From Fuscovulum ytuae (GTDB lineage: Bacteria; Pseudomonadota; Alphaproteobacteria; Rhodobacterales; Rhodobacteraceae): 64,000 bases of DNA. The DNA lies in assembly GCF_029953595.1 (NCBI RefSeq), contig NZ_CP124535.1:3827001-3891000 (forward strand), written 5' to 3'. A program made the translations under genes and the position numbers. Below the pieces are notes generated by a model. That model saw only the letters and a list, made by a program, of their open reading frames with translations, did not search any database and was not told the DNA's origin. Within the stretch, counting starts at the first letter, position 1. Every line of letters starts with the position of its first letter. Below, piece by piece: positions 1 through 64,000 of this stretch.

Positions 1-145
1 GGGCAATGCGACCGCCGCGCCGGATGCCGAGATCGGCATGGGGCGGATGGGCAATGTGAAGCTTGACGCCAATAACGAAGGCGCGATGTCCGACCCGTTC
101 ACCTATGACGCGTCGAATATCGAGCAGTTCAAGTCGATCTTCTGA
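1..145 (+). CDS. rhaS: Sugar ABC transporter substrate-binding protein, C-terminal end only (likely rhamnose-binding RhaS)
   Basis: Only the last 47 codons lie in the window, read from base 2 and ending in TGA at 143-145. The tail reads ...DPFTYDASNIEQFKSIF. From memory, this resembles the C-termini of periplasmic rhamnose-binding RhaS proteins of the rhizobial type. The following ATPase, two permeases, rhamnose mutarotase and carbohydrate kinase are the order expected for rhaS-T-P-Q-U-K. The family is periplasmic and delivers substrate to the permeases. The assignment rests mainly on context, because the ligand-binding core is outside the window. Confidence 0.75.
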   Translation, partial: GNATAAPDAEIGMGRMGNVKLDANNEGAMSDPFTYDASNIEQFKSIF

Positions 146-151
146 TCCACG

Positions 152-191
152 GCCCCCGGAGGGATGTTCGTCCGTCCGGGGGCATCTTTTT
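152..191 (+). terminator. GC-rich hairpin plus T-run between rhaS and rhaT (intra-operon terminator or mRNA stabiliser)
   Basis: A perfect 9-bp stem, GCCCCCGGA (152-160) with TCCGGGGGC (175-183), is followed by CTTTTT at 186-191. It sits between the binding-protein stop and the ATPase. Such hairpins commonly let the binding protein be made in excess over the membrane components, through partial termination or 3'-end protection. The upstream in-frame ATG at 164 falls in the loop, which argues against it as the ATPase start. Confidence 0.7.
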
Positions 192-205
192 CCTGCGAGA
201 TGCGA

Positions 206-1702
206 ATGCAGCCCATCCTCCGCTTGCGCGGTATTGCCAAGTCATTTCCCGGCGTGAAGGCGCTGAACGGGGTGGAGCTTGACCTGTTCCCCGGTCAGGT
301 GACCGCGCTGGTGGGCGAGAATGGGGCGGGCAAATCGACCATCGTGAAGGTTCTGACTGGCATCTATCAACCCGATGAAGGGGTGATCGAGATGGAGGGC
401 CGTCCGGTGCGGTTTCCGAGTGCGGATGCTGCGGCGAAGGCCGGGGTGACGGCGATCCATCAAGAGACGGTGCTGTTTGACGAATTGACGGTGGCCGAGA
501 ATATCTGGCTGGGCCATGCGCCGCGCACGCGCTGGGGCCTGATCGACCGCAAGGCGATGCGGGCGGGGGCGGTGCGGCTGTTGGAAGAGATCGGGGCGCG
601 ACTGTCGCCCGACATGCGGCTGGGCGATCTGGGGATCGCCTCGCGCCATATGGTGGCGATTGCGCGCGCCCTGTCGATCGAGGCGCGGGTGGTGGTGCTG
701 GACGAACCCACCGCGGCGCTTTCGCATAAGGAGATTCAAGAGCTTTACGATCTGGTTGAGACGTTGAAGGCGCAGGGGAAGGCCATCCTCTTTATCAGCC
801 ACAAGTTCGACGAGATCTTCCGCATCGCGGACCGCTACACCGTTTTTCGGGACGGCCAATTCGTTGGCGCGGGCGAGATGGCGGCGGTGACCGAGGCGGA
901 ACTGGTGCAGATGATGGTGGGCCGGTCGGTGGATCAGATCTTTCCTGCCCGCATCCATTCCGTGGGCGAGCCTGTGCTGACGGTGAGCGGCTATAGCCAT
1001 CCAACGGAATTTGCCGATATCGGATTTACCCTGCATCGGGGCGAGATCCTTGGGTTCTACGGTTTGGTCGGCGCGGGGCGGTCCGAGGTGATGCAGGCGC
1101 TGTTCGGGATCACGCGGCCGTCGAAGGGCGCGGTGCGGATCGCCGGGCAGGTACGGGTGATCCGGTCCACGGCCGAGGCGGTGGAGGCAGGGATCGTCTA
1201 TGTCCCCGAAGATCGCGGTCGGCAGGGGGCGGTGAAGGGGTTGCCGATCTTTCAGAATGTCACGCTGCCTTCGCTGAGCGCGGTGAGCCGGGGCGGGTTC
1301 TTGCAGATGGCCGAGGAATTCGCACTGGCACGGGCCTATGTGGAACGGCTTGATCTGCGGGCGGCGGCGCTGGATCAGGATGTGGGGCTGTTGTCGGGGG
1401 GCAATCAGCAGAAAGTGGTGATCGCCAAATGGCTGGCCACCAAGCCGCAGGTGATAATCCTTGATGAGCCGACGAAGGGGATCGACATCGGGTCGAAGGC
1501 CGCCGTGCATGCCTTCATGGCGGAACTGGCGGCGCAGGGATTGGCGGTGATCATGGTGTCGTCGGAAATCCCCGAGGTGCTGGGCATGTCGGACCGCGTG
1601 ATCGTGATGCGCGAGGGGCGCATCGTGGATGAGGTGACGGGAGAGCGGATGACGCCTGAGACGCTTTTGCGTGCGGCGGCGGGATTGGCGGTGGCGGCAT
1701 GA
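206..1702 (+). CDS. rhaT: Rhamnose ABC transporter, fused-dimer ATP-binding protein
   Basis: This is a CUT2-type sugar importer ATPase with two ABC cassettes in one chain of about 498 residues. The first cassette has Walker A GENGAGKST at about residues 38-46 and Walker B VVLDEPTAAL. Its signature is degenerate (LGIASRHMVAIARAL in place of LSGGQ). The second cassette has LSGGNQQK and IILDEPTKGID but a weak Walker A, the usual asymmetry in RbsA/XylG/RhaT. I chose ATG 206; ATG 200 is also possible, and ATG 164 lies inside the hairpin. The stop overlaps the next start (ATGA). The rhamnose specificity is inferred from the linked mutarotase. Confidence 0.85.
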   Translation: MQPILRLRGIAKSFPGVKALNGVELDLFPGQVTALVGENGAGKSTIVKVLTGIYQPDEGVIEMEGRPVRFPSADAAAKAGVTAIHQETVLFDELTVAENIWLGHAPRTRWGLIDRKAMRAGAVRLLEEIGARLSPDMRLGDLGIASRHMVAIARALSIEARVVVLDEPTAALSHKEIQELYDLVETLKAQGKAILFISHKFDEIFRIADRYTVFRDGQFVGAGEMAAVTEAELVQMMVGRSVDQIFPARIHSVGEPVLTVSGYSHPTEFADIGFTLHRGEILGFYGLVGAGRSEVMQALFGITRPSKGAVRIAGQVRVIRSTAEAVEAGIVYVPEDRGRQGAVKGLPIFQNVTLPSLSAVSRGGFLQMAEEFALARAYVERLDLRAAALDQDVGLLSGGNQQKVVIAKWLATKPQVIILDEPTKGIDIGSKAAVHAFMAELAAQGLAVIMVSSEIPEVLGMSDRVIVMREGRIVDEVTGERMTPETLLRAAAGLAVAA

Positions 1703-2664
1703 GCCTGTTGCGTCACCGTGAGGTACTTCTGGCGCTGGCCATCCTTGTTGCGCTGGTTGTGATTGCGCTGCGTTTTCCTGCCTTTGTCGCGCCGGCGAGC
1801 CTTGCCAATGTGTTCAATGACACGGCGCCTTTGATGATCCTCGTGATCGGGCAGATGATCGTCATTCTGACGAAATGCATTGATTTGTCGGTGGCGGCCA
1901 ATCTGGCCCTGACGGGCATGGTGGCGGCGTTGATGAATGGCGCAGGTGTGCCCTTGCCCGTGATCCTATTGGCGGTCGTCGTGATGGGGGCGGCGCTCGG
2001 GGCGATCAACGGGCTGTTGGTGTGGAAGTTGGGCATTCCGTCCATCGTGGTGACGCTGGGGACGATGACCATCTATCGCGGCGTGATCTTTCTTTTGACC
2101 GACGGCAAATGGGTCAATGCGCATGAGATGACCGATGCCTTCAAAGCGCTGCCACGGTTGGTGGTGCTGGGCCTGCCGGTGATGAGTTGGGTGGCGGTGG
2201 CGTTGATCGCGGTCTTCGCGGTGGTTCTGATCCGCACGCCTTTGGGGCGGGCCTTTTATGCGGTGGGCGGAAATCCACATGCCGCCGTCTATGCCGGGAT
2301 CGATGTGGGGCGGACGCAATTCTGGGCCTTTACGCTTTCGGGGGTATTGGCGGGGATTACGGGCTATCTGTGGGTCGCACGCTATGCGGTGGCCTATGTC
2401 GATATCGCGGGCGGGTTTGAATTGGATGTGGTCGCGGCTTGCGTGATTGGCGGGGTGGCGATTGCCGGGGGGGCAGGGTCGATCTGGGGCGCGATCCTTG
2501 GGGCGCTTTTCCTTGGGGTGATCAAGAATGCGCTGCCGGTGGTGGGGATATCGCCCTTCTGGCAGATGGCGATCTCGGGCAGCGCGATCATCCTTGCCGT
2601 TGCCTTCAACGCGGCGCAGGGCCGCCCGAAGGGCCGCCTGATCCTGCGGGAGGCCGCGCGATGA
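1699..2664 (+). CDS. rhaP: Rhamnose ABC transporter permease 1
   Basis: A 321-residue polytopic inner-membrane protein of the RbsC/AraH (BPD_transp_2) family. Hydrophobic helices run almost end to end. The family's conserved loop GIPSIVVTLGTMTIYRG is near residues 113-130 and a GGxxIxGGxGS stretch is near residues 245-260. It would form one half of the translocation channel. It starts on an ATGA overlap with the ATPase and ends on another with the second permease, so the genes are likely translationally coupled. Two different permeases in tandem are typical of the RhaSTPQ system. Confidence 0.85.
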   Translation: MSLLRHREVLLALAILVALVVIALRFPAFVAPASLANVFNDTAPLMILVIGQMIVILTKCIDLSVAANLALTGMVAALMNGAGVPLPVILLAVVVMGAALGAINGLLVWKLGIPSIVVTLGTMTIYRGVIFLLTDGKWVNAHEMTDAFKALPRLVVLGLPVMSWVAVALIAVFAVVLIRTPLGRAFYAVGGNPHAAVYAGIDVGRTQFWAFTLSGVLAGITGYLWVARYAVAYVDIAGGFELDVVAACVIGGVAIAGGAGSIWGAILGALFLGVIKNALPVVGISPFWQMAISGSAIILAVAFNAAQGRPKGRLILREAAR

Positions 2665-3647
2665 CGATGCAGGACCCTATGGCGCGGGCTATTCCCGATC
2701 GGCTGCAATCGCCCTTTGCACGGGCGCTGCGCAGTTGGGAGACGATCCTTCTGGTCGTGCTGCTGGCGGTTTGCCTGACCAACAGTTTTCTGTCGCCTTA
2801 TTTCCTGAACGCCTGGAACCTGTCGGACGCGACCTTCAACTTCACGGAAAAGGCGCTGATCGCCTTTGCCATGGCGATGCTGATCATCGCGGGGGATATC
2901 GACCTGTCGGTGGCGTCGATCATTGCGCTCGCCTCAACGGCGATGGGGCTTGTGATGACGATGGGGGCGGGGGTGCCTGTCATCGTCCTGACGGGCATCG
3001 TGACGGGGCTGATCTGCGGGGCAATCAACGGGGTGCTGGTGGCGGGGCTGGGTCTTCCCTCCATCGTGGTGACGATCGGCACGATGAGCCTGTTCCGGGG
3101 CGTGGCCTTTGTCGTGCTGGGCGACAAGGCCTTTACCGGATACCCGAAGGAATTCGCTTATTTCGGGCAGGGCTATGTGTGGTGGGTGATCAGCTTTGAA
3201 CTGGTGCTGTTTGCTGTGGCGGCGGTGATTTACTGGGCGCTTTTGCATCGCACGGGGTTTGGGCGGGCGGTCTATGCCATCGGCAACAACGCTACCGCCG
3301 CGCGGTTTTCGGGCATCCGGGTGGATCGGGTGCGGTTTGTCCTGTTCCTGCTGACGGGGATGATGAGCGGGATTGCCGCCGTCTGCCTGACCTCGCGGTT
3401 GGGATCGACGCGGCCCTCTATCGCGACGGGATGGGAGTTGGAGATCGTCACCATGGTGGTTCTGGGGGGCGTCAACATCCTTGGTGGATCGGGGCGGATC
3501 ACGGGGGTGGTGTTGGCCGCGCTGATCATGGGGATGGTGACCTTTGGCTTTGGGCTTTTGAACGTGCCGGGGATCGTGATGTCGATCTTCCTTGGCCTTC
3601 TGCTGATCGGGACAATCGCGATACCCCTGCTGTTGCGGAGGAGATGA
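2661..3647 (+). CDS. rhaQ: Rhamnose ABC transporter permease 2
   Basis: The second BPD_transp_2 permease, about 328 residues. It has an N-terminal cytoplasmic stretch of about 30 residues before the first membrane helix. The motif [17 protein letters not shown] parallels that in the first permease, and [14 protein letters not shown] lies near the C-terminus. ATG 2661 overlaps the previous stop; an ATG two codons later is also possible. An open frame extends well upstream of 2661 inside rhaP, but that part is out-of-frame rhaP sequence. It probably pairs with the first permease as a heterodimer. Confidence 0.85.
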
Positions 3648-3961
3648 TGGAGAAATACGCCTTCAAGATGCAGCTGCATCCTGGGATGGAGGAGGAGTAT
3701 CGCCGCCGTCATGACGAGATTTGGCCGGAACTGGTGGATCTTTTACGCGAGGCGGGGGTACGGGATTATTCCATCCATCTGGACCGCGAGACTGGCATCC
3801 TGTTCGGCGTGTTGTGGCGGAAGAAGGATCACGGGATGGCGGCTTTGCCGACCCATCCCGTGATGCGGCGATGGTGGGCGCATATGGCCGATATCATGGT
3901 GACAAAGCCGGATAACGAACCGGTGGCGGTGCTGCTGGCTCCCGTCTTTCATATGGATTGA
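3644..3961 (+). CDS. rhaM: L-rhamnose mutarotase
   Basis: A 105-residue protein of the RhaM/YiiL family (called RhaU in rhizobia), which interconverts the alpha and beta anomers of L-rhamnose in the cytoplasm. The start [19 protein letters not shown] and the [10 protein letters not shown] segment fit the family. The His of RHDEIWP lies at residue 22 or 23 depending on the start, matching the catalytic His22 of E. coli RhaM. W and D/N residues in the C-terminal half ([11 protein letters not shown]) are also typical. ATGs at 3644 and 3647 are both possible; the first overlaps the permease stop. This gene is what fixes the operon's substrate as rhamnose. Confidence 0.9.
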
Positions 3962-3970
3962 GCAGGGGCC

Positions 3971-5323
3971 ATGGCGCGGATCGCCGTTCTGGATATCGGC
4001 AAGACCAATCTGAAGCTGGCGGTGGTCGATCTGACGGCGCGGGCAGAGGTGGCAGTCATCACCGCGCCGAACCGGGTGCTGCCCGGCCCGCCCTGGCCGC
4101 ATTTCGATGTCGATGCGCAATGGCGGTTCCTGATCGATGGCTTGCGGCGCATGGTCGTGGCGCATGCGATTGACGGGGTCACGGTCACCACGCATGGGGC
4201 GTGCTGCGCGCTGCTGGATCGGGACGGCAACCTTGCAGCCCCGGTCTTGGATTACGAACATCCCGGCCCGGATGCCCAGGCCGCTGCCTATGATGCGCTG
4301 CGCCCGGATTTCGCGGAAACCGGATCGCCCCGGCTGCCCCTTGGGCTGAATGTCGGGGCGCAGTTGCATTACATGCTGGCGCTCGATCTGGGGCTGCAGG
4401 ACCGGATCGCCCATGTGGTGACATGGCCGCAATATTGGGGGTTTCGGCTGACAGGGCGGATGGCTTGCGACCTTTCCTCGCTGGGCTGTCATACCGATCT
4501 GTGGAACCCGTCGGCGGGGCGCTGGTCCACACTTCCCGCGCGGCTGGGGCTGGAGGGGAAGATGGCCCCGCCGCAAAGGCCGGATGCGGTGCTGGGGGTT
4601 GTGAGTGGGCTGGTGCAGGCGGAAACGGGGTTGGGTCCGGTGCCGGTGCGGGTGGGGATACATGATTCCAACGCTTCGCTTCTGCCTCATCTGCTGGGTC
4701 GGCGACCGCCATTTGCGGTGGTGTCAACGGGGACATGGGTGATCTCGATGGCGGTTGGGGGGCGGCAGGTGGCGCTGGACCCGGCGCGGGATACGCTGGT
4801 CAATGTCAGTGCGGTGGGTGCGCCGGTGCCATCGGCGCGTTTCATGGGCGGGCGGGACTATGAGGTGATGCGCCCGGAGGGCGCGGTCCGGGCGGGGCCT
4901 GCTGATGCCGAACGGGTGCTGGCGGCCGGGGTGATGCTGTTGCCATCGGTGACGCCGGGGACGGGGCCTTTTCCGCAGTCGGCCGGTCGATGGACGCTGG
5001 AGCCTGCAACGCCCGAAATGCGCGAAGTGGCCTTGGGCTATTATCTGGGGCTGATGACGGCGACCTGCCTTGATCTGATTGGGGCAGAGGGGCCGGTGGT
5101 CGTGGAAGGGCCTATGGCTGCAAACCCTTGGCTGCGGGCGATGCTTGCGGCGGCGACCGGGCGCGCTGTGATGGCATCACCGGCGGTGACGGGCACTGCC
5201 ATCGGGGCGGCGCTGCTGTTTCACAAGGGGGTGCTGCCCGACATGGCGGCACCTGAGCCCGAGGCGGGCGATCCGCGGCTTGCGGCCTATGCGGCGCGCT
5301 GGCGAGAGCTGGCCGGGCGGTAG
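3971..5323 (+). CDS. rhaK: FGGY-type carbohydrate kinase (rhamnulokinase-like RhaK)
   Basis: A 450-residue sugar kinase of the FGGY/ASKHA fold. The N-terminal phosphate loop VLDIGKTNLKLAVVD lies at residues 6-20. STGTWVIS near residue 255 is the second nucleotide-binding motif. In rhizobial rhamnose operons RhaK phosphorylates the keto-sugar and is also needed for uptake. It follows the mutarotase after 9 bases with a GGGG-type ribosome site. Rhamnose isomerase and aldolase/dehydrogenase genes are not in the window and may lie upstream. An exact substrate cannot be read from sequence alone. Confidence 0.8.
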   Translation: MARIAVLDIGKTNLKLAVVDLTARAEVAVITAPNRVLPGPPWPHFDVDAQWRFLIDGLRRMVVAHAIDGVTVTTHGACCALLDRDGNLAAPVLDYEHPGPDAQAAAYDALRPDFAETGSPRLPLGLNVGAQLHYMLALDLGLQDRIAHVVTWPQYWGFRLTGRMACDLSSLGCHTDLWNPSAGRWSTLPARLGLEGKMAPPQRPDAVLGVVSGLVQAETGLGPVPVRVGIHDSNASLLPHLLGRRPPFAVVSTGTWVISMAVGGRQVALDPARDTLVNVSAVGAPVPSARFMGGRDYEVMRPEGAVRAGPADAERVLAAGVMLLPSVTPGTGPFPQSAGRWTLEPATPEMREVALGYYLGLMTATCLDLIGAEGPVVVEGPMAANPWLRAMLAAATGRAVMASPAVTGTAIGAALLFHKGVLPDMAAPEPEAGDPRLAAYAARWRELAGR

Positions 5324-5324
5324 G

Positions 5325-5353
5325 AAAGGGGGCGGCGGGCCGCCCCCCCTTTT
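5325..5353. terminator. Bidirectional terminator between rhaK and the aldehyde dehydrogenase
   Basis: GGGGGCGGC (5328-5336) pairs with GCCGCCCCC (5339-5347). Flanking A's on one side and TTTT at 5350-5353 on the other let it act on both strands. The two genes converge here with only 46 bases between them. Confidence 0.75.
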
Positions 5354-5369
5354 GCCTGCTTGGCCCGAC

Positions 5370-6890
5370 TTAGAAGAAGCCCAGCTTGTTGGGGTTGTAG
5401 CTGACCAGCATGTTCTTGGTCTGCTGATAATGGTCGAGCATCATCTTATGCGTTTCGCGCCCGATGCCCGATTGCTTGTAGCCGCCAAAGGCCGCATGGG
5501 CGGGGTAGGCGTGGTAGTTGTTCACCCAGACCCGGCCTGCCTCGATATTGCGGCCAAAGCGGTAGGCGCGGGTGCCGTCGCGGGTCCAGACACCGGCGCC
5601 TAGGCCATACATGGTGTCATTGGCGATCTGGAGGGCCTCTGCCTCGTCCTTGAAGGTGGTTACCGATACGACGGGGCCGAAGATTTCTTCCTGAAAGACG
5701 CGCATCTTGTTGTGGCCCTTCAGGATGGTGGGCTGGATGTAATAGCCGCTGGCCAGATCGCCGTTGAAGCGGGCGGCGTCTCCGCCGACCAAAACCTCGG
5801 CCCCTTCTTCGCGGCCGATGGTGAAGTAGGACATGATCTTGTCATGCTGCTGCTTTGACGCCTGCGCGCCGACCATCGTGGTCATGTCGCGCGGGTCGCC
5901 CTGCTTGATCGCCTTCACGCGGGCGATGCAGCGTTCCATGAAGCGGTCATAGATGTCTTCCTGGATCAGCGCGCGGGACGGGCAGGTGCAGACCTCACCC
6001 TGATTGAAGGCGAAGAGGACGAAGCCTTCGACGGCCTTGTCGAGGAATGCGTCATCTTCGGCCATCACGTCAGAGAAGAAGATGTTGGGCGACTTGCCAC
6101 CCAGTTCCAGCGTGACGGGGATCAGGTTGACGGTCGCGGCTTCCATGATCTTGCGGCCCGTGGCGGTGGACCCTGTGAAGGCGATCTTGGCGATGCGGGT
6201 CGAGCGGGCAAGGGCATCGCCCGCCTCGGCGCCCGTGCCGTTGACGATGTTCAGCACACCCGGCGGCAGCAGATCGGCGATGAGTTCGGCCAGAACCATG
6301 ATCGCGGCGGGGGTCTGTTCGGCGGGCTTCATCACGATGCAGTTGCCTGCGGCCAGGGCGGGGGCAAGTTTCCATGCCGCCATCAGGATGGAGAAGTTCC
6401 ACGGGATGATCTGGCCCACGACGCCGAGCGGTTCGTGGAAGTGATAGGCGACGGTGTCATGGTCGATTTCGGACATCGTGCCTTCCTGCGCGCGCAGGAC
6501 GCCCGCGAAATAGCGGAAATGGTCCACGGACAGGGGGATGTCGGCATTCACCGTTTCGCGGATCGGTTTGCCGTTGTCCCATGTCTCGGCTGTGGCGAGG
6601 AGTTCTAGGTTTGCCTCGAGCCGGTCGGCGATCTTGAGCAGCACGTTGGAGCGGTGGGCGGCGCTGGTCTTTCCCCAAGCCTCTTTCGCGGCATGGGCGG
6701 CGTCGAGGGCAAGGTTGACATCGGCCGCGTCCGAGCGGGCGACTTCGCAGACCTTGGCCCCGGTGATCGGGGTGATGTTGTCCATGTAGCGGCCCGCAAC
6801 GGGGGCCACGAATTTGCCGCCGATGAAGTTGTCGTAGCGGGTTTTGAAGGGCGAGCCGATGAGGGCTTCGGGTTTGGTCATCTCGTTCAT
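5370..6890 (-). CDS. NAD(P)+-dependent aldehyde dehydrogenase, AldB/AcoD/ExaC type
   Basis: A 506-residue aldehyde dehydrogenase oxidising aldehydes such as acetaldehyde to acids in the cytosol. Visible motifs are IIPWNFS (160s), FTGSTATG (around 238-245), the general-base Glu in LELGGKSPN (E262) and the active-site [11 protein letters not shown] with Cys301. The [11 protein letters not shown] version is characteristic of the AldB/AcoD/ExaC subgroup. Transcription probably starts in the 140-base gap downstream of the regulator gene. That gap holds a perfect 10-bp-arm inverted repeat at 6990-7013. Neighbouring AcoR-type regulators are common for this subgroup. Confidence 0.9.
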
Positions 6891-6989
6891 GGGGTCCTCC
6901 TCTGGACAGGGCCGCCTCCTCGCGGCCTGTGTTTAGACTGCGGAGGGTGCCTGAGTCGGTCATCCCCATGGCGGCAGGTGCCGGGGCGG

Positions 6990-7013
6990 ACCTGTCGCAG
7001 GGTTGCGACAGGT
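6990..7013. promoter_or_regulatory. Perfect inverted repeat upstream of the aldehyde dehydrogenase, candidate operator
   Basis: Arms ACCTGTCGCA (6990-6999) and TGCGACAGGT (7004-7013) are separated by 4 bases. The 10-bp arms match perfectly, and the site lies 100 bases upstream of the aldehyde dehydrogenase start, just past the regulator's stop codon. The simplest reading is a binding site for the adjacent Fis-HTH regulator. A role as a short terminator for that gene is the alternative, although no T-run follows. Confidence 0.55.
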
Positions 7014-7030
7014 GCGGTGGGAAAATGTGG

Positions 7031-7972
7031 TCAGCCGCGGTCGAGACGGCGGTGAAGCGTGGCGCGTGACAGGCCAAGGGCGCGGGCGGCGGCAGAGATA
7101 TTGCCGCCGCTGCGCGCAAGGGCGCGGGCGATGACGGCGCGTTCGGCATCGGCAAAGCCGTCGGGGGCGTCGGTGCCAAGGATATCGGACAGCGGGCGTG
7201 GGGTGGCGGCAAGGTCACCTGCCAGGTTCAATTGCGCGCGCGCGGCGCGGGTTGCGCCGATGACAAGGTCTTGGGCATCCACTGCCAGCATCGCGCCAAG
7301 GGCGCGGTCGGTGCCGGGCACCATCACAAGGCGCGCGCGCGGGTAGAGGCGGGTGAAAAGATCGGCCTCGACCCGGCGTGCAGCCTCGGCCACGGTGGCG
7401 GCGATCAGGCTGCTGATGGCTTCGGGCAGGTCTGCGCGGGCGGTAGAGACATCGATCACCGCGGTCAGCGCGCCATCGGCCCCGAAGACGGGGGCAGAGG
7501 AGCAGGACAGCCCGATGTTGCGCGCAAGGAAATGCTGGTCGCGGTGGATCGTTACGGGGCGGGCTTCGGCAAGGCAGGTGCCGATGCCATTGGTCCCTGC
7601 CTGCGCTTCGGACCATGCGGTGCCTGTCCAGAGGCCAGCAGCCGTGAAGTCGCGGTCGTCTCCGGCATTGCCGCGGCGGTCCAGCGCCACGCCATCGGTA
7701 TCGGCCAGAACGATACAGGCCCCAAGGCCGCCCACGGTTTGAAACAGGCGGTCAAGATGGGGGGCCGCGGTGGGCAGAAGCACCCCCGCCCGTTCCTGCG
7801 CAAGGGCGAGTTCCGCCGCGCTGAGCCGATTTTCAAGGCGCGCATCGGCAGGGTCCAGGCGGTAAAGCGTGGCAGAGCGCGCCCAAGAGGCGGCCAGAGC
7901 GGAGCGGGCGGCATGGCCCGCGCGGATGGCGGTTTCGACACGGGTCACGTGCTGACTGGCAGGCGATGGCAT
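7031..7972 (-). CDS. GAF-domain transcriptional regulator with Fis-type HTH (AcoR-like, no AAA+ domain)
   Basis: A 313-residue protein with an N-terminal GAF-type sensory domain (about residues 75-205, with GTNGIGTCLAEARPV and FGADGALTAVIDVS). A short linker follows, then a C-terminal Fis-family helix-turn-helix (about 278-312, SGGNISAAARALGLSRATLHRRL). AcoR proteins normally carry a sigma54-contacting AAA+ domain between these parts. It is absent here, so control should not need sigma54. I chose ATG at 7972 (MPSPASQHV); the frame stays open further upstream but only as antisense of modE. It probably controls the downstream aldehyde dehydrogenase. Confidence 0.85.
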   Translation of the reverse strand: MPSPASQHVTRVETAIRAGHAARSALAASWARSATLYRLDPADARLENRLSAAELALAQERAGVLLPTAAPHLDRLFQTVGGLGACIVLADTDGVALDRRGNAGDDRDFTAAGLWTGTAWSEAQAGTNGIGTCLAEARPVTIHRDQHFLARNIGLSCSSAPVFGADGALTAVIDVSTARADLPEAISSLIAATVAEAARRVEADLFTRLYPRARLVMVPGTDRALGAMLAVDAQDLVIGATRAARAQLNLAGDLAATPRPLSDILGTDAPDGFADAERAVIARALARSGGNISAAARALGLSRATLHRRLDRG

Positions 7973-8152
7973 GGCGTCCCCCGGTGATGCGGCTGGTGCC
8001 GCCTTGGTCGGCAGGTTGGGGTGAGTGTGCGGGGAAGCGGGCCCCTTGGCAACGTGGCCAAAAGCAGCATGCCGGGGCGAGCCTTGGCGCGACGGGTTGC
8101 CAGCAGGGACCGGTTCGGGAAGTATCGGATCTTGCATCGGGGGGTTGGGTCC

Positions 8153-8518
8153 ATGACCGCGTTGAAACTGCGCATTCTTTTCGACGGGGCGATGCTTGGG
8201 CCGGGCAAGGCCCAGCTTTTGGAACATATCCGTGAGACGGGATCGATCGCGGCGGCAGGGCGGCAGATGGATATGTCCTATCGGCGGGCGTGGCTGTTGG
8301 TTGAAGAGATGAACACGGCTTTTGTCCAACCTTTGGTGAGCAGCGCGCGGGGTGGGCCGGGGGGCGGCGGAGCGCGGTTGACCGAGACGGGCGAAGAGGT
8401 GCTGCGCCTTTATCGCGAGGTGGTGGCGCGGTCGGAACAAGCCGCGGCCCCTGCGGTGGCAGCGCTGGAGGGCATGTTGCGGGCAAAGCAGGCGAGCGAA
8501 ATATTGAGCGGAAAATAA
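8153..8518 (+). CDS. ModE-like molybdate-responsive regulator, DNA-binding domain only
   Basis: 121 residues matching the N-terminal LysR-type winged HTH of ModE (LKLRILFDGAMLGPGKAQLLEHIRETGSI, then AAGRQMDMSYRRAWLLVEEMN). The C-terminal tandem Mop molybdate-binding domains of full ModE are missing. The length fits the stand-alone ModE N-terminal-domain family. ATG 8153 is chosen because homology begins here. It sits 63 bases before modA in the same direction, with a candidate Mo-box between them. It could act through a separate molybdate sensor or respond differently from E. coli ModE. Confidence 0.8.
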   Translation: MTALKLRILFDGAMLGPGKAQLLEHIRETGSIAAAGRQMDMSYRRAWLLVEEMNTAFVQPLVSSARGGPGGGGARLTETGEEVLRLYREVVARSEQAAAPAVAALEGMLRAKQASEILSGK

Positions 8519-8542
8519 CGCTTGCCTCGGATGGAATGGCTG

Positions 8543-8570
8543 AGTGATATGTTTTGAGGAATATATCGCT
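8543..8570. promoter_or_regulatory. Candidate ModE-type Mo-box before modA
   Basis: Imperfect inverted repeat AGTGATATGT (8543-8552) and ATATATCGCT (8561-8570), 8 of 10 positions matching across an 8-base spacer. The AT-rich TATAT/CG character resembles ModE sites and stands out in this GC-rich region. It is immediately upstream of the GGAGGA ribosome site of modA. Confidence 0.45.
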
Positions 8571-8581
8571 TGGAGGATAGC

Positions 8582-9340
8582 ATGACCCGCCGTCTTGCGA
8601 TTGCTACGGCCCTTGCCGGGTTCTTGGCCCAGCCCGCTGCTGCCGAAGAGGTGGTGGTTTTCGCGGCGGCCTCATTGAAAACCGCGCTGGATCAGGTGGT
8701 TGCGGATTTCGAGGCGGCGACGGGGCATGAGGTGACGGTCAGCTATGCCGGGTCCAACCAATTGGCCAAGCAGATTATGGCAGGGGCACCTGCGGATATT
8801 TTCATCTCGGCCGCCGTGAACTGGATGGATGAGGTCGAAAAGGAAGGGCTGGTCGTGGCGGGAACGCGCGCGGATCTTTTGGGCAATCAGCTGGTGCTGA
8901 TCGCGCATGGCACGGAGGCCCCTGACGTGGAGATTGGGCCGGGGCTTGATCTGGCTGGGATGCTGGGGGACGAAAAGCTGTCAATGGCGATGGTGGCATC
9001 GGTGCCTGCGGGCCAGTATGGCAAGGAGGCGCTTGAAAGCCTTGGGCTTTGGCCATCGGTCGAGGGGGCGGTGGCGCAGTCGGAAAATGTGCGGGCGGCG
9101 CTGGCCCTCGTTTCAACGGGCGAGGCACCTTTTGGCATCGTTTATTCGTCAGATGCGGTGGCGGATGACAATGTGAGCGTGGTGGGCAGGTTTCCGGAAG
9201 ATAGCCACGAGCCGATTGTCTATCCTGTGGCCCTGTTGACAGAGGCAGCGGATGCGGCGGACCGGGCATTCCTTGAGGCGCTTTCGCAAGAGGCTGCGGG
9301 GGCGCGTTTTTCGGCGCAGGGGTTTTTGGTCCTAAAGTGA
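8582..9340 (+). CDS. modA: Molybdate ABC transporter periplasmic binding protein
   Basis: A 252-residue periplasmic protein with a cleavable signal peptide ending around AQPAAAEE (residues 16-23). The mature start VVVFAAASLKTALDQV and the segments SYAGSNQLAKQI and GAPADIFISAAVNWMD are typical ModA oxyanion-binding motifs. ATG 8582 follows GGAGGA at 8572-8577; a TTG at 8570 is also in frame but would precede this site. The expected partners modB (permease) and modC (ATPase) do not follow. The next gene is an unrelated subtilase, so transport must rely on components elsewhere. Confidence 0.92.
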   Translation: MTRRLAIATALAGFLAQPAAAEEVVVFAAASLKTALDQVVADFEAATGHEVTVSYAGSNQLAKQIMAGAPADIFISAAVNWMDEVEKEGLVVAGTRADLLGNQLVLIAHGTEAPDVEIGPGLDLAGMLGDEKLSMAMVASVPAGQYGKEALESLGLWPSVEGAVAQSENVRAALALVSTGEAPFGIVYSSDAVADDNVSVVGRFPEDSHEPIVYPVALLTEAADAADRAFLEALSQEAAGARFSAQGFLVLK

Positions 9341-9478
9341 TGAATGGCGCGTCCTCTGGGGTGCGATGATGTCTTGTGATCCCCTGACGAAGGGTGGATG
9401 CTGATTTCGGTTTTTCGGACGAGTGGCACGGTTCTTGCGCAACGGCGCGTGGAGCGAAAACTTGGACGGAATTTCTCG

Positions 9479-11764
9479 ATGACGGTGGGGCAGGGGGGCA
9501 AGGGCGGGCCGTGGCGGGCGCATCTTCCGGCGCTGGCTGCATTGATGATGCTATCGGCTTGCGGTGGGGGCGGCGGCGGGATCGACCTGTCTTCGGTCAC
9601 GCGGTTCACGCTGAACCTTACGGGGCCTGCGCTGACGCAGATGCAGGCGGCGCTGGATGCAGCCTTCATCACGCCTGCCGAAATGCAGACCCCGCAATTT
9701 CAGGCCCGACTTGCGACGGTGCGGGCCGCGGCCCCCTTTGCGCAAAGCTATTCCGTGAACGGCCTGACGAACGTGAAGCCCTTGCAGGCGAGCAGGCTGG
9801 ACTGGGTGCGCGCGATCGACAGGGAAAGCGGGGTGACGAATGGCGTGCCCGATACGCCGGACGGACTGCCCGACCTGACGGGGGCGGGTGTCGTTCTGGG
9901 GATGATCGACAGCCCGATCCGGTCGACCCATGAGCAATTCGCGACGCAGGCGGGCAAGCTTTTGGCCAATCCCGGTTCTGTCCATGAGGGGACCGATGAG
10001 CATGGCACTTTCGTCGCGTCGATCATGGCAGGGACGGGCGGGGTGGGTGGGACGGCCCCGGTCATGGGCTATGCGCCGGCCGCGCAGATCTACAATGGCG
10101 AGATTTCCTATCAGCCGGGAGCGACACTGAACTACACCACGCTGGGCGGCATCATGGATGGTGCGCGGGCGGCGGGCGCGGTGGCGGTGAACAACTCTTG
10201 GACCGTGTCGTCGGGGGGGGTGCCTGCAACGGTGGCCAATTCCGGCATTGGCACGATGGGGCCGAATTTCGCCACCTATCTGGCGGCCTTGCAGGCCTAT
10301 ACGGCCAATGGCGTGGTGGTCTTTGCCCAGTTCAATGACACGACGCAGACCAGTTCCTCTTTCATGGCGGGGCTGCCTGCCGAGGTGCCGGGGCTGGAGC
10401 AGGGCTGGTTGGCCGTCATCAACGTGGTGGCAAGCTATGATGCGGCGACGGACCGGATCACGGGTGTTGCGCGGCGCTCGCTCGGCTGTCTGGAGGCGGC
10501 GCGGTGGTGTCTGGCGGCGACGGGCTATCTGCAAGGGGCGGATATCGACAATGATACGGACTATGTGCTGGGGTCGGGGACATCCTATGCCGCGCCGCAG
10601 GTGACAGGGGCGCTGGGCCTTTTGGCGCAGGCCTTTCCGGGGTTGACGCCTGCGCAGTTGCGCAACCGTCTGCTGGCCTCGGCGGATAATTCCTTTTTCA
10701 CGCCAACCCATGTGCTGGAATTCGTGCCGGGGGTGGAGCATGGGTATAACAGTGAATTCGGGCATGGTTTCCTGAATGTGCGCGATGCGCTAATCCCGAT
10801 AGGGCAAAGCGTGACGGCCACTGCGGCCGGGGTGGTCATCCCGCTGGATGAGTTAACGCTGGCGGGCGGGATGCTGGCGGGGGATGCTTTGGTGCAGGGG
10901 CTGTCGGGCGTTTCGCTGGGGTTCCGCGACCAGATGGCGGGCAGTTTCGCGACCCCGATGGCGGGTTTCGTGGCGACGGCGGCACCCATCGATGTGGCCA
11001 GTGCCGCGCATATCAACTGGAGCCGGGGAGAAGGGGAGCGGCTGCTGGTCGGCCCCGATGGGGCGGAAGCCAATGGGTTGGCACGCGTGACGCTGCTGGA
11101 AGGGGATGCGGGATGGCATCTGGCAGCGCTGACGGATGGGACGGGTATCGCCTCCGGCGCGGCGCTGGGGCGCGATTGGGACACGGGATCGAGGCGGATC
11201 ACGGTGGAACTGGCCGCGATGCAGGGGCGTGACGGGCTGTTCGGCATCGACCTGGGCGGGACGGACGCAGCCGAGGCTGTGAGCGCCACAGTCGGCCTGC
11301 GGCAGGACTTGGGATCGGGCATCGAATTGGCGCTGGAGGGCGAGATCGGTCAGATCGCGCCATCGGCGGGGGGGGTGGTGACGGATGTCTCAGCCCTTTC
11401 CTATGCGCGGGCCGGGGTGGAATTGGTGCAGCGGTCGCTGTGGCGGCGCGGGGATCGGCTATCGGTTTTTGTGGACACACCCTTGGGTGCAGTGGCGGGG
11501 CAGGCGGCAGTGACGCTGCCCAGCCTTGGCGCGATGCAGGCGGCGGCGGTCGCGGCGGATGGGGCCGTGCCTGCGTCGGGGTTCGAGACGGTGGCTGTCT
11601 CATTCGTGCCAGAGGCGCGCGAGGTGAACCTTGGTCTGGAATATGGCATGCCCCTGTCGGCGCAAGGCGAGATGGTTCTGGGCTGGAGCTATCGGCACAA
11701 TGCGGGCCATGTGGCGGGGCAGACCGACCGCGTGGCGGCGCTGGGCTGGCGTCTGCGGTTCTGA
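9479..11764 (+). CDS. S8 subtilisin-like serine protease, lipoprotein with beta-rich autotransporter-like C-terminus
   Basis: About 761 residues from ATG 9479. The N-terminus has a lipoprotein signal with lipobox LSAC (Cys28) followed by a glycine run. The subtilase domain has Asp144 (VLGMIDSPIRST), His175 (DEHGTFVAS), a probable oxyanion Asn in VVFAQFNDT and Ser369 (GSGTSYAAPQVTG). The last roughly 190 residues are beta-strand-like and end in ALGWRLRF with a terminal Phe, as in outer-membrane barrels. A barrel behind a lipidated N-terminus would be unusual. The tail may be a partial autotransporter domain. A frame extension to 9398 lacks a signal and is disfavoured. Confidence 0.8.
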   Translation: MTVGQGGKGGPWRAHLPALAALMMLSACGGGGGGIDLSSVTRFTLNLTGPALTQMQAALDAAFITPAEMQTPQFQARLATVRAAAPFAQSYSVNGLTNVKPLQASRLDWVRAIDRESGVTNGVPDTPDGLPDLTGAGVVLGMIDSPIRSTHEQFATQAGKLLANPGSVHEGTDEHGTFVASIMAGTGGVGGTAPVMGYAPAAQIYNGEISYQPGATLNYTTLGGIMDGARAAGAVAVNNSWTVSSGGVPATVANSGIGTMGPNFATYLAALQAYTANGVVVFAQFNDTTQTSSSFMAGLPAEVPGLEQGWLAVINVVASYDAATDRITGVARRSLGCLEAARWCLAATGYLQGADIDNDTDYVLGSGTSYAAPQVTGALGLLAQAFPGLTPAQLRNRLLASADNSFFTPTHVLEFVPGVEHGYNSEFGHGFLNVRDALIPIGQSVTATAAGVVIPLDELTLAGGMLAGDALVQGLSGVSLGFRDQMAGSFATPMAGFVATAAPIDVASAAHINWSRGEGERLLVGPDGAEANGLARVTLLEGDAGWHLAALTDGTGIASGAALGRDWDTGSRRITVELAAMQGRDGLFGIDLGGTDAAEAVSATVGLRQDLGSGIELALEGEIGQIAPSAGGVVTDVSALSYARAGVELVQRSLWRRGDRLSVFVDTPLGAVAGQAAVTLPSLGAMQAAAVAADGAVPASGFETVAVSFVPEAREVNLGLEYGMPLSAQGEMVLGWSYRHNAGHVAGQTDRVAALGWRLRF

Positions 11765-11947
11765 CCGGACATCCAATCGAAAGTATGGATCGGGGTCGCC
11801 TTTTGCGGGTGACCTCGTCCCTTTGATCCCTGCTGTTTCGCGGTGGACCCCAAGTTCAGGCTAACACTCTGCCCCGACGCGTCGTCCTGATGCGTGAAGG
11901 TCGCCTTGCGGATGAGCCGGGCGGTGCAGACAGGACGGAGGGATGCC

Positions 11948-12220
11948 ATGGCAATCAAGAGCAAGGACTTGTCGGGTGATCTGCGTGCGGGCGCGGCGGG
12001 GACGCTGCGCGATGATCTGGTGGCGGCGCTGACCAAGGGCGATCTGCGGGTGAAGACGGCAGGACTGACGGCCGTGGACTCCGCCATCGTGCAGGTGCTG
12101 GTTTCGGCGCGGGCGACAGCGGCGCAGATGGACCGGAAATTGCAGATCGACCTGCCGAAGGACGGCGTGCTGGCGGCCCTGCTGGACCGACTGGCAATCG
12201 ACCCCGCGCAACTGGCCTAA
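11948..12220 (+). CDS. STAS-domain protein at the head of the che operon
   Basis: 90 residues. The segment DLRVKTAGLTAVDSAIVQVLVSARATA corresponds to the STAS/anti-sigma-antagonist core, with the VDSA serine at the position phosphorylated in SpoIIAA-type proteins. ATG 11948 follows GGAGGG. No kinase or phosphatase of the SpoIIAB/IIE type is adjacent. Because it leads an operon of chemotaxis genes, a role tuning CheA or receptor assembly is plausible but unproven. Similar small STAS proteins precede cheY in other alphaproteobacterial che clusters as far as I recall. Confidence 0.7.
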   Translation: MAIKSKDLSGDLRAGAAGTLRDDLVAALTKGDLRVKTAGLTAVDSAIVQVLVSARATAAQMDRKLQIDLPKDGVLAALLDRLAIDPAQLA

Positions 12221-12267
12221 CGGTCCGGTTGCCGGAGCGAAAACATCAGTGAGGAAAGCGCAGCAAG

Positions 12268-12633
12268 ATGCCCAAGACCGTATTGACCGTCGATGATTCA
12301 CCGTCGATCCGCCGGATGATCGCGATGACCCTGCAAGAGGCGGGGTATGATGTCGTGGAGGCGGTGGACGGGAAGGATGGCCTTGACAAGGCCTTGGCCC
12401 GCCCGATGGACGCGATCATCACCGATCAGAACATGCCCAACCTTGATGGTCTGGGCTTCATTCGTGCGCTGCGTCAGCACCCGCAGGGCAAGGGCGTTCC
12501 GATCGTGGTGCTGTCTACCGATAGCGAGGAAGGGCTGAAGCAGCAGGCGCGCGAGGCGGGCGCGCTGGGCTGGATGGTGAAGCCTTTCACGCAGGACAAG
12601 CTTTTGGCCGTGATCAAGAAGGTTCTGGGCTGA
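12268..12633 (+). CDS. cheY: Chemotaxis response regulator CheY
   Basis: A stand-alone 121-residue receiver domain. The acidic pair is in VDDSPS (D9-D10), the phospho-acceptor Asp is about residue 53 in IITDQNMPNLDG, the conserved Thr is in VLSTDS, and Lys is in MVKPF. CheY-P carries the signal from CheA to the flagellar motor or acts as a phosphate sink. Its TGA overlaps the cheA ATG (TGATG), giving tight coupling. Confidence 0.93.
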   Translation: MPKTVLTVDDSPSIRRMIAMTLQEAGYDVVEAVDGKDGLDKALARPMDAIITDQNMPNLDGLGFIRALRQHPQGKGVPIVVLSTDSEEGLKQQAREAGALGWMVKPFTQDKLLAVIKKVLG

Positions 12634-14672
12634 TGATGGATGACATGACGGCGATCTTCCGCGAGGAAGTGCGAGACTTACTGGAAAGCCTTGAGCGGGG
12701 GCTTTTGGACCTGAAATCGCGGCCCGAGGATATGGGTCTGGTCAATCAGGTCTTTCGCGACCTGCATACGGTGAAGGGCAGCGGGGCGATGTTCGGGTTC
12801 ACCGAACTGGCCGCCTTCATCCATGAATTCGAGACGGTGTTCGACAAGGTTCGGTCCGGCCATCTGGCCGTGGGGCCCGATCTTCTGCGCCTTGCCCTTG
12901 CGGCGAAGGATGAAATCCCCGGTTTGGTCGAAGGCGAGGCCGATCCCGAAGGTCGGCGCGGGGCGATCCTTTCCGGGCTGCACGGGTTGCTTGGCGGGGG
13001 GCCTGTCACTGCGGCTGGCGAACCCGAAGCGGCCGGGGACACGGTCGAAGCAGGGGAGGTGGCTGTGGCGGGGGCCATGCGCCTGACCTTCCGGCTGACC
13101 GGGGCGGCGCTGGCGCTGGGCGCGCGGCCTGACCTGGTGCTGGACGAATTGCGCGGCTTGGGCGCGACGGGGATCGTGGCCGATCTGGCCGATGTGCCGC
13201 CGCTGGACCGTCTGGATGTAGAGGCCTGCGCGATTGGCTGGTCGATGCAGCTGCCGGCGTCGGTGACAGCTGCGCAGGTGGAAGAGGTGTTCCTTTTCGT
13301 CGATGCGGAATGGGCGCTTGAGGCAGATGCCGTGGCGGCTGCGGCCGTGGTCGAGGCCGAGGTGGCTGTGCCGGCCCCGATAGAGGCTGTGGCGGCTGCT
13401 GCGGCACCTGCCGCCCCAGTGGCCCGACCTGTCGCCAAGCCGGAGCCGAAAGCCGAAGCGAAGGCCGAGGCCAAATCGGATGCCGGTGCGACGATCCGCG
13501 TTCCAGCCGAGCGTCTGGATGCGTTGATGGATGCAGTGGGCGAATTGGTCATCGCCGAGGCACGGCTGACCCAGTTGGCGCGCGACCTGCGCGACCCCGC
13601 ACTTATGGCCACGGCGGAACAGATCACCCGGCTGGCGGGCGGTCTGCGCGATGCAACGATGACGATGCGCATGGTGCCGATGCGGTCGCTGGTCGGGCGG
13701 TTCCGTCGGCTTGTCCTTGATCTGTCGGACAAGCTGGGCAAGCCGGTTGAATTCCGCGTGACAGGTGAGGAAACCGAGCTTGACAAGACGGTCATCGAAA
13801 AGCTGGCCGATCCGCTGGTCCATGTGCTGCGCAACGCGCTGGATCATGGGATGGAAATGCCGGATGCCCGCGTCGCTGCCGGGAAAGCACGCGAGGGGCT
13901 GGTGGAACTGGTCGCAGAACATGCGGGGGCCGAGGTTCTGATCAAGGTGCGCGACGATGGCAAGGGGATGGACCCGGCCAAACTGCGCGAAAAGGCGATT
14001 GCTAAGGGCTTGATCACTGCGGAGACGCAACTGACCGAGGCGCAGATCTTCGCGCTGATCTTCGAGCCCGGCTTTTCCACCGCCGAGGCCGTGACCGATC
14101 TGTCGGGGCGCGGCGTGGGGATGGATGTGGTGCGCCGGACGATCGACGCGCTGCGTGGGACGATCCAGATCGAATCCGCGCTTGGTCGCGGCACAACCGT
14201 GACGCTGCGCCTGCCGCTGACGCTGGCCATCATCGAAGGGTTGCAGATCGAAGTGGCGGGCGAACAGTACATTCTGCCCATGACGAATGTGCAGGAGATC
14301 GTGGAACTGCCGCCCGAGAAGGTGGAACCCAGCCGGACCGAAGATTTCCTGGATGTGCGGGGTGGATTCGTTCCCTTCCTGCGGCTGCGCAGCCTGTTTG
14401 ACTGCGCGGGCGAGCCGGGATCGGGGCAGAATGTGGTGATCGTGCGCGCGGGTGAGGCGCGGGTGGGCATCGTCGTGGATCGGATCATCGGCACGAACCA
14501 GACGGTCATCAAGCAGATGTCGAAGCTGCATGCCGGGGTGCGGGCGCTGTCTGGGGCAACGCTGTTGGGCAATGGGTCCATCGCGCTGATCCTTGATGTG
14601 GGGCACCTCGTCGGCATGTCGCGGCAGCAGGGTGAGGCGGCGCAGGTCGCGCGGCAGGAGGTTCTGGCATGA
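12633..14672 (+). CDS. cheA: Chemotaxis histidine kinase CheA
   Basis: 679 residues. P1 Hpt domain with the phosphorylatable His45 in FRDLHTVKGSG. An Ala/Pro/Lys-rich linker spans about residues 240-285. The P3 dimerisation helices begin at TIRVPAERLDALMDAVGELV. The P4 ATPase domain has the N-box LRNALDHGME, DDGKGMD and GRGVGMDVVR. The C-terminal P5 CheW-like domain starts around LPLTLAIIEGLQIEVAG. P2 is not obvious; the P1-P3 region has a divergent domain at about 150-235 that may serve as P2. Starts at 12633 or 12636 are both possible. Confidence 0.95.
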   Translation: MMDDMTAIFREEVRDLLESLERGLLDLKSRPEDMGLVNQVFRDLHTVKGSGAMFGFTELAAFIHEFETVFDKVRSGHLAVGPDLLRLALAAKDEIPGLVEGEADPEGRRGAILSGLHGLLGGGPVTAAGEPEAAGDTVEAGEVAVAGAMRLTFRLTGAALALGARPDLVLDELRGLGATGIVADLADVPPLDRLDVEACAIGWSMQLPASVTAAQVEEVFLFVDAEWALEADAVAAAAVVEAEVAVPAPIEAVAAAAAPAAPVARPVAKPEPKAEAKAEAKSDAGATIRVPAERLDALMDAVGELVIAEARLTQLARDLRDPALMATAEQITRLAGGLRDATMTMRMVPMRSLVGRFRRLVLDLSDKLGKPVEFRVTGEETELDKTVIEKLADPLVHVLRNALDHGMEMPDARVAAGKAREGLVELVAEHAGAEVLIKVRDDGKGMDPAKLREKAIAKGLITAETQLTEAQIFALIFEPGFSTAEAVTDLSGRGVGMDVVRRTIDALRGTIQIESALGRGTTVTLRLPLTLAIIEGLQIEVAGEQYILPMTNVQEIVELPPEKVEPSRTEDFLDVRGGFVPFLRLRSLFDCAGEPGSGQNVVIVRAGEARVGIVVDRIIGTNQTVIKQMSKLHAGVRALSGATLLGNGSIALILDVGHLVGMSRQQGEAAQVARQEVLA

Positions 14673-15148
14673 CGATCCATCATCTGAAGGAAGATCGGTC
14701 ACTGACGGTGGTCACACTGTCGCTGGGTAAGCAGGTGCTTGCCATCCCGGCGGTGCGACTGCGCGAGATCCTTGATCCCATGCCCGTGACGCGGGTGCCG
14801 GGGGCCGGGCCACTGGTTCCGGCGGTTCTGAACGTGCGGGGGACGGTGGTGCCGCTTGCGAACCTGAAGCAGGTGCTGCGTATCCCCGAAGTGGAAGCGG
14901 ATGACCGCCGCCGCATCCTTGTTCTGGATGTGACCATTGCGGGCGAGGCAGCGGTTGTCGCGATCGAGGCCGATGCCGTGCATGAGGTGGCCACTATCGA
15001 AACCGCGATCATCGAGGCGGTTCCCGCGACGGCCAGCGCATGGCCGCCGGAATATTTGACCGGTCTGTACCGTGGCGGCGAGGGTTTCGTTCTGATGCCC
15101 GACCTTGACCACATTTTATCTGTGTTGGCCCAGAGGCCAATTGTTTAA
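14669..15148 (+). CDS. cheW: Chemotaxis coupling protein CheW (first copy)
   Basis: A 159-residue CheW fold. [23 protein letters not shown] opens the first subdomain, and [20 protein letters not shown] is the conserved receptor/kinase-binding segment. It starts on an ATGA overlap with cheA. A second, different CheW follows two genes later, so the operon supplies two couplers, perhaps for separate membrane and cytoplasmic arrays. Confidence 0.93.
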
Positions 15149-15167
15149 CGCCTGGAAAGGGCCTGTG

Positions 15168-16835
15168 ATGAGACTGACGATCAAAACCAAACTGGCTGCG
15201 ACCTTTGTCCTTGTCTTCGCGCTATGGGGCGTGTCGACGGGGCTTTCGGTGACCTATCTGAGCGCGGCCAATCATCGCTATGCCGAGACGGTGCAGCGCG
15301 ACATCGTCCGGTTGCTGGAGATCGAGGATCTGGTGACCGAAAAGCTGTTGGTGCGCCAGAATGTCGGATTGGTTCTGATCGGGCTGCCGAATGCGCCCGC
15401 CGATCACATCCCGAACCTTGTGGAAAAGGTGAAGGCCGGGGCGGCCCGTGTGGATGAGCTGATTGCCGATCTGCGGTCGCAGACGACGGACCCCGCCATC
15501 CTTGACAAGATCACGCAATTCGACGCCATCCATCAGGAAGCGTTCAAGCTGCAGGTGCGGATTATCGATGCCGAGCTTGCCGGGAATGGCGATCAGGCGA
15601 ACACGCTGTATCACACGGTGGGCGGTGAGGTCGCGGACCAGATCACGACGGCGTTGGGCGAATTGCGCACCATGGTGCAGGTCATCGCGCATGAGAACGA
15701 GGCGCTGACAAATGCGGAATACTCCTCGGCCAAGTTGATGATGCTCTCGCTGTTCGCGGTATCTGCGGCGGTGACGGCGGCGGCGGCCTTCTGGATCATG
15801 GCGGGTCTGTCGCGCGGCTTGAAGCAATCCGTCGCCTTGGCCACGTCGATCGCCGAGGGTGATCTGGCGGTGGCGACAGAGGCACGCACGAATGACGAAA
15901 TCGCCGATCTACTGAAGGCGCAGGCGGTCATGGTGGTGAAGCTGCGCGAAATCGTGGCCAGTGTGAACCAATCGGCGCGCAATGTGGCGTCGGGGTCCAC
16001 GCAGATGGCATCGACCTCTGAGGAAATGAGCAAAGGCGCGACGGAGCAGGCATCGTCCACCGAAGAGGCCTCGGCCGCGGTTGAGCAGATGGCGGCGAAC
16101 ATCAAGCAGAGCGCCGAGAATGCGCAGATAACCGAGAAGATCGCGGCGAAATCGGCCGAAGATGCACGTGCCAGCGGCAAGGCTGTGGCCGATGCAGTCG
16201 AGGCGATGCAGACAATCGCGGACCGGATCATGATCGTGCAGGAAATCGCGCGGCAGACCGATCTTCTGGCGCTCAATGCGGCGGTCGAGGCGGCGCGGGC
16301 GGGCGAACATGGGCGCGGCTTTGCCGTGGTGGCCGCAGAGGTGCGCAAATTGGCAGAACGCAGCCAGACGGCAGCGGCAGAAATCTCCTCCTTGTCAGCA
16401 TCGACGGTGCGGACGGCGGCCAGCGCGGGCGAAATGCTGCAAGGGCTGGTGCCGGATATCGAAAAGACCTCGGCCCTTGTGACGGAGATCAGCGTGGCGT
16501 CGCGCGAATTGGCGACGGGTTCGGCGCAGATCAGCCTGTCGATCCAGCAGTTGGACAAGGTCACGCAAGAAAACACCGCGGCCGCAGAAGAGCTGTCGGC
16601 CAGCGCCACTGAACTGGCGAGCCAGGCTGAAATGTTGTCCGAGGCAATGGCGTTTTTCCGCACGGGTCCAGAGGCGCAGTCGGTGAAGGTGGTGGTGAAA
16701 GCCGCGCCTGCCGAGATGCGGCCCGTGACGCGGGCGAAGGCTGCACCGAAGGTCGAAGGCGGGTTCGACTTCGATCTGGGTGGGGAGTCGGATGACGAAT
16801 TGGACGCGCGATTCAAGCGCCGCGATGCGGCCTGA
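15168..16835 (+). CDS. Methyl-accepting chemotaxis protein with helical periplasmic domain
   Basis: 555 residues from ATG 15168, which has GGAAAGG upstream. TM1 is at about 9-32, the periplasmic domain at 33-186 is helical and four-helix-bundle-like, and TM2 is at about 187-212. A HAMP segment follows at about 213-265. The signalling hairpin tip is [22 protein letters not shown] (written in two parts: [12 protein letters not shown] and [19 protein letters not shown]), residues about 359-390. Methylation-type Q/E pairs flank it. The C-terminus is acidic then basic ([13 protein letters not shown]) with no NWETF-type tether. Being inside the che operon suggests co-assembly with its CheA and CheW. 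Confidence 0.93.
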
Positions 16836-16844
16836 GGAGGGACG

Positions 16845-17342
16845 ATGACCGAGAATGCAACTGTCGTGACATTTGTGGCGGATGAAGCGTTGTATGCGGT
16901 GCCAGTCGAAAGGGTGCAGGAAATCCTTGACCTGCGCCCGATTGCCCCGCTGCCCAGTACGCCGTCGCATTTGCTGGGGGTGATCGACCTGCGCGGTGCG
17001 AATGTGCCGGTGGTGGACCTCCGCCGCCTGCTGGGGCGCCCCGATACCGAGGATACGGCGCAGAGCCGTATCCTTGTGGTGCAGGTGGGCCATGAAGGCG
17101 CGCAAATCGTGCTGGGGATCAAGACCGACCGGGTGATCGAAGTGACGGCGCTGGATGAGCCAGAGCTCAAGCCCTTGGCCGAGGCAGAGCTTCTGCGTTG
17201 GACGGGCAGTGCCGTGGCGGGCATCGCGCGCTGCCGGGGCGCGGTGGTGAGTGTGCTGGACCTCGACCGGTTGTTCGCGCGGCCCGACATCATGGCGGCT
17301 GCCGAGGCAGGACCGTTCGATCTGGCCGATGCCGCCGCCTGA
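16845..17342 (+). CDS. cheW: Chemotaxis coupling protein CheW (second copy)
   Basis: 165 residues. ATVVTFVADEALYAVPVERVQEIL and the strongly conserved HLLGVIDLRGANVPVVDLRRLLG fit CheW better than the first copy does. It lies 9 bases after the receptor gene with GGAGG before the start. The C-terminal strand pair RCRGAVVSVLDLDRLF is complete. Confidence 0.93.
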   Translation: MTENATVVTFVADEALYAVPVERVQEILDLRPIAPLPSTPSHLLGVIDLRGANVPVVDLRRLLGRPDTEDTAQSRILVVQVGHEGAQIVLGIKTDRVIEVTALDEPELKPLAEAELLRWTGSAVAGIARCRGAVVSVLDLDRLFARPDIMAAAEAGPFDLADAAA

Positions 17343-17409
17343 CAGGGTGCGGGTGCAGGGTTGGCCGCCCCGCGACAGGGGCGGTCGAGAGGCAGAAGAG
17401 AATGGCGCG

Positions 17410-18249
17410 ATGCTGAGTGAAAATGTCCAACAGGCCAGCGACCGGTTCCGCGACCTGATCCGGTCGATCACCGGGATCAGTCTGCCGCCGCATAAGGTGC
17501 AGATGATCGATCAGAGGTTGCGGCGGCGGGTGATGGCCTTTGGCCTGCCGGATACGGAAACCTATTTGGCGCAGCTCATGGCCGGGGCCTTGCCGAAGGA
17601 TGAGCTGGGACAGGTGATTGACCTAATCACCACAAACACTACGAGCTTTTTCCGCGAGGCGGAGCATTTCACTTTTCTGATCGATGTGGTGCTGGCCGAG
17701 AAGATGGCACAGGTTCGCCACGGGATGCCGGCACGGTTCAAGCTGTGGTCGGCGGCGGCTTCGGAAGGGGCCGAGGCCTATACGGCAGCGATGGTTCTGG
17801 AAGAGGCGCGTCGCGCGGGGAAGGGGTGCGATTGGGCGATCCTTGGCACCGATCTGAGCCAGCGGATGGTCGATCGCGCGCAGGCCGCGATCTACGCGAA
17901 TGACCAGCTTTCGACGGTGCCCGCGGCTTTGCAGCGGCGGTATTTCCTGACCTCGGACGACCCCAGCGTCGCGGGAAAGTCGCGCGTGGTGCCGGAGTTG
18001 CGCCGGAACGTGCGCTTCCGCCATCTGAACCTGATGGATCACCGCTATCCCGTCGACCGGGATGTGGACGTGGTGATGTTGCGCAACGTGCTGATCTATT
18101 TCGATCAGACGGATAAAGAGCAGGTGGTGGATCGCCTTGCCGGGCATCTGCTTTCCGGGGGGTATCTGATTGTCGGACATGCCGAAAGCATGGTGGTGCG
18201 GCATCCCGCGCTGCGGCAGGTCCGGCCCACGATTTTCAGGAAGGTGTGA
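17410..18249 (+). CDS. cheR: Chemotaxis methyltransferase CheR
   Basis: 279 residues from ATG 17410. The N-terminal helical domain runs to about residue 80. Then comes the SAM-binding methyltransferase fold with TTNTTSFFRE, the glycine-rich substitute LWSAAASEGAEAYTAA, and DVVMLRNVLIYFD. It methylates receptor glutamates from S-adenosylmethionine. The family usually has WSAACSTGEE in the motif I loop; here the Cys is Ala and Gly-Glu is degenerate, but the rest is intact. The frame is open upstream into cheW, though only as shadow sequence. Confidence 0.92.
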   Translation: MLSENVQQASDRFRDLIRSITGISLPPHKVQMIDQRLRRRVMAFGLPDTETYLAQLMAGALPKDELGQVIDLITTNTTSFFREAEHFTFLIDVVLAEKMAQVRHGMPARFKLWSAAASEGAEAYTAAMVLEEARRAGKGCDWAILGTDLSQRMVDRAQAAIYANDQLSTVPAALQRRYFLTSDDPSVAGKSRVVPELRRNVRFRHLNLMDHRYPVDRDVDVVMLRNVLIYFDQTDKEQVVDRLAGHLLSGGYLIVGHAESMVVRHPALRQVRPTIFRKV

Positions 18250-18250
18250 G

Positions 18251-19366
18251 ATGGCGCTGAAACCCAACGATGCGGCAAAGGTTCTGATCGTGGACGACAG
18301 CGCCTCGGCACGGGCGATGCTGCGGGCAATTGTGGAAAGCGACCCGGGTCTTTCGGTGATGGCCGTCTGTATCGACGCCTTCGAGGCGGCAAAGGTGATG
18401 CGGGACAGCCTGCCGGATGTGATCCTGCTGGACCTTGAACTGCCGGGCATGGATGGGATGACCTTCCTGAAGAAGATCATGGCGCAAAAGCCCTTGCCGG
18501 TGGTGATCTGCTCCGGGCTGACGGCGCGCGGATCTGAGCAGAGCATCGCGGCGCTTGAGGCGGGCGCGGTGGAGGTGATCCTGAAGCCTTCGGCGGGCGA
18601 TGACCGTGCGCGGGCCGAGGCGCAGGTGCGCATCTGCGATGCCCTGCGCGCGGCGGCTCAAAGCCGGAAGGGGGGGCGTGCGGGCATCCTGCCCGGCGCG
18701 CTGCGGGCACCGGGGGCGAAGCTGACGGCGGATGAGATTCTGCCGCCGCCGAATCTGACGCGGCCTGTTCCCCTGACCGAGCCTATCGTTTGCATCGGCG
18801 CATCGACCGGCGGGACAGAGGCGCTGCGCCAGGTGCTGGTGGCGCTGCCGCCAGATGCGCCTGCAATCTGCATCGTGCAACATATGCCTGCCGGGTTCAC
18901 CGCGGCCTTCGCGCGGCGGCTGGACGGGCTGTGCAAGGTGAAGGTGACCGAAGCTGTCGATGGCGCCACGGTGGGGCAGGGCGAGGTGCTGATCGCGCCG
19001 GGCGACCAGCATATGATCCTGCGGCGGCTTACGTCCGGCTATCGGGTGTCGGTGGTGCAGGGGCCCTATGTCAGCCGCCATCGCCCGTCGGTCGATGTGC
19101 TGTTCCGGTCGGCGGCTGGATCGGCAGGGGCCAATGCGCTGGGCATTATCCTGACGGGGATGGGCGATGACGGGGCGCGCTGTTTGGGTGAGATGAAGGC
19201 GGCGGGTGCCGCCACGATCGCGCAGGATGAGGCGAGTTCCGTCGTCTATGGCATGCCGCGCGAAGCGGTGCGGATGGGCAGCGTGGGGCAGACCCTGCCC
19301 CTCGACAAGATGGCGACGACGATCATGGCTTTCGCCCGTCGCCACAGGACAGGAGTTCAGGCATGA
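18251..19366 (+). CDS. cheB: Chemotaxis methylesterase/response regulator CheB
   Basis: 371 residues. The receiver domain has IVDDSAS, the phospho-Asp in VILLDLELPGMDG and Lys in LKPSAGD. The C-terminal CheB domain has a catalytic Ser in CIGASTGGTEALR, His in CIVQHMPAGF and Asp in LTGMGDDGARC. It removes receptor methyl groups when phosphorylated by CheA. ATG 18251 is one base after the cheR stop. The stop overlaps the next gene's ATG at 19363. Confidence 0.95.
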   Translation: MALKPNDAAKVLIVDDSASARAMLRAIVESDPGLSVMAVCIDAFEAAKVMRDSLPDVILLDLELPGMDGMTFLKKIMAQKPLPVVICSGLTARGSEQSIAALEAGAVEVILKPSAGDDRARAEAQVRICDALRAAAQSRKGGRAGILPGALRAPGAKLTADEILPPPNLTRPVPLTEPIVCIGASTGGTEALRQVLVALPPDAPAICIVQHMPAGFTAAFARRLDGLCKVKVTEAVDGATVGQGEVLIAPGDQHMILRRLTSGYRVSVVQGPYVSRHRPSVDVLFRSAAGSAGANALGIILTGMGDDGARCLGEMKAAGAATIAQDEASSVVYGMPREAVRMGSVGQTLPLDKMATTIMAFARRHRTGVQA

Positions 19367-21075
19367 CCATCGCAACCCCCATCTTCGGTTCCAAGGCGCG
19401 ACAGGCGGTGGCCGATCCGCTGGAAGGTGTGCTGCGGATCACGGAAGAAACCTTTGTGCAGGCGGGCGACGCCCTTTCTGGCGCGGTAGAGATCCTGAAA
19501 GGGACCGAAACGCTGTTTGCACGGCTGGATGTCACGCTGGGCGATGAGACGAGCGCACAGTTGGCGTCCCTAATCGAAGAAACCTTCGCCAATGTGGAGG
19601 TGATCCGTGCCGATTTCGACGGGTTCAGCCGCGATGCCGTGGCGCTGCGTGCCGCAGTGCGCAACGTGCGGGTGGAGGTGAACGAATTGGACCGCGTGGT
19701 GCGGACCATTTCCAATGTGTCGATCAATGCGCGTATTCAGGGCAATGGGCTGGTGCCGCCGCGCCCGCAGGTGAATTCCTTTATCGAACGCCTTGCCTCG
19801 ATGGCATCGGAAGCCGAAAGCATCCTGACCGAGGTGAAGGATGCCATGGTCGGGATCGGGCATGACACCGGGGCGATGGAAGCCAGTTTGCTGGAGTTGC
19901 GGCAGGAATTGATGCTGCATGTCTTGCCACGGCTCAGCCGTTTCGCGGCCATCGCGCAGTCCGTGCAGGATGGCCGGGCCGAGATGACGCGGATGAGCGG
20001 CGATCTGGCGGCGCGGATGCGGGTGGTGTTTTCCGAAGTGTCGCGGATGATCATGGCGTTGCAGACCGGGGACAGCACGCGCCAGCGACTGGAACGGGTG
20101 CGCGAGGTGCTGGCCGAGGCGTCGATGGTGCCCGGATCGGGGCTGGAGGCGGTGCTGGTCGACCTTGCCAAGGCACTGTCGGCGGCGGCGCGCGAGGATG
20201 CCGAGGCTGAGATTGGCGTGTCGGTTTCTGCACTCTCTGCGGTGCGGACAAGCGCCGATCAGGCAATGGCTGCGGCGCGCAGCTTTTATTTCGCGAAGGC
20301 AGGTCGCGGCAGCGGTGATGGCGGCACGGCAGGGGATGCCGAGGCGCTGTCGGCCAGCCTGGCGCGGGTCAAGCGGAACCTTTCCGTGATGCGCGGACGG
20401 GCCGAACAGTTGCGCGGGCGGCTGGATGTGATCCTGAAGCATGAGGCGACAATCCGACAGATTGCCCAACAGGTGCGCCTGTCGGGGCTGAATGCGGTGC
20501 TGATCTGCGCCAAGCTGGGCGAAGAGGGGCGGTCCTTGCGCGAATTGGCGCAATGGCTGCGCACGTTGACGGATGAAAGCGATGCCATCGTGCAGCGCCT
20601 GCAAGGCCATCTGGCCGAGACGCGCAACCGCACCCGCGAGGCGGGGCAAGCGGGGGTAGACCGTCTGGAGGGGGCGCTGTCGGGCTTTATCGGGGATGCC
20701 GAAGCGCTGAATGAGGCCATGGGCCAGATCGACCGCGTGGTCAGCGATACGGCGCGGGGCTTTGATCAGGCGGGCAAGGCGCTGCCGATGAAGCTGGGTC
20801 AGGCGGCGGAGCGGCTTGAGACGTTCCATCGGGCGTTGGACGAATTGGCGCGTCTGGAGGCAGGGTTCCTTTTGCGGCGGATGATGCTGGCCGACCCGGT
20901 GCTGCCGATGGTCGAAGGCACGCATGAGGCCGAGGTTTTGGCCCGCCAGCGCGCGCGCTATACGATGCAGGCCGAGCGGGCGATCCATGACGGGGTGATC
21001 GGTGCGGGGCTTGCCCCTGTTGTGGCCCCGCAAGAGGCTGCCGCGGAAGAGACGCTGGACGACATCCTGTTCTGA
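19363..21075 (+). CDS. Soluble receptor-like coiled-coil protein with CheZ-like motifs, last gene of the che operon
   Basis: 570 residues, no signal or membrane helix, nearly all helical. Residues 364-390 (IRQIAQQVRLSGLNAVLICA, then KLGEEGR) align with a receptor hairpin tip, but key glutamates are lost. A weaker copy is ISNVSINARIQ at 116-126. R. sphaeroides cheOp2 ends with the cytoplasmic receptor gene tlpC in the same place, as I recall. Residues 231-244, MALQTGDSTRQRLE, keep the spacing of CheZ Asp143 and Gln147 (here D237 and Q241, with T239). The C-terminus ETLDDILF resembles the CheY-binding tail of CheZ (DDLLDSLGF). No cheZ, cheC or cheX is in the operon. A role as CheY-P phosphatase or cytoplasmic signal integrator is an inference. 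Confidence 0.7.
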   Translation: MTIATPIFGSKARQAVADPLEGVLRITEETFVQAGDALSGAVEILKGTETLFARLDVTLGDETSAQLASLIEETFANVEVIRADFDGFSRDAVALRAAVRNVRVEVNELDRVVRTISNVSINARIQGNGLVPPRPQVNSFIERLASMASEAESILTEVKDAMVGIGHDTGAMEASLLELRQELMLHVLPRLSRFAAIAQSVQDGRAEMTRMSGDLAARMRVVFSEVSRMIMALQTGDSTRQRLERVREVLAEASMVPGSGLEAVLVDLAKALSAAAREDAEAEIGVSVSALSAVRTSADQAMAAARSFYFAKAGRGSGDGGTAGDAEALSASLARVKRNLSVMRGRAEQLRGRLDVILKHEATIRQIAQQVRLSGLNAVLICAKLGEEGRSLRELAQWLRTLTDESDAIVQRLQGHLAETRNRTREAGQAGVDRLEGALSGFIGDAEALNEAMGQIDRVVSDTARGFDQAGKALPMKLGQAAERLETFHRALDELARLEAGFLLRRMMLADPVLPMVEGTHEAEVLARQRARYTMQAERAIHDGVIGAGLAPVVAPQEAAAEETLDDILF

Positions 21076-21111
21076 TCGCGTTTGACAAGGATCAAGGCGC
21101 GAGGCTGTGGG

Positions 21112-21151
21112 CATCAGGGAAAAAGGGGTGAGACCCCTTCCTTTCCTGATG
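21112..21151. repeat. Imperfect inverted repeat after the che operon
   Basis: CATCAGG (21112-21118) pairs with CCTGATG (21145-21151), and AAGGGGT (21123-21129) pairs with ACCCCTT, with three bases between the inner arms. The stem is about 18 bp with small mismatches. No T-run follows. It could end the che transcript or structure the leader of the small gene that starts at 21159. Confidence 0.5.
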
Positions 21152-21158
21152 GTGTGCC

Positions 21159-21329
21159 ATGCGTTTCCTGCTGCCTTCCCTTCTGCTTTCCCTTTTGTTT
21201 TGTGCTGTCGCGCTTGCCTTTTCCTTGGGCATGGGTCAGGTGCGCGGCGATTGGCTGTTTGCGGCTGTGATGCTGGCGGTCGGGCTTGGTCTGCTGACCG
21301 GGCCGATTTTGGCAGATCAGCGGGGGTAG
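21159..21329 (+). CDS. Small membrane protein (56 residues) upstream of cytochrome b561
   Basis: An ATG-to-TAG frame of 56 residues. MRFLLPSLLLSLLFCAVALA opens a hydrophobic first helix, and LFAAVMLAVGLGLLTG forms a second, giving a two-helix hairpin. It ends 5 bases before the cytochrome b561 start, so the two are probably co-translated. I do not recognise the family. It could be an accessory or assembly peptide for the b561. It is too short for codon statistics, but the coupling and membrane pattern support it. Confidence 0.55.
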   Translation: MRFLLPSLLLSLLFCAVALAFSLGMGQVRGDWLFAAVMLAVGLGLLTGPILADQRG

Positions 21330-21334
21330 GGTAT

Positions 21335-21820
21335 ATGGCGCCGAGGGGCTATTCGCGGGCGCAGATCGCGCTTCATTGGGCAATGGCGGGGCTGATCGCT
21401 GTCAACTTGATTTTCGAGGATTGGATCAAGGCGGGGTGGGAATCCATCGAAGATGGTTTTGGCCCAGTCTATGACGCGGGGGCCTTGGCTCATATCGGGA
21501 TCGGGGTGGCGGTGTTGGTTTTGGTGGTGCTGCGGCTGGCGCTGCGCATTGGGCGCGGGGTGCCGGACCTGCCCGCTGGGATGAAGGCGCAGGAACGGCT
21601 GGCCGCGCATCTGGGTCATGCGGCGCTCTATGCCCTGATGATCGGGGTGCCGGTGATGGGGCTTTTGGCGTGGTTCCTTGCGTCGGACGATCTGGCAGAG
21701 CTGCACGAGTTGGGCAAACCCGCCTTCATCCTGTTGATCGCCGTGCATGCCGGGGCGGCGGTCTGGCATCAGCTTGTCCGCAAGGATGGGTTGATGGACA
21801 GGATGCGCCGCCCGGGCTGA
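21335..21820 (+). CDS. Cytochrome b561 family protein
   Basis: 161 residues from ATG 21335 (MAPRGYSRAQIALHWAMAGL). Four membrane helices are expected, with haem-ligating His residues in YSRAQIALHW, DAGALAHIG, GHAALYALM and LIAVHAGAAVWH. These di-haem b561 proteins shuttle electrons in the inner membrane, often to or from quinone or superoxide. The upstream in-frame extension reads through the small gene's alternative frame and is not credible. The 3' end converges on the hydrolase gene with only 2 bases between. Confidence 0.85.
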   Translation: MAPRGYSRAQIALHWAMAGLIAVNLIFEDWIKAGWESIEDGFGPVYDAGALAHIGIGVAVLVLVVLRLALRIGRGVPDLPAGMKAQERLAAHLGHAALYALMIGVPVMGLLAWFLASDDLAELHELGKPAFILLIAVHAGAAVWHQLVRKDGLMDRMRRPG

Positions 21821-21822
21821 GG

Positions 21823-22608
21823 TCAGTCGCGCGCGGGCGCATCCAGAAAGACGCGGACCGTTTCTTCGAATTCGCGTGGCTTTTCAGCATGTAGCCAATG
21901 ACCTGCACCGGGGATACGGGCGAAGCGCGCGGCCGGAAAGAGCGCACGGATCGTGTCGCGGTATTCTGGTTTGACGTAGTGGCTTTCGGCCCCGGTGAGG
22001 AAAAGCGTGGGGTGGTCGAACCGCCCCATCGTGCCGGGCCAGCCGACGATATGGGGCATCTCAGCCTCAAGCACGTCAAGGTTAAGCCGCCAGCGCGGGC
22101 CGCCTTCGGCCTTGAGGTCCAAGGATTGCAGGAAGAAAGCGCGCAGGGCTGGATCGTCGATCAGGGCAGAGAGGCGGCGATCCGCCTCGCCCCTTGTGGA
22201 AAGATCGGACAGGTTCAGCGCCCGCATCGCATCGATATGGCGGGTCTGGTCGTGGCCATAGGCGACGGGGGCGATATCGGCCACGACAAGGCGGCGGATC
22301 AGGCTGGGTTCGGTCAGGGCAAGCTGCATTGCGGCCTTGCCGCCCATGGAATGGCCCAAAAGATCGGCGGGCGCACCGATATGGCGGATCACCCCGGCCA
22401 GATCGGCGGCCAGATCGGGATAGCGGTGGTTGGGCTGGCGCGGGCTTTCGCCATGATTGCGCATATCGACGGCAAAGACATCGCGGTGATCGGCCAGACG
22501 GCGGGCAATGACCCCCCAATTGCGCCCTGAACCGAAAAGGCCATGCGCGATGATGAGCGGCGGGTGTTCGGCCTTGGTCGCGGCGGGATGGGGGATCAGG
22601 TTCAGCAT
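21823..22608 (-). CDS. Alpha/beta hydrolase, YbfF-like esterase
   Basis: 261 residues. The oxyanion region is IIAHGLFGSGRNW, the nucleophile elbow is GHSMGGKAA, a candidate acid is in LFLTGAESHYV, and the His is in GAGHWLHAEKP. DMRNHGESP is a hallmark of the YbfF/ABHD11 group of small acyl esterases. It has no signal peptide, so it is cytosolic. It is transcribed divergently from the small membrane protein at 22704. The substrate is unknown. Confidence 0.88.
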   Translation of the reverse strand: MLNLIPHPAATKAEHPPLIIAHGLFGSGRNWGVIARRLADHRDVFAVDMRNHGESPRQPNHRYPDLAADLAGVIRHIGAPADLLGHSMGGKAAMQLALTEPSLIRRLVVADIAPVAYGHDQTRHIDAMRALNLSDLSTRGEADRRLSALIDDPALRAFFLQSLDLKAEGGPRWRLNLDVLEAEMPHIVGWPGTMGRFDHPTLFLTGAESHYVKPEYRDTIRALFPAARFARIPGAGHWLHAEKPREFEETVRVFLDAPARD

Positions 22609-22703
22609 TGTTTCCCTTTTGCGTCAGGGTCGTTTCCGGGTCTTGGCATTGTCCTGCCTCAATACAGCCTTTATTCTGCCATAATCTATTCAAGGGTATG
22701 TAT

Positions 22704-23087
22704 ATGCCTGCCGTGGCAGTCATCATTTTGCAGAAGGCGGAACGCATCAGTGCGTTGCTGGAAGAGCGGGTCGGCGTCAAGGCCGGCACCTCGCTTGAGG
22801 CGGGCCTGCGGCATGCAAGCCGCCATCTGCCTTATGACGCGCGGGCGGCGGGGCGGCGTTTGGCGGCGGCGGGGCAGTTGGCAAGGCGCTCTGCCGGGAT
22901 CGTGGATGTCGACGCGCACCGATTTGACGACGATTATCGTGTTCTGCTGCGCCACCTTCAGGCGATCGAGCCGGGGCGTGTGCGACCACCGGGACCGTCG
23001 GTTTGGCGGTTTGTGACCGGTGTGGCGACGGCGGTCGCGTCGGTCGTTGTTTTGGGTGTGGGCCTTGCCTATGCCGGGTTGATCTGA
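22704..23087 (+). CDS. Unknown protein with one C-terminal membrane helix
   Basis: 127 residues from ATG 22704, with AAGGG seven bases upstream; ATG 22698 is also possible. The first roughly 95 residues are basic and helical (KAERISALLEERVGVKAG, HASRHLPYDARAAGRRL). One hydrophobic helix lies near the end (FVTGVATAVASVVVLGVGL), making it a tail-anchored inner-membrane protein by appearance. I do not recognise a family. Its last 19 bases overlap the convergent DUF817 gene. Confidence 0.6.
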   Translation: MPAVAVIILQKAERISALLEERVGVKAGTSLEAGLRHASRHLPYDARAAGRRLAAAGQLARRSAGIVDVDAHRFDDDYRVLLRHLQAIEPGRVRPPGPSVWRFVTGVATAVASVVVLGVGLAYAGLI

Positions 23088-23923
23088 CGCGCGGGGGCAG
23101 GACCGCCAAGCGCGCTGCGGCTTACCACGGTCACCGTGACGAAGGACACGTAGAGCAAGAGATACCACGCGCCAAGCTTTCCCAAGCTGACGAATTGGCC
23201 AGGGGTCTGCCCGGAGTAAAGCCATGTCCCGGTGGCCGTGCCGATATTTTCGGCAACCCAAAGCGCAAGCGCCGAAAGGAAGGCCGCAAGGGGGAGGGGC
23301 ATCCAGTGGGCCCGGTCGGTGATGCGGAACCAGACACGAGTGCGTGCGTAAAGAACCACCGTTGCCGCAAAAAGGGCGATGCGGATATCGGGCAGAAAGT
23401 GGTGGGCGAAGAAGTTCACATAGATCGCCACTGCAAGCAGGATCGTCAGGGCAAAGGGCGGATAGGGGGTGAAGCGCATGTCGAAGATGCGGATCACGCG
23501 GGCCATATAGCTGCCGACGGCGGCATACATGAAACCGGAGAAGAGGGGCACCTCCATCACCTTAAGCAGGGCGGGTTCGGGATAGGCCCAAGAGCCTGCG
23601 CCGACCTTGAACCATTCCATCGCCGTTCCCGTCAGGTGAAACAGCAAGATGACCCGCGCTTCTTCCCATGTTTCCAGCTTTAGCCAAAGGAAGACTGCCT
23701 GCGTCGCAAGGGCAAAGAGGAACAGCGCGTCATAGCGGTGGATCGGCCAATCGGGCTGCCAGATCAGCCGCGAGGCGATGATGGCGGCGAGCATCAGCCC
23801 GCCGAAGAGGCAGGCCCAGCCCTGTTTCAGGACGAACAGCGTGAACTCGGCCACGGGCAGGGGCAGGCGGGCGCGGGCCGCGTCGCCAAGGCGATGTTCA
23901 AGGCTGCGGGTGTCGCGGATCAT
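23069..23923 (-). CDS. DUF817 family integral membrane protein
   Basis: 284 residues with about eight hydrophobic helices. LETWEEARVILLFHLTGTAMEWFKVGAGSW (written in parts: LETWEEARVILLFHLTGT and AMEWFKVGAGSW) and YVNFFAHHFLPDIR are signatures of DUF817 (YoaT in Bacillus), an inner-membrane family of unknown function. The upstream flavoprotein stop overlaps its ATG by 4 bases (23920-23923), so the two form an operon. No catalytic role can be assigned, but conserved Glu, Trp and His residues sit in or near the helices. Confidence 0.85.
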   Translation of the reverse strand: MIRDTRSLEHRLGDAARARLPLPVAEFTLFVLKQGWACLFGGLMLAAIIASRLIWQPDWPIHRYDALFLFALATQAVFLWLKLETWEEARVILLFHLTGTAMEWFKVGAGSWAYPEPALLKVMEVPLFSGFMYAAVGSYMARVIRIFDMRFTPYPPFALTILLAVAIYVNFFAHHFLPDIRIALFAATVVLYARTRVWFRITDRAHWMPLPLAAFLSALALWVAENIGTATGTWLYSGQTPGQFVSLGKLGAWYLLLYVSFVTVTVVSRSALGGPAPARQINPA

Positions 23924-25941
23924 GAGGACGCGATGATGGGGCGTTCGCGGCGGGGTGGAGGCTGCGCTGTCAGATGGGCGCGGGCGGCACCATGGGCATC
24001 GTGGATCGCATGCGCGATCAGCCCCGGCGCGCGGGCATCGCCAATCCGCCGAAGCGTGGCCAAGCCCTTGTTTTGCAGGGCATTATAAAGCGCGTCCTGA
24101 GGTTCTCGCGAGGTCACCGGGATCAGCGTCACGCAAGGAATGGAGGTTTCGCGCCCGGTATAGGCGCAGGCGAGGGTGGCGCTATCGGGGGCAAGGGCGG
24201 TGACGATCTGGCCAAGCTTCAGGCTGACGCCCCGTTCGATCAGCCGCGCCTGAAGGCGGGTTTGTTCGACGGTGTAAGTGGTCCATTCCGCGACAGTTCC
24301 CGCGGGGGACACATAGGTTACCGCATGGCCTTCGGCGGCCAGCAGATCGGCCAGGCCTGCAGCGATGTGATAGCCTTCATCATCAAAGATGACGACGGGG
24401 CCCTGCATGGGCCTTGCGCCATTCAGCACCTCATCCGGCGTCAGGATGTTTGGGCCTGAAAAGGACGCCACGCCGCCCGGATTGCTGCGCCCGCGCCCGT
24501 CGGCACGCCAGAGACTGCCAGTGGCGATCATGACATGGGCAAGACCTGTTTCGCGGATGTCATCGGCTGTCATCGCGCTTCCGGGATAAAGCGTGACCTG
24601 CGAAAGCTTGCCAATCTGGGTCAGTCGCCAATCGATCACGCGGCCCCATTCCGACAGGCCGGGAAGGCGCGCCTCGCGCGTGACGCGGCCGCCGGGTTCG
24701 CCTGCCTCGGCCAAGACCACGGGGATGCCGCGCTGGCCCAAGGTGACGGCCGCCTCAAGCCCCGCAGGGCCAGCGCCGATGATCAGCACGGGATCGGCTT
24801 GGCCAATCAGGGCGGGGACGCGGTCGGGATGCCAGCCCTGCCGCCACTCTTCGCCCATCGTGGGGTTTTGGGTGCAGCGGATCGGCGCGCCGAGGCCGTC
24901 ATGAGCGTAGCAGATGTTGCAGCCGATGCATTCGCGGATGTCATCAAGCCGCCCGTCGCGGATCTTTGCCGGAAGGAAGGGGTCGGCGATGGACGGGCGG
25001 GCGGCCCCGATGAAATCGAGGATGCCGCGGCGCAGTTGCGACAGCATCGTGTCAGGGCTTGTGAAACGGCCAACGGAAACGACGGGTTTGCCCGTTGCTT
25101 TGCGGATATGGCCGACATGGGTTTCTAGGGCGGCTTCCTTGACGAAACGGGAGGGGCCCATTTCCACCCCGTAGTCGGGGATGGTGACGTCAAACACATC
25201 CACAAGGGGGGCGATCTGGCCAAGGAATTCGGCGCGGGCTTCGGCGCCGCGGCCGTCTTCATCCGTCACTTCGATGCGGATGGCGATGGCGGCGCGGTCG
25301 CCTACGGCATCGCGGGTGTCGGCTAGAAGGTCGCGGATCAGGCGGGTGCGGGCGTCGAAATCGCGCCCATGGTCATCGGCGCGGGCGTTCAGCGCCGGGT
25401 CAAGGAATTGCGCCAGCAGGTAGGTATGGGCGGCGTAGACATAGACCACGTCGAAATCGGCGGCCTTGGCGCGCAGGGCAGCGGCGCGATGCCAGTCACG
25501 CAAGTCTTTGATATCCTGACGATCCATGCGCTGGTTCTGCCAAGGGGCGGTATCCGACAGAATGCTTTCGGGGCCAAGGCCTGCCGCGCGGCTTAGGACA
25601 TTGGCGCTGCGTCCACCGCCATGCCAAAGCTCAACCCCGGCAAGCGCGCCGTGGCTGTGGACGGCCTCGGCCATGGCGGCCATGTTGGCGGTATCGCCAT
25701 CGTCCCAGAGGCTGGCATAGGGGGCGGGGGTGTCGTCGGATGTGGGATGGATGGAGCAATATTCGCTGTTTACCACGCCCCAGCCACCTTCGGCCTTGAT
25801 CCCGCGCATCGCGGCCAGTGTGGCGGGGTGCTGGTTGCCCATGCCGGAGCAATGCGGCACTTGCCAAAAGCGGTTGGGGGCGGTCACGGGGCCGATGCGA
25901 AGCGGCTGAAACAGAGGCGCGTAACGGGGATCGGGCGACAT
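23920..25941 (-). CDS. Trimethylamine-dehydrogenase-like flavin/iron-sulfur oxidoreductase
   Basis: 673 residues in two modules. Residues 1-340 form an Old-Yellow-Enzyme-type FMN barrel (PLRIGPVTAPNRFW, then VVNSEYCSIHP and ELWHGGGRSAN). A [4Fe-4S] motif follows (RECIGCNICY ... RCTQNP). From about 385 there is an FAD/NAD(P)-binding module with VLIIGAGPAGLEAA. The layout matches dimethylamine/trimethylamine dehydrogenases and histamine dehydrogenase. Similar proteins act on other N-methylated amines or enones, so the substrate is uncertain. A perfect TGACTG/CAGTCA palindrome lies 14 bases upstream of the start. Confidence 0.87.
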   Translation of the reverse strand: MSPDPRYAPLFQPLRIGPVTAPNRFWQVPHCSGMGNQHPATLAAMRGIKAEGGWGVVNSEYCSIHPTSDDTPAPYASLWDDGDTANMAAMAEAVHSHGALAGVELWHGGGRSANVLSRAAGLGPESILSDTAPWQNQRMDRQDIKDLRDWHRAAALRAKAADFDVVYVYAAHTYLLAQFLDPALNARADDHGRDFDARTRLIRDLLADTRDAVGDRAAIAIRIEVTDEDGRGAEARAEFLGQIAPLVDVFDVTIPDYGVEMGPSRFVKEAALETHVGHIRKATGKPVVSVGRFTSPDTMLSQLRRGILDFIGAARPSIADPFLPAKIRDGRLDDIRECIGCNICYAHDGLGAPIRCTQNPTMGEEWRQGWHPDRVPALIGQADPVLIIGAGPAGLEAAVTLGQRGIPVVLAEAGEPGGRVTREARLPGLSEWGRVIDWRLTQIGKLSQVTLYPGSAMTADDIRETGLAHVMIATGSLWRADGRGRSNPGGVASFSGPNILTPDEVLNGARPMQGPVVIFDDEGYHIAAGLADLLAAEGHAVTYVSPAGTVAEWTTYTVEQTRLQARLIERGVSLKLGQIVTALAPDSATLACAYTGRETSIPCVTLIPVTSREPQDALYNALQNKGLATLRRIGDARAPGLIAHAIHDAHGAARAHLTAQPPPRRERPIIASS

Positions 25942-25954
25942 TCGGACCTGCGAC

Positions 25955-25968
25955 TGACTGTTCAGTCA
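25955..25968. promoter_or_regulatory. TGACTGTTCAGTCA palindrome, candidate TetR-type operator
   Basis: The arms TGACTG and CAGTCA are perfect with 2 bases between them, 14 bases upstream of the flavoprotein ATG. This form is usual for TetR-family operators. No regulator gene lies beside it, so the protein would be encoded elsewhere. Confidence 0.5.
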
Positions 25969-26001
25969 ATGGTGGCTCGCGCAGGAGGCGGCGTCAATGA
26001 C

Positions 26002-26035
26002 AAAGGGGCGCAGGCTGTGACCTGCGCCCCTTTTT
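26002..26035. terminator. Terminator downstream of glyA
   Basis: AAAGGGGCGCAGG (26002-26014) pairs perfectly with CCTGCGCCCCTTT (26021-26033) around a 6-base loop. TTTTT runs at 26031-26035 on the plus strand, and the minus strand reads ...CCTTTG. The 13-bp stem lies 19 bases past the glyA stop and insulates it from the flavoprotein promoter. Confidence 0.85.
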
Positions 26036-26053
26036 CCTGAAAATGCAGGGGTT

Positions 26054-27349
26054 TCAGAGGTTCGGATAGATCGGGAAGCGGTGGCAGAGCGCCTCCACCT
26101 CGGCCTTGACCTTGGCCTCAACTGCGGCGTTGCCCTCTTCGCCATTGGCGGCAAGTCCGTCCACCACTTCGGTGATCCAGCGGCCGATCTGGCGGAACTC
26201 ACCCTCGCCGAAGCCGCGCGTCGTGCCTGCGGGCGTGCCAAGGCGGACGCCGGAGGTGATGGTGGGCTTTTCGGTATCGAAGGGGATGCCGTTCTTGTTG
26301 CAGGTGATATGGGCGCGGCCAAGGGCCTTTTCGGTGGCATTGCCCTTCACACCCTTGGGGCGCAGATCGACCAGCATCAGATGCGTGTCGGTGCCGCCGG
26401 TGACGATGTCGAGGCCGCCCTTCATCAACTCATCCGCCAGAGCCTTGGCATTGGCGATGACCTGCTTTTGGTAGGTGACGAAATCGGGTTGCAGCGCCTC
26501 GCCGAAAGCCACGGCCTTGGCGGCGATCACATGCATCAAAGGGCCACCCTGAATGCCCGGGAAGATGGCGGAATTCACCTTCTTCGCAATGGCTTCATCA
26601 TCGGTCAGGATCATGCCGCCACGGGGGCCGCGCAGGGTTTTGTGCGTGGTGGTGGTGGCCACATGGGCATGCGGGAAGGGCGAGGGATACAGGCCCGCCG
26701 CCACGAGACCAGCGAAATGTGCCATGTCTACAAGGAGATAGGCGCCGACGCTGTCGGCAATTTCGCGCATCCGTTTGAAATCGATGACGCGCGGGATGGC
26801 CGAGCCGCCTGCGATGATGAGCTTGGGCTTGTGTTCGGCGGCAAGTTCCGCGACCTGATCGTAGTTCAGTTCAAGGTCCTGCTTGCGCACGCCGTATTGC
26901 ACCGCCTTGAACCACTTGCCCGACTGGTTGGGGGCCGCGCCATGGGTGAGGTGGCCACCAGCATCAAGCGACATGCCAAGGATCGTGTCGCCCGGCTGGA
27001 TCAGCGCTTGGAACACGCCCTGATTGGCCTGCGATCCAGAGTTCGGCTGGACGTTGGCGAAGCTGCAACCGAAGAGCTTGCACGCACGTTCGATGGCAAG
27101 ATTCTCGGCGATATCAACATATTGGCAGCCACCGTAGTAGCGCTTGCCGGGATAGCCTTCGGCATATTTGTTGGTCATGACGGAGCCCTGAGCCTCCATC
27201 ACGGCGCGTGAGACGATGTTCTCGGACGCGATCAGTTCGATCTCGTGCCGCTGACGGCCAAGTTCCTGAGTGACCGCGCCGAAGAGTTCCGGGTCACGGG
27301 TGGCGAGCGGTTCGGTGAAGAATCCGGTGTCGCGGTGGGGAGCGTTCAT
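26054..27349 (-). CDS. glyA: Serine hydroxymethyltransferase
   Basis: 431 residues. It interconverts serine and glycine with tetrahydrofolate, feeding one-carbon metabolism. Motifs seen are [50 protein letters not shown] and the PLP-lysine segment [14 protein letters not shown]. The start at 27349 is fixed by a strong AAGGAGG six bases ahead of ATG; an in-frame extension to 27490 lacks homology. The gene faces away from the NAD kinase gene, with a 225-base shared promoter region in which I could not define a binding site. Confidence 0.97.
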
Positions 27350-27574
27350 GGGGACCTCCTTAGTGAGGGTTCTTGCAGGGGGGTGCTTGCGGGCTTGGGG
27401 AGCAGATAACGCAAGGGGGGCGATGCGGGAAGGCAGGAAAACGACTTCAAACGAGGCTCGTGCGAAATAAATGTGCGTATCGGAACGCAAGGGGCGGTTT
27501 GGAACGTTTTGCAGGGGTTGAGTTTGGCGCGGCGGACCCGCAAGGATGGCCGGGGGCGGATGAGGGGAATTGCG

Positions 27575-28342
27575 ATGGCCTTTGCACGGATTGCCTTTAC
27601 AGCCTCGCCCGCGCCGGCGGCGGCGGAGGCCCTGCGCGTGCTGACGGCGCGTTATGGGCAGGTGGCGGTGGAGAAGGCAGATGTTGTGGTCGCCCTAGGG
27701 GGTGACGGCTTCATGTTGCAGACGCTACATGAGACAGAAGCGCTGTCGCTGCCCGTATATGGGATGAATTGCGGCACCATCGGGTTCCTGATGAACACCT
27801 ATCAGCCCGGCGATCTGCCCGCGCGGTTGGCCGCCGCCGAGGAGGCGGTCATCAACCCGTTGCGGATGCGGGCCGTGAGGGTGGATGGCACGGTGCATCA
27901 GGCGCTGGCCATCAATGAGGTGAGCCTTTTGCGCGCCGGGCCGCAGGCGGCAAAACTGCGGGTCATCGTGGATGGCCGGGTGCGGATGGAAGAGCTGGTT
28001 TGCGATGGGGCCTTGGTGGCAACGCCAGCAGGATCAACGGCTTACAACTATTCGGCGCATGGTCCGATCCTGCCCATCGGGGCGGATGTTCTGGCGCTTA
28101 CGGCGATGGCGGCCTTTCGGCCACGGCGCTGGCGGGGGGCCTTGATCCCCAAGACATCCATCGTGCGGCTGGAGGTGCTGGAGGCGGCCAAGCGGCCCGT
28201 GATGGCGGATGCCGACAGCCGGGGATCGGTGCGTGAGGTGGCGAGCGTGGAGATCCGGTCAGAGCCGGAGGTGCGCCACCGCATCCTGTTTGATCCCGGC
28301 CATGGACTGGAAGAGCGGCTGATCAACGAGCAGTTCGTCTAA
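27575..28342 (+). CDS. nadK: NAD kinase
   Basis: 255 residues. It makes NADP+ from NAD+ and ATP or polyphosphate. The GGDG signature is at residues 42-45 ([15 protein letters not shown]). [12 protein letters not shown], the NE motif in AINEVSLLR, and [15 protein letters not shown] follow in order. ATG 27575 with AGGGGAA upstream is preferred over ATG 27560. The stop is followed 4 bases later by a non-coding element that recurs after murD. Confidence 0.93.
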
Positions 28343-28346
28343 CCCC

Positions 28347-28481
28347 TTGCGAACGCTGCCTTTACTGCCCGGTTCTGCGGAAAACGGCTGTGCCCTGATT
28401 TGTGCCGCATCTTGTGCCGCATTCTGTGGCCACGCGCGGTGGGGAAAACGGGCGTTAACCACTTTCTGCGGGTGAGTCGGG
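28347..28481. repeat. Non-coding repeated element, copy A, with a 12-bp periodic TGTGCC array
   Basis: About 135 bases beginning 4 bases after nadK. It aligns without gaps over its first 112 positions with 57721-57832, then with a 2-base indel to GTGAGTCGGG. The core of 42 bases has 36 identities by eye. Within it TGTGCC occurs at 28389, 28401 and 28413, and TGTGGC at 28425, exactly 12 bases apart. A CGTTAA motif follows. The regular spacing of just over one helical turn suggests a multimeric DNA-binding protein site. I do not recognise it. Confidence 0.75.
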
Positions 28482-28633
28482 GCAAATTTCCGTGGTTCGG
28501 CGGGGTTTGGAGGGATGGTTATAGTCATTTCCTATGATCATGACCGCCACCCATTAAGCAGCACCTTTTTCGCGCGGATCGTCGGGCCTTTGGCCCTTGA
28601 TCGGTGGGGATAAGATACGTTAGCGCTGCATCC

Positions 28634-29023
28634 ATGGTGATGACGCGCTTTCCATGGCTGCTGCGGGCCGCGCTGGCCCTGATCCTGGCCCTTGTGTTGG
28701 CCGGGACGGGGGCGGCGCATCGCCCGGTGGAGCGGCCGGGGGAGGCGGCGGCGCTGTCCCTGTTCCTTGCGGCGGGCGGGTCGCTGGACGACCTGTGCCA
28801 TGTGGCGGGGGAAGGCGGGCATGGGCCTGCCCATGCCCTGATCGAATGCCCGGCCTGCGTGTTGCAAAAGGCGGGCGCGCTTGTGCCGATGGCAGAGGGC
28901 GTCATCCTTCGGCTGACGGGGCAGGCTGAAACCATCGTTTATGCCCGTGTCGCGCCTGCCGTCCCATCGCAACCCGTTCTCTTTCCCCCGGCGCGGGGCC
29001 CCCCGTCCTTTCCCCTTTCCTGA
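28634..29023 (+). CDS. DUF2946-like small secreted or membrane-anchored protein
   Basis: 129 residues, starting MVMTRFPWLLRAALALILAL, a strong N-terminal hydrophobic helix or signal. A cysteine/histidine-rich stretch, LCHVAGEGGHGPAH ... ECPACVLQKAGA, then a Pro-rich end follow. The HxxxxCPACxL pattern is typical of DUF2946-type proteins that often precede metal-uptake or PepSY genes, as I recall. It lies 59 bases before the PepSY gene in the same direction. A short GGGCC-TTT-GGCCC hairpin is in its leader (28584-28596). Metal binding is an inference. Confidence 0.65.
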   Translation: MVMTRFPWLLRAALALILALVLAGTGAAHRPVERPGEAAALSLFLAAGGSLDDLCHVAGEGGHGPAHALIECPACVLQKAGALVPMAEGVILRLTGQAETIVYARVAPAVPSQPVLFPPARGPPSFPLS

Positions 29024-29082
29024 CGCGATTTTCCGGCTGCCGCGCGGTGCGGTGGCCTGCTCATGGACAAGGAGGAACCAAG

Positions 29083-30483
29083 ATGGTTTCCACGACGGAA
29101 GATGTCGCCCGGACGGCGACGGAACGGCGCTATTTCACGGTGTGGCGCTGGCATTTCTACTGCTCTCTCTACGTGTTTCCCTTCCTGATGATGCTGGCGG
29201 TGACCGGCCTGATCATGCTGTGGGTTTCGGCGATGACCGAGATCAATGGCGAAAGGACAATTGTCACCCCGGGCGAAGCGGCGATGGCGGTTTCCGCGCT
29301 GGAGGTGGCAGCAGAGGCCGCGGTGCCGGGCGGTGTGGCCGTGACCTATATCGAGCCGATGGGGCCGGATCGGGTGGCGGTGTTTCAGGTGACGGGCGAG
29401 GGCGGTGACATGACCGTGCTGCTGAACCCCTATACGGGTGCGGTGGTCGACACCTTCCCGTGGCGCGCGGGCTGGTATGATTTCGCGACCGAGATTCATG
29501 GCACGCTGTTGATCGGGGATCTGGGCGACTGGCTGATCGAGGCGGCGGCGTCTTTGGGCGTGATCCTTGTGGTGACGGGCGTCTGGCTGCATTGGCCGCG
29601 CCCGTCGGTCCGGGGGGGGACGACATGGCGCGCGGCGCTGTTGCCGAAGCTGGCCTTCTCGTCGCGCGGCGCATGGAAGGCGCTGCATGGCGCGGTTGGG
29701 ATGTGGATGTCGGTGATCCTGCTGGTCTTCCTGATTTCGGGGCTGAGCTGGGCGGGCATCTGGGGCGGCAAGATGGTGCAGGCTTGGTCCACCTTTCCGG
29801 CGGAGAAATGGGATGCGCCGCTGTCCGACAAGACCCATGCCGATATGAACCACGGCGCGGCGAAGGAAGTGCCTTGGGGTCTGGAACAGACGCCGCTTCC
29901 GGAAAGCGGGTCACTTGCGGGTTTGCCTGCCGTGGCGGGGGCGGTGGAGATCGACAGCGTCGTGGCCTTTGCGCGCGGGCTTGGCTTTGATGGGCGGTTC
30001 CAGCTGGCCATTCCGGGTGAGGAGACGGCGGTCTGGACGATCAGCCATGACAGCATGTCGAATGACGGGCCGGACCCAAGCGCGGATCGCACGATCCATA
30101 TTGATCAGTATTCGGGCAATGTTTTGGCCGATGTGGGCTATGCCGATTACAGCCCTTGGGCCAAGGCGATGGCCTATGGCATCGCCTTTCACGAGGGCGA
30201 TATGGGGCTGTGGAACCTTGCGCTGAACACGGTCTTCTGCCTGTCGATGATCTTTCTGCCCGTGTCGGGGCTGGTGATGTGGTGGAAGCGGCGGCCGGAC
30301 GGGGCCTTGCGGCTTGCCGCGCCGCCTGCGCCGCAGGGGCTGGCCTTCTGGTGGGCGGCGGCGGCCTTGGTCGTGGCGCTGGGGGTGGCTTTCCCCTTGG
30401 GCGGCGCGGCGATTGCGGCGGTGATCGTGCTGGACCTTGTGCTGCTGCGGCAGATGCCAAGGCTGCGGCGGGTTCTGTCTTGA
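29083..30483 (+). CDS. PepSY-associated transmembrane protein
   Basis: 466 residues with about four to five membrane helices. The first is YFTVWRWHFYCSLYVFPFL, the classic PepSY_TM start with its HxxC-like positions. Two PepSY domains lie in the large periplasmic loops (about 60-135 and 285-370). EIHGTLLIGDLGDWLIE and YGIAFHEGDMGLWN carry conserved His residues that may bind haem. Relatives include iron-siderophore reductases such as FhuF/PiuB-type proteins. ATG 29083 follows GGAGGA. With the DUF2946 protein it suggests iron or copper handling, but no TonB receptor is adjacent. Confidence 0.85.
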   Translation: MVSTTEDVARTATERRYFTVWRWHFYCSLYVFPFLMMLAVTGLIMLWVSAMTEINGERTIVTPGEAAMAVSALEVAAEAAVPGGVAVTYIEPMGPDRVAVFQVTGEGGDMTVLLNPYTGAVVDTFPWRAGWYDFATEIHGTLLIGDLGDWLIEAAASLGVILVVTGVWLHWPRPSVRGGTTWRAALLPKLAFSSRGAWKALHGAVGMWMSVILLVFLISGLSWAGIWGGKMVQAWSTFPAEKWDAPLSDKTHADMNHGAAKEVPWGLEQTPLPESGSLAGLPAVAGAVEIDSVVAFARGLGFDGRFQLAIPGEETAVWTISHDSMSNDGPDPSADRTIHIDQYSGNVLADVGYADYSPWAKAMAYGIAFHEGDMGLWNLALNTVFCLSMIFLPVSGLVMWWKRRPDGALRLAAPPAPQGLAFWWAAAALVVALGVAFPLGGAAIAAVIVLDLVLLRQMPRLRRVLS

Positions 30484-30493
30484 GACCAAGGGT

Positions 30494-30516
30494 GGGGCGG
30501 GGTTAACCCCCGCCCT
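30494..30516. terminator. Convergent terminator between the PepSY gene and the LuxO-like gene
   Basis: GGGGCGGGG and CCCCCGCCC form a stem around TTAA with one bulged base. The structure runs into the stop codon of the minus-strand regulator (TAG at 30515-30517), so it could serve both transcripts. No long T-run is present. Confidence 0.6.
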
Positions 30517-31996
30517 ACGCCTCTTTCCAGCTGTCGATCTTGCGATAAAGCGTCGAGGGCGCGAGGTCGAGGATGCGGGCCGCCTTGGGCACCGATCCGT
30601 CAAAGCGGCGGAGCGTCGCTTCGATCACCAAGCGTTCGATTTCGGCCAAGGGTTTGCCCACCAGCGCCTCGACCATCGGTTCGGGGGCGGCGAGGGTCGT
30701 ATAGGCGGTGGGGCGGTTGCTGGTGCCTTCGTCCGAGACGATGTCGGGCAGCATGTCGAGTGTCACGGGGCCGCCTTCGTTCATCACCACGATATGGCGG
30801 ATGACGTTCAGGAGTTGGCGCACATTTCCGGGCCAAGGCAGGCGGCGGAAGAGGGCGGCCACCTCGGGCGAGAGGCCGTCGAATTTGCGCCCTTCTTCGG
30901 AGGCGAAGCGGGCGAGCGCCTCTTCGGCGATTTCGATCACGTCATCGCCCCGCTCCCGCAGGGGGGGCATGTGGATCGGCACGACAAAGAGACGATAATA
31001 GAGGTCTTCGCGGAATTGCCCGCGCCGGACGGCATCGAGCGGGTCTTGGTTGGTGGCGCAGACGATGCGGACATTGACCTTGCGGGGGCGGGTGGCCCCT
31101 ACGGGCTGCACGGTGGAGGTTTGCAGGAAGCGCAGCAGTTTGGTTTGCAGCGCCGGGGCCATTTCGCAGATTTCATCCAAGAAGAGCGTGCCGCCATCGG
31201 CGGCGGCGGCGGCCCCCGGCTTGTCGGAGATGGCACCTGTGAAGCTGCCTTTCATATGGCCGAAAACTTCGGATTCCAGCAGGTCCTGGGGGATCGCGCC
31301 GCAATTGAGCGCGATGAAGGGGCCAGAGGCGCGGGGGGAATTGTCATGCACGGCCAGCGCGCAGAGTTCTTTGCCGGTGCCGCTTTCGCCTGTGATGAAG
31401 ACGGTCGCCATGGAGCGGGCGACGGAACGGATCTTGGTATGGATGCGGGCCATGCGGTCGGAGGAGCCGACGAAAAGGCCGGTGGCGGCGAGGGCATTGG
31501 GGCGGTGCGGGGCAGGGATGGTGGCGGCAAGGGGCTGGGTTGGGGCCGCCTGCGATGGGGATGGGGCGAGGGTGGGTGCAGGCTGGGCCGGTGCTGGCGG
31601 GGAGGCGGGGCTGGCACGGCGCGGGCCGCGGCCTGCCAGCGCATTTTCAACCGCGCCGAGGAAGCGGGTTTCGTCGAAGGGTTTGACGAGGAATTCATAG
31701 GCGCCGCCGCGCATCGCCTCGACCGCCTTGCTGATGGAGCCGTTGGCGGTGATGACGATCACATTCACCTCGGGCCGCAGGGTGAGCATGTCCTGCATCA
31801 GTTCCAGACCGTCGCGATCGGGCAGCATGAGGTCGAGTAGAACGACCGTCGCCCCGCTTTCACGGAAGGCAGCGAGGCCTTCGCGGGCGGTTCCGGCGCA
31901 GCGCACGGCGTGGCCTGCATTGGTCAGAACCGCGCGGTAGACCATCTGGAGCGAGGGCGTATCCTCGATCAGCAGGAGGGGCGGCTGGTCGGTCAT
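30515..31996 (-). CDS. Sigma54-dependent response regulator, LuxO-like
   Basis: 493 residues. The receiver domain (1-120) has phospho-Asp55 in VVLLDLMLPDRDG and Lys in LVKPF. A Pro/Ala linker spans about 125-168. The AAA+ domain has Walker A GESGTGKE (203-210), Walker B LFLDE and the sigma54 loop as GSFTGA (250-255) instead of GAFTGA. A Fis HTH closes it (GSVPKAARILDLAPSTLYRKI). Stretches such as KLLRFLQTSTVQPVGA and IPIHMPPLRERGDDVIEIA-type sequence resemble Vibrio LuxO more than NtrC, from memory. An Hpt protein gene overlaps its start, mirroring luxU-luxO. Confidence 0.85.
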   Translation of the reverse strand: MTDQPPLLLIEDTPSLQMVYRAVLTNAGHAVRCAGTAREGLAAFRESGATVVLLDLMLPDRDGLELMQDMLTLRPEVNVIVITANGSISKAVEAMRGGAYEFLVKPFDETRFLGAVENALAGRGPRRASPASPPAPAQPAPTLAPSPSQAAPTQPLAATIPAPHRPNALAATGLFVGSSDRMARIHTKIRSVARSMATVFITGESGTGKELCALAVHDNSPRASGPFIALNCGAIPQDLLESEVFGHMKGSFTGAISDKPGAAAAADGGTLFLDEICEMAPALQTKLLRFLQTSTVQPVGATRPRKVNVRIVCATNQDPLDAVRRGQFREDLYYRLFVVPIHMPPLRERGDDVIEIAEEALARFASEEGRKFDGLSPEVAALFRRLPWPGNVRQLLNVIRHIVVMNEGGPVTLDMLPDIVSDEGTSNRPTAYTTLAAPEPMVEALVGKPLAEIERLVIEATLRRFDGSVPKAARILDLAPSTLYRKIDSWKEA

Positions 31997-32370
31997 GGGG
32001 CAACGTTTTGCGGGCTATCGCGCCCGGCGAGGGCCGCGCGAAGATGGGCCAGATCGGACAGAAGGGGCGGGCCGAGGCGTGTGACATGCGCCTCGGCCCG
32101 GTCATGGGCGGCGACGTTCAAATCGATGGCGGCGGCATGCAGACGGTCGGCGCCGATGGTGCCCGCGAGCGAGATAAGGACATGGGTCTGGGCGCGGATC
32201 GCGGTCCAGTCGCGGCTGCGCAGCGCGGGGGAGATGGCGGCCTCAACGGCGGCCAGATCAAGCTCCATCTGGCGCAGGATCAGGGGCGCGGTGTCGGGAC
32301 CGGCTAGGGCCAGAATATCGGCCAGACGTTTTCCATCGCCAAGGATGACGGTCGGATCGGCAGAGATCAT
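31993..32370 (-). CDS. Hpt-domain phosphotransfer protein (LuxU-like)
   Basis: 125 residues, single Hpt helical bundle. The likely phosphorylated His63 is in RAQTHVLISLAGTIGADRL, comparable to the HxLKGSAxxxGA box, although the usual Lys-Gly are Ile-Ser here. The stop overlaps the LuxO-like ATG (ATGA), so they are made together. It should carry phosphate from a hybrid sensor kinase to Asp55 of its partner. No such kinase is in the window. Confidence 0.75.
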   Translation of the reverse strand: MISADPTVILGDGKRLADILALAGPDTAPLILRQMELDLAAVEAAISPALRSRDWTAIRAQTHVLISLAGTIGADRLHAAAIDLNVAAHDRAEAHVTRLGPPLLSDLAHLRAALAGRDSPQNVAP

Positions 32371-32540
32371 GGGCGCGCGCCTTGGTCAGGCCCGCGGCTT
32401 GGAGCGCGCGGCGAGGTCGGGAGGCAGGGCATAAAGTATTGCATGCCCCCCAGACTATCGGCGTGCCTGTCTTTGTCTAGTGGCGGCGAAGACCTGACAT
32501 CCCCGCCGCGCCGCCTCTGGCGGTGATCCGCGCGTTTTCG

Positions 32541-34433
32541 TTAGGCCTTGGCAAGGCCGAGGCTTTGCAGGGCGGTGCGAATTTCGTCGAGAATGGCGGG
32601 ATCGTCGATGGTGGCGGGCATCTTGAAATCCTGCCCGTCGGCGATCTTGACCATGGTGCCGCGCAGGATTTTGCCCGAGCGCGTCTTGGGAAGACGATCC
32701 ACCACGAGGGCGCGTTTGAAATCGGCCACGGGGCCGATCTTTTCGCGCATCAGGGCCACGCATTCCTTCACAATCTCATCCGCCGGGCGGGTGCAGCCCT
32801 TGTTGAGGCAGAGGAAGCCCAAAGGGGATTGTCCTTTCAGCGTGTCGGAGATGCCGATGACGGCGCATTCGGCGACGTCTTTGTGGAAGCCCAGCACCTC
32901 TTCCATCGCGCCGGTCGAGAGGCGGTGGCCTGCGACGTTGATCACGTCATCGGTGCGGGCCATGATGTAGAGATAGCCGTCTTCGTCGATATAGCCCGCA
33001 TCGCCGGTTTCATAATAGCCGGGGAAATGGGTGAGGTAGGATTTCTTGAACCGTTCCTCGGCATTCCAGAGCGTGGGGAGGGTGCCGGGGGGCAGCGGCA
33101 GCTTGATCGCGATGGCGCCAAGCTGGCCTGCCGCCACGGGATGGCCGCCTTCATCCAGCACCTGCACATCGAAGCCGGGCATGGCGACGGACGGGGAGCC
33201 CACCTTGATCGGCAGCTGTTCGATGCCAAGGGGATTGGCCGCGATGGCATAGCCGGTTTCGGTCTGCCACCAGTGATCGACCACCGGCACGCCGAGATGG
33301 CGGCCTGCCCAGTTGACGGTATCGGGGTCGGCGCGTTCGCCAGCGAGGTAGAGGGCCTGAAGGTTCTTCAGGTCGTAATCCTTGACCAGCAGCCCTTCGG
33401 GATCGTCGCGCTTGATCGCGCGGAGCGCGGTGGGGGCGGTGAAGAAGGAGCGGACCTTGTGTTCCGCGATGACGCGCCAGAAGGCGCCCGCATCGGGGGT
33501 CCCGACGGGCTTGCCTTCATAGACGATGGTGGTGCAGCCCGCGATGAGTGGTGCGTAGCAAATATAGCTGTGGCCCACGACCCAGCCCACATCAGAGGCG
33601 GCCCAGAACACGTCCCCCACGCCGCAATTGTAGATGGCGCGCATGGTCCAGGCGAGCGCCACGAGATGGCCCGCCGTTGGGCGGACAACGCCCTTGGGCG
33701 CGCCCGTGGTGCCGGAGGTGTAGAGGATGTAGGCGGGGTGATTGCCTTCGACGGGCACGCAATCGGCGGGTTCGACGCCGTATTGGAAGCTGTGCCATGC
33801 AACGTCGCGGCCTTCGACGAGCTTGGCCACTTCCTGTTCGCGCTGAAGGATCACGCAGAAATCGGGCTTATGGGCGGCCATGTCGATGGCAGCATCGAGG
33901 AGCGGCTTGTAATGCACGACGCGGTTCGGTTCGATCCCGCAGCTGGCCGCGATGATGGCCTTGGGCGTGCAATCGTCGATGCGGACGGCGAGTTCATTGG
34001 CCGCGAAACCGCCGAAGACGACGGAATGGATCGCGCCGATACGACCGCAGGCGAGCATGGCTTCCAGCGCTTCGGGGACCATGGGCATGTAGATGATGAC
34101 GCGGTCGCCCTTGGTGACGCCCTTGGCCTTGAGCGCGCCAGCGAGGCGGGCGACGCGGTCCTGAAGTTCGGCATAGGTGATGACATGTTTTGTCCCGGTG
34201 ACGGGGCTGTCATGGATGATGGCGGGTTGCTGCCCGCGCCCTGCGATGACGTGGCGGTCGACGGCGTTCCAGCAGGTGTTGACGGAGGCCGAGGTGAACC
34301 ATTCGTAAAGCGGCGCGCGGCTGGCGTTCAGCGCGGTTTGCGGGCGTTCCACCCAATCAATCGCCCCGGCGGCGTCCAGCCAGAAGCCTTCGGGGTCGGA
34401 CTGCCATTTCGCATAGAGTTCACGGTATGCCAT
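32541..34433 (-). CDS. prpE: Propionyl-CoA synthetase
   Basis: 630 residues of the acyl-adenylate-forming family, making propionyl-CoA from propionate, ATP and CoA. Seen are YTSGTTGAPKGVVRPTAGH, WWQTETGYAI, GYYETGDAGYIDEDGYLYIMART and the catalytic/acetylatable Lys in LPKTRSGKILRGT. The N-terminal FWLDAAGAIDW and the YNCGVGDVFWAASDVGWVVGH segment are typical of PrpE and close to acetyl-CoA synthetase. It is transcribed alone. TTTGCAAA-type boxes at 34529-34626 lie about 95-190 bases upstream. Confidence 0.93.
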   Translation of the reverse strand: MAYRELYAKWQSDPEGFWLDAAGAIDWVERPQTALNASRAPLYEWFTSASVNTCWNAVDRHVIAGRGQQPAIIHDSPVTGTKHVITYAELQDRVARLAGALKAKGVTKGDRVIIYMPMVPEALEAMLACGRIGAIHSVVFGGFAANELAVRIDDCTPKAIIAASCGIEPNRVVHYKPLLDAAIDMAAHKPDFCVILQREQEVAKLVEGRDVAWHSFQYGVEPADCVPVEGNHPAYILYTSGTTGAPKGVVRPTAGHLVALAWTMRAIYNCGVGDVFWAASDVGWVVGHSYICYAPLIAGCTTIVYEGKPVGTPDAGAFWRVIAEHKVRSFFTAPTALRAIKRDDPEGLLVKDYDLKNLQALYLAGERADPDTVNWAGRHLGVPVVDHWWQTETGYAIAANPLGIEQLPIKVGSPSVAMPGFDVQVLDEGGHPVAAGQLGAIAIKLPLPPGTLPTLWNAEERFKKSYLTHFPGYYETGDAGYIDEDGYLYIMARTDDVINVAGHRLSTGAMEEVLGFHKDVAECAVIGISDTLKGQSPLGFLCLNKGCTRPADEIVKECVALMREKIGPVADFKRALVVDRLPKTRSGKILRGTMVKIADGQDFKMPATIDDPAILDEIRTALQSLGLAKA

Positions 34434-34528
34434 TGTATGCCCTCCTCCACGAGTTGGGTTTTGTTACGCGAGGCGGGGGGGCGCGCGCAATGCTGTTACC
34501 GGAAACAGGGGCCGGGTGCGGCAATATG

Positions 34529-34626
34529 TTTGCAGATTATTGCAAGTGCGGTCTGCAAATTTTTGCAAATCCAGCGCGGCTTCGCCAAACGGCGCGAAGA
34601 GAGGCGGGATTTGCAAATTTTGCGAC
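34529..34626. promoter_or_regulatory. Three TTTGCAAA-type paired boxes upstream of prpE
   Basis: Box pair A is TTTGCAGA (34529-34536) and ATTGCAAG (34539-34546). Pair B is TCTGCAAA (34552-34559) and TTTGCAAA (34562-34569). Pair C is TTTGCAAA (34610-34617) followed by TTTGCGAC (34619-34626). TTTGCAAA is the core recognised by RamB/ScfR (PccR) regulators of propionyl-CoA and acetate genes in actinobacteria and Rhodobacter. The AT-rich repeats stand out in the 318-base gap between maeB and prpE, which holds no gene. Confidence 0.65.
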
Positions 34627-34722
34627 GACTCAGGGTAGGATGGGCCGTATTGCCCATCCTCCGGGGCAGCGGGCGCGGTGCCCGGTTTGCCACGGCGGCG
34701 CGGGGGGCCGCCGTCGCGTTGC

Positions 34723-34742
34723 GTATTTTGGCCAAGATGAAG
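34723..34742 (+). repeat. Dispersed CCAAGATGAAG motif, copy 1
   Basis: GTATTTTGGCCAAGATGAAG, preceded by a GC-rich stretch with inverted-repeat character. It is downstream of the maeB stop (34752, minus strand). Two related copies in the same orientation are at 51018 and 56227. Confidence 0.65.
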
Positions 34743-34751
34743 GAGCAGCGG

Positions 34752-37043
34752 TCAGCTGTAATGGGTGACCGGCGTACCTGCGAGGGCGGAGATGTTCAGA
34801 AGGCCGCGCGCGGTGATGGAGTTGGTGACGATATGGGCCTTGTTTCCCATGCCCATCAGGATCGGCCCGACCTCCAGCCCGTTGGCCTTCATCTTGAGGA
34901 TGTTGCGCGTGGCGGCAGCGGCATCGGTGGAGGCGAAGACAAGGACATTGGCCGCGCCATCCATGCGGGAATTGGGAAGGAGGCGGTCGCGCAGGGATTG
35001 GTCGAGGGCGCTGTCGACGTTCATTTCGCCCTCGTAGCAGAAATCGGGTTCGCGGGCGTCAAGGAGTTCAAGCGCGGCGCGCATCCGCTGGGCGGCGGAA
35101 TTGTCCATGTTGCCGAATTGGCTTTGTGTGCAGAGCGCGATTTTCGGCACAAGGCCGAAGCGGCGGACATGGCGGGCAGCGCCGATCACGCTTTCCATGA
35201 TCTGCTGCGGCGTGGGTTCGGGGTTCACCTGCGTGTCGGCGATGAAGAGGGGGCCATCTTCGAGGATCATCAGCGAGAGGGCGCCGACCGGATGCAGGCC
35301 GCCGCGCGCCAGAACCTGACGGATATAATTCAGGTGCCAGTGATATTGGCCGAAGGTGCCGCAGATCAGGCTATCGGCTTCGCCGCGATGCACCATGACC
35401 GCGCCGATGGCGGTGGTGTTGGTGCGCATCACGGCGCGGGCGATATCGGGGGACACGCCACGACGGGCCATCAGGTCGTGATAGGTGCCCCAGTAATCGC
35501 GGTAGCGGGGATCGTTTTCGGGGTTCACCAGATGCACGTCGCGGCCCGGGCGGATGGGCAGGCCTGCGCGTTCGCAGCGCATCTCGACCACTTCGGGGCG
35601 GCCGATGAGGACGGGGATGTCGTTGGTTTCCTCCATCATCGCGTGCGCCGCGCGCAGGACGCGTTCATCTTCGCCTTCGGCAAAGACGATGGTGCGGGCG
35701 GCGGCCTTTGACGCCTCGAAAACCGGGCGCATGATGAGGGCGGATTTGAAGACGGAGCCGTCGAGCTTGCTCTTATAAGCGTCGAGGTCGTCGATGGGGC
35801 GGGTGGCGACGCCCGACTCCATCGCGGCCTTTGCCACGGCGGTGGCAACGACACCGATCAGGCGGGGGTCGAAGGGTTTGGGGATCAGGTATTCGGGGCC
35901 GAAGGAAAGCTTTTCACCGGAATAGGCGGCGGCGGCCTCGGCGCTGGTGGTGGCGCGGGCGAGGGCGGCGATGCCTTCGATACAGGCCAGTTCCATCCGC
36001 TTGTTGATGACCGTGGCCCCCACATCCAGCGCGCCACGGAAGATGAAGGGAAAGCAGAGGACGTTGTTCACCTGATTGGGGAAATCCGACCGGCCGGTGG
36101 CGATGATCGCGTCGGGTGCGACGGCGCGGACCTGATCGGGGAGGATCTCGGGCGTGGGATTGGCGAGGGCAAAGACGATGGGGCGGGGGGCCATTTTCGA
36201 CACCATCTCGGGCGTCAGTACGCCGGGGCCGGAAAGGCCGAGGAAGAGGTCGGCCCCTTCGATCACGTCCATCAGGGTGGCGGGTGTGGTGCCTTGGGCG
36301 AATTCTTCCTTCTGGGCCGTCATCTGATCCTGGCGGCCATGATAGACCAGCCCGGCCAGATCGCAGAGCCAGACATTTTCACGTTTGACGCCGAGGTTCA
36401 GCAACATGTTGAGGCAGGCGATGCCCGCCGCCCCGCCGCCGGTGGAGACGACCTTGATCTCGTCGAACTTTTTGCCCGCCACGATGAGGGCATTGGTGGC
36501 TGCGGCGCCGACGACGATGGCGGTGCCGTGCTGATCGTCGTGGAAGACGGGGATGTTCATCCGTTCGCGGCAGAGCTTTTCGACGATGAAGCAGTCGGGG
36601 GCCTTGATGTCCTCAAGGTTGATCGCACCGAAGGTGGGTTCGAGGGCGCAGACGATGTCCGCCAGTTTCACAGGGTCGGGTTCGTTCAATTCGATGTCGA
36701 AACAATCGATATTGGCGAATTTCTTGAAGAGGACGGCCTTGCCTTCCATCACCGGCTTTGATGCGAGCGCGCCGATATTGCCAAGGCCAAGGACAGCGGT
36801 GCCGTTGGAGACGACGGCGACAAGATTGCCGCGCGCGGTGTAGCGGCTGGCGGTGGCGGGATCGGCCTTGATTTCAAGGCAGGCCTCGGCGACGCCGGGG
36901 GAATAGGCGCGGGACAGATCGCGGCCATTGGCCAAGGGTTTGGTGGCGCGGATTTCGAGTTTTCCGGGCTTGGGGAATTCGTGATAGTCGAGCGCTGCTT
37001 GGCGTGCATTGTCCCGCCCGTCGCCCTTTGCCTGTTCGTCCAT
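34752..37043 (-). CDS. maeB: NADP+-type malic enzyme with phosphotransacetylase-like domain
   Basis: 763 residues. The N-terminal malic enzyme part (about 20-430) has [42 protein letters not shown] and the Rossmann [13 protein letters not shown]. The C-terminal part (about 440-763) is phosphotransacetylase-like ([13 protein letters not shown] ... [16 protein letters not shown]) and is usually regulatory, sensing acetyl-CoA. It converts malate to pyruvate. Start ATG 37043 has GGAGGG upstream; a longer open frame to 37289 is not homologous. It diverges from the cupin gene. Confidence 0.95.
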
Positions 37044-37182
37044 CGCGCCCTCCGCCCGTTTGTTCAACGTTAAACTACTTTGCGTCGAACCAGTTCCCAC
37101 GCTTTCCAATAGGCGTTTTCGGGGCGGCTTGCAAATCCCCGTCGGGCGCGGCCATTCTTTGCGGGCCGAAAGGGAGGGCAAG

Positions 37183-38277
37183 ATGTTCGAGGTCAAGGGC
37201 GAAACGCGGGCTGAGGTGCGACTGCCGACGCAGGAATTGCGCGATGACCTGCCATTCTGGACCAAGACACTGGGGTTCCGGCTGGACATGATCTATCCGG
37301 CCGATAACCCGGAGGTGGCGGTGCTGTCGGGCCATGGGCTGCGGCTGCGCATCCAGAAGGGAGCCGTGGAACATCCCGGCACGGTGCGTATCCTGACGGA
37401 TGAAGAGGGGTTCGCGGGGGGCGAGCGGCTTTTGATCGCGCCGAACGGCACGCGGGTAGAGATCGATCAGGCCAACCCGCCGCTGGTGCTGCCCAAGACG
37501 GAACATGCCTTTGTCGTGCGCAGGCTGGCGGAACAGGCGCCTTGGATCATCGGGCGGGCGGGGATGCAGTATCGCGATCTGGTGCCGTCGCGGCTGGGCG
37601 GCGCGATGATCGCAAGCCATATCCGCATCCCGGATGGCGGGCCGGTGCCGGATATGGTGCATTTCCACAAGGTGGGGTTCCAGCTGATCTTCTGCATCAA
37701 TGGTTGGGTGGATGTGGTCTATGAGGATCAGGGCCCGCCGATCCGGCTGACCGCTGGGGATTGTTTCATCCAGCCGCCGGAAATTCGGCATCGCGTGCTG
37801 CATGCCAGCGATGGGATCGAGGTGATCGAGATCGGGGTTCCGGCGGAGCATATCACCGAGATCGACCACGAGATGGAATTGCCGACCCCGCATCTGCGGC
37901 CTGACCGGGAGTGGCAGGGGCAGCGCTTTGTCTATGACAAGGGGGCAGAGGGGGTGTTCGCGCCCTTCCGCCTGCCGGGATTTGTGGCGCGGGATACGGG
38001 GATTTGCGATGCGACGAAGGGTGTCGCCTCGGTGATGGTGGCGCGGCCGGATGGGGGGGACACGGTCTGGACGCGGCATGAGGGGGATATCCTTTTCACC
38101 TTCGTGATGGCGGGGGAATTCACGCTGGAGGGCGAGGGGAAGGACCCTTATCGCCTGTCGCCGGGCGATGCCTTTGTCATCCCGCCGGGGATGGCCACGC
38201 GCTATGCCGACCCCTCTGCCGATCTGGAACTTCTGGAGGTGACGTTGCCGGGGGCGCCTGTGACGGTCAGGGTCTGA
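37183..38277 (+). CDS. Double cupin-domain protein with glyoxalase-like N-terminus
   Basis: 364 residues. Residues 1-80 resemble a glyoxalase/dioxygenase half-domain (LRDDLPFWTKTLGFRLDMI, AVLSGHGLRLRI). Two cupin barrels follow, at about 130-225 (MVHFHKVGFQLIFCINGWV ... FIQPPEIRHRVL) and 270-360 (VWTRHEGDILFTFVMAGEF ... DAFVIPPGMATRYA). Metal-ligand His/Glu positions are largely present. ATG 37183 follows AGGGAGGG. Function unknown; a metal-dependent dioxygenase or sugar-binding enzyme is possible. Confidence 0.75.
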   Translation: MFEVKGETRAEVRLPTQELRDDLPFWTKTLGFRLDMIYPADNPEVAVLSGHGLRLRIQKGAVEHPGTVRILTDEEGFAGGERLLIAPNGTRVEIDQANPPLVLPKTEHAFVVRRLAEQAPWIIGRAGMQYRDLVPSRLGGAMIASHIRIPDGGPVPDMVHFHKVGFQLIFCINGWVDVVYEDQGPPIRLTAGDCFIQPPEIRHRVLHASDGIEVIEIGVPAEHITEIDHEMELPTPHLRPDREWQGQRFVYDKGAEGVFAPFRLPGFVARDTGICDATKGVASVMVARPDGGDTVWTRHEGDILFTFVMAGEFTLEGEGKDPYRLSPGDAFVIPPGMATRYADPSADLELLEVTLPGAPVTVRV

Positions 38278-38384
38278 TCCGGCGGCGGCGTGACTTGGGA
38301 GCGGCGAGGGGGGGGCGCAAAGACCCCCCACGACGGTGGGGCTTGCAGGACCGCTTGCCAATCCGGGCGCGGGCTTCCAGACTG

Positions 38385-38398
38385 TGACCGATTGGTCA
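38385..38398. promoter_or_regulatory. TGACC-N4-GGTCA inverted repeat before the nucleoside salvage operon
   Basis: TGACC (38385-38389) and GGTCA (38394-38398) are separated by GATT, 26 bases before the cdd start and just ahead of its AGGAG ribosome site. The form suits a TetR- or GntR-type repressor. No regulator gene is adjacent. Confidence 0.35.
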
Positions 38399-38423
38399 GA
38401 AATTCCTTCAGGAGTTCCCCCCT

Positions 38424-38816
38424 ATGTCCCTTCTTGCCGCTGCGACCGAGGTTCGTGAAAAGGCCTATGCGCCCTATTCCCGCTTTAAAGTGGGGGCGGC
38501 GTTGCGGACGGCATCGGGGGCGGTCTTTGTGGGCTGCAATGTCGAGAATGTGGCCTATCCCGAAGGCACCTGCGCCGAGGCAGGCGCGATTGCGGCCATG
38601 GTGGCGGGGGGCGAGACGCGGATTGCCGAGGTTCTGGTGATTGCCGACAGCCCAGACCCGGTGCCGCCCTGCGGGGGCTGCCGCCAGAAGATCGCGGAAT
38701 TCGCCGGGCAGGAGGTGCGGGTCACGCTTTGCACGACGGATGGCACATCGCGCGTCATGACGGTGGCGGAGCTTTTGCCCGGCGTCTTTACCGCCGCGCA
38801 TATGGATCGGGCGTAA
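38424..38816 (+). CDS. cdd: Cytidine deaminase
   Basis: 130 residues, the homotetrameric Zn type. Zn ligands and catalytic Glu are in GTCAEAGA and PCGGCRQ; YAPYSRFKVGAALRT opens the fold. It deaminates cytidine and deoxycytidine to uridine forms. It leads a run of five salvage genes that almost touch each other. AGGAG lies upstream of ATG 38424. Confidence 0.95.
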   Translation: MSLLAAATEVREKAYAPYSRFKVGAALRTASGAVFVGCNVENVAYPEGTCAEAGAIAAMVAGGETRIAEVLVIADSPDPVPPCGGCRQKIAEFAGQEVRVTLCTTDGTSRVMTVAELLPGVFTAAHMDRA

Positions 38817-38817
38817 G

Positions 38818-40125
38818 GTGGACGCGCGGGCGATCATCGCGCGGTTGCGGGATGGCGGGCAACCTTCGGCGGCGGAACTGGGATGGTTCGCGCGGGGCTT
38901 GGCGGATGGCACGGTCAGCGATGCGCAGGCCGGGGCCTTTGCCATGGCGGTGCTGCTGAAGGGCTTGGGCGAGGCGGGGCGCGTGGCTTTGACACGTGCG
39001 ATGCGGGATTCTGGGCGGGTTCTGGACTGGGATCTGAACGGGCCTGTGGTGGACAAACATTCCACGGGGGGCATCGGGGATTGCGTGTCGCTGCTGCTCG
39101 CCCCGGCCTTGGCGGCCTGCGGGGCCTATGTGCCGATGATTTCGGGGCGGGGTCTTGGCCATACGGGGGGGACGCTGGACAAGCTGGAATCCATCCCCGG
39201 TTTTCGCACGGGGCTGAGCGAGGATCAGTTGCGCCGCCAGATCGGGGCGGTGCGCTGTGCCATCGTGGCGGCAAGCGCCGAGATCGCGCCTGCGGATCGG
39301 CGGCTTTATGCGATCCGCGATGTGACGGCGACGGTGGAGAGTGTGGACCTGATCACGGCGTCGATCCTGTCGAAGAAGCTTTCGGCGGGGTTGGAGGCGC
39401 TGGTTCTGGATGTGAAATGCGGGTCGGGTGCCTTTATGGACACGCTGGAGAAGGCGGAGGCCTTGGCGCAGGCGTTGGTGACGACGGCGCAGGGGGCGGG
39501 CTGCATGACGCGGGCGTTGATCACCGATATGAGCCAGCCCTTGGCCACGGCGGCGGGCAATGCGCTGGAGGTGATCGAGGTGATGGAGACGCTGACGGGG
39601 ACGTCGGTGAATGCGGCGCTGTGGGATTTGACGGCGGCCTTGGGGGGCGAGGCACTGGCGCTGGGCGGGTTGGCGGCGGATGCCGAGGATGGTGAGGCGC
39701 GGATCATCGCCGTCTTGGAAAACGGGCAGGCGGCGGAGTGGTTTGGGCGGATGGTGGCGGCGCAGGGGGGGCCTGCGGATTTCGTGGAACGTTGGCCGGA
39801 TCGGCTGCCCGCCGCGCCTGTGGTGGTGGAGGTGCCCTGCGAGAGCGACGGGTTCGTTGCGGCGATTGATGGGCGGGCCTTGGGCGAGGCGGTGGTGCAT
39901 CTGGGCGGGGGCCGATTGCGGGAGGGCGATCGCGTGAACCCTTCGGTGGGCCTGTCGGATATGGCGGGTCTGGGCGAGGGGGTGGCGCGCGATGTGCCGC
40001 TTGCCCTTGTTCATGCGGCGGATGAGGCGGCGGCGGAGGCGGCGGTCAAGGCGGTGCAGGCGGCCTATCGCATCGCGACCTCGGCCCCGGAAGAGCCGCC
40101 CCTTGTGCTGCGGCGGGTGGGGTGA
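38818..40125 (+). CDS. deoA: Thymidine phosphorylase
   Basis: 435 residues from GTG 38818, one base after the cdd stop. The phosphate-binding VDKHSTGGIGD and MISGRGLGHTGGTLDKLESI are the pyrimidine nucleoside phosphorylase signatures. KCGSGAFM carries further phosphate contacts. It cleaves thymidine or deoxyuridine to base plus deoxyribose-1-phosphate, the substrate of the next gene's enzyme. The GTG start is forced by the spacing, because no ATG lies near the homologous start. Confidence 0.94.
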   Translation: MDARAIIARLRDGGQPSAAELGWFARGLADGTVSDAQAGAFAMAVLLKGLGEAGRVALTRAMRDSGRVLDWDLNGPVVDKHSTGGIGDCVSLLLAPALAACGAYVPMISGRGLGHTGGTLDKLESIPGFRTGLSEDQLRRQIGAVRCAIVAASAEIAPADRRLYAIRDVTATVESVDLITASILSKKLSAGLEALVLDVKCGSGAFMDTLEKAEALAQALVTTAQGAGCMTRALITDMSQPLATAAGNALEVIEVMETLTGTSVNAALWDLTAALGGEALALGGLAADAEDGEARIIAVLENGQAAEWFGRMVAAQGGPADFVERWPDRLPAAPVVVEVPCESDGFVAAIDGRALGEAVVHLGGGRLREGDRVNPSVGLSDMAGLGEGVARDVPLALVHAADEAAAEAAVKAVQAAYRIATSAPEEPPLVLRRVG

Positions 40126-41321
40126 TGGCGCGGGCCTTTTTGATCGTGATGGATAGCGTGGGTTGCGGCGGCGCGCCGGATGCGGCGGCCTTTGGCGATG
40201 CGGGGGCCAATACGCTGGCCCATATCGCGGCGGCCTGTTCGGAGGGCCGTGCCGATCTGGGGCGCAGCGGGCCGCTGCGGGTGCCCAATCTGGATGCGCT
40301 GGGGTTGGGGGCGGCGGTGCGGCTTGCCTCAGGTGACGATATGCCGGGGCTTTCGGCGGTGCCTGTGGGGCGCTGGGGGGCGGCGACGGAGGTGTCGCGG
40401 GGCAAGGATACACCGTCGGGGCATTGGGAATTGGCGGGGGTGCCCGTACCGTGGGATTGGGCCTATTTCCCCGATACGCTGCCTGCTTTCCCCGATGATC
40501 TGGTGGCGGAGGTTTGCCGTCTGGCGGGGGTGGGCGGTATCCTTGGCAATTGCCACGCTTCGGGGACCGAGATCATCGACAGGCTGGGGGCAGAGCATCT
40601 GCGGACGGGGTGGCCCATCTGCTATACCAGCGCGGACAGCGTGTTCCAGATCGCGGCGCATGAAGAGGCCTTTGGGCTGGAGCGGTTGGTCAGCCTGTGC
40701 CGGGACCTTGCGCCGCGCCTGCATGCGATGAAGGTGGGGCGGGCGATTGCGCGCCCCTTTATCGGTGTGCCGGGGGATTTTCACCGGACGGGGAACCGGC
40801 GGGATTTCGCGATTGCGCCCCCTGCGCCCACGCTGCTCGATTGGGTGCAAGGCGCGGGACGGGTGACCCATGCGGTGGGCAAGATCGGGGATATCTTCAG
40901 CCATCAAGGCATCAGCCACCTGCATAAGGGCAAGGACGATGCTGCCCTTTTCGATCATTTGGATCGCTTGGCGGGCGAGGCGGAGGTCGGTTCCTTGACC
41001 TTTGCGAACTTTGTGGAGTTTGACAGCACGTTCGGCCATCGCCGCGACGTGGCGGGCTATGCGCGGCAGTTGGAATGGTTTGACGCGCGGGTGGGGGCGT
41101 TTCTGGCGCGGCTGCTTCCCGGTGATCTGGCGGTGTTCACCGCCGATCATGGCAATGACCCGACATGGCGCGGGACGGAGCATACGCGCGAGCGGGTGCC
41201 GGTGGTCTGTTATGGCGCGGGGGCGGGGTCTTTCGGCCTGTGCGGGTTTGTGGATGTGGGGGCGTCTGTCGCGGCGCATCTGGGGGTTGCGGCCATGGGG
41301 CCGGGGAGGAGTGTCCTGTGA
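40125..41321 (+). CDS. deoB: Phosphopentomutase
   Basis: 398 residues, alkaline-phosphatase-like metalloenzyme with two Mn sites. FLIVMDSVGCGGAPDA, the active-site Thr in SRGKDTPSGHWE, and VFTADHGNDPTWRGTEHTRE are family signatures. It converts (deoxy)ribose-1-phosphate to the 5-phosphate. ATG 40125 overlaps the deoA TGA; GTG 40122 is an alternative one codon earlier. Confidence 0.95.
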   Translation: MARAFLIVMDSVGCGGAPDAAAFGDAGANTLAHIAAACSEGRADLGRSGPLRVPNLDALGLGAAVRLASGDDMPGLSAVPVGRWGAATEVSRGKDTPSGHWELAGVPVPWDWAYFPDTLPAFPDDLVAEVCRLAGVGGILGNCHASGTEIIDRLGAEHLRTGWPICYTSADSVFQIAAHEEAFGLERLVSLCRDLAPRLHAMKVGRAIARPFIGVPGDFHRTGNRRDFAIAPPAPTLLDWVQGAGRVTHAVGKIGDIFSHQGISHLHKGKDDAALFDHLDRLAGEAEVGSLTFANFVEFDSTFGHRRDVAGYARQLEWFDARVGAFLARLLPGDLAVFTADHGNDPTWRGTEHTRERVPVVCYGAGAGSFGLCGFVDVGASVAAHLGVAAMGPGRSVL

Positions 41322-42307
41322 TCACCGACATGCCGAAGGTGGAATTGCATCTGCATCTGGAAGGGGCGGCACCGCCTGCCTTTATCCGGGGGCTGGCCCG
41401 CGAAAAGAAGGCCGATATCGGCGGGATTTTCGACGAGCGGGGCAATTACAAATACAAGGATTTCTGGGATTTCCTGAAGGTCTATGAGGCAGCGACATCG
41501 GTTCTGACCAGCCCCGAGGATTATGCGCGGCTGACCCTTGCGGTGCTGGAGGAAAGCGCGAAATCGGGCGTGGTTTATTCCGAAACCTTCCTGTCCCCCG
41601 ATTTTTGCGGCGGTCGGGATGTGGGGGCGTGGCGGGAATATCTGCATGCGATGCGCGAGGCGGCGGACAAGGCCGAGCGCGACATGGGCATCACCTTGCG
41701 GGGCATCATCACCTGTATCCGGCATTTCGGCCCCGAAAAGGCGCGCGAGACGGCGCTTTGTGCGGCTGAGACGGCGGGGGATTGGATCGTGGGCTTTGGC
41801 ATCGCCGGGGATGAAAAGGTGGGCAAGCCCAAGGATTACCTGTGGTCCTTTGAGTGCGCGCGCGAGGCGGGGTTGCGGCTGACGGCGCATGCGGGGGAAT
41901 GGGGGGGACCCGACAGCGTGCGGGATGCGGTGCGCGATCTGGGGGTGGAGCGGATCGGGCATGGCGTGCGGGCCATTGAGGACCTTGCGCTGGTGGATGA
42001 ACTGGCCGAGCGCGAGATTGTGCTGGAGGTCTGTCCGGGGTCGAATATCGCCTTGGGGATTTACCCGGAATGGCGCAAGCATCCGATTGGCGAACTTTGG
42101 CGGCGGGGGGTGAAGGTGACCATCTCGACCGATGATCCGCCGTTCTTTCACACCACCATGGCGCGGGAATATGATCGGTTGAACGCCGCATTCGAATGGG
42201 ATGAGGGGGTTTTCGACGGGATCGCGCGGACCTCGCTTGACGCGGCCTTCTGCGATGGCGATACGCGGGAACGCATCAGAAAGAAGCTGGAGGCCCGGAA
42301 TGCTTGA
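41318..42307 (+). CDS. add: Adenosine deaminase
   Basis: 329 residues. Zn/catalytic motifs are [27 protein letters not shown] and [12 protein letters not shown] in the expected order, with the SNIALG strand before the last. I chose GTG 41318, which overlaps the deoB stop (GTGA) and sits 7 bases after GGGAGGA; ATG 41330 is the alternative. The family also includes adenine deaminases, so the nucleoside preference is inferred from the operon. Confidence 0.9.
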
Positions 42308-42932
42308 CCATCTCACTGTCGTCACCCATCCGCTGGTCCAGCACAAACTGACCTTGATGCGGGAGAAGGACACATCGACCGCGTCCTTTCGGCAGTTGTT
42401 GCGCGAGATCAGCCTGCTTCTGGCCTATGAGGTGTCGCGCGAATTGCCGATGACGACGAAGCGGATCGAGACGCCGCTTTGCGAGATGGATGCCCCGGCG
42501 ATTGAGGGCAAGAAGCTGGCGCTGGTGTCGATCCTGCGGGCGGGGAATGGGCTGCTGGATGGCATTTTGGAACTGATCCCGGCGGCGCGGGTGGGGTTCG
42601 TGGGGCTTTATCGCGACCATGAGACGCTGCAACCGGTGCAGTATTACTGCAAGCTGCCGGAGCAGTTGGAAGATCGGGTGACCATCGTTGTTGATCCGAT
42701 GCTGGCCACGGGGAATTCGAGTGCGGCGGCGGTGGACCTGATCAAAGCCAAGGGGGCGAAGGAGATCAGATTCCTGTGCCTTTTGGCCGCGCCAGAGGGA
42801 ATCGCCCGGATGAAGGCGGCGCATCCCGATGTGCCGATTGTGACGGCGGCGGTGGACAGTCATCTGAACGAGAACGGTTATATCGTGCCGGGACTAGGCG
42901 ATGCGGGCGACCGCATGTTCGGCACAAAATAA
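42300..42932 (+). CDS. upp: Uracil phosphoribosyltransferase
   Basis: 210 residues. It makes UMP from uracil and PRPP. The PRPP loop is [26 protein letters not shown] and the C-terminal uracil-binding [21 protein letters not shown]-like end (written here as [13 protein letters not shown]) are present. It overlaps the add stop by 8 bases and closes the salvage operon. Confidence 0.95.
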
Positions 42933-43001
42933 TGTAATCTCACCCCTTTACGGGGAAACAATCATCGCGCATTCTGTCCTTCACGCTACTGGGGGGTAGT
43001 C

Positions 43002-44189
43002 ATGTTCGTGAAGGTTCTGGGGGGGGCGTTCCTGGCCCTCGCTCTGGGCGCAAGTGGCGCCTTTGCTCAATCTGCATCTGATATCGGGGGGCCGCGCGAG
43101 TTGCCCCCGCCCGGTTTCAACGGGCAGCAATACGTGGACAGCCGCGGTTGCGTTTTCCTGCGTGCCGGGATCGGTGGGCGGGTCAATTGGGTGCCGCGGG
43201 TGGATCGCAATCGGCGGGCGATCTGTGGCTATCCGCCGTCGGGGGGCGGCGCGACGGCGATGGCCGCTGCGCCCGCGCCGCAGGTGGCGGCCCCACGCGT
43301 GAGGACGGCGGAGCCACCGCCGGAAAGCTATACCCCCGCGCCGGTGGCGGGGATGCGGCCGCAGGCGGTGACACCGCGCCCGGTGGCGGTTCAGCCGAGG
43401 GTGACGGCACCGGTCGTGACGGCGCCGGTCGTGGCAGCGGCACCTGTGGTGACTGCGCCGCCGCTGGTGGCGGGGACTGGGCGGCAGATCGGCTGCACCA
43501 CATCGGCCCCGGTGCCTGCGCGGCTGAAGCTGACGCATGGCGGGACGGTCGTGGTTTGCACGCGGGGCGATGGCACGCTGGAAGGGTTGCGCGCGCCGAT
43601 CTATCCGCAGGGGGCGGGGGTTGGCGCATCGCTGTCCCATGACGGGGTGCCGCGGATGGTGCCGCTTGGCCAGCCTTCGGCGGCGGGGCGGGGCGTGGAA
43701 ACTGCGCGCGTCGTGGTGCCGACGGCCGTTCCGAAGGGATACAAGCTGGCTTGGGAAGATGATCGGTTCAACCCGTTGCGCGGGGTGGGCACGGCAGAGG
43801 GGCAGGCGGCGCAGGATCGCATCCTGACGCGGACGGTCCCCGCGCAGTCGGTGGATGAAAAACCCGGCTTCCTTGATCGTCTGACGATCAGCAGCAAGTC
43901 GGCCCCTGCGGCGGCGGCCCCAAAGGCAGCGGCCCCAAGGGCGGTGGAACAACCCGTCACGGCGGGGCGCTATTTCGTGCAGGTGGGAAGCTTTGCGCAA
44001 CCCAGCAATGCCGAAGGGGCGGCGGGCCGTCTGGCGGCGCTGGGCCTGCCGGTGGCGCGATCGAAAGGCCGGATCGGCGGCAAGCCGGTGCAGGTGATCC
44101 TTGCCGGACCCTTTGGCGATAGCGGGGCGGCGCAGTCGGCCTTGCGCGCGGCGCGCGGGGCCGGGTTTGGCGATGCCTTCGTGAAGTGA
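43002..44189 (+). CDS. SPOR-domain periplasmic protein
   Basis: 395 residues. The signal peptide is MFVKVLGGAFLALALGASGA then FAQ. An N-terminal segment with two Cys (GCVFLRAGIGG, RAICGYPP) precedes a long Pro/Ala/Val linker. A C-terminal SPOR domain (RYFVQVGSFAQPSNAEGAA to the end, about 320-395) binds denuded peptidoglycan at division sites. GGGGGG-type ribosome site before ATG 43002. Function beyond septal targeting is unknown. Confidence 0.82.
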   Translation: MFVKVLGGAFLALALGASGAFAQSASDIGGPRELPPPGFNGQQYVDSRGCVFLRAGIGGRVNWVPRVDRNRRAICGYPPSGGGATAMAAAPAPQVAAPRVRTAEPPPESYTPAPVAGMRPQAVTPRPVAVQPRVTAPVVTAPVVAAAPVVTAPPLVAGTGRQIGCTTSAPVPARLKLTHGGTVVVCTRGDGTLEGLRAPIYPQGAGVGASLSHDGVPRMVPLGQPSAAGRGVETARVVVPTAVPKGYKLAWEDDRFNPLRGVGTAEGQAAQDRILTRTVPAQSVDEKPGFLDRLTISSKSAPAAAAPKAAAPRAVEQPVTAGRYFVQVGSFAQPSNAEGAAGRLAALGLPVARSKGRIGGKPVQVILAGPFGDSGAAQSALRAARGAGFGDAFVK

Positions 44190-44201
44190 CGGACCGCAGC
44201 C

Positions 44202-45221
44202 TCAAGGCCCGCAGATGGCCTTGAGGCTGTTCCAATCCTCGGCGTTCAGAAGGGCGCGGGGGCTGCCGCCGCGATAGGGATCGGCCTCGATCAGGGTGAG
44301 GGTGGATTCCCCGGTCGGATCAAGCGCATAGCCATAGGCGGCAGACGAGACGGCAGCCCCTTCGAACCGGGCGAGAAGCGCCTCATCCGACAGAGGGGGG
44401 CGGGGGGCGGCGAGGAAGGCCTCGCCATAGCCTTGCAGCGCGCTGATGGGCAGGGTTCCGGTTGTCAGAAGCCGGAAGGTGGCCGCAAGGCCCGCATGAC
44501 GCAGGATCAGCTGCATCGGATCATCGGTTTCGGCGCGAAGGGTTTCGGCGAGGGCGAAGCCTGCGGGCACCTCGGGCAGCGGGGCGTCGGTGAGCATCGG
44601 CAGGCCAAGCAGGACGAGGTTGCCGGGCAGGATCGCCGCCTGCGGCAGGCCTTCGCGCAGCACGGCAAAGCGGATGCCTGCGCCGCCAAATAGCCGTTCG
44701 GAAAGGATCGTCAGGGACCGGTTGCCCAAGGGCGTTTCGCAGGGCGCGCCGGTGAGCCGGGAGATATCGGCCAGCGCCGCCTCGCCGATCTGGGCGCGGG
44801 TGGCGGGGGGCAGGACGGCGGCGGTGTGGCGGATCAGGGCGTCGGGGACGAAAACCGCGCCGATGCCAAGGATCGCCAGCGTGGTGCCGATCAGGAGGGT
44901 GCCACGCAAGCGGCCGGGGCGCGGGGTGCGGCGGCGCACGGCGCTGCGGATGGTTTCCAGCGCGGCGATCATGTCGGGATCGTCGACTTCCAGCGTTTCC
45001 TCGGCATCGGGGCCGGGGGAGTAGACGGCGGGCAGGGTGCCGGGGTTCATCCGTTCGATGGCAGGCAGCGACCAATGCGAGAGCGCAAGTTCCGTGCGCG
45101 GGTCTGACAGGACGAGCGATGCCTCGCGGAAGGCGACGACAACTTCGCGCCGCTGAGACTGGGGACTGTCACGCCAGAGGCCGGGGCTTTCCAGCCTCTG
45201 GTATTTCTTCAGCGCGGTCAT
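44202..45221 (-). CDS. Unknown protein with one central membrane helix
   Basis: 339 residues from ATG 45221 (MTALKKYQRLESPGLWRD). The first 105 residues are cytoplasmic, one helix lies at about 106-126 (RGTLLIGTTLAILGIGAVF), and about 210 residues are likely periplasmic. The outer part contains GNLVLLGLPMLTDAPLP, which recalls M48-like proteins, but no HExxH is visible. A longer frame to 45293 has no convincing start. I do not recognise a named family. Confidence 0.7.
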   Translation of the reverse strand: MTALKKYQRLESPGLWRDSPQSQRREVVVAFREASLVLSDPRTELALSHWSLPAIERMNPGTLPAVYSPGPDAEETLEVDDPDMIAALETIRSAVRRRTPRPGRLRGTLLIGTTLAILGIGAVFVPDALIRHTAAVLPPATRAQIGEAALADISRLTGAPCETPLGNRSLTILSERLFGGAGIRFAVLREGLPQAAILPGNLVLLGLPMLTDAPLPEVPAGFALAETLRAETDDPMQLILRHAGLAATFRLLTTGTLPISALQGYGEAFLAAPRPPLSDEALLARFEGAAVSSAAYGYALDPTGESTLTLIEADPYRGGSPRALLNAEDWNSLKAICGP

Positions 45222-45334
45222 GCCTTGCCTGCGGTGCTGCGGCGGTTGGTCCGGCCGTTCCGTTGCGTTCGACCCCGACGATAGCGCAGGCACGGGGGCG
45301 GCACAACGTCGTCAGGGCCGTCACGGCGGGGTCG

Positions 45335-46966
45335 TCAGCCGGGTTGGCCCATGAGTTTCGCCACGGCGCGGAGTTCGAATTTCTGGATCTTGCCTGTCGA
45401 TGTCTTTGGCAGGTCTGCAAAGACCACATGTTTGGGCGTTTTGAAGCCTGCCAGACGTTCGCGGCAGAAGGCGATAAGGTCCTTTTCGGTGACGCTTTGC
45501 CCCGGTTTCAGTTCGACAAAGGCGCAGGGCACTTCGCCCCATTTATCATCGGGTTTGGCGACGACGGCGCAGAGGAGGACGGCGGGGTGGTGCATCAGCA
45601 CGCCTTCGACTTCGACGGAGGAGACGTTCTCGCCGCCGGAGATGATGATGTCCTTGGCGCGGTCGGTGATCTTGATATAGCCGTCGGGGTGTTGGAAGGC
45701 GATGTCGCCGGAGCGGAACCAGCCGCCCTTGAACGCCTCGGCCGTGGCGGTGGGGTTCTTGTAATAGCCCTTCATGACCATGTTGCCGCGCATGGCGATT
45801 TCACCAAGGTGCTGCCCGTCGCGGGGGACGGGGTTGCCGTGGGTGTCATGCACCTCGGCCCCGTCGAGCATGGGCATGGCGACGCCGGTGCGGGACTTGT
45901 AGGCGGCGCGGTCCTCTTTCGAGGCATCGTTCCATTCTTCGCGCCATGTGCATTCGGTGGCAGGGCCGTAGGTTTCGGTCAGGCCGTAGACTTGGGTGAC
46001 GTTGAACCCCAGCGGTTCGAAAGCGGCGAGGGTGGCGGCGGCGGGCGGTGCGCCGGCGGTAAAGACCTCGACGATATGGGAAAAGGCGCGTCGGTCGGTT
46101 TCGGGGGCGTTGATGATGGTGTTCAGAACGATGGGGGCGCCGCCGAAATGGGTGACGCCTTCATCCGCGATGGCGTCGTAGATGGCCTTGGCCGTGATGT
46201 CGCGGCAACAGACGAGGGTGCCGGCAAGGATGGGGACCATCCACGTATGGGTCCAGCCATTGCAATGGAACAAGGGCACGATGGTCAGATAGACCGGGTG
46301 CAGCACCATGCGCCAGGACAGGATATTGGCGGTGGCGGAAAGATAGGCCCCGCGATGGTGGTAGACCACGCCCTTGGGGCGGCCCGTGGTGCCGGAGGTG
46401 TAGTTGATGGCGATGGATTCCCATTCATCTTCCGGCATGATCCAGGCTGCGTCTGGGTCGCCTTCTGCCAAAAGCGCGTCATAGGTCAGGTAGTGGCCTG
46501 AGGCCGTGAAACCTTCATCCACCACTTCGATGATCTGGGGGGCCGGGCCTTCCATGCGGCGGATCGATTCTTCCGCCAGCGGCAGGAAGGCCGTGTCGCA
46601 GAGGACGATCTTTGCCCCGGCATGGCCGAAGATATAGGCGACGGTATCGGCGTCGAGGCGGGTGTTGATCGTGTTCAGGATCGCGCCTGCGGCGGGGACG
46701 GCGAAATGCGCCACGGCCTGCGGCGGGATATTGGGGATCAGGGTTGCCACCACATCCCCCGGCGCGATGCCCCGGCGGGCGAGGGCAGAGGACAGGCGAC
46801 TGACCTGCCCGGCATATTCGGCATAGCTGAGGCGGGTGGATTTCCAGACCACGGCCAAGCGGTTGGCGTGGATATCCGCGGCGCGTTTCAGAAAGGACAG
46901 TGGTGTGAGCGGCGCATAGTTCGCGGCGCATTTTCCCAACCCGGTTTCATCGGTCAGCCAGCCCAT
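45335..46966 (-). CDS. Acyl-CoA synthetase (medium-chain or methylthiopropionate type)
   Basis: 543 residues of the AMP-forming ligase family. YTSGTTGRPKGVVYHHRGA is the P-loop, VYGLTETYGP is motif II, WFRSGDIAFQHPDGYIKITDR is motif III, and the catalytic Lys is in LPKTSTGKIQKFELR. The start MGWLTDETGLGKCAANYAPL resembles roseobacter enzymes of this class. These include DmdB, which activates methylmercaptopropionate from DMSP, but no dmdC or dmdD is near. The substrate is therefore unassigned. Confidence 0.85.
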   Translation of the reverse strand: MGWLTDETGLGKCAANYAPLTPLSFLKRAADIHANRLAVVWKSTRLSYAEYAGQVSRLSSALARRGIAPGDVVATLIPNIPPQAVAHFAVPAAGAILNTINTRLDADTVAYIFGHAGAKIVLCDTAFLPLAEESIRRMEGPAPQIIEVVDEGFTASGHYLTYDALLAEGDPDAAWIMPEDEWESIAINYTSGTTGRPKGVVYHHRGAYLSATANILSWRMVLHPVYLTIVPLFHCNGWTHTWMVPILAGTLVCCRDITAKAIYDAIADEGVTHFGGAPIVLNTIINAPETDRRAFSHIVEVFTAGAPPAAATLAAFEPLGFNVTQVYGLTETYGPATECTWREEWNDASKEDRAAYKSRTGVAMPMLDGAEVHDTHGNPVPRDGQHLGEIAMRGNMVMKGYYKNPTATAEAFKGGWFRSGDIAFQHPDGYIKITDRAKDIIISGGENVSSVEVEGVLMHHPAVLLCAVVAKPDDKWGEVPCAFVELKPGQSVTEKDLIAFCRERLAGFKTPKHVVFADLPKTSTGKIQKFELRAVAKLMGQPG

Positions 46967-47070
46967 TCCTGTCCCTCTCTTGTCGTTTCGTCGGTTTATG
47001 TCGTTTTCGGGCGCGCACGGGCGAAGGTAGCAGGGTTCACACAGGAAGCGAGAGGGAGACAGGCTTTTCG

Positions 47071-47988
47071 ATGGGCAATTCCGACAGGACGTTGGCGGCG
47101 GCGGGGTTGATCCTTGTCTATGCGATGGTGATCGGCTTCACCGACAATTATGTGCGGGTGATCGCCGAGGAGGCGGGGCTGTGGCAGTTCCATTTCACGC
47201 GGACCTGCATGGCGGCGGTGCTGCTGGCGCTGGTGGCGGTGCCGCTGCGGTTGCGGTTGCGGCCTGTGCGCTGGCGCGCGGTGGTGGCGCGGTCGTCCAT
47301 CCATGGCGCGGCGATGGTGATCTATTTCGGGGCGCTGGCCTTTTTGGACGTGGCGCTGGTGGCGGCGGGGCTGTTCACCGCGCCGATCTGGGTTCTGCTG
47401 ATTTCGCGCTTTGTCTATGGCCATGCGATTGGACCCGTGCGGATCGTGGCGGTGATCCTTGGCTTTGTCGGTGTGGTGCTGGTCTTGGGGCCAGAGGCTC
47501 TGGCCGGGGCGTCGCTGCCTGCGGTTTTGCCGGTGCTGGCGGGGGCGATGTATGCGATGGGCAATATCGCCACGCGGGAATGGTGCGCGCAGGAAAGCGC
47601 CGAGACGCTACTGGCGGGGTTCTTTGCCGCGCTGGGGGTGATCGGCGCGGTGGGGATGGCGGCTCTGTGGTTGGCGCCGATTGCGGTGCCGGAGGGGGCG
47701 GCGGGGTTCTTGCAGCGCGGGCCGGTCTGGGCGAGCGGGACCTTCTATTTCTGGACCTTCGTGCAGGCGGCGGGGTCTTTGCTGGGCGTGGGGATGATGA
47801 TCCGGGCCTATCAGATCACCGAGGCGTCAAAGGCGAGTGTGCTGGAATATGTGATCCTGCCCGCTTCGGCCTTTTGGACATGGGTGCTGTGGGGGACGGG
47901 GCTGGCCCCCTTGGCGGTCTTGGGCATGGTGCTGATCGTGGCGGCGGGGTCGATGATCGCGCTGCGGGCGAAGGCGGTGGAGGGGTAG
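47071..47988 (+). CDS. EamA/DMT-family transporter
   Basis: 305 residues with about ten hydrophobic helices arranged as two EamA repeats. The first begins LAAAGLILVYAMVIGFTDN, the second about LPAVLPVLAGAMYAMGN. The end of the second repeat is ASVLEYVILPASAFWTWVLWG. This family exports or imports small metabolites, and the substrate cannot be predicted here. It diverges from the acyl-CoA synthetase gene across a 104-base gap. Confidence 0.85.
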   Translation: MGNSDRTLAAAGLILVYAMVIGFTDNYVRVIAEEAGLWQFHFTRTCMAAVLLALVAVPLRLRLRPVRWRAVVARSSIHGAAMVIYFGALAFLDVALVAAGLFTAPIWVLLISRFVYGHAIGPVRIVAVILGFVGVVLVLGPEALAGASLPAVLPVLAGAMYAMGNIATREWCAQESAETLLAGFFAALGVIGAVGMAALWLAPIAVPEGAAGFLQRGPVWASGTFYFWTFVQAAGSLLGVGMMIRAYQITEASKASVLEYVILPASAFWTWVLWGTGLAPLAVLGMVLIVAAGSMIALRAKAVEG

Positions 47989-48002
47989 GGGGGCGTGCGA
48001 GC

Positions 48003-48025
48003 CCGCGCCCTTTTGGAGGGCGCGG
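48003..48025. terminator. Hairpin between convergent EamA and thymidine kinase genes
   Basis: CCGCGCCC (48003-48010) pairs perfectly with GGGCGCGG (48018-48025) around TTTTGGA. It lies 14 bases past the transporter stop and 12 before the kinase stop, without a T-run. Confidence 0.6.
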
Positions 48026-48036
48026 AACCGCGCACC

Positions 48037-48627
48037 TTACGGATGTTGCGCGTCGCCCACCGCTTCGCGCCAATGGCGGCGGCAGAGGCTGACATAGGTT
48101 TCGTTGCCGCCGATCACCACCTGTTCGCCTGCCGTCAGCGCGCGGCCATCCGGGCCGCGGCGGATGACCATGGTGGCCTTTTTCCCGCAATGGCAGATGG
48201 TGCGCACTTCGCGCATCTCATCGGCCCAAGCCAGAAGGGCGGCAGAGCCGGGGAAGAGATTGCCCTGAAAATCCACCCGCAAGCCGTAGCACATGACGGG
48301 AACCTTAAGGTCATCCACCGCGCGGGCGAGTTGCCAGACCTGATCCTTTGACAGGAACTGCGCCTCATCGACAAAGACGCAGGCGACGGGGCCTTGGGCA
48401 AGGCGGGCGCGGAGTTTTTCGAACATATCCTCGCCGGGGGCGAAGGTGTCGGCCTCTTCGCCGATCCCGATGCGGCTGGCGATGCGGCCTTCCCCGGCGC
48501 GGTTGTCGAATTGCGCCGTGATCAGGTAGGTCGCCATGCCCCCCTCGCGGTAATTGTGCGAGGCTTGCAAGAGCAGGGTCGATTTCCCTGCATTCATCGT
48601 GGAGTAGTGGAAATAGAGCTTGGCCAT
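48037..48627 (-). CDS. tdk: Thymidine kinase
   Basis: 196 residues of the type II TK family. P-loop YSTMNAGKSTLLLQ, DEAQFL as the catalytic/Mg segment, YGLRVDFQG as the lasso-side strand, and Zn-ribbon Cys/His in CHCGKKA ... SLCRRHW. It phosphorylates thymidine (and deoxyuridine), complementing the salvage operon upstream in the window, though it is not part of it. Confidence 0.95.
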   Translation of the reverse strand: MAKLYFHYSTMNAGKSTLLLQASHNYREGGMATYLITAQFDNRAGEGRIASRIGIGEEADTFAPGEDMFEKLRARLAQGPVACVFVDEAQFLSKDQVWQLARAVDDLKVPVMCYGLRVDFQGNLFPGSAALLAWADEMREVRTICHCGKKATMVIRRGPDGRALTAGEQVVIGGNETYVSLCRRHWREAVGDAQHP

Positions 48628-48667
48628 GCCCGCGCCTTAGCGCATCGGGGCCGGGCTTGGGAAGGGG

Positions 48668-49591
48668 TCAGCCTTCCCTTTGCAGCCGTTCGCGCAGGAC
48701 GCCGATTTCGACATCGAGATCGGTGCGGTTATCCTCGATCAAGGCGCGGGTGCGGGAGGCGAAGTTGGTTTCCAGATCGGCAAGCAGCGCCTCATATTCT
48801 GCGCGGGCCTTGGAATCGCGGCTTTGGGCGTAGAAATCGGCGAATTTCACCGTCGCGTCGCGGGCCCCTGCCAGATAGACGGACAGGTATTTCCGGGCCG
48901 AGGTGAGGTCGCGGGGATCGGCCTCGATCGTGCGGAACATGGCGCGGGCGGTATCGGCAAAGCGGTCGACGCGGGATTCGAGGGCGCGGTCATTGGCGCG
49001 TAGGATGGCGTCCTTCATGCCGGCGACAAGGCGTTCGGCTTCGTCCACCGCGCGGGCGACGCGGTCGGTTTGGAAGCTGTCGATGCCTTCGGCGCCTTTG
49101 TCGCGCAGCGGGTCGGGGCCGAAGGCTGCAAGGTGGAGGATGCCGCCCACCGCGCCAAAGGCGAGGGGGAGAAGGCCCGGCTGGCTGATCGAGGCAGCCA
49201 GCGCGAGGGCTGCCCCTGTCAGGACTGCGCCAAAGATCTTGCGCGGGATGGCGGGGCGGCGGGCGATGCGGCGGTCATCATATTCCTGATGCGCGCGGGT
49301 GCCTTCGCGGGTCAGCCATGCGGAGAGGAGAAGAAGGCCCGTCGCGCCGAGGCCGGGAAAGAGCGCCTCGGGCCCGCCGGAAAAGGCGGGGATGAGCGGG
49401 GTGAGGGCGATGAAGAAGAAGAAATTGACCCGCGCGCCCTTGCGGATGGGGCGCTTGCCGTCAAAGCGGTGGGGGCCTTCGGGGCCGCCCGTCGCGACGG
49501 GCTGAGCGTTCTGCCGCGCCCTTCGGGCCTCGTCGCCATCGCCACGGCGCTGGGGATCGGGGCTATATTTTCCACCAAAGCGCTGGGCCAT
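48668..49591 (-). CDS. XpaC-like (5-bromo-4-chloroindolyl phosphate hydrolysis family) protein
   Basis: 307 residues. A charged N-terminus (about 1-50) is followed by hydrophobic helices near 55-90 and 118-150. A long helical C-terminal domain follows (about 170-307, EAERLVAGMKDAILRAND, SARKYLSVYLAGARDATVKF). The C-terminal region fits the XpaC family, whose biochemical role is not established. The 27-residue membrane peptide gene ends one base before its ATG. Confidence 0.75.
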   Translation of the reverse strand: MAQRFGGKYSPDPQRRGDGDEARRARQNAQPVATGGPEGPHRFDGKRPIRKGARVNFFFFIALTPLIPAFSGGPEALFPGLGATGLLLLSAWLTREGTRAHQEYDDRRIARRPAIPRKIFGAVLTGAALALAASISQPGLLPLAFGAVGGILHLAAFGPDPLRDKGAEGIDSFQTDRVARAVDEAERLVAGMKDAILRANDRALESRVDRFADTARAMFRTIEADPRDLTSARKYLSVYLAGARDATVKFADFYAQSRDSKARAEYEALLADLETNFASRTRALIEDNRTDLDVEIGVLRERLQREG

Positions 49592-49592
49592 G

Positions 49593-49676
49593 TCACTGCA
49601 TCCCGCTGCCGGCGGTGTAAAGGATGAGGGCGAGCAGCACGAAATAGGCCAGCGTTTGCAACCCGGTGCCTGTCAT
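49593..49676 (-). CDS. 27-residue single-helix membrane peptide upstream of xpaC-like gene
   Basis: An ATG frame (49676 down to TGA at 49593-49595) encodes MTGTGLQTLAYFVLLALILY then TAGSGMQ. It is one hydrophobic helix with short ends. The stop and the next gene's ATG are separated by one base, which suggests coupling. An AGGA-containing purine stretch precedes the start. Small size keeps confidence moderate. Confidence 0.45.
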   Translation of the reverse strand: MTGTGLQTLAYFVLLALILYTAGSGMQ

Positions 49677-49748
49677 CTGCCTGTCCTGCCCCCTGCTGGC
49701 TGTGTTGCGCGCAACTATAGGCGAGGGCGGGGGCCGGGGGAAGGCGGA

Positions 49749-50942
49749 TCAGCCGCGCGGGGGGCGGCGGGGTTTGCCACCCGTGGGGGCAGAGGGGCGC
49801 GGTTTGCCAGCGGCGGCAGAGGGCTGGTTGCGGCTGGGCTGGAGTTTCGGCTTGGCACTGCCGCGGGGGGCGGGTTTCGAGGGGCGAGGCGCAGGGGCAT
49901 CGGCCAAGGTGCCGCGCGGGGCGGGTTTGGTGGGGCGTTGGGTGGCGGGTTTGGAGGATCGGGGGGACGCCGCATCGGCCAACGTGCCGCGGGGCGCAGG
50001 TTTGGCGCTTTGGGTGGCTGTGCTGCGTCCCCGCTCTGTGCGGGGTGCGGGGGTATCGGATTTCGGGCCACGGGCGGGGCGCGCGGGGCCTTCGCCGCGG
50101 GGCGCGGGTTTGGCCGGGCGGGCCGGTGCTGCGGGTTTGCGCGCGCCGGGTTTGGCGGGGGCGGCATCGGTCGCGGCGAAGAGTTCGGGGGCGAAACCGA
50201 GCTGGTCGCGCAGGACGCGGGGGCGCACCTCCTCCACCTCGCCCGGTTGCAATTCGTTCAGGCGGAAGGGGCCGTAGCTGACGCGGATCAGGCGGTTCAC
50301 GGTCAGGCCGATGGCGGCCATGGCGCGGCGAATCTCGCGGTTTTTGCCTTCGCGCAGGCCGATGGTGAGCCAGGCATTCGCGCCTTGATGGCGGTCGAGG
50401 GCGACTTGCATGGGTTGGAAGCGTTCGCCTTCGACGGTGATCCCTTGACGCAGCGGTTCAAGATCGGGGTCGGTGGGGTTGCCCTTGACCCGGACCCGGT
50501 ATTTGCGCAGCCAACCGGTGGAGGGGAGTTCAAGGCGGCGTTTCAATTCGCCGTCATTGGTGAGGAGAAGGAGGCCTTCGGAATTGAGGTCGAGGCGGCC
50601 CACGGACATGACGCGGGGCATGTCTTCGGGGAGGTGGTCGAAAACGGTGTCGCGGCCCTTTTCATCGGCGGCAGAGGTCACCAGCCCTTCGGGTTTGTAA
50701 TAAAGCCAGAGGCGCGGGGGTTCGGGCGGGGCCAAGGGCTGGCCGTTCACCGTGATGCGGTCCTTGGGGGACACGTTTAGGGCGGGGCTGTCGATGACCT
50801 TGCCATTCACCGCCACCTCGCCCGCCGCGATCATGCGCTCTGCCTCGCGCCGGGAGGCGACGCCCGCGCGGGAGAGGACCTTGGCGATGCGGTCGCCTTC
50901 GGGGGAGGGCTTTGTGTTGGGGGATTTCGGCGGGCGGGTCAT
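49749..50942 (-). CDS. Pseudouridine synthase, RluB/RsuA family, with long repetitive C-terminal tail
   Basis: 397 residues. S4 RNA-binding domain at about 18-65 (RIAKVLSRAGVASRREAERM). The catalytic domain at about 75-250 has the Asp in VGRLDLNSEGLLLLTNDG and GKNREIRRAM. The family modifies 23S or 16S rRNA. Residues about 270-397 form a low-complexity Pro/Ala/Lys/Arg tail that repeats KPAPRGTLADA, basic and disordered. Such tails are seen in alphaproteobacterial RluB and probably aid RNA binding. Confidence 0.88.
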   Translation of the reverse strand: MTRPPKSPNTKPSPEGDRIAKVLSRAGVASRREAERMIAAGEVAVNGKVIDSPALNVSPKDRITVNGQPLAPPEPPRLWLYYKPEGLVTSAADEKGRDTVFDHLPEDMPRVMSVGRLDLNSEGLLLLTNDGELKRRLELPSTGWLRKYRVRVKGNPTDPDLEPLRQGITVEGERFQPMQVALDRHQGANAWLTIGLREGKNREIRRAMAAIGLTVNRLIRVSYGPFRLNELQPGEVEEVRPRVLRDQLGFAPELFAATDAAPAKPGARKPAAPARPAKPAPRGEGPARPARGPKSDTPAPRTERGRSTATQSAKPAPRGTLADAASPRSSKPATQRPTKPAPRGTLADAPAPRPSKPAPRGSAKPKLQPSRNQPSAAAGKPRPSAPTGGKPRRPPRG

Positions 50943-51017
50943 GGGGGTGTCCTTGAAGGGCCAAGCGTGATGCCTAACGGAACCCCCGGGGGTTTTCCAC
51001 CCCCGGACCCCCGGAGA

Positions 51018-51037
51018 GTATTTTTTCCAAGATGAAG
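51018..51037 (+). repeat. Dispersed CCAAGATGAAG motif, copy 2
   Basis: GTATTTTTTCCAAGATGAAG, preceded by a run of CCCCCGG/CCGGGGG inverted repeats (50980-51014). It lies between the pseudouridine synthase and tadA genes. An in-frame ATG in it at 51032 is not the tadA start. Confidence 0.65.
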
Positions 51038-51079
51038 GGGCATGGTTGCGCCTTTGATTTTGGCGAGGCAGGAAGGGGT

Positions 51080-51529
51080 ATGGAGTTCCGGTCTTTCATG
51101 GAGGTCGCGCTGGAAGAGGCGCGGGCGGCGGGCGCGCGGGGGGAGGTTCCCGTGGGCGCGGTCGTGGTGTCGCCTGCCGGGGCGGTGGTGGCGCGGGCGG
51201 GGAACCGGACGCGGGAACTTAACGACCCGACGGCGCATGCCGAGATGCTGGCGATCCGGGCGGCCTGTGCGGCAGCGGGGCGCGAGCGGTTGGGGGGGCA
51301 TGATCTTTACGTGACGCTGGAGCCCTGCCCGATGTGCGCAGCGGCGATTTCGGCGGCGCGGATCGGGCGGCTGTATTATGGGGCGGCGGACCCCAAGAGC
51401 GGGGGCGTGGCGGTGGGGGCGCGGGTGTTTTCCCATCCGCAATGCCATCATGTGCCCGAGGTCTATGACGGGATCGGGGCGGCCGAGGCGGAGCGGTTGT
51501 TGAAGGGCTTCTTCGCCGCGAAGCGGTGA
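51080..51529 (+). CDS. tadA: tRNA-specific adenosine deaminase
   Basis: 149 residues. It deaminates A34 of tRNA-Arg(ACG) to inosine. Zn and catalytic motifs are PTAHAEMLAIR and EPCPMCAAAI; NRTRELNDP is a TadA-specific stretch. ATG 51080 follows GGAAGGGG. A longer frame from 51032 begins in the repeated motif and is rejected. Confidence 0.93.
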   Translation: MEFRSFMEVALEEARAAGARGEVPVGAVVVSPAGAVVARAGNRTRELNDPTAHAEMLAIRAACAAAGRERLGGHDLYVTLEPCPMCAAAISAARIGRLYYGAADPKSGGVAVGARVFSHPQCHHVPEVYDGIGAAEAERLLKGFFAAKR

Positions 51530-51538
51530 AAGGGGGGG

Positions 51539-51562
51539 CGGGGGGGACGGCTGTCCCCCCCG
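51539..51562. terminator. Convergent terminator between tadA and the UPF0173 gene
   Basis: CGGGGGGGAC and GTCCCCCCCG (approximate arms within 51539-51562) face each other around GGCT. TTTCTT follows on the plus strand at 51563-51568. Confidence 0.7.
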
Positions 51563-51566
51563 TTTC

Positions 51567-52259
51567 TTAGAGGGAGATGGGTTCCAGAACCTGCGGTTCG
51601 ATGACCTGCACGCCGGGGAGGGCCACCACCATTTCGGTCGCGTCCTGTTCCAGCGCGCCGAAGGTGCGGTAGTGGCAGGGGATCACGGCGCGGAAGTTGA
51701 AAAAGCGCCGAGCCGCCCATGCGGCGCGTTTCATGTCCATCGTGTAATGGCCGCCCGCGCAGAGGATGCCGATGGTGGGGGCGTGGAGTTCGCCCATCCA
51801 TTGCATATCGGCCATGATGTCGGTGTCGCCCGAAACGTAGATCGTATGGCCTTCGCCTGCGATCATGAAGCCTGCCTCGGAGCCTGCGGCCACGGGGCCT
51901 GCCTCGCCCGTCAGGGTGGAGGAATGCACGGCATTGACCATGGTCACCTTGGCGCCTGCCAGATCGACGGTGCCGCCCTTGTTGAAGCCGATGCTGGCGA
52001 TGCCGTCGCGGGTTTCAAAGAAGCTGACGAGGTCATAGATGCCGACGAGGGGGATGCCCTTTTCCTTGCAGATCGCGGTGGCGTCGGCGGAATGGTCGCC
52101 ATGGCCATGGGTGAGAAGGACATGGGTCGCCCCGTCCAGCGCTTCGGCCCGGCGGTCGGCGGGGAACATGGGGTTGCCCGTCAGCCAGGGGTCGATGAGG
52201 AGGGTGGCCTCTGCAATCTCGATCCGGAAGCCGGAATGGCCGAGCCAAGTGATCTTCAT
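51567..52259 (-). CDS. Metal-dependent hydrolase, UPF0173 (metallo-beta-lactamase fold)
   Basis: 230 residues. MKITWLGHSGFRIE is the family start. Metal ligands lie in LLTHGHGDHSAD, VNAVHSS, VSGDTDIM and the final HYRTF. The fold is shared with UlaG-like and ribonuclease-type hydrolases, and the physiological substrate is unknown. It is a single-gene transcript facing away from gatC. Confidence 0.9.
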   Translation of the reverse strand: MKITWLGHSGFRIEIAEATLLIDPWLTGNPMFPADRRAEALDGATHVLLTHGHGDHSADATAICKEKGIPLVGIYDLVSFFETRDGIASIGFNKGGTVDLAGAKVTMVNAVHSSTLTGEAGPVAAGSEAGFMIAGEGHTIYVSGDTDIMADMQWMGELHAPTIGILCAGGHYTMDMKRAAWAARRFFNFRAVIPCHYRTFGALEQDATEMVVALPGVQVIEPQVLEPISL

Positions 52260-52329
52260 ATGCGTCTCCGTGCCTGCGACATCAAATTATTGGATGCGGG
52301 ATGGTAGCGGGCCGGGCGCGGAAGGGAAT

Positions 52330-52377
52330 GGCCTGATTTGCGCGGGGCCTGATTTGTGCAGTGTCTGATTTTTGCAG
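52330..52377. repeat. Three tandem 16-bp repeats upstream of gatC
   Basis: Units GGCCTGATTTGCGCGG (52330-52345), GGCCTGATTTGTGCAG (52346-52361) and TGTCTGATTTTTGCAG (52362-52377). The CTGATTT core is fixed while the flanks drift. They lie about 95-145 bases upstream of the gatC ATG, where a promoter would be expected. Confidence 0.6.
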
Positions 52378-52472
52378 TGGCTGGGCGGGGGGCGGTGTCC
52401 TGCGCGCGGGACACCTTGCGGGACGGGGGGCAGAGAGCTAAACGGGCGGGGATCAGAACAGGGGAAAGACCC

Positions 52473-52760
52473 ATGTCCATCGACATCGATACCGCGCGGC
52501 GCGTGGCGAAGCTGGCCCGGATACGGGTGGAAGAGGCCGATCTTCCGGCACTGGCCGGGGAATTGTCTGGCATCCTGACCTTTATGGAACAGCTGAACGA
52601 AGTGGATGTCACGGGGGTGGAGCCGATGACATCGGTCACGCCGATGCGTCTGAAGCGGCGCAAGGATGGGGTGACGGATGGCAATATGCAGGACGCCGTC
52701 CTGAAGAATGCGCCGGATGCGCGCGAGGGGTTCTTTGCCGTGCCGAAGGTGGTGGAATGA
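52473..52760 (+). CDS. gatC: Aspartyl/glutamyl-tRNA amidotransferase subunit C
   Basis: 95 residues, the small helical subunit of Gat[24 protein letters not shown] and [25 protein letters not shown] (written in two parts: [18 protein letters not shown] and VEPMTSV) are the family core. ATG 52473 follows GGGGAAAG. It overlaps gatA (ATGA). GatB is not adjacent. Confidence 0.94.
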
Positions 52761-54241
52761 GCGCGAACGCTTGGACAATCGCGGCGGCGCGGAATGCGCT
52801 GCGCAAGGGTGAGATTTCGGCCACGGACCTGACGATGGCCTGCCTGACCGCGATCGATGCAGGGGATGCGCTGGGGGCCTTTGTCCATAAGACGCCCGAG
52901 ATCGCGCTGGAACAGGCGCGGGCGGCGGATGCGCGTCTGAAGGCGGGGGATGCGCCGTCGATGTGCGGGATTCCGTTGGGGATCAAGGATCTGTTCTGCA
53001 CCAAGGGCGTGCCGTCACAGGCGGCGTCGAACATTCTGGGCGGGTTCCGGCCGGAATATGAATCGACCGTCACCACGAAGCTGTTCGATGCGGGCGCGGT
53101 GATGCTGGGCAAGCTGAACATGGACGAGTTTGCCATGGGGTCCAGCAACGAAACCTCGTGCTATGGCAATGCGGTGAACCCGTGGCGTCGTGGCAATGAC
53201 GACACCGCGCTGACGCCGGGCGGATCGTCGGGCGGGTCGGCGGCGGCGGTGGCGGGGGATTTGTGCCTGGCCGCGACGGGGACGGATACAGGCGGGTCGA
53301 TCCGCCAGCCTGCAGCCTTTACCGGTATCGTGGGGATCAAGCCGACCTATGGGCGCGTCAGCCGCTGGGGCATTGTGGCCTTTGCCTCATCGCTTGACCA
53401 AGCCGGGCCGATGACCAAGACGGTGCAGGATGCGGCGATTTTCCTGCAGGCGATGGCGGGGCATGACCCGAAGGACAGCACATCCGCCGATCTGCCGGTG
53501 CCGGATTTCGAAGCGGCGCTGACCGGGGATATTCGGGGCAAGAAGATCGGCCTGCCGCGCGAATATCGCATGGACGGGATGCCTGCCGAGATCGACAAGC
53601 TGTGGGCCGATGGCGCGGCGATGCTGCGTGATGCGGGGGCGGAGATCGTGGATATCTCGTTGCCGCATACGAAATACGCGCTGCCTGCCTATTACGTGAT
53701 CGCGCCTGCGGAGGCGTCTTCGAACCTCGCCCGGTATGACGGGGTGCGCTATGGGCATCGCGCGAAGCTGGCGGCGGGCGACGGCATCACCGAGATGTAT
53801 GAAAAGACCCGCGCCGAGGGTTTCGGCAAAGAGGTCCAGCGTCGGGTGATGATCGGGACCTATGTGCTGTCGGCGGGGTTCTATGACGCCTATTATAACC
53901 GCGCGCGGAAGGTGCGGGCGCTGATCAAGCGGGATTTCGAAGAGGCTTTTGCAGCGGGCGTGGATGCGATCCTGACGCCTGCGACGCCGAGCGCGGCCTT
54001 TGGTCTGGGCGAGATGTCGAGTGCCGATCCGATCGAGATGTATCTGAACGACGTCTTTACCGTGACGGTGAACCTTGCCGGATTGCCGGGGGTGTCGGTG
54101 CCTGTGGGGCTGGACAAGCAGGGGCTGCCCTTGGGGCTGCAACTGATCGGGCGGCCTTGGGAAGAAGGTGACCTGCTGAATCACGCCTATGTGCTGGAGC
54201 GGGCGGCGGGTTTTGTGGCGAAACCCGCGAAATGGTGGTAA
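52757..54241 (+). CDS. gatA: Aspartyl/glutamyl-tRNA amidotransferase subunit A
   Basis: 494 residues of the amidase-signature family. Triad Lys in [11 protein letters not shown], the Ser-cisSer pair in [13 protein letters not shown] and [14 protein letters not shown]. It hydrolyses glutamine to supply ammonia that converts Glu-tRNA(Gln) and Asp-tRNA(Asn). The C-terminal half ([16 protein letters not shown]) is complete. Confidence 0.96.
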
Positions 54242-54273
54242 TTCGCCGGACCGTAGGAAACCGAGGCGTGAAG

Positions 54274-55071
54274 ATGCGATCTGTCGTGATGCTTTCCCTG
54301 ATCGGGGCGCTGGCTGCCTGTAGCCAGAGCGTGCCGGATTCCGGTGCCGGTGTGGGGTTCAACGACTATAACAGCTATCTGCGCGAGCAGGCGGCGGCGG
54401 CCCCGCGGGCCGCGACGCCGGTGACGCCGGTGGCCCCTTTTGGCACGGCTGTGGCCCCGGCTCCGGCGGGTGGCTTTTCGCCCGATCTGGCAGCGGCGGC
54501 GATTGACCGGGCATCGGGGGTGTCGGTGGGTGCGCCGCTTTCGGCCACGCAGCCTGCGGCGGTGGTGTTTCCCGATCCGAATACCCAAGCGGTGGGGGCT
54601 GTTGCGGCCTTTGATCCGAACGACCCGAACCGCCCGCGCGGCAATGCGCCCACGAACATCGCCCCGCAATCGGGCGAGATGGTGCATAGCAATACGGGCA
54701 TTTCGGACGAACAGGATTTCGCCGCCGTGTCGCAGCGCGAGACGATTGAAAGCGATGCCGAACGTCTGGCGCGCAACCGGGCGCAATATACGGTGATCCA
54801 GCCGACGGCGGTGCCGGAACGCACCGAGACGGGGCCGAATATCGTGCAATTCGCGCTGGCCACCACGCATAACCCCGGCACGCAGGTCTATTCGCGGTCT
54901 TCGCTGCGGTTCACCGATCCGCTGGCGGCCTGTGCGCGCTATGCCTCGCCCGACTTGGCGCAGCAGGCGTTTCTTGCGGCCGGCGGGCCGGAGCGGGATC
55001 GTCGCGGGCTGGACCCGGATGGCGACGGTTTCGCCTGCGATTGGGACCCGCGGCCGTTCCGGTTGCAGTGA
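54274..55071 (+). CDS. Lipoprotein with C-terminal excalibur-like motif
   Basis: 265 residues. ATG 54274 gives a lipoprotein signal (MRSVVMLSLIGALAACSQS, lipid Cys at about residue 16). A Pro/Ala-rich middle follows. The end DRRGLDPDGDGFACDWDP matches the excalibur Ca-binding pattern DxDxDGxxC. Such proteins are cell-envelope associated. It overlaps the amidase gene start by GTGA. Confidence 0.78.
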   Translation: MRSVVMLSLIGALAACSQSVPDSGAGVGFNDYNSYLREQAAAAPRAATPVTPVAPFGTAVAPAPAGGFSPDLAAAAIDRASGVSVGAPLSATQPAAVVFPDPNTQAVGAVAAFDPNDPNRPRGNAPTNIAPQSGEMVHSNTGISDEQDFAAVSQRETIESDAERLARNRAQYTVIQPTAVPERTETGPNIVQFALATTHNPGTQVYSRSSLRFTDPLAACARYASPDLAQQAFLAAGGPERDRRGLDPDGDGFACDWDPRPFRLQ

Positions 55072-55733
55072 GCTTTCCGTCGCCGAATTGCGGGGAACGC
55101 CGCCTTGGGGCGCGGCCCGATCTTGTGGTGATCCATTACACGGCGATGGCCAGCATGGCCGAGGCGCGGGCGCGGCTGTGCGATCCGGCGCATGAGGTGT
55201 CGGCCCATTGGCTGATCGGGCCGGATGGCGCGGTGGAGCAATTGGTCGATGAGGCGTTGCGCGCCTGGCATGCAGGTGCGGGGGCTTGGGGCGCGGTCAC
55301 GGATGTGAATTCCCGGTCGATCGGGATCGAATTGGCCAATACCGGCGCGCAGCCTTTTTCTGAGCCGCAGATGGCCGCCTTGGAGCGGGTGCTGGCGGGG
55401 ATCATGGCGCGTTGGGCGATCCGGCCTGAACGGGTGATCGGGCATTCCGATATGGCGCCTTTGCGCAAGAGCGACCCCGGTGCAAGGTTCGATTGGCGGC
55501 GCTTGGCGCAGGCGGGGCTATCGGTCTGGCCTGAGGGGCGAAGCGTCGGTCGCAAGGCCGAGTTCCTCGGCCATGCGCGCCGCTTCGGATACCCGGAGGG
55601 GGAGGAGGCGCTGATCCTGCGGGCGTTTCGCTTGCGGTTCCGGCCTTGGGCAGAGGGGCCGGTCGATGACATCGACGCAGGGCTTGCGGCGGAATTGGCG
55701 GCGCGCTTTCCGGTGGATGGGGGCATGGCTTGA
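55068..55733 (+). CDS. N-acetylmuramoyl-L-alanine amidase (AmpD/AmiD type)
   Basis: 221 residues from GTG 55068. The Amidase_2 fold shows Zn ligand His in VVIHYTAMASM, HVLIGPDG-like HWLIGPDGAV, ELANTGAQPF, and His/Asp in VIGHSDMAPLRKSDPGARFDW. It cleaves the muramyl-peptide amide, either in recycling or at the envelope. The N-terminus lacks a signal peptide, which favours a cytoplasmic recycling role (AmpD-like). A TTG start at 55041 is less likely. Confidence 0.87.
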   Translation: MSFPSPNCGERRLGARPDLVVIHYTAMASMAEARARLCDPAHEVSAHWLIGPDGAVEQLVDEALRAWHAGAGAWGAVTDVNSRSIGIELANTGAQPFSEPQMAALERVLAGIMARWAIRPERVIGHSDMAPLRKSDPGARFDWRRLAQAGLSVWPEGRSVGRKAEFLGHARRFGYPEGEEALILRAFRLRFRPWAEGPVDDIDAGLAAELAARFPVDGGMA

Positions 55734-55765
55734 CGCAAGGGCGGGGGCGGCGTAAGCCCGCCATC

Positions 55766-56166
55766 GCGCGGATGGCTGGATGACCGCGGGGGGCGACCTT
55801 CGAGGAAAGTCCGGACTCCATGAAGCAAGGGTGCCGGGTAACGCCCGGCGGGGGCGACCCCAGGGAAAGCGCCACAGAGAAGAGTCTGCCCCGCATGCGG
55901 GGTGATGGTGAAACGGTGGGGTAAGAGCCCACCGCGGACCGGGCAACCGGGACGGCACGGCAAGCCCCACCCGGAGCAATGCCGAATAGGGGCCTCGCGC
56001 GGAAAGGTCTGCACTTGCAGAGACCTCCGCAGGGACGCTTCAGCCCAGAGGCCCGGGTTGGCAGCTTGACCGCCGTGGTGACACGGTCGGCAGAGGAATG
56101 GTCATCCATGGGGAGGATCGCAAGATCGGACCCGGGACAGAATCCGGCTTATAGGTCATCCGCGCG
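55766..56166 (+). ncRNA. rnpB: RNase P RNA (bacterial type A)
   Basis: The hallmark GAGGAAAGTCCGGACTCC lies at 55802-55819 and the complementary 3' element ACAGAATCCGGCTTATAG at 56137-56154. Between them AGGGAAAGCGCCACAGAGAA, GGTGAAACGGTGGGGTAAG and GGGGCCTCGCGCGGAAAG-like loops fit P-type helices. The ends pair (GGATGACC near 55777 with GGTCATCC near 56154) and TTTT follows at 56167. Length about 400 matches the family. It is transcribed with the amidase and murD strand. Confidence 0.95.
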
Positions 56167-56226
56167 TTTTCCTTGGACGGGAAGACGGGGGCCCTGCCCC
56201 CACGGGGCTGCGCCCCTTCCCCCGGA

Positions 56227-56247
56227 GTATTTCTTGCCAAGATGAAG
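56227..56247 (+). repeat. Dispersed CCAAGATGAAG motif, copy 3
   Basis: GTATTTCTTGCCAAGATGAAG, one base longer than the other copies. It is preceded by GCCCTGCCCCCACGGGGC and a CCCC run (56190-56226). It sits between rnpB and murD. Confidence 0.65.
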
Positions 56248-56315
56248 CCGGGGGCGGGGTTTTCCTTTGCGTGGCTTTCTCTTATCCCATGGGCAGGAAT
56301 GGGTGGAGGCGCGCG

Positions 56316-57716
56316 ATGATCCCGGTGCAGGGCTATCAGGGGCGGAAGGTGGCGGTGTTGGGCTTGGGCCGGTCGGGGCTGGCCACGGCGCGGGCGTTGA
56401 TCGCCGGGGGGGCGGAGGCGCTTTTGTGGGATGACAGCCCGGAGGCGCGGGGGAAGGCCGAGGCGGAGGGCTTCGCGACGCTGGACCTGATGCGGCATGG
56501 CGTGCTGGAGGAGGTGGCGCTTTTGGTGACGAGCCCCGGCATCCCGCATCTTTACCCCGCACCTCATAGGGTTATCGGGCGGGCGATGGAGTTGGGGGTG
56601 CCGGTCGATAATGACATCGGCCTCTTTTTCCGCAGCTATGCCACGCGGGATTGGGACGGGTTCGATCAGGCGCCGCGGGTGGTGGCGGTGACGGGGTCGA
56701 ACGGGAAATCGACGACCACGGCGCTGATCCGGCATATTCTGGATGAGGCGGGGCGGCCGGTGCAGATGGCGGGGAATATCGGGCGGGGGGTTCTGGACCT
56801 TGATCCGGCGCAGGATGGCGAGGTGGTGGTGTTGGAACTGTCGTCTTACCAGACCGAGCTGGCGCGCGCGCTGACCCCGGATGTGGCTGTTTTCACTAAC
56901 CTTTCGCCAGATCATCTGGATCGGCATGGCGGCATGGGCGGGTATTTCGCGGCCAAGCGGCGGCTGTTTTCGGAAGGTGGCCCCGACCGTGCTGTGGTGG
57001 GTGTGGATGAGGTGGAGGGGCGGTTTCTGGCCGATCAGCTGGGGCAGGGGGCGGCGGATGATCGGGTGATCCGGGTGTCATCCGGCACGAAGCTGGAGGG
57101 GTTCGGCTGGGCGGTCTTTGCGCGCAAGGGGTTTTTGGCGGAATGGCGCAAGGGACGGCAGGTGGCATCCATAGACCTGAGGGAAATCAAAGGGTTGCCC
57201 GGCGCGCATAACCATCAGAACGCCTGCGCGGCCTATGCGGCCTGCCGAACCTTGGGCCTTGGTCCGAAGGAGATCGAGGCGGCGTTGCGGAGTTTTGCGG
57301 GCCTGCCGCATCGCAGCCAGTTGGTGGGCGAGCGGGGGGGCGTGCGGTATGTGAACGACAGCAAGGCCACCAATGTGGACAGCGCGGCCAAGGCGCTGCA
57401 AGCCTTTGAAAAGATACGCTGGATTGCCGGGGGCATGGGCAAGGAGGGGGGCATTGTCGCCTTGCAGCCGCTGTTGGGATCGGTGGTGAAGGCCTATCTT
57501 ATCGGCCATTCCGCGCGGGATTTTGCCTTGCAGATCGGGGATGTGCCGCACGAGATCTGTGAGACGATGGAGCGGGCTGTAGCGCGGGCGGCGGAAGAGG
57601 CGCAGGCGGGGGAAGTGGTGCTGTTGGCCCCGGCGGCGGCGAGTTTCGACCAATATCCCAATTTCGAGAAGCGGGGCGAGGATTTCATGGCGCGGGTGGC
57701 GGCGGTTCTGGGGTAA
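56316..57716 (+). CDS. murD: UDP-N-acetylmuramoyl-L-alanine--D-glutamate ligase
   Basis: 466 residues. It adds D-Glu to UDP-MurNAc-L-Ala. P-loop [46 protein letters not shown] and the C-terminal SKATNVDSA are the Mur ligase signatures. ATG 56316 follows GGAGG. In most genomes murD sits inside dcw between mraY and ftsW; here it is flanked by rnpB and a non-coding element instead. Confidence 0.95.
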
Positions 57717-58272
57717 ACCGCTGCGGACGCTGGATAAATCTGACGGTTTTGCCTGTATCGGTTGTGCCCTGTTTTGTGCCGCCTTTTGTGCCGCAACCTG
57801 TGGCCACGCACGGAGGGCTTACGCGCCGTTAAGGTTAATGAAATGCGGTGAGTCGGGCGGGGCGCGCTGTCTGGCGCAGGTCGGGCCTGTGCGGCCCTGC
57901 GCTGCGAAGACGGAGCCTTGGCTTTCACGTCTGGCGCATGGGGTGGAGCCTTGGGGCCGTTCTGCCTGCTTCGCCGAGATCGGCGGGTATGGAGGCGCTT
58001 GTGGCCCCCGTCATCACCAAAACCGCGCCCCCTTGATGCCCGCCGGACAGAGCCATCGGGAGGAAGGCCGCCTGCCGTGCATGGTGGGGCGCAGCGGGTG
58101 AGCGGGGGGCGGGACAGCCGTCAGGACGGGAGGGGGCACCCATCCGAAAGGCGGTAGGATTGCGGGGCGATGGACGGGGGCGGACGCTGAATCGCGGTGA
58201 TCTGTTAACAGTTGTCTGCGGCAAACCGTCCTCTTCTTCAGGTTGATCCTGAAATCTCGGAGGGAGATTGCA
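57717..58272. other. 556-base gene-free interval after murD
   Basis: The first part (57721-57857) is repeated element copy B. The rest has no open frame with a plausible start, ribosome site or homology that I can see. A CTGTTAACAG palindrome lies at 58202-58211, about 60 bases before the next gene, and may belong to its promoter. I see no remnant of ftsW. Confidence 0.6.
57721..57857. repeat. Non-coding repeated element, copy B, with a 12-bp periodic TGTGCC array
   Basis: Begins 4 bases after the murD stop and matches copy A at 28347. TGTGCC is at 57763, 57775 and 57787 and TGTGGC at 57799, again exactly 12 bases apart. A TTAAGGTTAA stretch follows, then GTGAGTCGGG. Identity is highest across the array and lower before it. 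Confidence 0.75.
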
Positions 58273-58845
58273 ATGAAACTGCTTCGCGTCGCGGTTCTGC
58301 CGCTTGCCTTTTTCGCCACTGCCTCGGTTGCATCGGAATATGATGCGGCCATGAAGGACTATCTGGATGGTTCGATCCGGGCTTGGGCCAATGACCCGGT
58401 TCTGGTGCAGGCCATCACCGCTGCCAATGCCGAACGGGCCGGGCTTGATCAGGCCAAGATCGACGAAATGGACACCGCTTGGCGGGCCGAGGTCGGGCAG
58501 GCCGACACGCCGACGATGACCCCGGTCATGACCAATGCGGCCGCCGATTTCCTGCGCGGGCAGGTCGATGCGTCGGGCGGCAAGATCACCGAAGTCTTCA
58601 TCACCGACAATGTCGGGCTGAATGTCGCGGCGTCGTCGCCGACATCGGACATGTGGCAGGGGGATGAGGAGAAGTTCACCGACGTCTTCCCGAAGGGCGC
58701 AGAGGGCGTGCTGTTTGGCGAGATCGAATTGGACGAGTCGACCCAGACTTATCAGGGGCAGATTTCCATCTCGATCACCGATCCGGCCACGTCGGAAGTG
58801 ATTGGCACGATGACGATCGGGGTCAATGCCGAAGCGTTGATGTGA
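58273..58845 (+). CDS. Periplasmic Cache (PDC)-like sensor protein
   Basis: 190 residues. Signal peptide [20 protein letters not shown] then SE. The body resembles a single Cache/PDC sensor domain: [53 protein letters not shown] and [20 protein letters not shown]. It has no membrane anchor. Located 34 bases before a chemoreceptor gene whose own periplasmic part is different. It may be a diffusible partner for that receptor. GGAGGG precedes ATG 58273. Confidence 0.7.
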
Positions 58846-58879
58846 TGGCCCTGAAGCATCTAGGAATGGGAGGCCTCTG

Positions 58880-60433
58880 ATGATGGAACGCTCTTCGCGA
58901 CGGATCAGATTTTCGGTTTTTGGCAAATGCCTTGCGATGATCGTCCTGCTTACCGTGATTGTCGCGGGGAGTATTACCTATAAGGCATCGGAGCTGTTGC
59001 GGGATGTCGCGATGGAGGGGTTGCAGGCCCTTGCCTATGACAGCACGCGCAGCACCGCCCGCGAGGTGGCGGGAGCCATCAAGTTCGGCAAGACGGAGTT
59101 GATCGACACCGTATTTGCCGATCTTGAGGCGCGCGCTGCCGACAAGCTTTCATCGGCGGTGGCCTTTGGGGCCGATTTCGTGCCGCGCACGCAGGCGGGC
59201 GAGGTTGGCGATGCAGACTTGGCGCTGGCCACGACCTTGGCCGAGAAGGCCTTGGCCTCGGGTCAGGTGGAAGTGGCGGAGAACGGGCTTTTGATCGCCT
59301 CGCCCGCCCTGTTTGGTGAAAAGGGTGATGTTGCGGGCGTGGTTGTGACGCGCTGGTCCAGCGCCGAGATGGAGGCGAAGGCCGAGGCGCAGTTGATGCG
59401 GGTTCTCTGGTTGGCGGCCGCAATTCTGGGCGTGCTCTTGGCGGGGGCGGCGTGGTTTTTGCACCGGACGCTGTCGGTTCCGTTGAAAGCCATCACGCAG
59501 ATCGGGCGGCGGGTTGCCGAGGGGGATTTGACCGAGGTGGTCAAGCAGCGCGGCAGCGATGAGATCGCGCAATTGCAACAGACCATCAGCGAGATGGTGG
59601 AAAGTCTGCGGGGCGTGGTCGGCAATGTGGCCTTTGCCATTGATGGCGTGACCGAAGGGAGTGCGGCGATTGCATCGTCGTCGACCCAGTTGAGCCAGAG
59701 CGCCAGCGTGCAGGCGGCGGCGACCGAGCAGGTTTCTGCGGCGGTGGAGCAGATGACGGCGAATATCCAGCATTCGGCGGAAAACGCATCGCAGACGGAG
59801 AAGATCGCCGCGCAATCGGCGCAGGATGCGCAGAAGTCGGGGCAGGCCGTGGCCGATGCGATGGCGGCAATGGCGCGTATTTCAGAGCGGATCGGCGTTG
59901 TGCAAGAGATTGCGCGGCAGACGGATCTGCTGGCCTTGAACGCGGCGGTCGAGGCGGCGCGGGCGGGCGAGAACGGGCGCGGGTTCGCGGTTGTGGCGGC
60001 CGAGGTGCGCAAGCTGGCCGAGAAGAGCCAATCTTCGGCGAGCGAGATTTCTGATCTGGCCGGTGAGACGCTGCGCATGGCGCGGATGGCGAGCGAGATG
60101 TTGCAGCGGCTGGTGCCGGCTATTCAGGAGACATCGCAGCTTGTGACCGGGTTGTCGGCCAATGCGCGCGAGCTTTCGATCGGGACGACGCAGATTGCGA
60201 CGGCGATCCAGAGCCTTGACAGCGTGACGCAGCAGAACACGGCGGCGTCGGAAAGCCTGTCGTCAAGCGCGGTGGAGCTTTCGGCGCAGGCCGAGCAGGT
60301 GCGCGGGACGATTGGCTATTTCCATCTGGATGCGCCGGGTGGGGAGGTGGTGTCGGAGGCCGAGCCTGTTCACACCCCGCCCCCGGCCCGGATGGTGGTG
60401 GACATGGCGGAACCGCAGCGGGCCGCCGCCTGA
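58880..60433 (+). CDS. Methyl-accepting chemotaxis protein (second receptor)
   Basis: 517 residues. TM1 at about 15-35, a short periplasmic domain (36-172), TM2 at about 173-195, HAMP at about 196-250, and the hairpin tip at about 342-372 ([20 protein letters not shown]). The tip is almost identical in sequence to that of the receptor in the che operon. Start 58880 or 58883 follows GGGAGG. A Pro-rich C-terminal tail is present. Confidence 0.93.
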
Positions 60434-60444
60434 GATGGCGCATC

Positions 60445-60476
60445 GGCAGGCGGCGCGGGGTGCCGGGTCGCCTGCC
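60445..60476. terminator. Possible convergent terminator after the second receptor
   Basis: GGCAGGCG (60445-60452) pairs with CGCCTGCC (60469-60476) around a 16-base GC-rich loop. No T-run, so only moderately convincing. Confidence 0.35.
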
Positions 60477-60483
60477 TGTCGCG

Positions 60484-61341
60484 TCAGGTTTGGCGCTGGG
60501 TGTAGGTGGGGAAGGGCAGGGTGCGGAGTTGGCCTGCTTGACGCAGGCCTTCGGCATGGTCTGCGATCTCGCCCAAGGTGGCGAACCATGCGCCCGAGGT
60601 GAGGGCGGTTTCCAGCCAGCGTTCCACCACCTGCCAGCGGGCGCGGCGGCCCGTGAGGAAAGGATGCCAGACCGCATGCCAGAGGCCACCGTCGCGGCGG
60701 GCGGCCTCGAATTCTTCGAAGAAAGGGGCGAGGCCTTCGGAGGGGCCGCGCACGGGCATCATATAGCCGATCTCGGCGTAATGGGCGAAGGGGGGCCAGT
60801 CGTCGATGCCCCAATGGGTGGGTATTTCGATCAGGCTGCGGCCACCGAGATCAAGCGCGTAGGGTTCGTCATCGGCCATCATCGAGCTGTCATAGGCAAA
60901 GCCGCGATCCGCGAGGAGGGCGGGCGTGTCATTGGTCAGCAGATAGACCGGGGCGCGGTAGCCGCGGGGGCGGTAGCCTGAAAAGGCGGCGATGGCGTCA
61001 AGGGCGCGGTCCAGATCTTCGGCCTGTTCGGCAAGGGAGCGGGCGGAGGGATTTTCGTGTATCCAGCCGTGGCAGCCGATTTCGTGCCCGTCTTTCAGGA
61101 TGGCTTCGACGGCCTTGGGGTAGGTTTTCACGCACCAGCCGGGGATGAAGAAGGTCTGGCGGAGGCCAAGGCGGCGATAGGTTTCCAGAATGCGTGGCAC
61201 GCCCACGGTGGGGCCGTATTGGCCCATCGAAATGGCGTAGGGGCGTTTCCAGCCTTCGGGGTCGGCGGCGTGGATCAGGCTGTCGGCATCCATGTCGAAG
61301 GTGATGGCAGCGGCAAAGGGGGCGCGGTTGGGCCAGTCCAT
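60484..61341 (-). CDS. Polysaccharide-deacetylase-family (NodB-fold) hydrolase
   Basis: 285 residues. The NodB fold shows ITFDMDAD near the start (first Asp pair), metal-ligand HEIGCHGWIHENP and YRAPVYLLTNDTPALLAD. There is no signal peptide. It abuts the ABC ATPase gene with no gap, and is co-transcribed behind a polyamine-type importer. Relatives (PuuE group) act on small N-acyl or ureido compounds, so the true substrate may be the imported solute rather than a glycan. Confidence 0.82.
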   Translation of the reverse strand: MDWPNRAPFAAAITFDMDADSLIHAADPEGWKRPYAISMGQYGPTVGVPRILETYRRLGLRQTFFIPGWCVKTYPKAVEAILKDGHEIGCHGWIHENPSARSLAEQAEDLDRALDAIAAFSGYRPRGYRAPVYLLTNDTPALLADRGFAYDSSMMADDEPYALDLGGRSLIEIPTHWGIDDWPPFAHYAEIGYMMPVRGPSEGLAPFFEEFEAARRDGGLWHAVWHPFLTGRRARWQVVERWLETALTSGAWFATLGEIADHAEGLRQAGQLRTLPFPTYTQRQT

Positions 61342-62400
61342 TCAGCGTTCCATCACATGGGTGTTGGTGCTGTCCCATGACAGCCAGAAATCCTGCCCGC
61401 TTTCGGGATTGAGTGCGGCAAGTTGCTTTTCGCCCACCTGCGCCTTCCATTCGGCGCCGTCGGGGGTTTCGAAATAGCAGATGATGCCGGTGCCTGCGAA
61501 TTCTTCGGACAGGAAGGCGGCGCGGAGGGCCGCACCTTCGGGGCGGTCGCGGCTGACGGTGACGCGGTCGGCGGCGACGACGATGTCGCGCTGGCCATCG
61601 GGGGCGGAGACGGGGATGCCGCCCTGCGGGGTTTGCATAATGCCGGCGGTCACGGGGCCGGACAGGATGTTGTTGCGCCCCACGAATTCGGCCACGAAGC
61701 GCGAGCGCGGGCCACGGAAGATTTCCTGCGGGGTGCCGATCTGTTCGATCTCGCCATGGCCCATGATGACGACGCGGTCGGCCATGGCGAAGGCTTCGGA
61801 TTGGGAATGGGTGACATAGACGAAGGTGATGCCCAATTCCTTTTGCAGCCGGGTCAGCACGCCCTGCATGCGGATCACCAGATGGGCATCAAGCGCGGAG
61901 AGCGGTTCGTCGAGAAGCAGCATCTCGGGTTCGGTCACGAGCGAGCGGGCGAGGGCGACGCGCTGGCGCTGGCCCCCGGAAAGCTGATCGATGCGGCGGT
62001 TTTCGAAGCCCGCAAGCGCCATGCGGTCAAGCCAGACCATCGCCCTTTCGCGCCGCTCTTTGGGGGATATGCCGCGCATGCGCAGGCCGAATTCGACATT
62101 CTCGATCACGGAAAGGAAGGGAAAGAGGGCGAGCGACTGCCAGACAAGCGGGGTGTCGCGACGATGCGGGGGCACGTCGTTCATCACCCGCCCGCCGATG
62201 GTGATGCTGCCGGAGGTTGGTGCCTCAAGCCCCGCGAGCATGCGCAGGGTCGTGGTCTTGCCGCAGCCTGACGGCCCCATCAGGGCGAGGAATTCGCCGC
62301 GCCGGATATCAAGGTCGAGCGATTTGACCGCGACATAGGTGCCAAAGGCCTTGTGAACCGAGCGGAACTGCACGAGCGGGGTGGAGGGGGCGTCAAACAT
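61342..62400 (-). CDS. Polyamine-type ABC transporter ATP-binding protein
   Basis: 352 residues of the PotA/PotG family. Walker A GPSGCGKTTTL, LSGGQRQRVALARSL, LLLDEPLSALD, and a C-terminal TOBE-like domain (about 270-352). VWQSLALFPFLSV is the Q-loop region. It overlaps the preceding permease stop by 8 bases. It energises import by the two permeases upstream. Confidence 0.9.
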   Translation of the reverse strand: MFDAPSTPLVQFRSVHKAFGTYVAVKSLDLDIRRGEFLALMGPSGCGKTTTLRMLAGLEAPTSGSITIGGRVMNDVPPHRRDTPLVWQSLALFPFLSVIENVEFGLRMRGISPKERRERAMVWLDRMALAGFENRRIDQLSGGQRQRVALARSLVTEPEMLLLDEPLSALDAHLVIRMQGVLTRLQKELGITFVYVTHSQSEAFAMADRVVIMGHGEIEQIGTPQEIFRGPRSRFVAEFVGRNNILSGPVTAGIMQTPQGGIPVSAPDGQRDIVVAADRVTVSRDRPEGAALRAAFLSEEFAGTGIICYFETPDGAEWKAQVGEKQLAALNPESGQDFWLSWDSTNTHVMER

Positions 62401-63175
62401 GCTTGCGTCTCCGGAAGATCAGGGCCTGCGCCACGATCACGAGGGTCATCGACGTGAGGAACACGACGGTGCCGATGGCGTTGATCTGCGGGTCGACATT
62501 GCCTTGCAGGATTTCAAGGATCAGGACCGGGACGGTCCGGTTCAGGCCGGACACGAACCAAGCCACGATGAATTCGTCGAAGGACACGGCGGCGGTGAGA
62601 CAGAGGGCGCTGACCACTGCCGGGGCGCAGAAGGGCAGGATGACATGGCGCATCGCCGCCCATTGGCCCGCGCCGAGGTTCCATGCCGCAGCCTCGAGCG
62701 CGGGGTCCATTTGCGACAGGCGCAGGCGGCAGATGGCCATGGCGAAGGGCGTGGCCAGAACGACATGGGCGATCACGATCCCGGTGAGGGTGCCCGACAA
62801 GCCCGTCTGGGACAGCCATGCAAGCATGGCAAGGCCGAGGATCACCAGCGGCAGGGTCGGCGGCAGGAGGGCGAGCGCGAGATAGGCCTGCTTGAAGCGA
62901 AAGCCGTAGCGGAAATCGGTATAGGCGGTGGCAAAGCCGATGAAGGTGGACAGAAGGCTGGTGATCGTGGCGACGATGAGGGAGTTGCCGATCGCCTCCC
63001 ATACTTCGGGGCGGCTGAAGGCGCGGGCATACCATTCGGTCGTGAAACTGCCCAAGGGCAGGGTGGGGAAGCGGTCGGAGTTGAAGGAAAAGATGATGCT
63101 GGCCGCGATGGGGGCAAAGACGAAGGTGAAAAGGGCAAGGAGGTAGACCCAGCCGAGGGCGTTGGTTGTTTTCAT
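62393..63175 (-). CDS. Polyamine-type ABC transporter permease (PotC-like)
   Basis: 260 residues from ATG 63175 (MKTTNALGWVYLLALFTFVF). About six membrane helices. The EAA loop is EAAAWNLGAGQWAAMRHVILP. The open frame extends far upstream, but that part is an antisense-free shadow of the next permease. It overlaps that gene (ATGA) and the ATPase. Confidence 0.88.
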   Translation of the reverse strand: MKTTNALGWVYLLALFTFVFAPIAASIIFSFNSDRFPTLPLGSFTTEWYARAFSRPEVWEAIGNSLIVATITSLLSTFIGFATAYTDFRYGFRFKQAYLALALLPPTLPLVILGLAMLAWLSQTGLSGTLTGIVIAHVVLATPFAMAICRLRLSQMDPALEAAAWNLGAGQWAAMRHVILPFCAPAVVSALCLTAAVSFDEFIVAWFVSGLNRTVPVLILEILQGNVDPQINAIGTVVFLTSMTLVIVAQALIFRRRKHV

Positions 63176-64000
63176 CCGCGCCTCCCATAGGCGGCTTTGA
63201 GGGCGGCGGTCGCCACGGCAAAGAGCGTCAGGATCATGATGATCGCCACCACCGCCGCGCGGGGCCATTGCTGGCCGGATTTGGTGGTGTCGATGATGAG
63301 GATGGTCAGCGTGGGCGGTTTGGAGCCGCCGAGGTAGAAGGGGCTGACGAAATCGCCGAAGGTCATGATGAAGGCGAAAAGCGCCCCAAGGACGATGCCG
63401 GTGCGGGCGGCGGGCAGGATGACGCTGACCAGCGTGCGGGCGGGAGAGGCGCCGAGGTTGCCCGAAGCCTCGATCAGGCTGCGGTCGATGGCGACAAGGC
63501 TCCATGTCTGGAAGATGACGACTAGGGGCAGCACGAGCGTCAGGTAGCCGACCATCGCGCCGAAGCCGGAATTGAGCATGGTGAAAGGGCCAAGGCCGAG
63601 GCTGCCGAGGGCCGCGTTGACCGGGCCGCTTTCGGCAAGGATCACCTGCCAGGCATAGGCGCGGACGAGGAAAGAGGTGAAGAAAGGCACGATCAGGCAG
63701 AGCAGCGCGAAGGTGCGCCCCGCCGGTGTCAGCCGGAAGGCGAGGAAGAGCGAGGCGGGAAAGGCGATGGCGGTGGCCAGAAGGCCTGCCAGCGCGGCGC
63801 GGCCAAGGGTGATCCAATAGGCATCCCAGAAGGCCCCGCGCCCCAGCATCCGCGCCCAGTTGTCGAAGGCGAAGGCCGGTTCCATCCGGTAGTTCTTGAC
63901 CAGCCAAAAGCTCATGGCGGCCATGAAGAGGAGGGGGATGACGAAGAAGGCACCCTGCCAGAGCAGGAGCGGCAAGCGCCATATGAGGGGGAAAGGATCA
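63172..64000 (-). CDS. Polyamine-type ABC transporter permease (PotB-like), 5' end cut by the window
   Basis: At least 276 codons; the frame stays open to base 64000, reading ...DPFPLIWRLPLLLWQGAFFV in the added part. The EAA loop is EASGNLGASPARTLVSVILP. A TTG at 63975 is in frame but homologous proteins extend further, so I treat the true start as outside. The binding protein is probably beyond the window edge. Confidence 0.87.
   Translation of the reverse strand, partial: DPFPLIWRLPLLLWQGAFFVIPLLFMAAMSFWLVKNYRMEPAFAFDNWARMLGRGAFWDAYWITLGRAALAGLLATAIAFPASLFLAFRLTPAGRTFALLCLIVPFFTSFLVRAYAWQVILAESGPVNAALGSLGLGPFTMLNSGFGAMVGYLTLVLPLVVIFQTWSLVAIDRSLIEASGNLGASPARTLVSVILPAARTGIVLGALFAFIMTFGDFVSPFYLGGSKPPTLTILIIDTTKSGQQWPRAAVVAIIMILTLFAVATAALKAAYGRRG

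Follow-up and report, generated by a model that had tools for sequence, protein, structure and literature searches.

A receptor-derived protein encoded by the last gene of a Fuscovulum ytuae che operon is a probable CheZ-like phosphatase of CheY-P

The analysis of a 64,000-nucleotide stretch of the Fuscovulum ytuae genome (the window) indicates that the gene ending its che operon (19363..21075, plus strand) encodes a soluble, helical and receptor-derived protein of 570 amino acids that, judged from its sequence, is probably a cytoplasmic phosphatase of CheY-P that works in the manner of CheZ, both in catalysis and in docking. A receptor-derived phosphatase had been proposed in the first-pass annotation, and our data support this reading, in which the function is what we infer. 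The operon, on the plus strand throughout, is headed by a STAS-domain protein (11894..12220), followed by CheY (12268..12633), which contains D9, D10, D53, N55, T84 and K105 and is the presumed substrate of the 570-residue protein, by CheA (12633..14672), and by a CheW, a receptor (MCP), another CheW, CheR and CheB (14669..19366). The ATG of the final gene shares four bases with the cheB stop codon (ATGA). Because the highest 19-residue Kyte-Doolittle mean of its product is only 1.11, no membrane helix is expected. In 25 of the 29 fetched regions carrying the gene, cheY, cheA, cheW, cheR and cheB were all present. On the other side of the balance, cheA was absent nearby in 7 of the 20 regions of a phylum-wide search, and che genes were wholly absent from 2/20 regions of another region set, both of which count against the proposal.

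The CheZ-like motif MALQTGDSTRQR (residues 231-242; 20053..20088, plus strand; family consensus LQxGDxxRQRxEHV) places D237 and Q241 at the D-x-x-x-Q spacing of the catalytic CheZ residues Asp143/Gln147, as the first-pass annotation had claimed. Both were kept in all 27 non-redundant sequences (window included), an invariance that is partly built in because the relatives were collected with profiles containing D and Q. In the same set, 7 of the 570 alignment columns were invariant, and a simple count gives a probability of 1.3e-4 for both pre-chosen columns to be among them. The pair was also kept in seven members found later (7/7) and in 71/71 motif carriers, the latter figure being partly a result of the search. 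The only other D...Q of the protein, D407/Q411, was not conserved, and over the motif-bearing half 21 of 28 relatives were just 13 to 24% identical to the window protein. A Thr that had been considered common to this motif and that of CheZ did not hold up, as it was kept in just 11 of 20 sequences.

The protein ends in ETLDDILF (residues 563-570; 21049..21072, plus strand), a CheY-docking-like tail that follows a linker of variable length. Its resemblance to the CheY-binding tail of CheZ, pointed out previously, is matched by conservation: 24 of the 27 non-redundant sequences (window included) have a hydrophobic-Phe C-terminus, and this acidic, hydrophobic peptide behind a flexible linker is a putative CheY-binding element. 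The first-pass annotation had looked to orthologues for conservation of D237, Q241 and the tail, and the 27/27 and 24/27 obtained speak in its favor. Furthermore, in 40 regions found with profiles not containing the tail, it was present in 40/42 motif carriers, as compared to 10/673 other ORFs of at least 250 amino acids. A chance origin of the DxxxQ and tail motifs in a coiled coil was rejected, since both are conserved.

Receptors frequently terminate with a pentapeptide of the form aromatic-xx-aromatic (18 of the 57 MCPs in the fetched regions), and the conserved C-terminus might be such a CheR/CheB-tethering element, in which case the protein would be a degenerate receptor serving adaptation. 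We distinguish here between the window protein's own family (X) and related che-operon proteins with true receptor hairpins (Y). Two of the 27 X tails, of the EWF type, fit the pentapeptide pattern, but the remaining 25 and all 16 Y tails (16/16) do not, and the pattern is often seen instead in the operon's own MCP, as with DWSEF next to the Y tail IELF. A CheR tether was therefore rejected as a general explanation of the tail, and we regard the degenerate adaptation receptor as very improbable.

The receptor ancestry of the window protein was traced through its N-terminal part. Residues about 61-235 (19543..20067, plus strand) correspond to a degenerate receptor hairpin with the tip N122-A123-R124, which is homologous to the Y hairpin and is separated from D237 by 115 residues. 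The comparison of X with the Y profile (prob 98%, P 6e-14) spanned 192 columns with a single 7-residue gap before the tip, followed by 176 gapless columns in which tip and motif are in register. All 16 Y proteins in turn matched Pfam MCPsignal at E <= 1 (16/16; best 9.5e-31), which places X and receptor hairpins in common ancestry. Y proteins combine the hairpin with LQFQD...Q and tails like DDIELF. That a related family unites this motif and a comparable tail with so clear a receptor hairpin supports the term receptor-derived, as used in the earlier reading. The window protein itself has no intact tip with a match to MCPsignal (PF00015) over the Pfam cut-off; its receptor-like Pfam match at residues 343-473 stayed under the cut-off (20.6 vs 34.6 bits), and MCPsignal matches at E <= 1 were obtained for 11/22 relatives (best 3.4e-5).

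A second receptor-like hairpin, based in part on a low-confidence model, comprises residues about 323-509 (20329..20889, plus strand) with a tip around N377. Residues 364-390 (IRQIAQQVRLSGLNAVLICAKLGEEGR) had been likened to a receptor tip that has lost its glutamates; this likeness stands and belongs to the second hairpin, where these glutamates are indeed lost, but the hairpin that leads into DxxxQ is the N-terminal one with the tip N122. A third conserved element, YTMQAERAIHD (residues 533-543; 20959..20991, plus strand), is common to part of the wider family. The search of solved-structure sequences returned weak receptor matches only (best E 0.0014), and AlphaFold models of the full protein and of residues 61-262, with four sequences each, were poor in both cases (mean pLDDT 50), which counts against the proposal and leaves hairpin and active-site geometry tentative.

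We infer that two chains pair through the N-terminal receptor-type hairpin, each presenting the D237/Q241 helix at the C-terminal end of the hairpin, at a distance of 115 residues from the tip. The C-terminal peptide, which is acidic and hydrophobic and sits on a flexible linker, would dock on CheY-P as in CheZ, using the motor-binding face (alpha4-beta5-alpha5), and deliver it to D237/Q241. There the attacking water would be positioned by Q241, and the active-site lysine of CheY would be held by D237. Tail and DxxxQ helix could also bind CheY-P without catalysis, the protein then being a sequestering or localizing scaffold that acts as buffer or polar anchor; the tail does resemble CheZ C-termini, and the receptor-like hairpins could seat the protein in an array. 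Yet the retention of both D and Q in 27/27 sequences, and in 71/71 carriers as partly a search result, exceeds the need of a binding surface, and we consider such a scaffold unlikely.

As a phosphatase, the 570-residue protein would terminate the cheA-cheY signal of its own operon in a bacterial family where CheZ was not found. Searches of the whole window genome with PF04344 (CheZ), PF04509 (CheC) and PF13690 (CheX) returned zero matches at E <= 0.001, which extends the earlier remark that the operon is devoid of all three, and PF04344 matched in 0 of the 295 genomes of the window's bacterial family. Outside this family, 27 of 39 carrier genomes have a CheZ over the Pfam cut-off elsewhere (29/39 at E <= 0.001), which counts against the phosphatase reading. 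Signal termination might be accomplished otherwise, by phosphate-sink CheYs, the STAS protein or a bifunctional CheA, with the 570-residue protein serving as a sensor of a cytoplasmic signal or as a modulator of the array. The STAS protein at the operon head, two further CheA loci in the genome with CheY-like ORFs close by, and the precedent of Rhodobacter sphaeroides, where phosphate sinks and a bifunctional CheA are in use (see PMC2924250), are in line with this scenario. However, it leaves the joint conservation of DxxxQ and a CheZ-like tail unexplained, and X has lost the glutamates of the receptor tip, which argues against a sensor or array modulator; we judge it to be quite unlikely.

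Membership of the window protein in the CheZ family was rejected, as the protein has no Pfam CheZ (PF04344) match over the cut-off. Direct profile similarity between X and CheZ is weak (prob 13%, P 0.0022; prob 4%, P 0.011), which counts against the CheZ-like phosphatase, and Y compared to the CheZ profile gave a prob of 38% (P 3.3e-4) with D..Q in register. When the CheZ profile was run on 10,061 ORFs, the top 15 matches were all motif carriers of the superfamily, one from X (L115) and the rest from Y or the wider family, with DxxxQ in register with the profile in 15/15. In the wider superfamily, matches to the CheZ Pfam below the cut-off were seen in G782 (E 2.4e-5), G725 (1e-3) and G297 (4.3e-4).

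The sequence sets were delimited as follows. The 22-row alignment omits L004, L023/L030, which are a single broken-frame copy in G217, and L024-L027, L029 and L032, which are partial or plain receptor-like; L005 and L033, which gave no match, and L006, the locus of the window, were also omitted, and the 27-sequence set omits the near copies L001 and L002. For CheZ, 24 loci were looked at, 18 extracted and 17 aligned, L076 being omitted since the chosen start cut the sequence. The window protein had no match in the plasmid records, nor in G104, labelled as the same genus, and the latter result counts against the proposal. The motif profile gave 23/198 matches. A figure of 159/295 genomes is not a family count, because scoring was limited to four candidates per genome and plain receptors take up much of the list; the count of 79/200, which includes ORFs of about 1200 amino acids, may hold false matches, and the A4 search of the class (81/385) includes plain receptors.

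Relatives were also found beside che clusters at L207 and L227, where, judged from gene order, they occupy the position of McpA-like receptors (Pseudomonas aeruginosa CttP/PA0180, Vibrio cholerae VCA1088). Motif profile A7 did not list the L227 ORF, which came up in a BLAST search with Y and through its motif. Both proteins have a receptor hairpin with an intact tip, a hydrophobic N-terminal segment, QF(Q/T)DxxxQ at 115 residues beyond the tip, and the tail EVELF; unlike them, the window protein is soluble, its tips are degenerate, and a second hairpin follows its motif. Their gene order fits the McpA-like receptors as described in the accessible part of PMC7184735, which defines them by clustering with PA0180 at E 1e-30 and describes a highly conserved C-terminus without a CheR motif, no requirement for F7 array assembly, and loss at the stage when the F6 cheY/cheZ pair was retained and recruited. 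There is a nearly even chance that phylum-wide chemoreceptor-CheZ hybrids, including McpA/CttP-like and other che-adjacent receptors, serve as the dedicated phosphatases of CheY-P where a chemosensory system has no CheZ of its own; where the tip is intact, a signal may directly set the phosphatase, with one protein both sensing and terminating. Such a class would explain the McpA-like features of C-terminus, dispensability and loss, as far as they are given in that part of PMC7184735. It would also reveal a route from receptor coiled coil to phosphatase. The window protein belongs to a widespread, little-noticed family that may switch off signalling in chemotaxis systems lacking a CheZ of their own.

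Among known systems, CheZ is like the window family in having DxxxQ on a helix, an A at -5, a linker and an acidic C-terminal peptide; alphaproteobacterial CheZ shares QR(I/L)..V after DxxxQ and has tails such as ..SQDDIDALFD, as compared to ..ETLDDILF. In contrast to CheZ (about 180-260 amino acids), the window protein has 570 and two receptor-like hairpins, and its family carries Q at -3 and G at -1 where CheZ has FQ, and is without the LLNGP linker motif. CheC, CheX and FliY resemble it in the proposed function only, their fold and motif being unrelated. CheT of Sinorhizobium meliloti is a small protein whose gene closes an alphaproteobacterial che operon, and the window protein, too, has DxxxQ and ends such an operon. 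As described in the accessible part of a review (PMC12654446), CheT contains DXXXQ and speeds the dephosphorylation of one of two CheYs; that part mentions no receptor portion for CheT, whereas the window protein is receptor-derived.

The gene at 19363-21075 on the forward strand (+) encodes the window protein (570 residues) and is the last of the che operon, ordered STAS - cheY - cheA - cheW - mcp - cheW - cheR - cheB - X, with X denoting the window protein's own family; the cheB stop and the X start overlap (ATGA). From the sequence, no membrane helix is expected in the protein. Pfam and NCBIfam returned sub-threshold receptor matches alone, confined to its second half, and a PDB sequence search mostly receptors (best E value 0.0014). 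Nearest matches, which make the genome Tabrizicola-like, were found in a Rhodobacteraceae MAG (94%), Tabrizicola sp. TH137 (91%) and Rhodobacter kunshanensis (68%). Predicted structure models were of too low quality for judging geometry.

The first-pass annotation had singled out D237, Q241 and the tail ETLDDILF as CheZ-like, with the caution that short motifs can arise by chance. To retrieve relatives, 295 genomes of the same bacterial family were searched with the single protein, which gave matches in 22 at E ≤ 0.001, including some partial or plain receptors. The invariant columns of the 22-sequence alignment include L233, Q234, G236, D237, Q241, R242, N377, E538, R539 and F570, and the other DxxxQ of the window protein (D407) is not conserved there. 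The 22-sequence profile yielded 7 further X members, all of which keep the Asp and the Gln. In the X set (29 sequences, or 27 once near copies were removed, window included), Q234, D237, Q241, R242, N377, E538 and R539 are present in 27/27, that is, 7 invariant columns out of 570; as D237 and Q241 had been chosen beforehand, this corresponds to a P value of 1.3e-4. Since 21 of the 28 relatives share just 13-24% identity with the window protein in the N-terminal half, a chance origin of these motifs is opposed by their retention. The tail is kept as well, F570 being found in 24/27. An X gene of another genome (G153; L052/L118) has DxxxQR and lacks the tail; it is a natural test of the tail's role.

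The annotation had also tied DxxxQ to a receptor tip, placed at residues 364-390. Kinship with a receptor hairpin was borne out, but the hairpin concerned is the N-terminal one (N122), as follows from comparison with Y, a second related che-operon family with true receptor hairpins (16 proteins, all from other alphaproteobacterial families; Pfam MCPsignal in 16/16 at E ≤ 1, best 9.5e-31). The profile of the N-terminal half of X aligned with that of Y over 192 columns (probability 98%, P 6e-14), with one 7-residue gap near the start followed by 176 gapless columns (window residues 82-257), in which N122 falls opposite the receptor-tip Asn of Y, and D237 and Q241 opposite D318 and Q322 of that family. 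Invariant residues in Y are Q315, D318, Q322 and F409, and 15/16 end in (I/V)(E/D)LF. The distance from tip Asn to motif Asp is exactly 115 residues in 16/16 Y proteins, 115 in 14/27 X proteins (111-117 in the others), and 115-117 in 14 further tip-bearing proteins (115 in 8). Based on this alignment and spacing, X would consist of a degenerate receptor hairpin (tip N122), DxxxQ, a receptor-like hairpin (tip N377; the one singled out in the annotation), YTMxxERxxH, a linker and the tail; the second hairpin may be an insertion or duplication. The tail is connected to the conserved core by a linker whose length varies (17-55 residues counted from E538 to the C-terminal end). Conservation is also seen in a third element between core and linker (20959-20991; residues 533-543), which reads Y(T/S)MxxERxxH or similar and whose pattern matches 48 of 71 motif carriers, namely, ORFs positive with a profile of the DxxxQ motif. 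This element was also seen at L153, L208, L213 and L215, and the corresponding position in many Y proteins reads similarly to (L/Y)TLGEMRERF.

The genes cheY, cheA, cheW, cheR and cheB accompany X in 25/29 regions; in 8 of the 29, the X ORF was beyond reach of the single-sequence query and was positioned by another search. Two regions (L103, L105) contain a che cluster in which cheB was not detected, and the contig at L098 is short, showing cheB and cheR. At L097 (G217), the che locus is decaying, with a CheA fragment and an X gene split over two frames, in which the motif is still legible. In a second set of 20 regions (4 X-type, 16 Y), 18 adjoin che genes; for 20 regions from the phylum-wide search, cheA was within the fetched stretch in 13 and not in 7. 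The motif profile matched in 23/198 genomes of the family and in 79/200 of the phylum, the latter matches being inspected in part. Members of the X type were encountered in further alphaproteobacterial families as well (L120-L122). Eight Y operons harbor an ORF of ~400 residues with a CheY-like part downstream of the Y gene.

A hydrophobic-Phe ending (plus at most 1 residue) was observed in 65/71 motif carriers, compared with 19/1453 other ORFs of at least 250 aa in the same regions. In the window's family (29 regions), the tail was part of the search profile; in the other 40 regions, found with tail-less profiles, the tail is present in 40/42 carriers versus 10/673 others. P values for these comparisons should not be read literally, as the sequences are related and the comparison ORFs are six-frame. 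None of 57 plain receptors in the fetched regions has this ending, and 18 have a CheR-type pentapeptide.

CheZ, CheC and CheX, which the annotation had reported as missing from the operon, had no match in the whole 4.19-Mb genome either. CheZ was likewise found in 0/295 genomes of the family, with a model that does detect alphaproteobacterial CheZ. Against a vacant phosphatase role, however, CheZ was matched at E ≤ 0.001 in 29/39 carriers outside the family, with 27 over the cut-off; the two matches below it are a superfamily protein itself (G725) and a 917-aa ORF (G745). The operon is, moreover, headed by a STAS protein, and phosphate sinks are described as an alternative in alphaproteobacteria in the accessible text of PMC8429497 and PMC12654446. 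Two further chemosensory clusters with CheA in the window's genome (G000:C1:3368000-3387900 and 2355000-2374900; L231, L232) have no detected motif carrier beside them; one has an MCP ending in GWEDF. In structures of CheZ, the tail docks, the Gln positions a water and the Asp contacts a CheY lysine. By analogy, a candidate X phosphatase would dock through its tail, position water with Q241 and place D237 on the CheY lysine; the operon CheY has D9, D10, D53, N55, T84 and K105.

CheZ was detected at E ≤ 0.001 in 20/60 sampled genomes of the phylum (18 over the cut-off). Its published motif is AXXFQ-DXXXQ (excerpt of PMC7750401); the alphaproteobacterial motif region reads ACNFQD(I/L)TGQRI.KVV and many of these proteins end like SQDDIDALFD, compared with ALQTGDSTRQRLERV and ETLDDILF in the window protein. 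Profile-profile comparisons with CheZ all placed DxxxQ in register but were weak, both for X (probability 13%, P 0.0022; second comparison 4%, P 0.011) and Y (38%, P 3.3e-4). A CheZ profile made here from 17 sequences was searched against 10,061 ORFs in 69 fetched regions. The top 15 matches (E 2.8e-6 to 0.035) were motif carriers only, of which the set holds 71, and the first non-carrier ranked 16th (E 0.049); the chance of this is ~1e-33, assuming independent matches. The matched domain spans DxxxQ in 15/15, and printed alignments place it over that of CheZ in register, e.g., MQYDDISSQRISHVV under cnFQDlTGQrIkkVv. One of the 15 is from the window's own family (L115), the remainder from Y or wider. 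The Pfam CheZ model matched three superfamily members below its cut-off (2.4e-5, 4.3e-4 and 1e-3). A further type of ~580-720 residues (open frame) was noted at L212, L213 (first ORF), L214, L215 and L224-L226, with QF/QYDDI..QR, a DDIELF or FELF tail and no recognised receptor tip, mostly away from cheA; L226 is the best CheZ-profile match.

In a 6.2-Mb genome (L207), a 445-residue ORF with a receptor tip, ALQFQDMSSQ and the tail EVELF adjoins cheY-cheA-cheW-receptor(DWEEF)-cheR-cheB. A Vibrio ORF of 400 residues (L227), located by BLAST with Y and by motif and absent from the motif-profile matches, has ALQFTDIIVQ and EVELF and comes after cheB in the same cluster type. This layout is that described for PA0180/CttP and VCA1088 (PMC7184735), and gene order and tail suggest that the L207 ORF is PA0180-like. 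According to the accessible text of PMC7184735, these McpA-like receptors are dispensable for the F7 array, and work cited there locates them in the F6 array; their C-terminus is highly conserved, of unclear role and without a CheR pentapeptide, that of P. aeruginosa having valine at the second position and not interacting with 4 CheR homologues. In stages 1 and 2, cheZ is in F6 systems only; in stage 3, the mcpA-like gene is lost, and all species keep the F6 cheY/cheZ pair (PMC7184735). VCA1088 and VC1394 are outlier receptors of which little is known, as stated in part of PMC7534058. No report of a receptor with a CheZ-type motif was recognised in the open-licence PMC literature as accessible, a scope with most subscription journals outside it, and an earlier description is possible. 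The nearest published case, as far as its accessible text goes, is CheT (PMC12654446).
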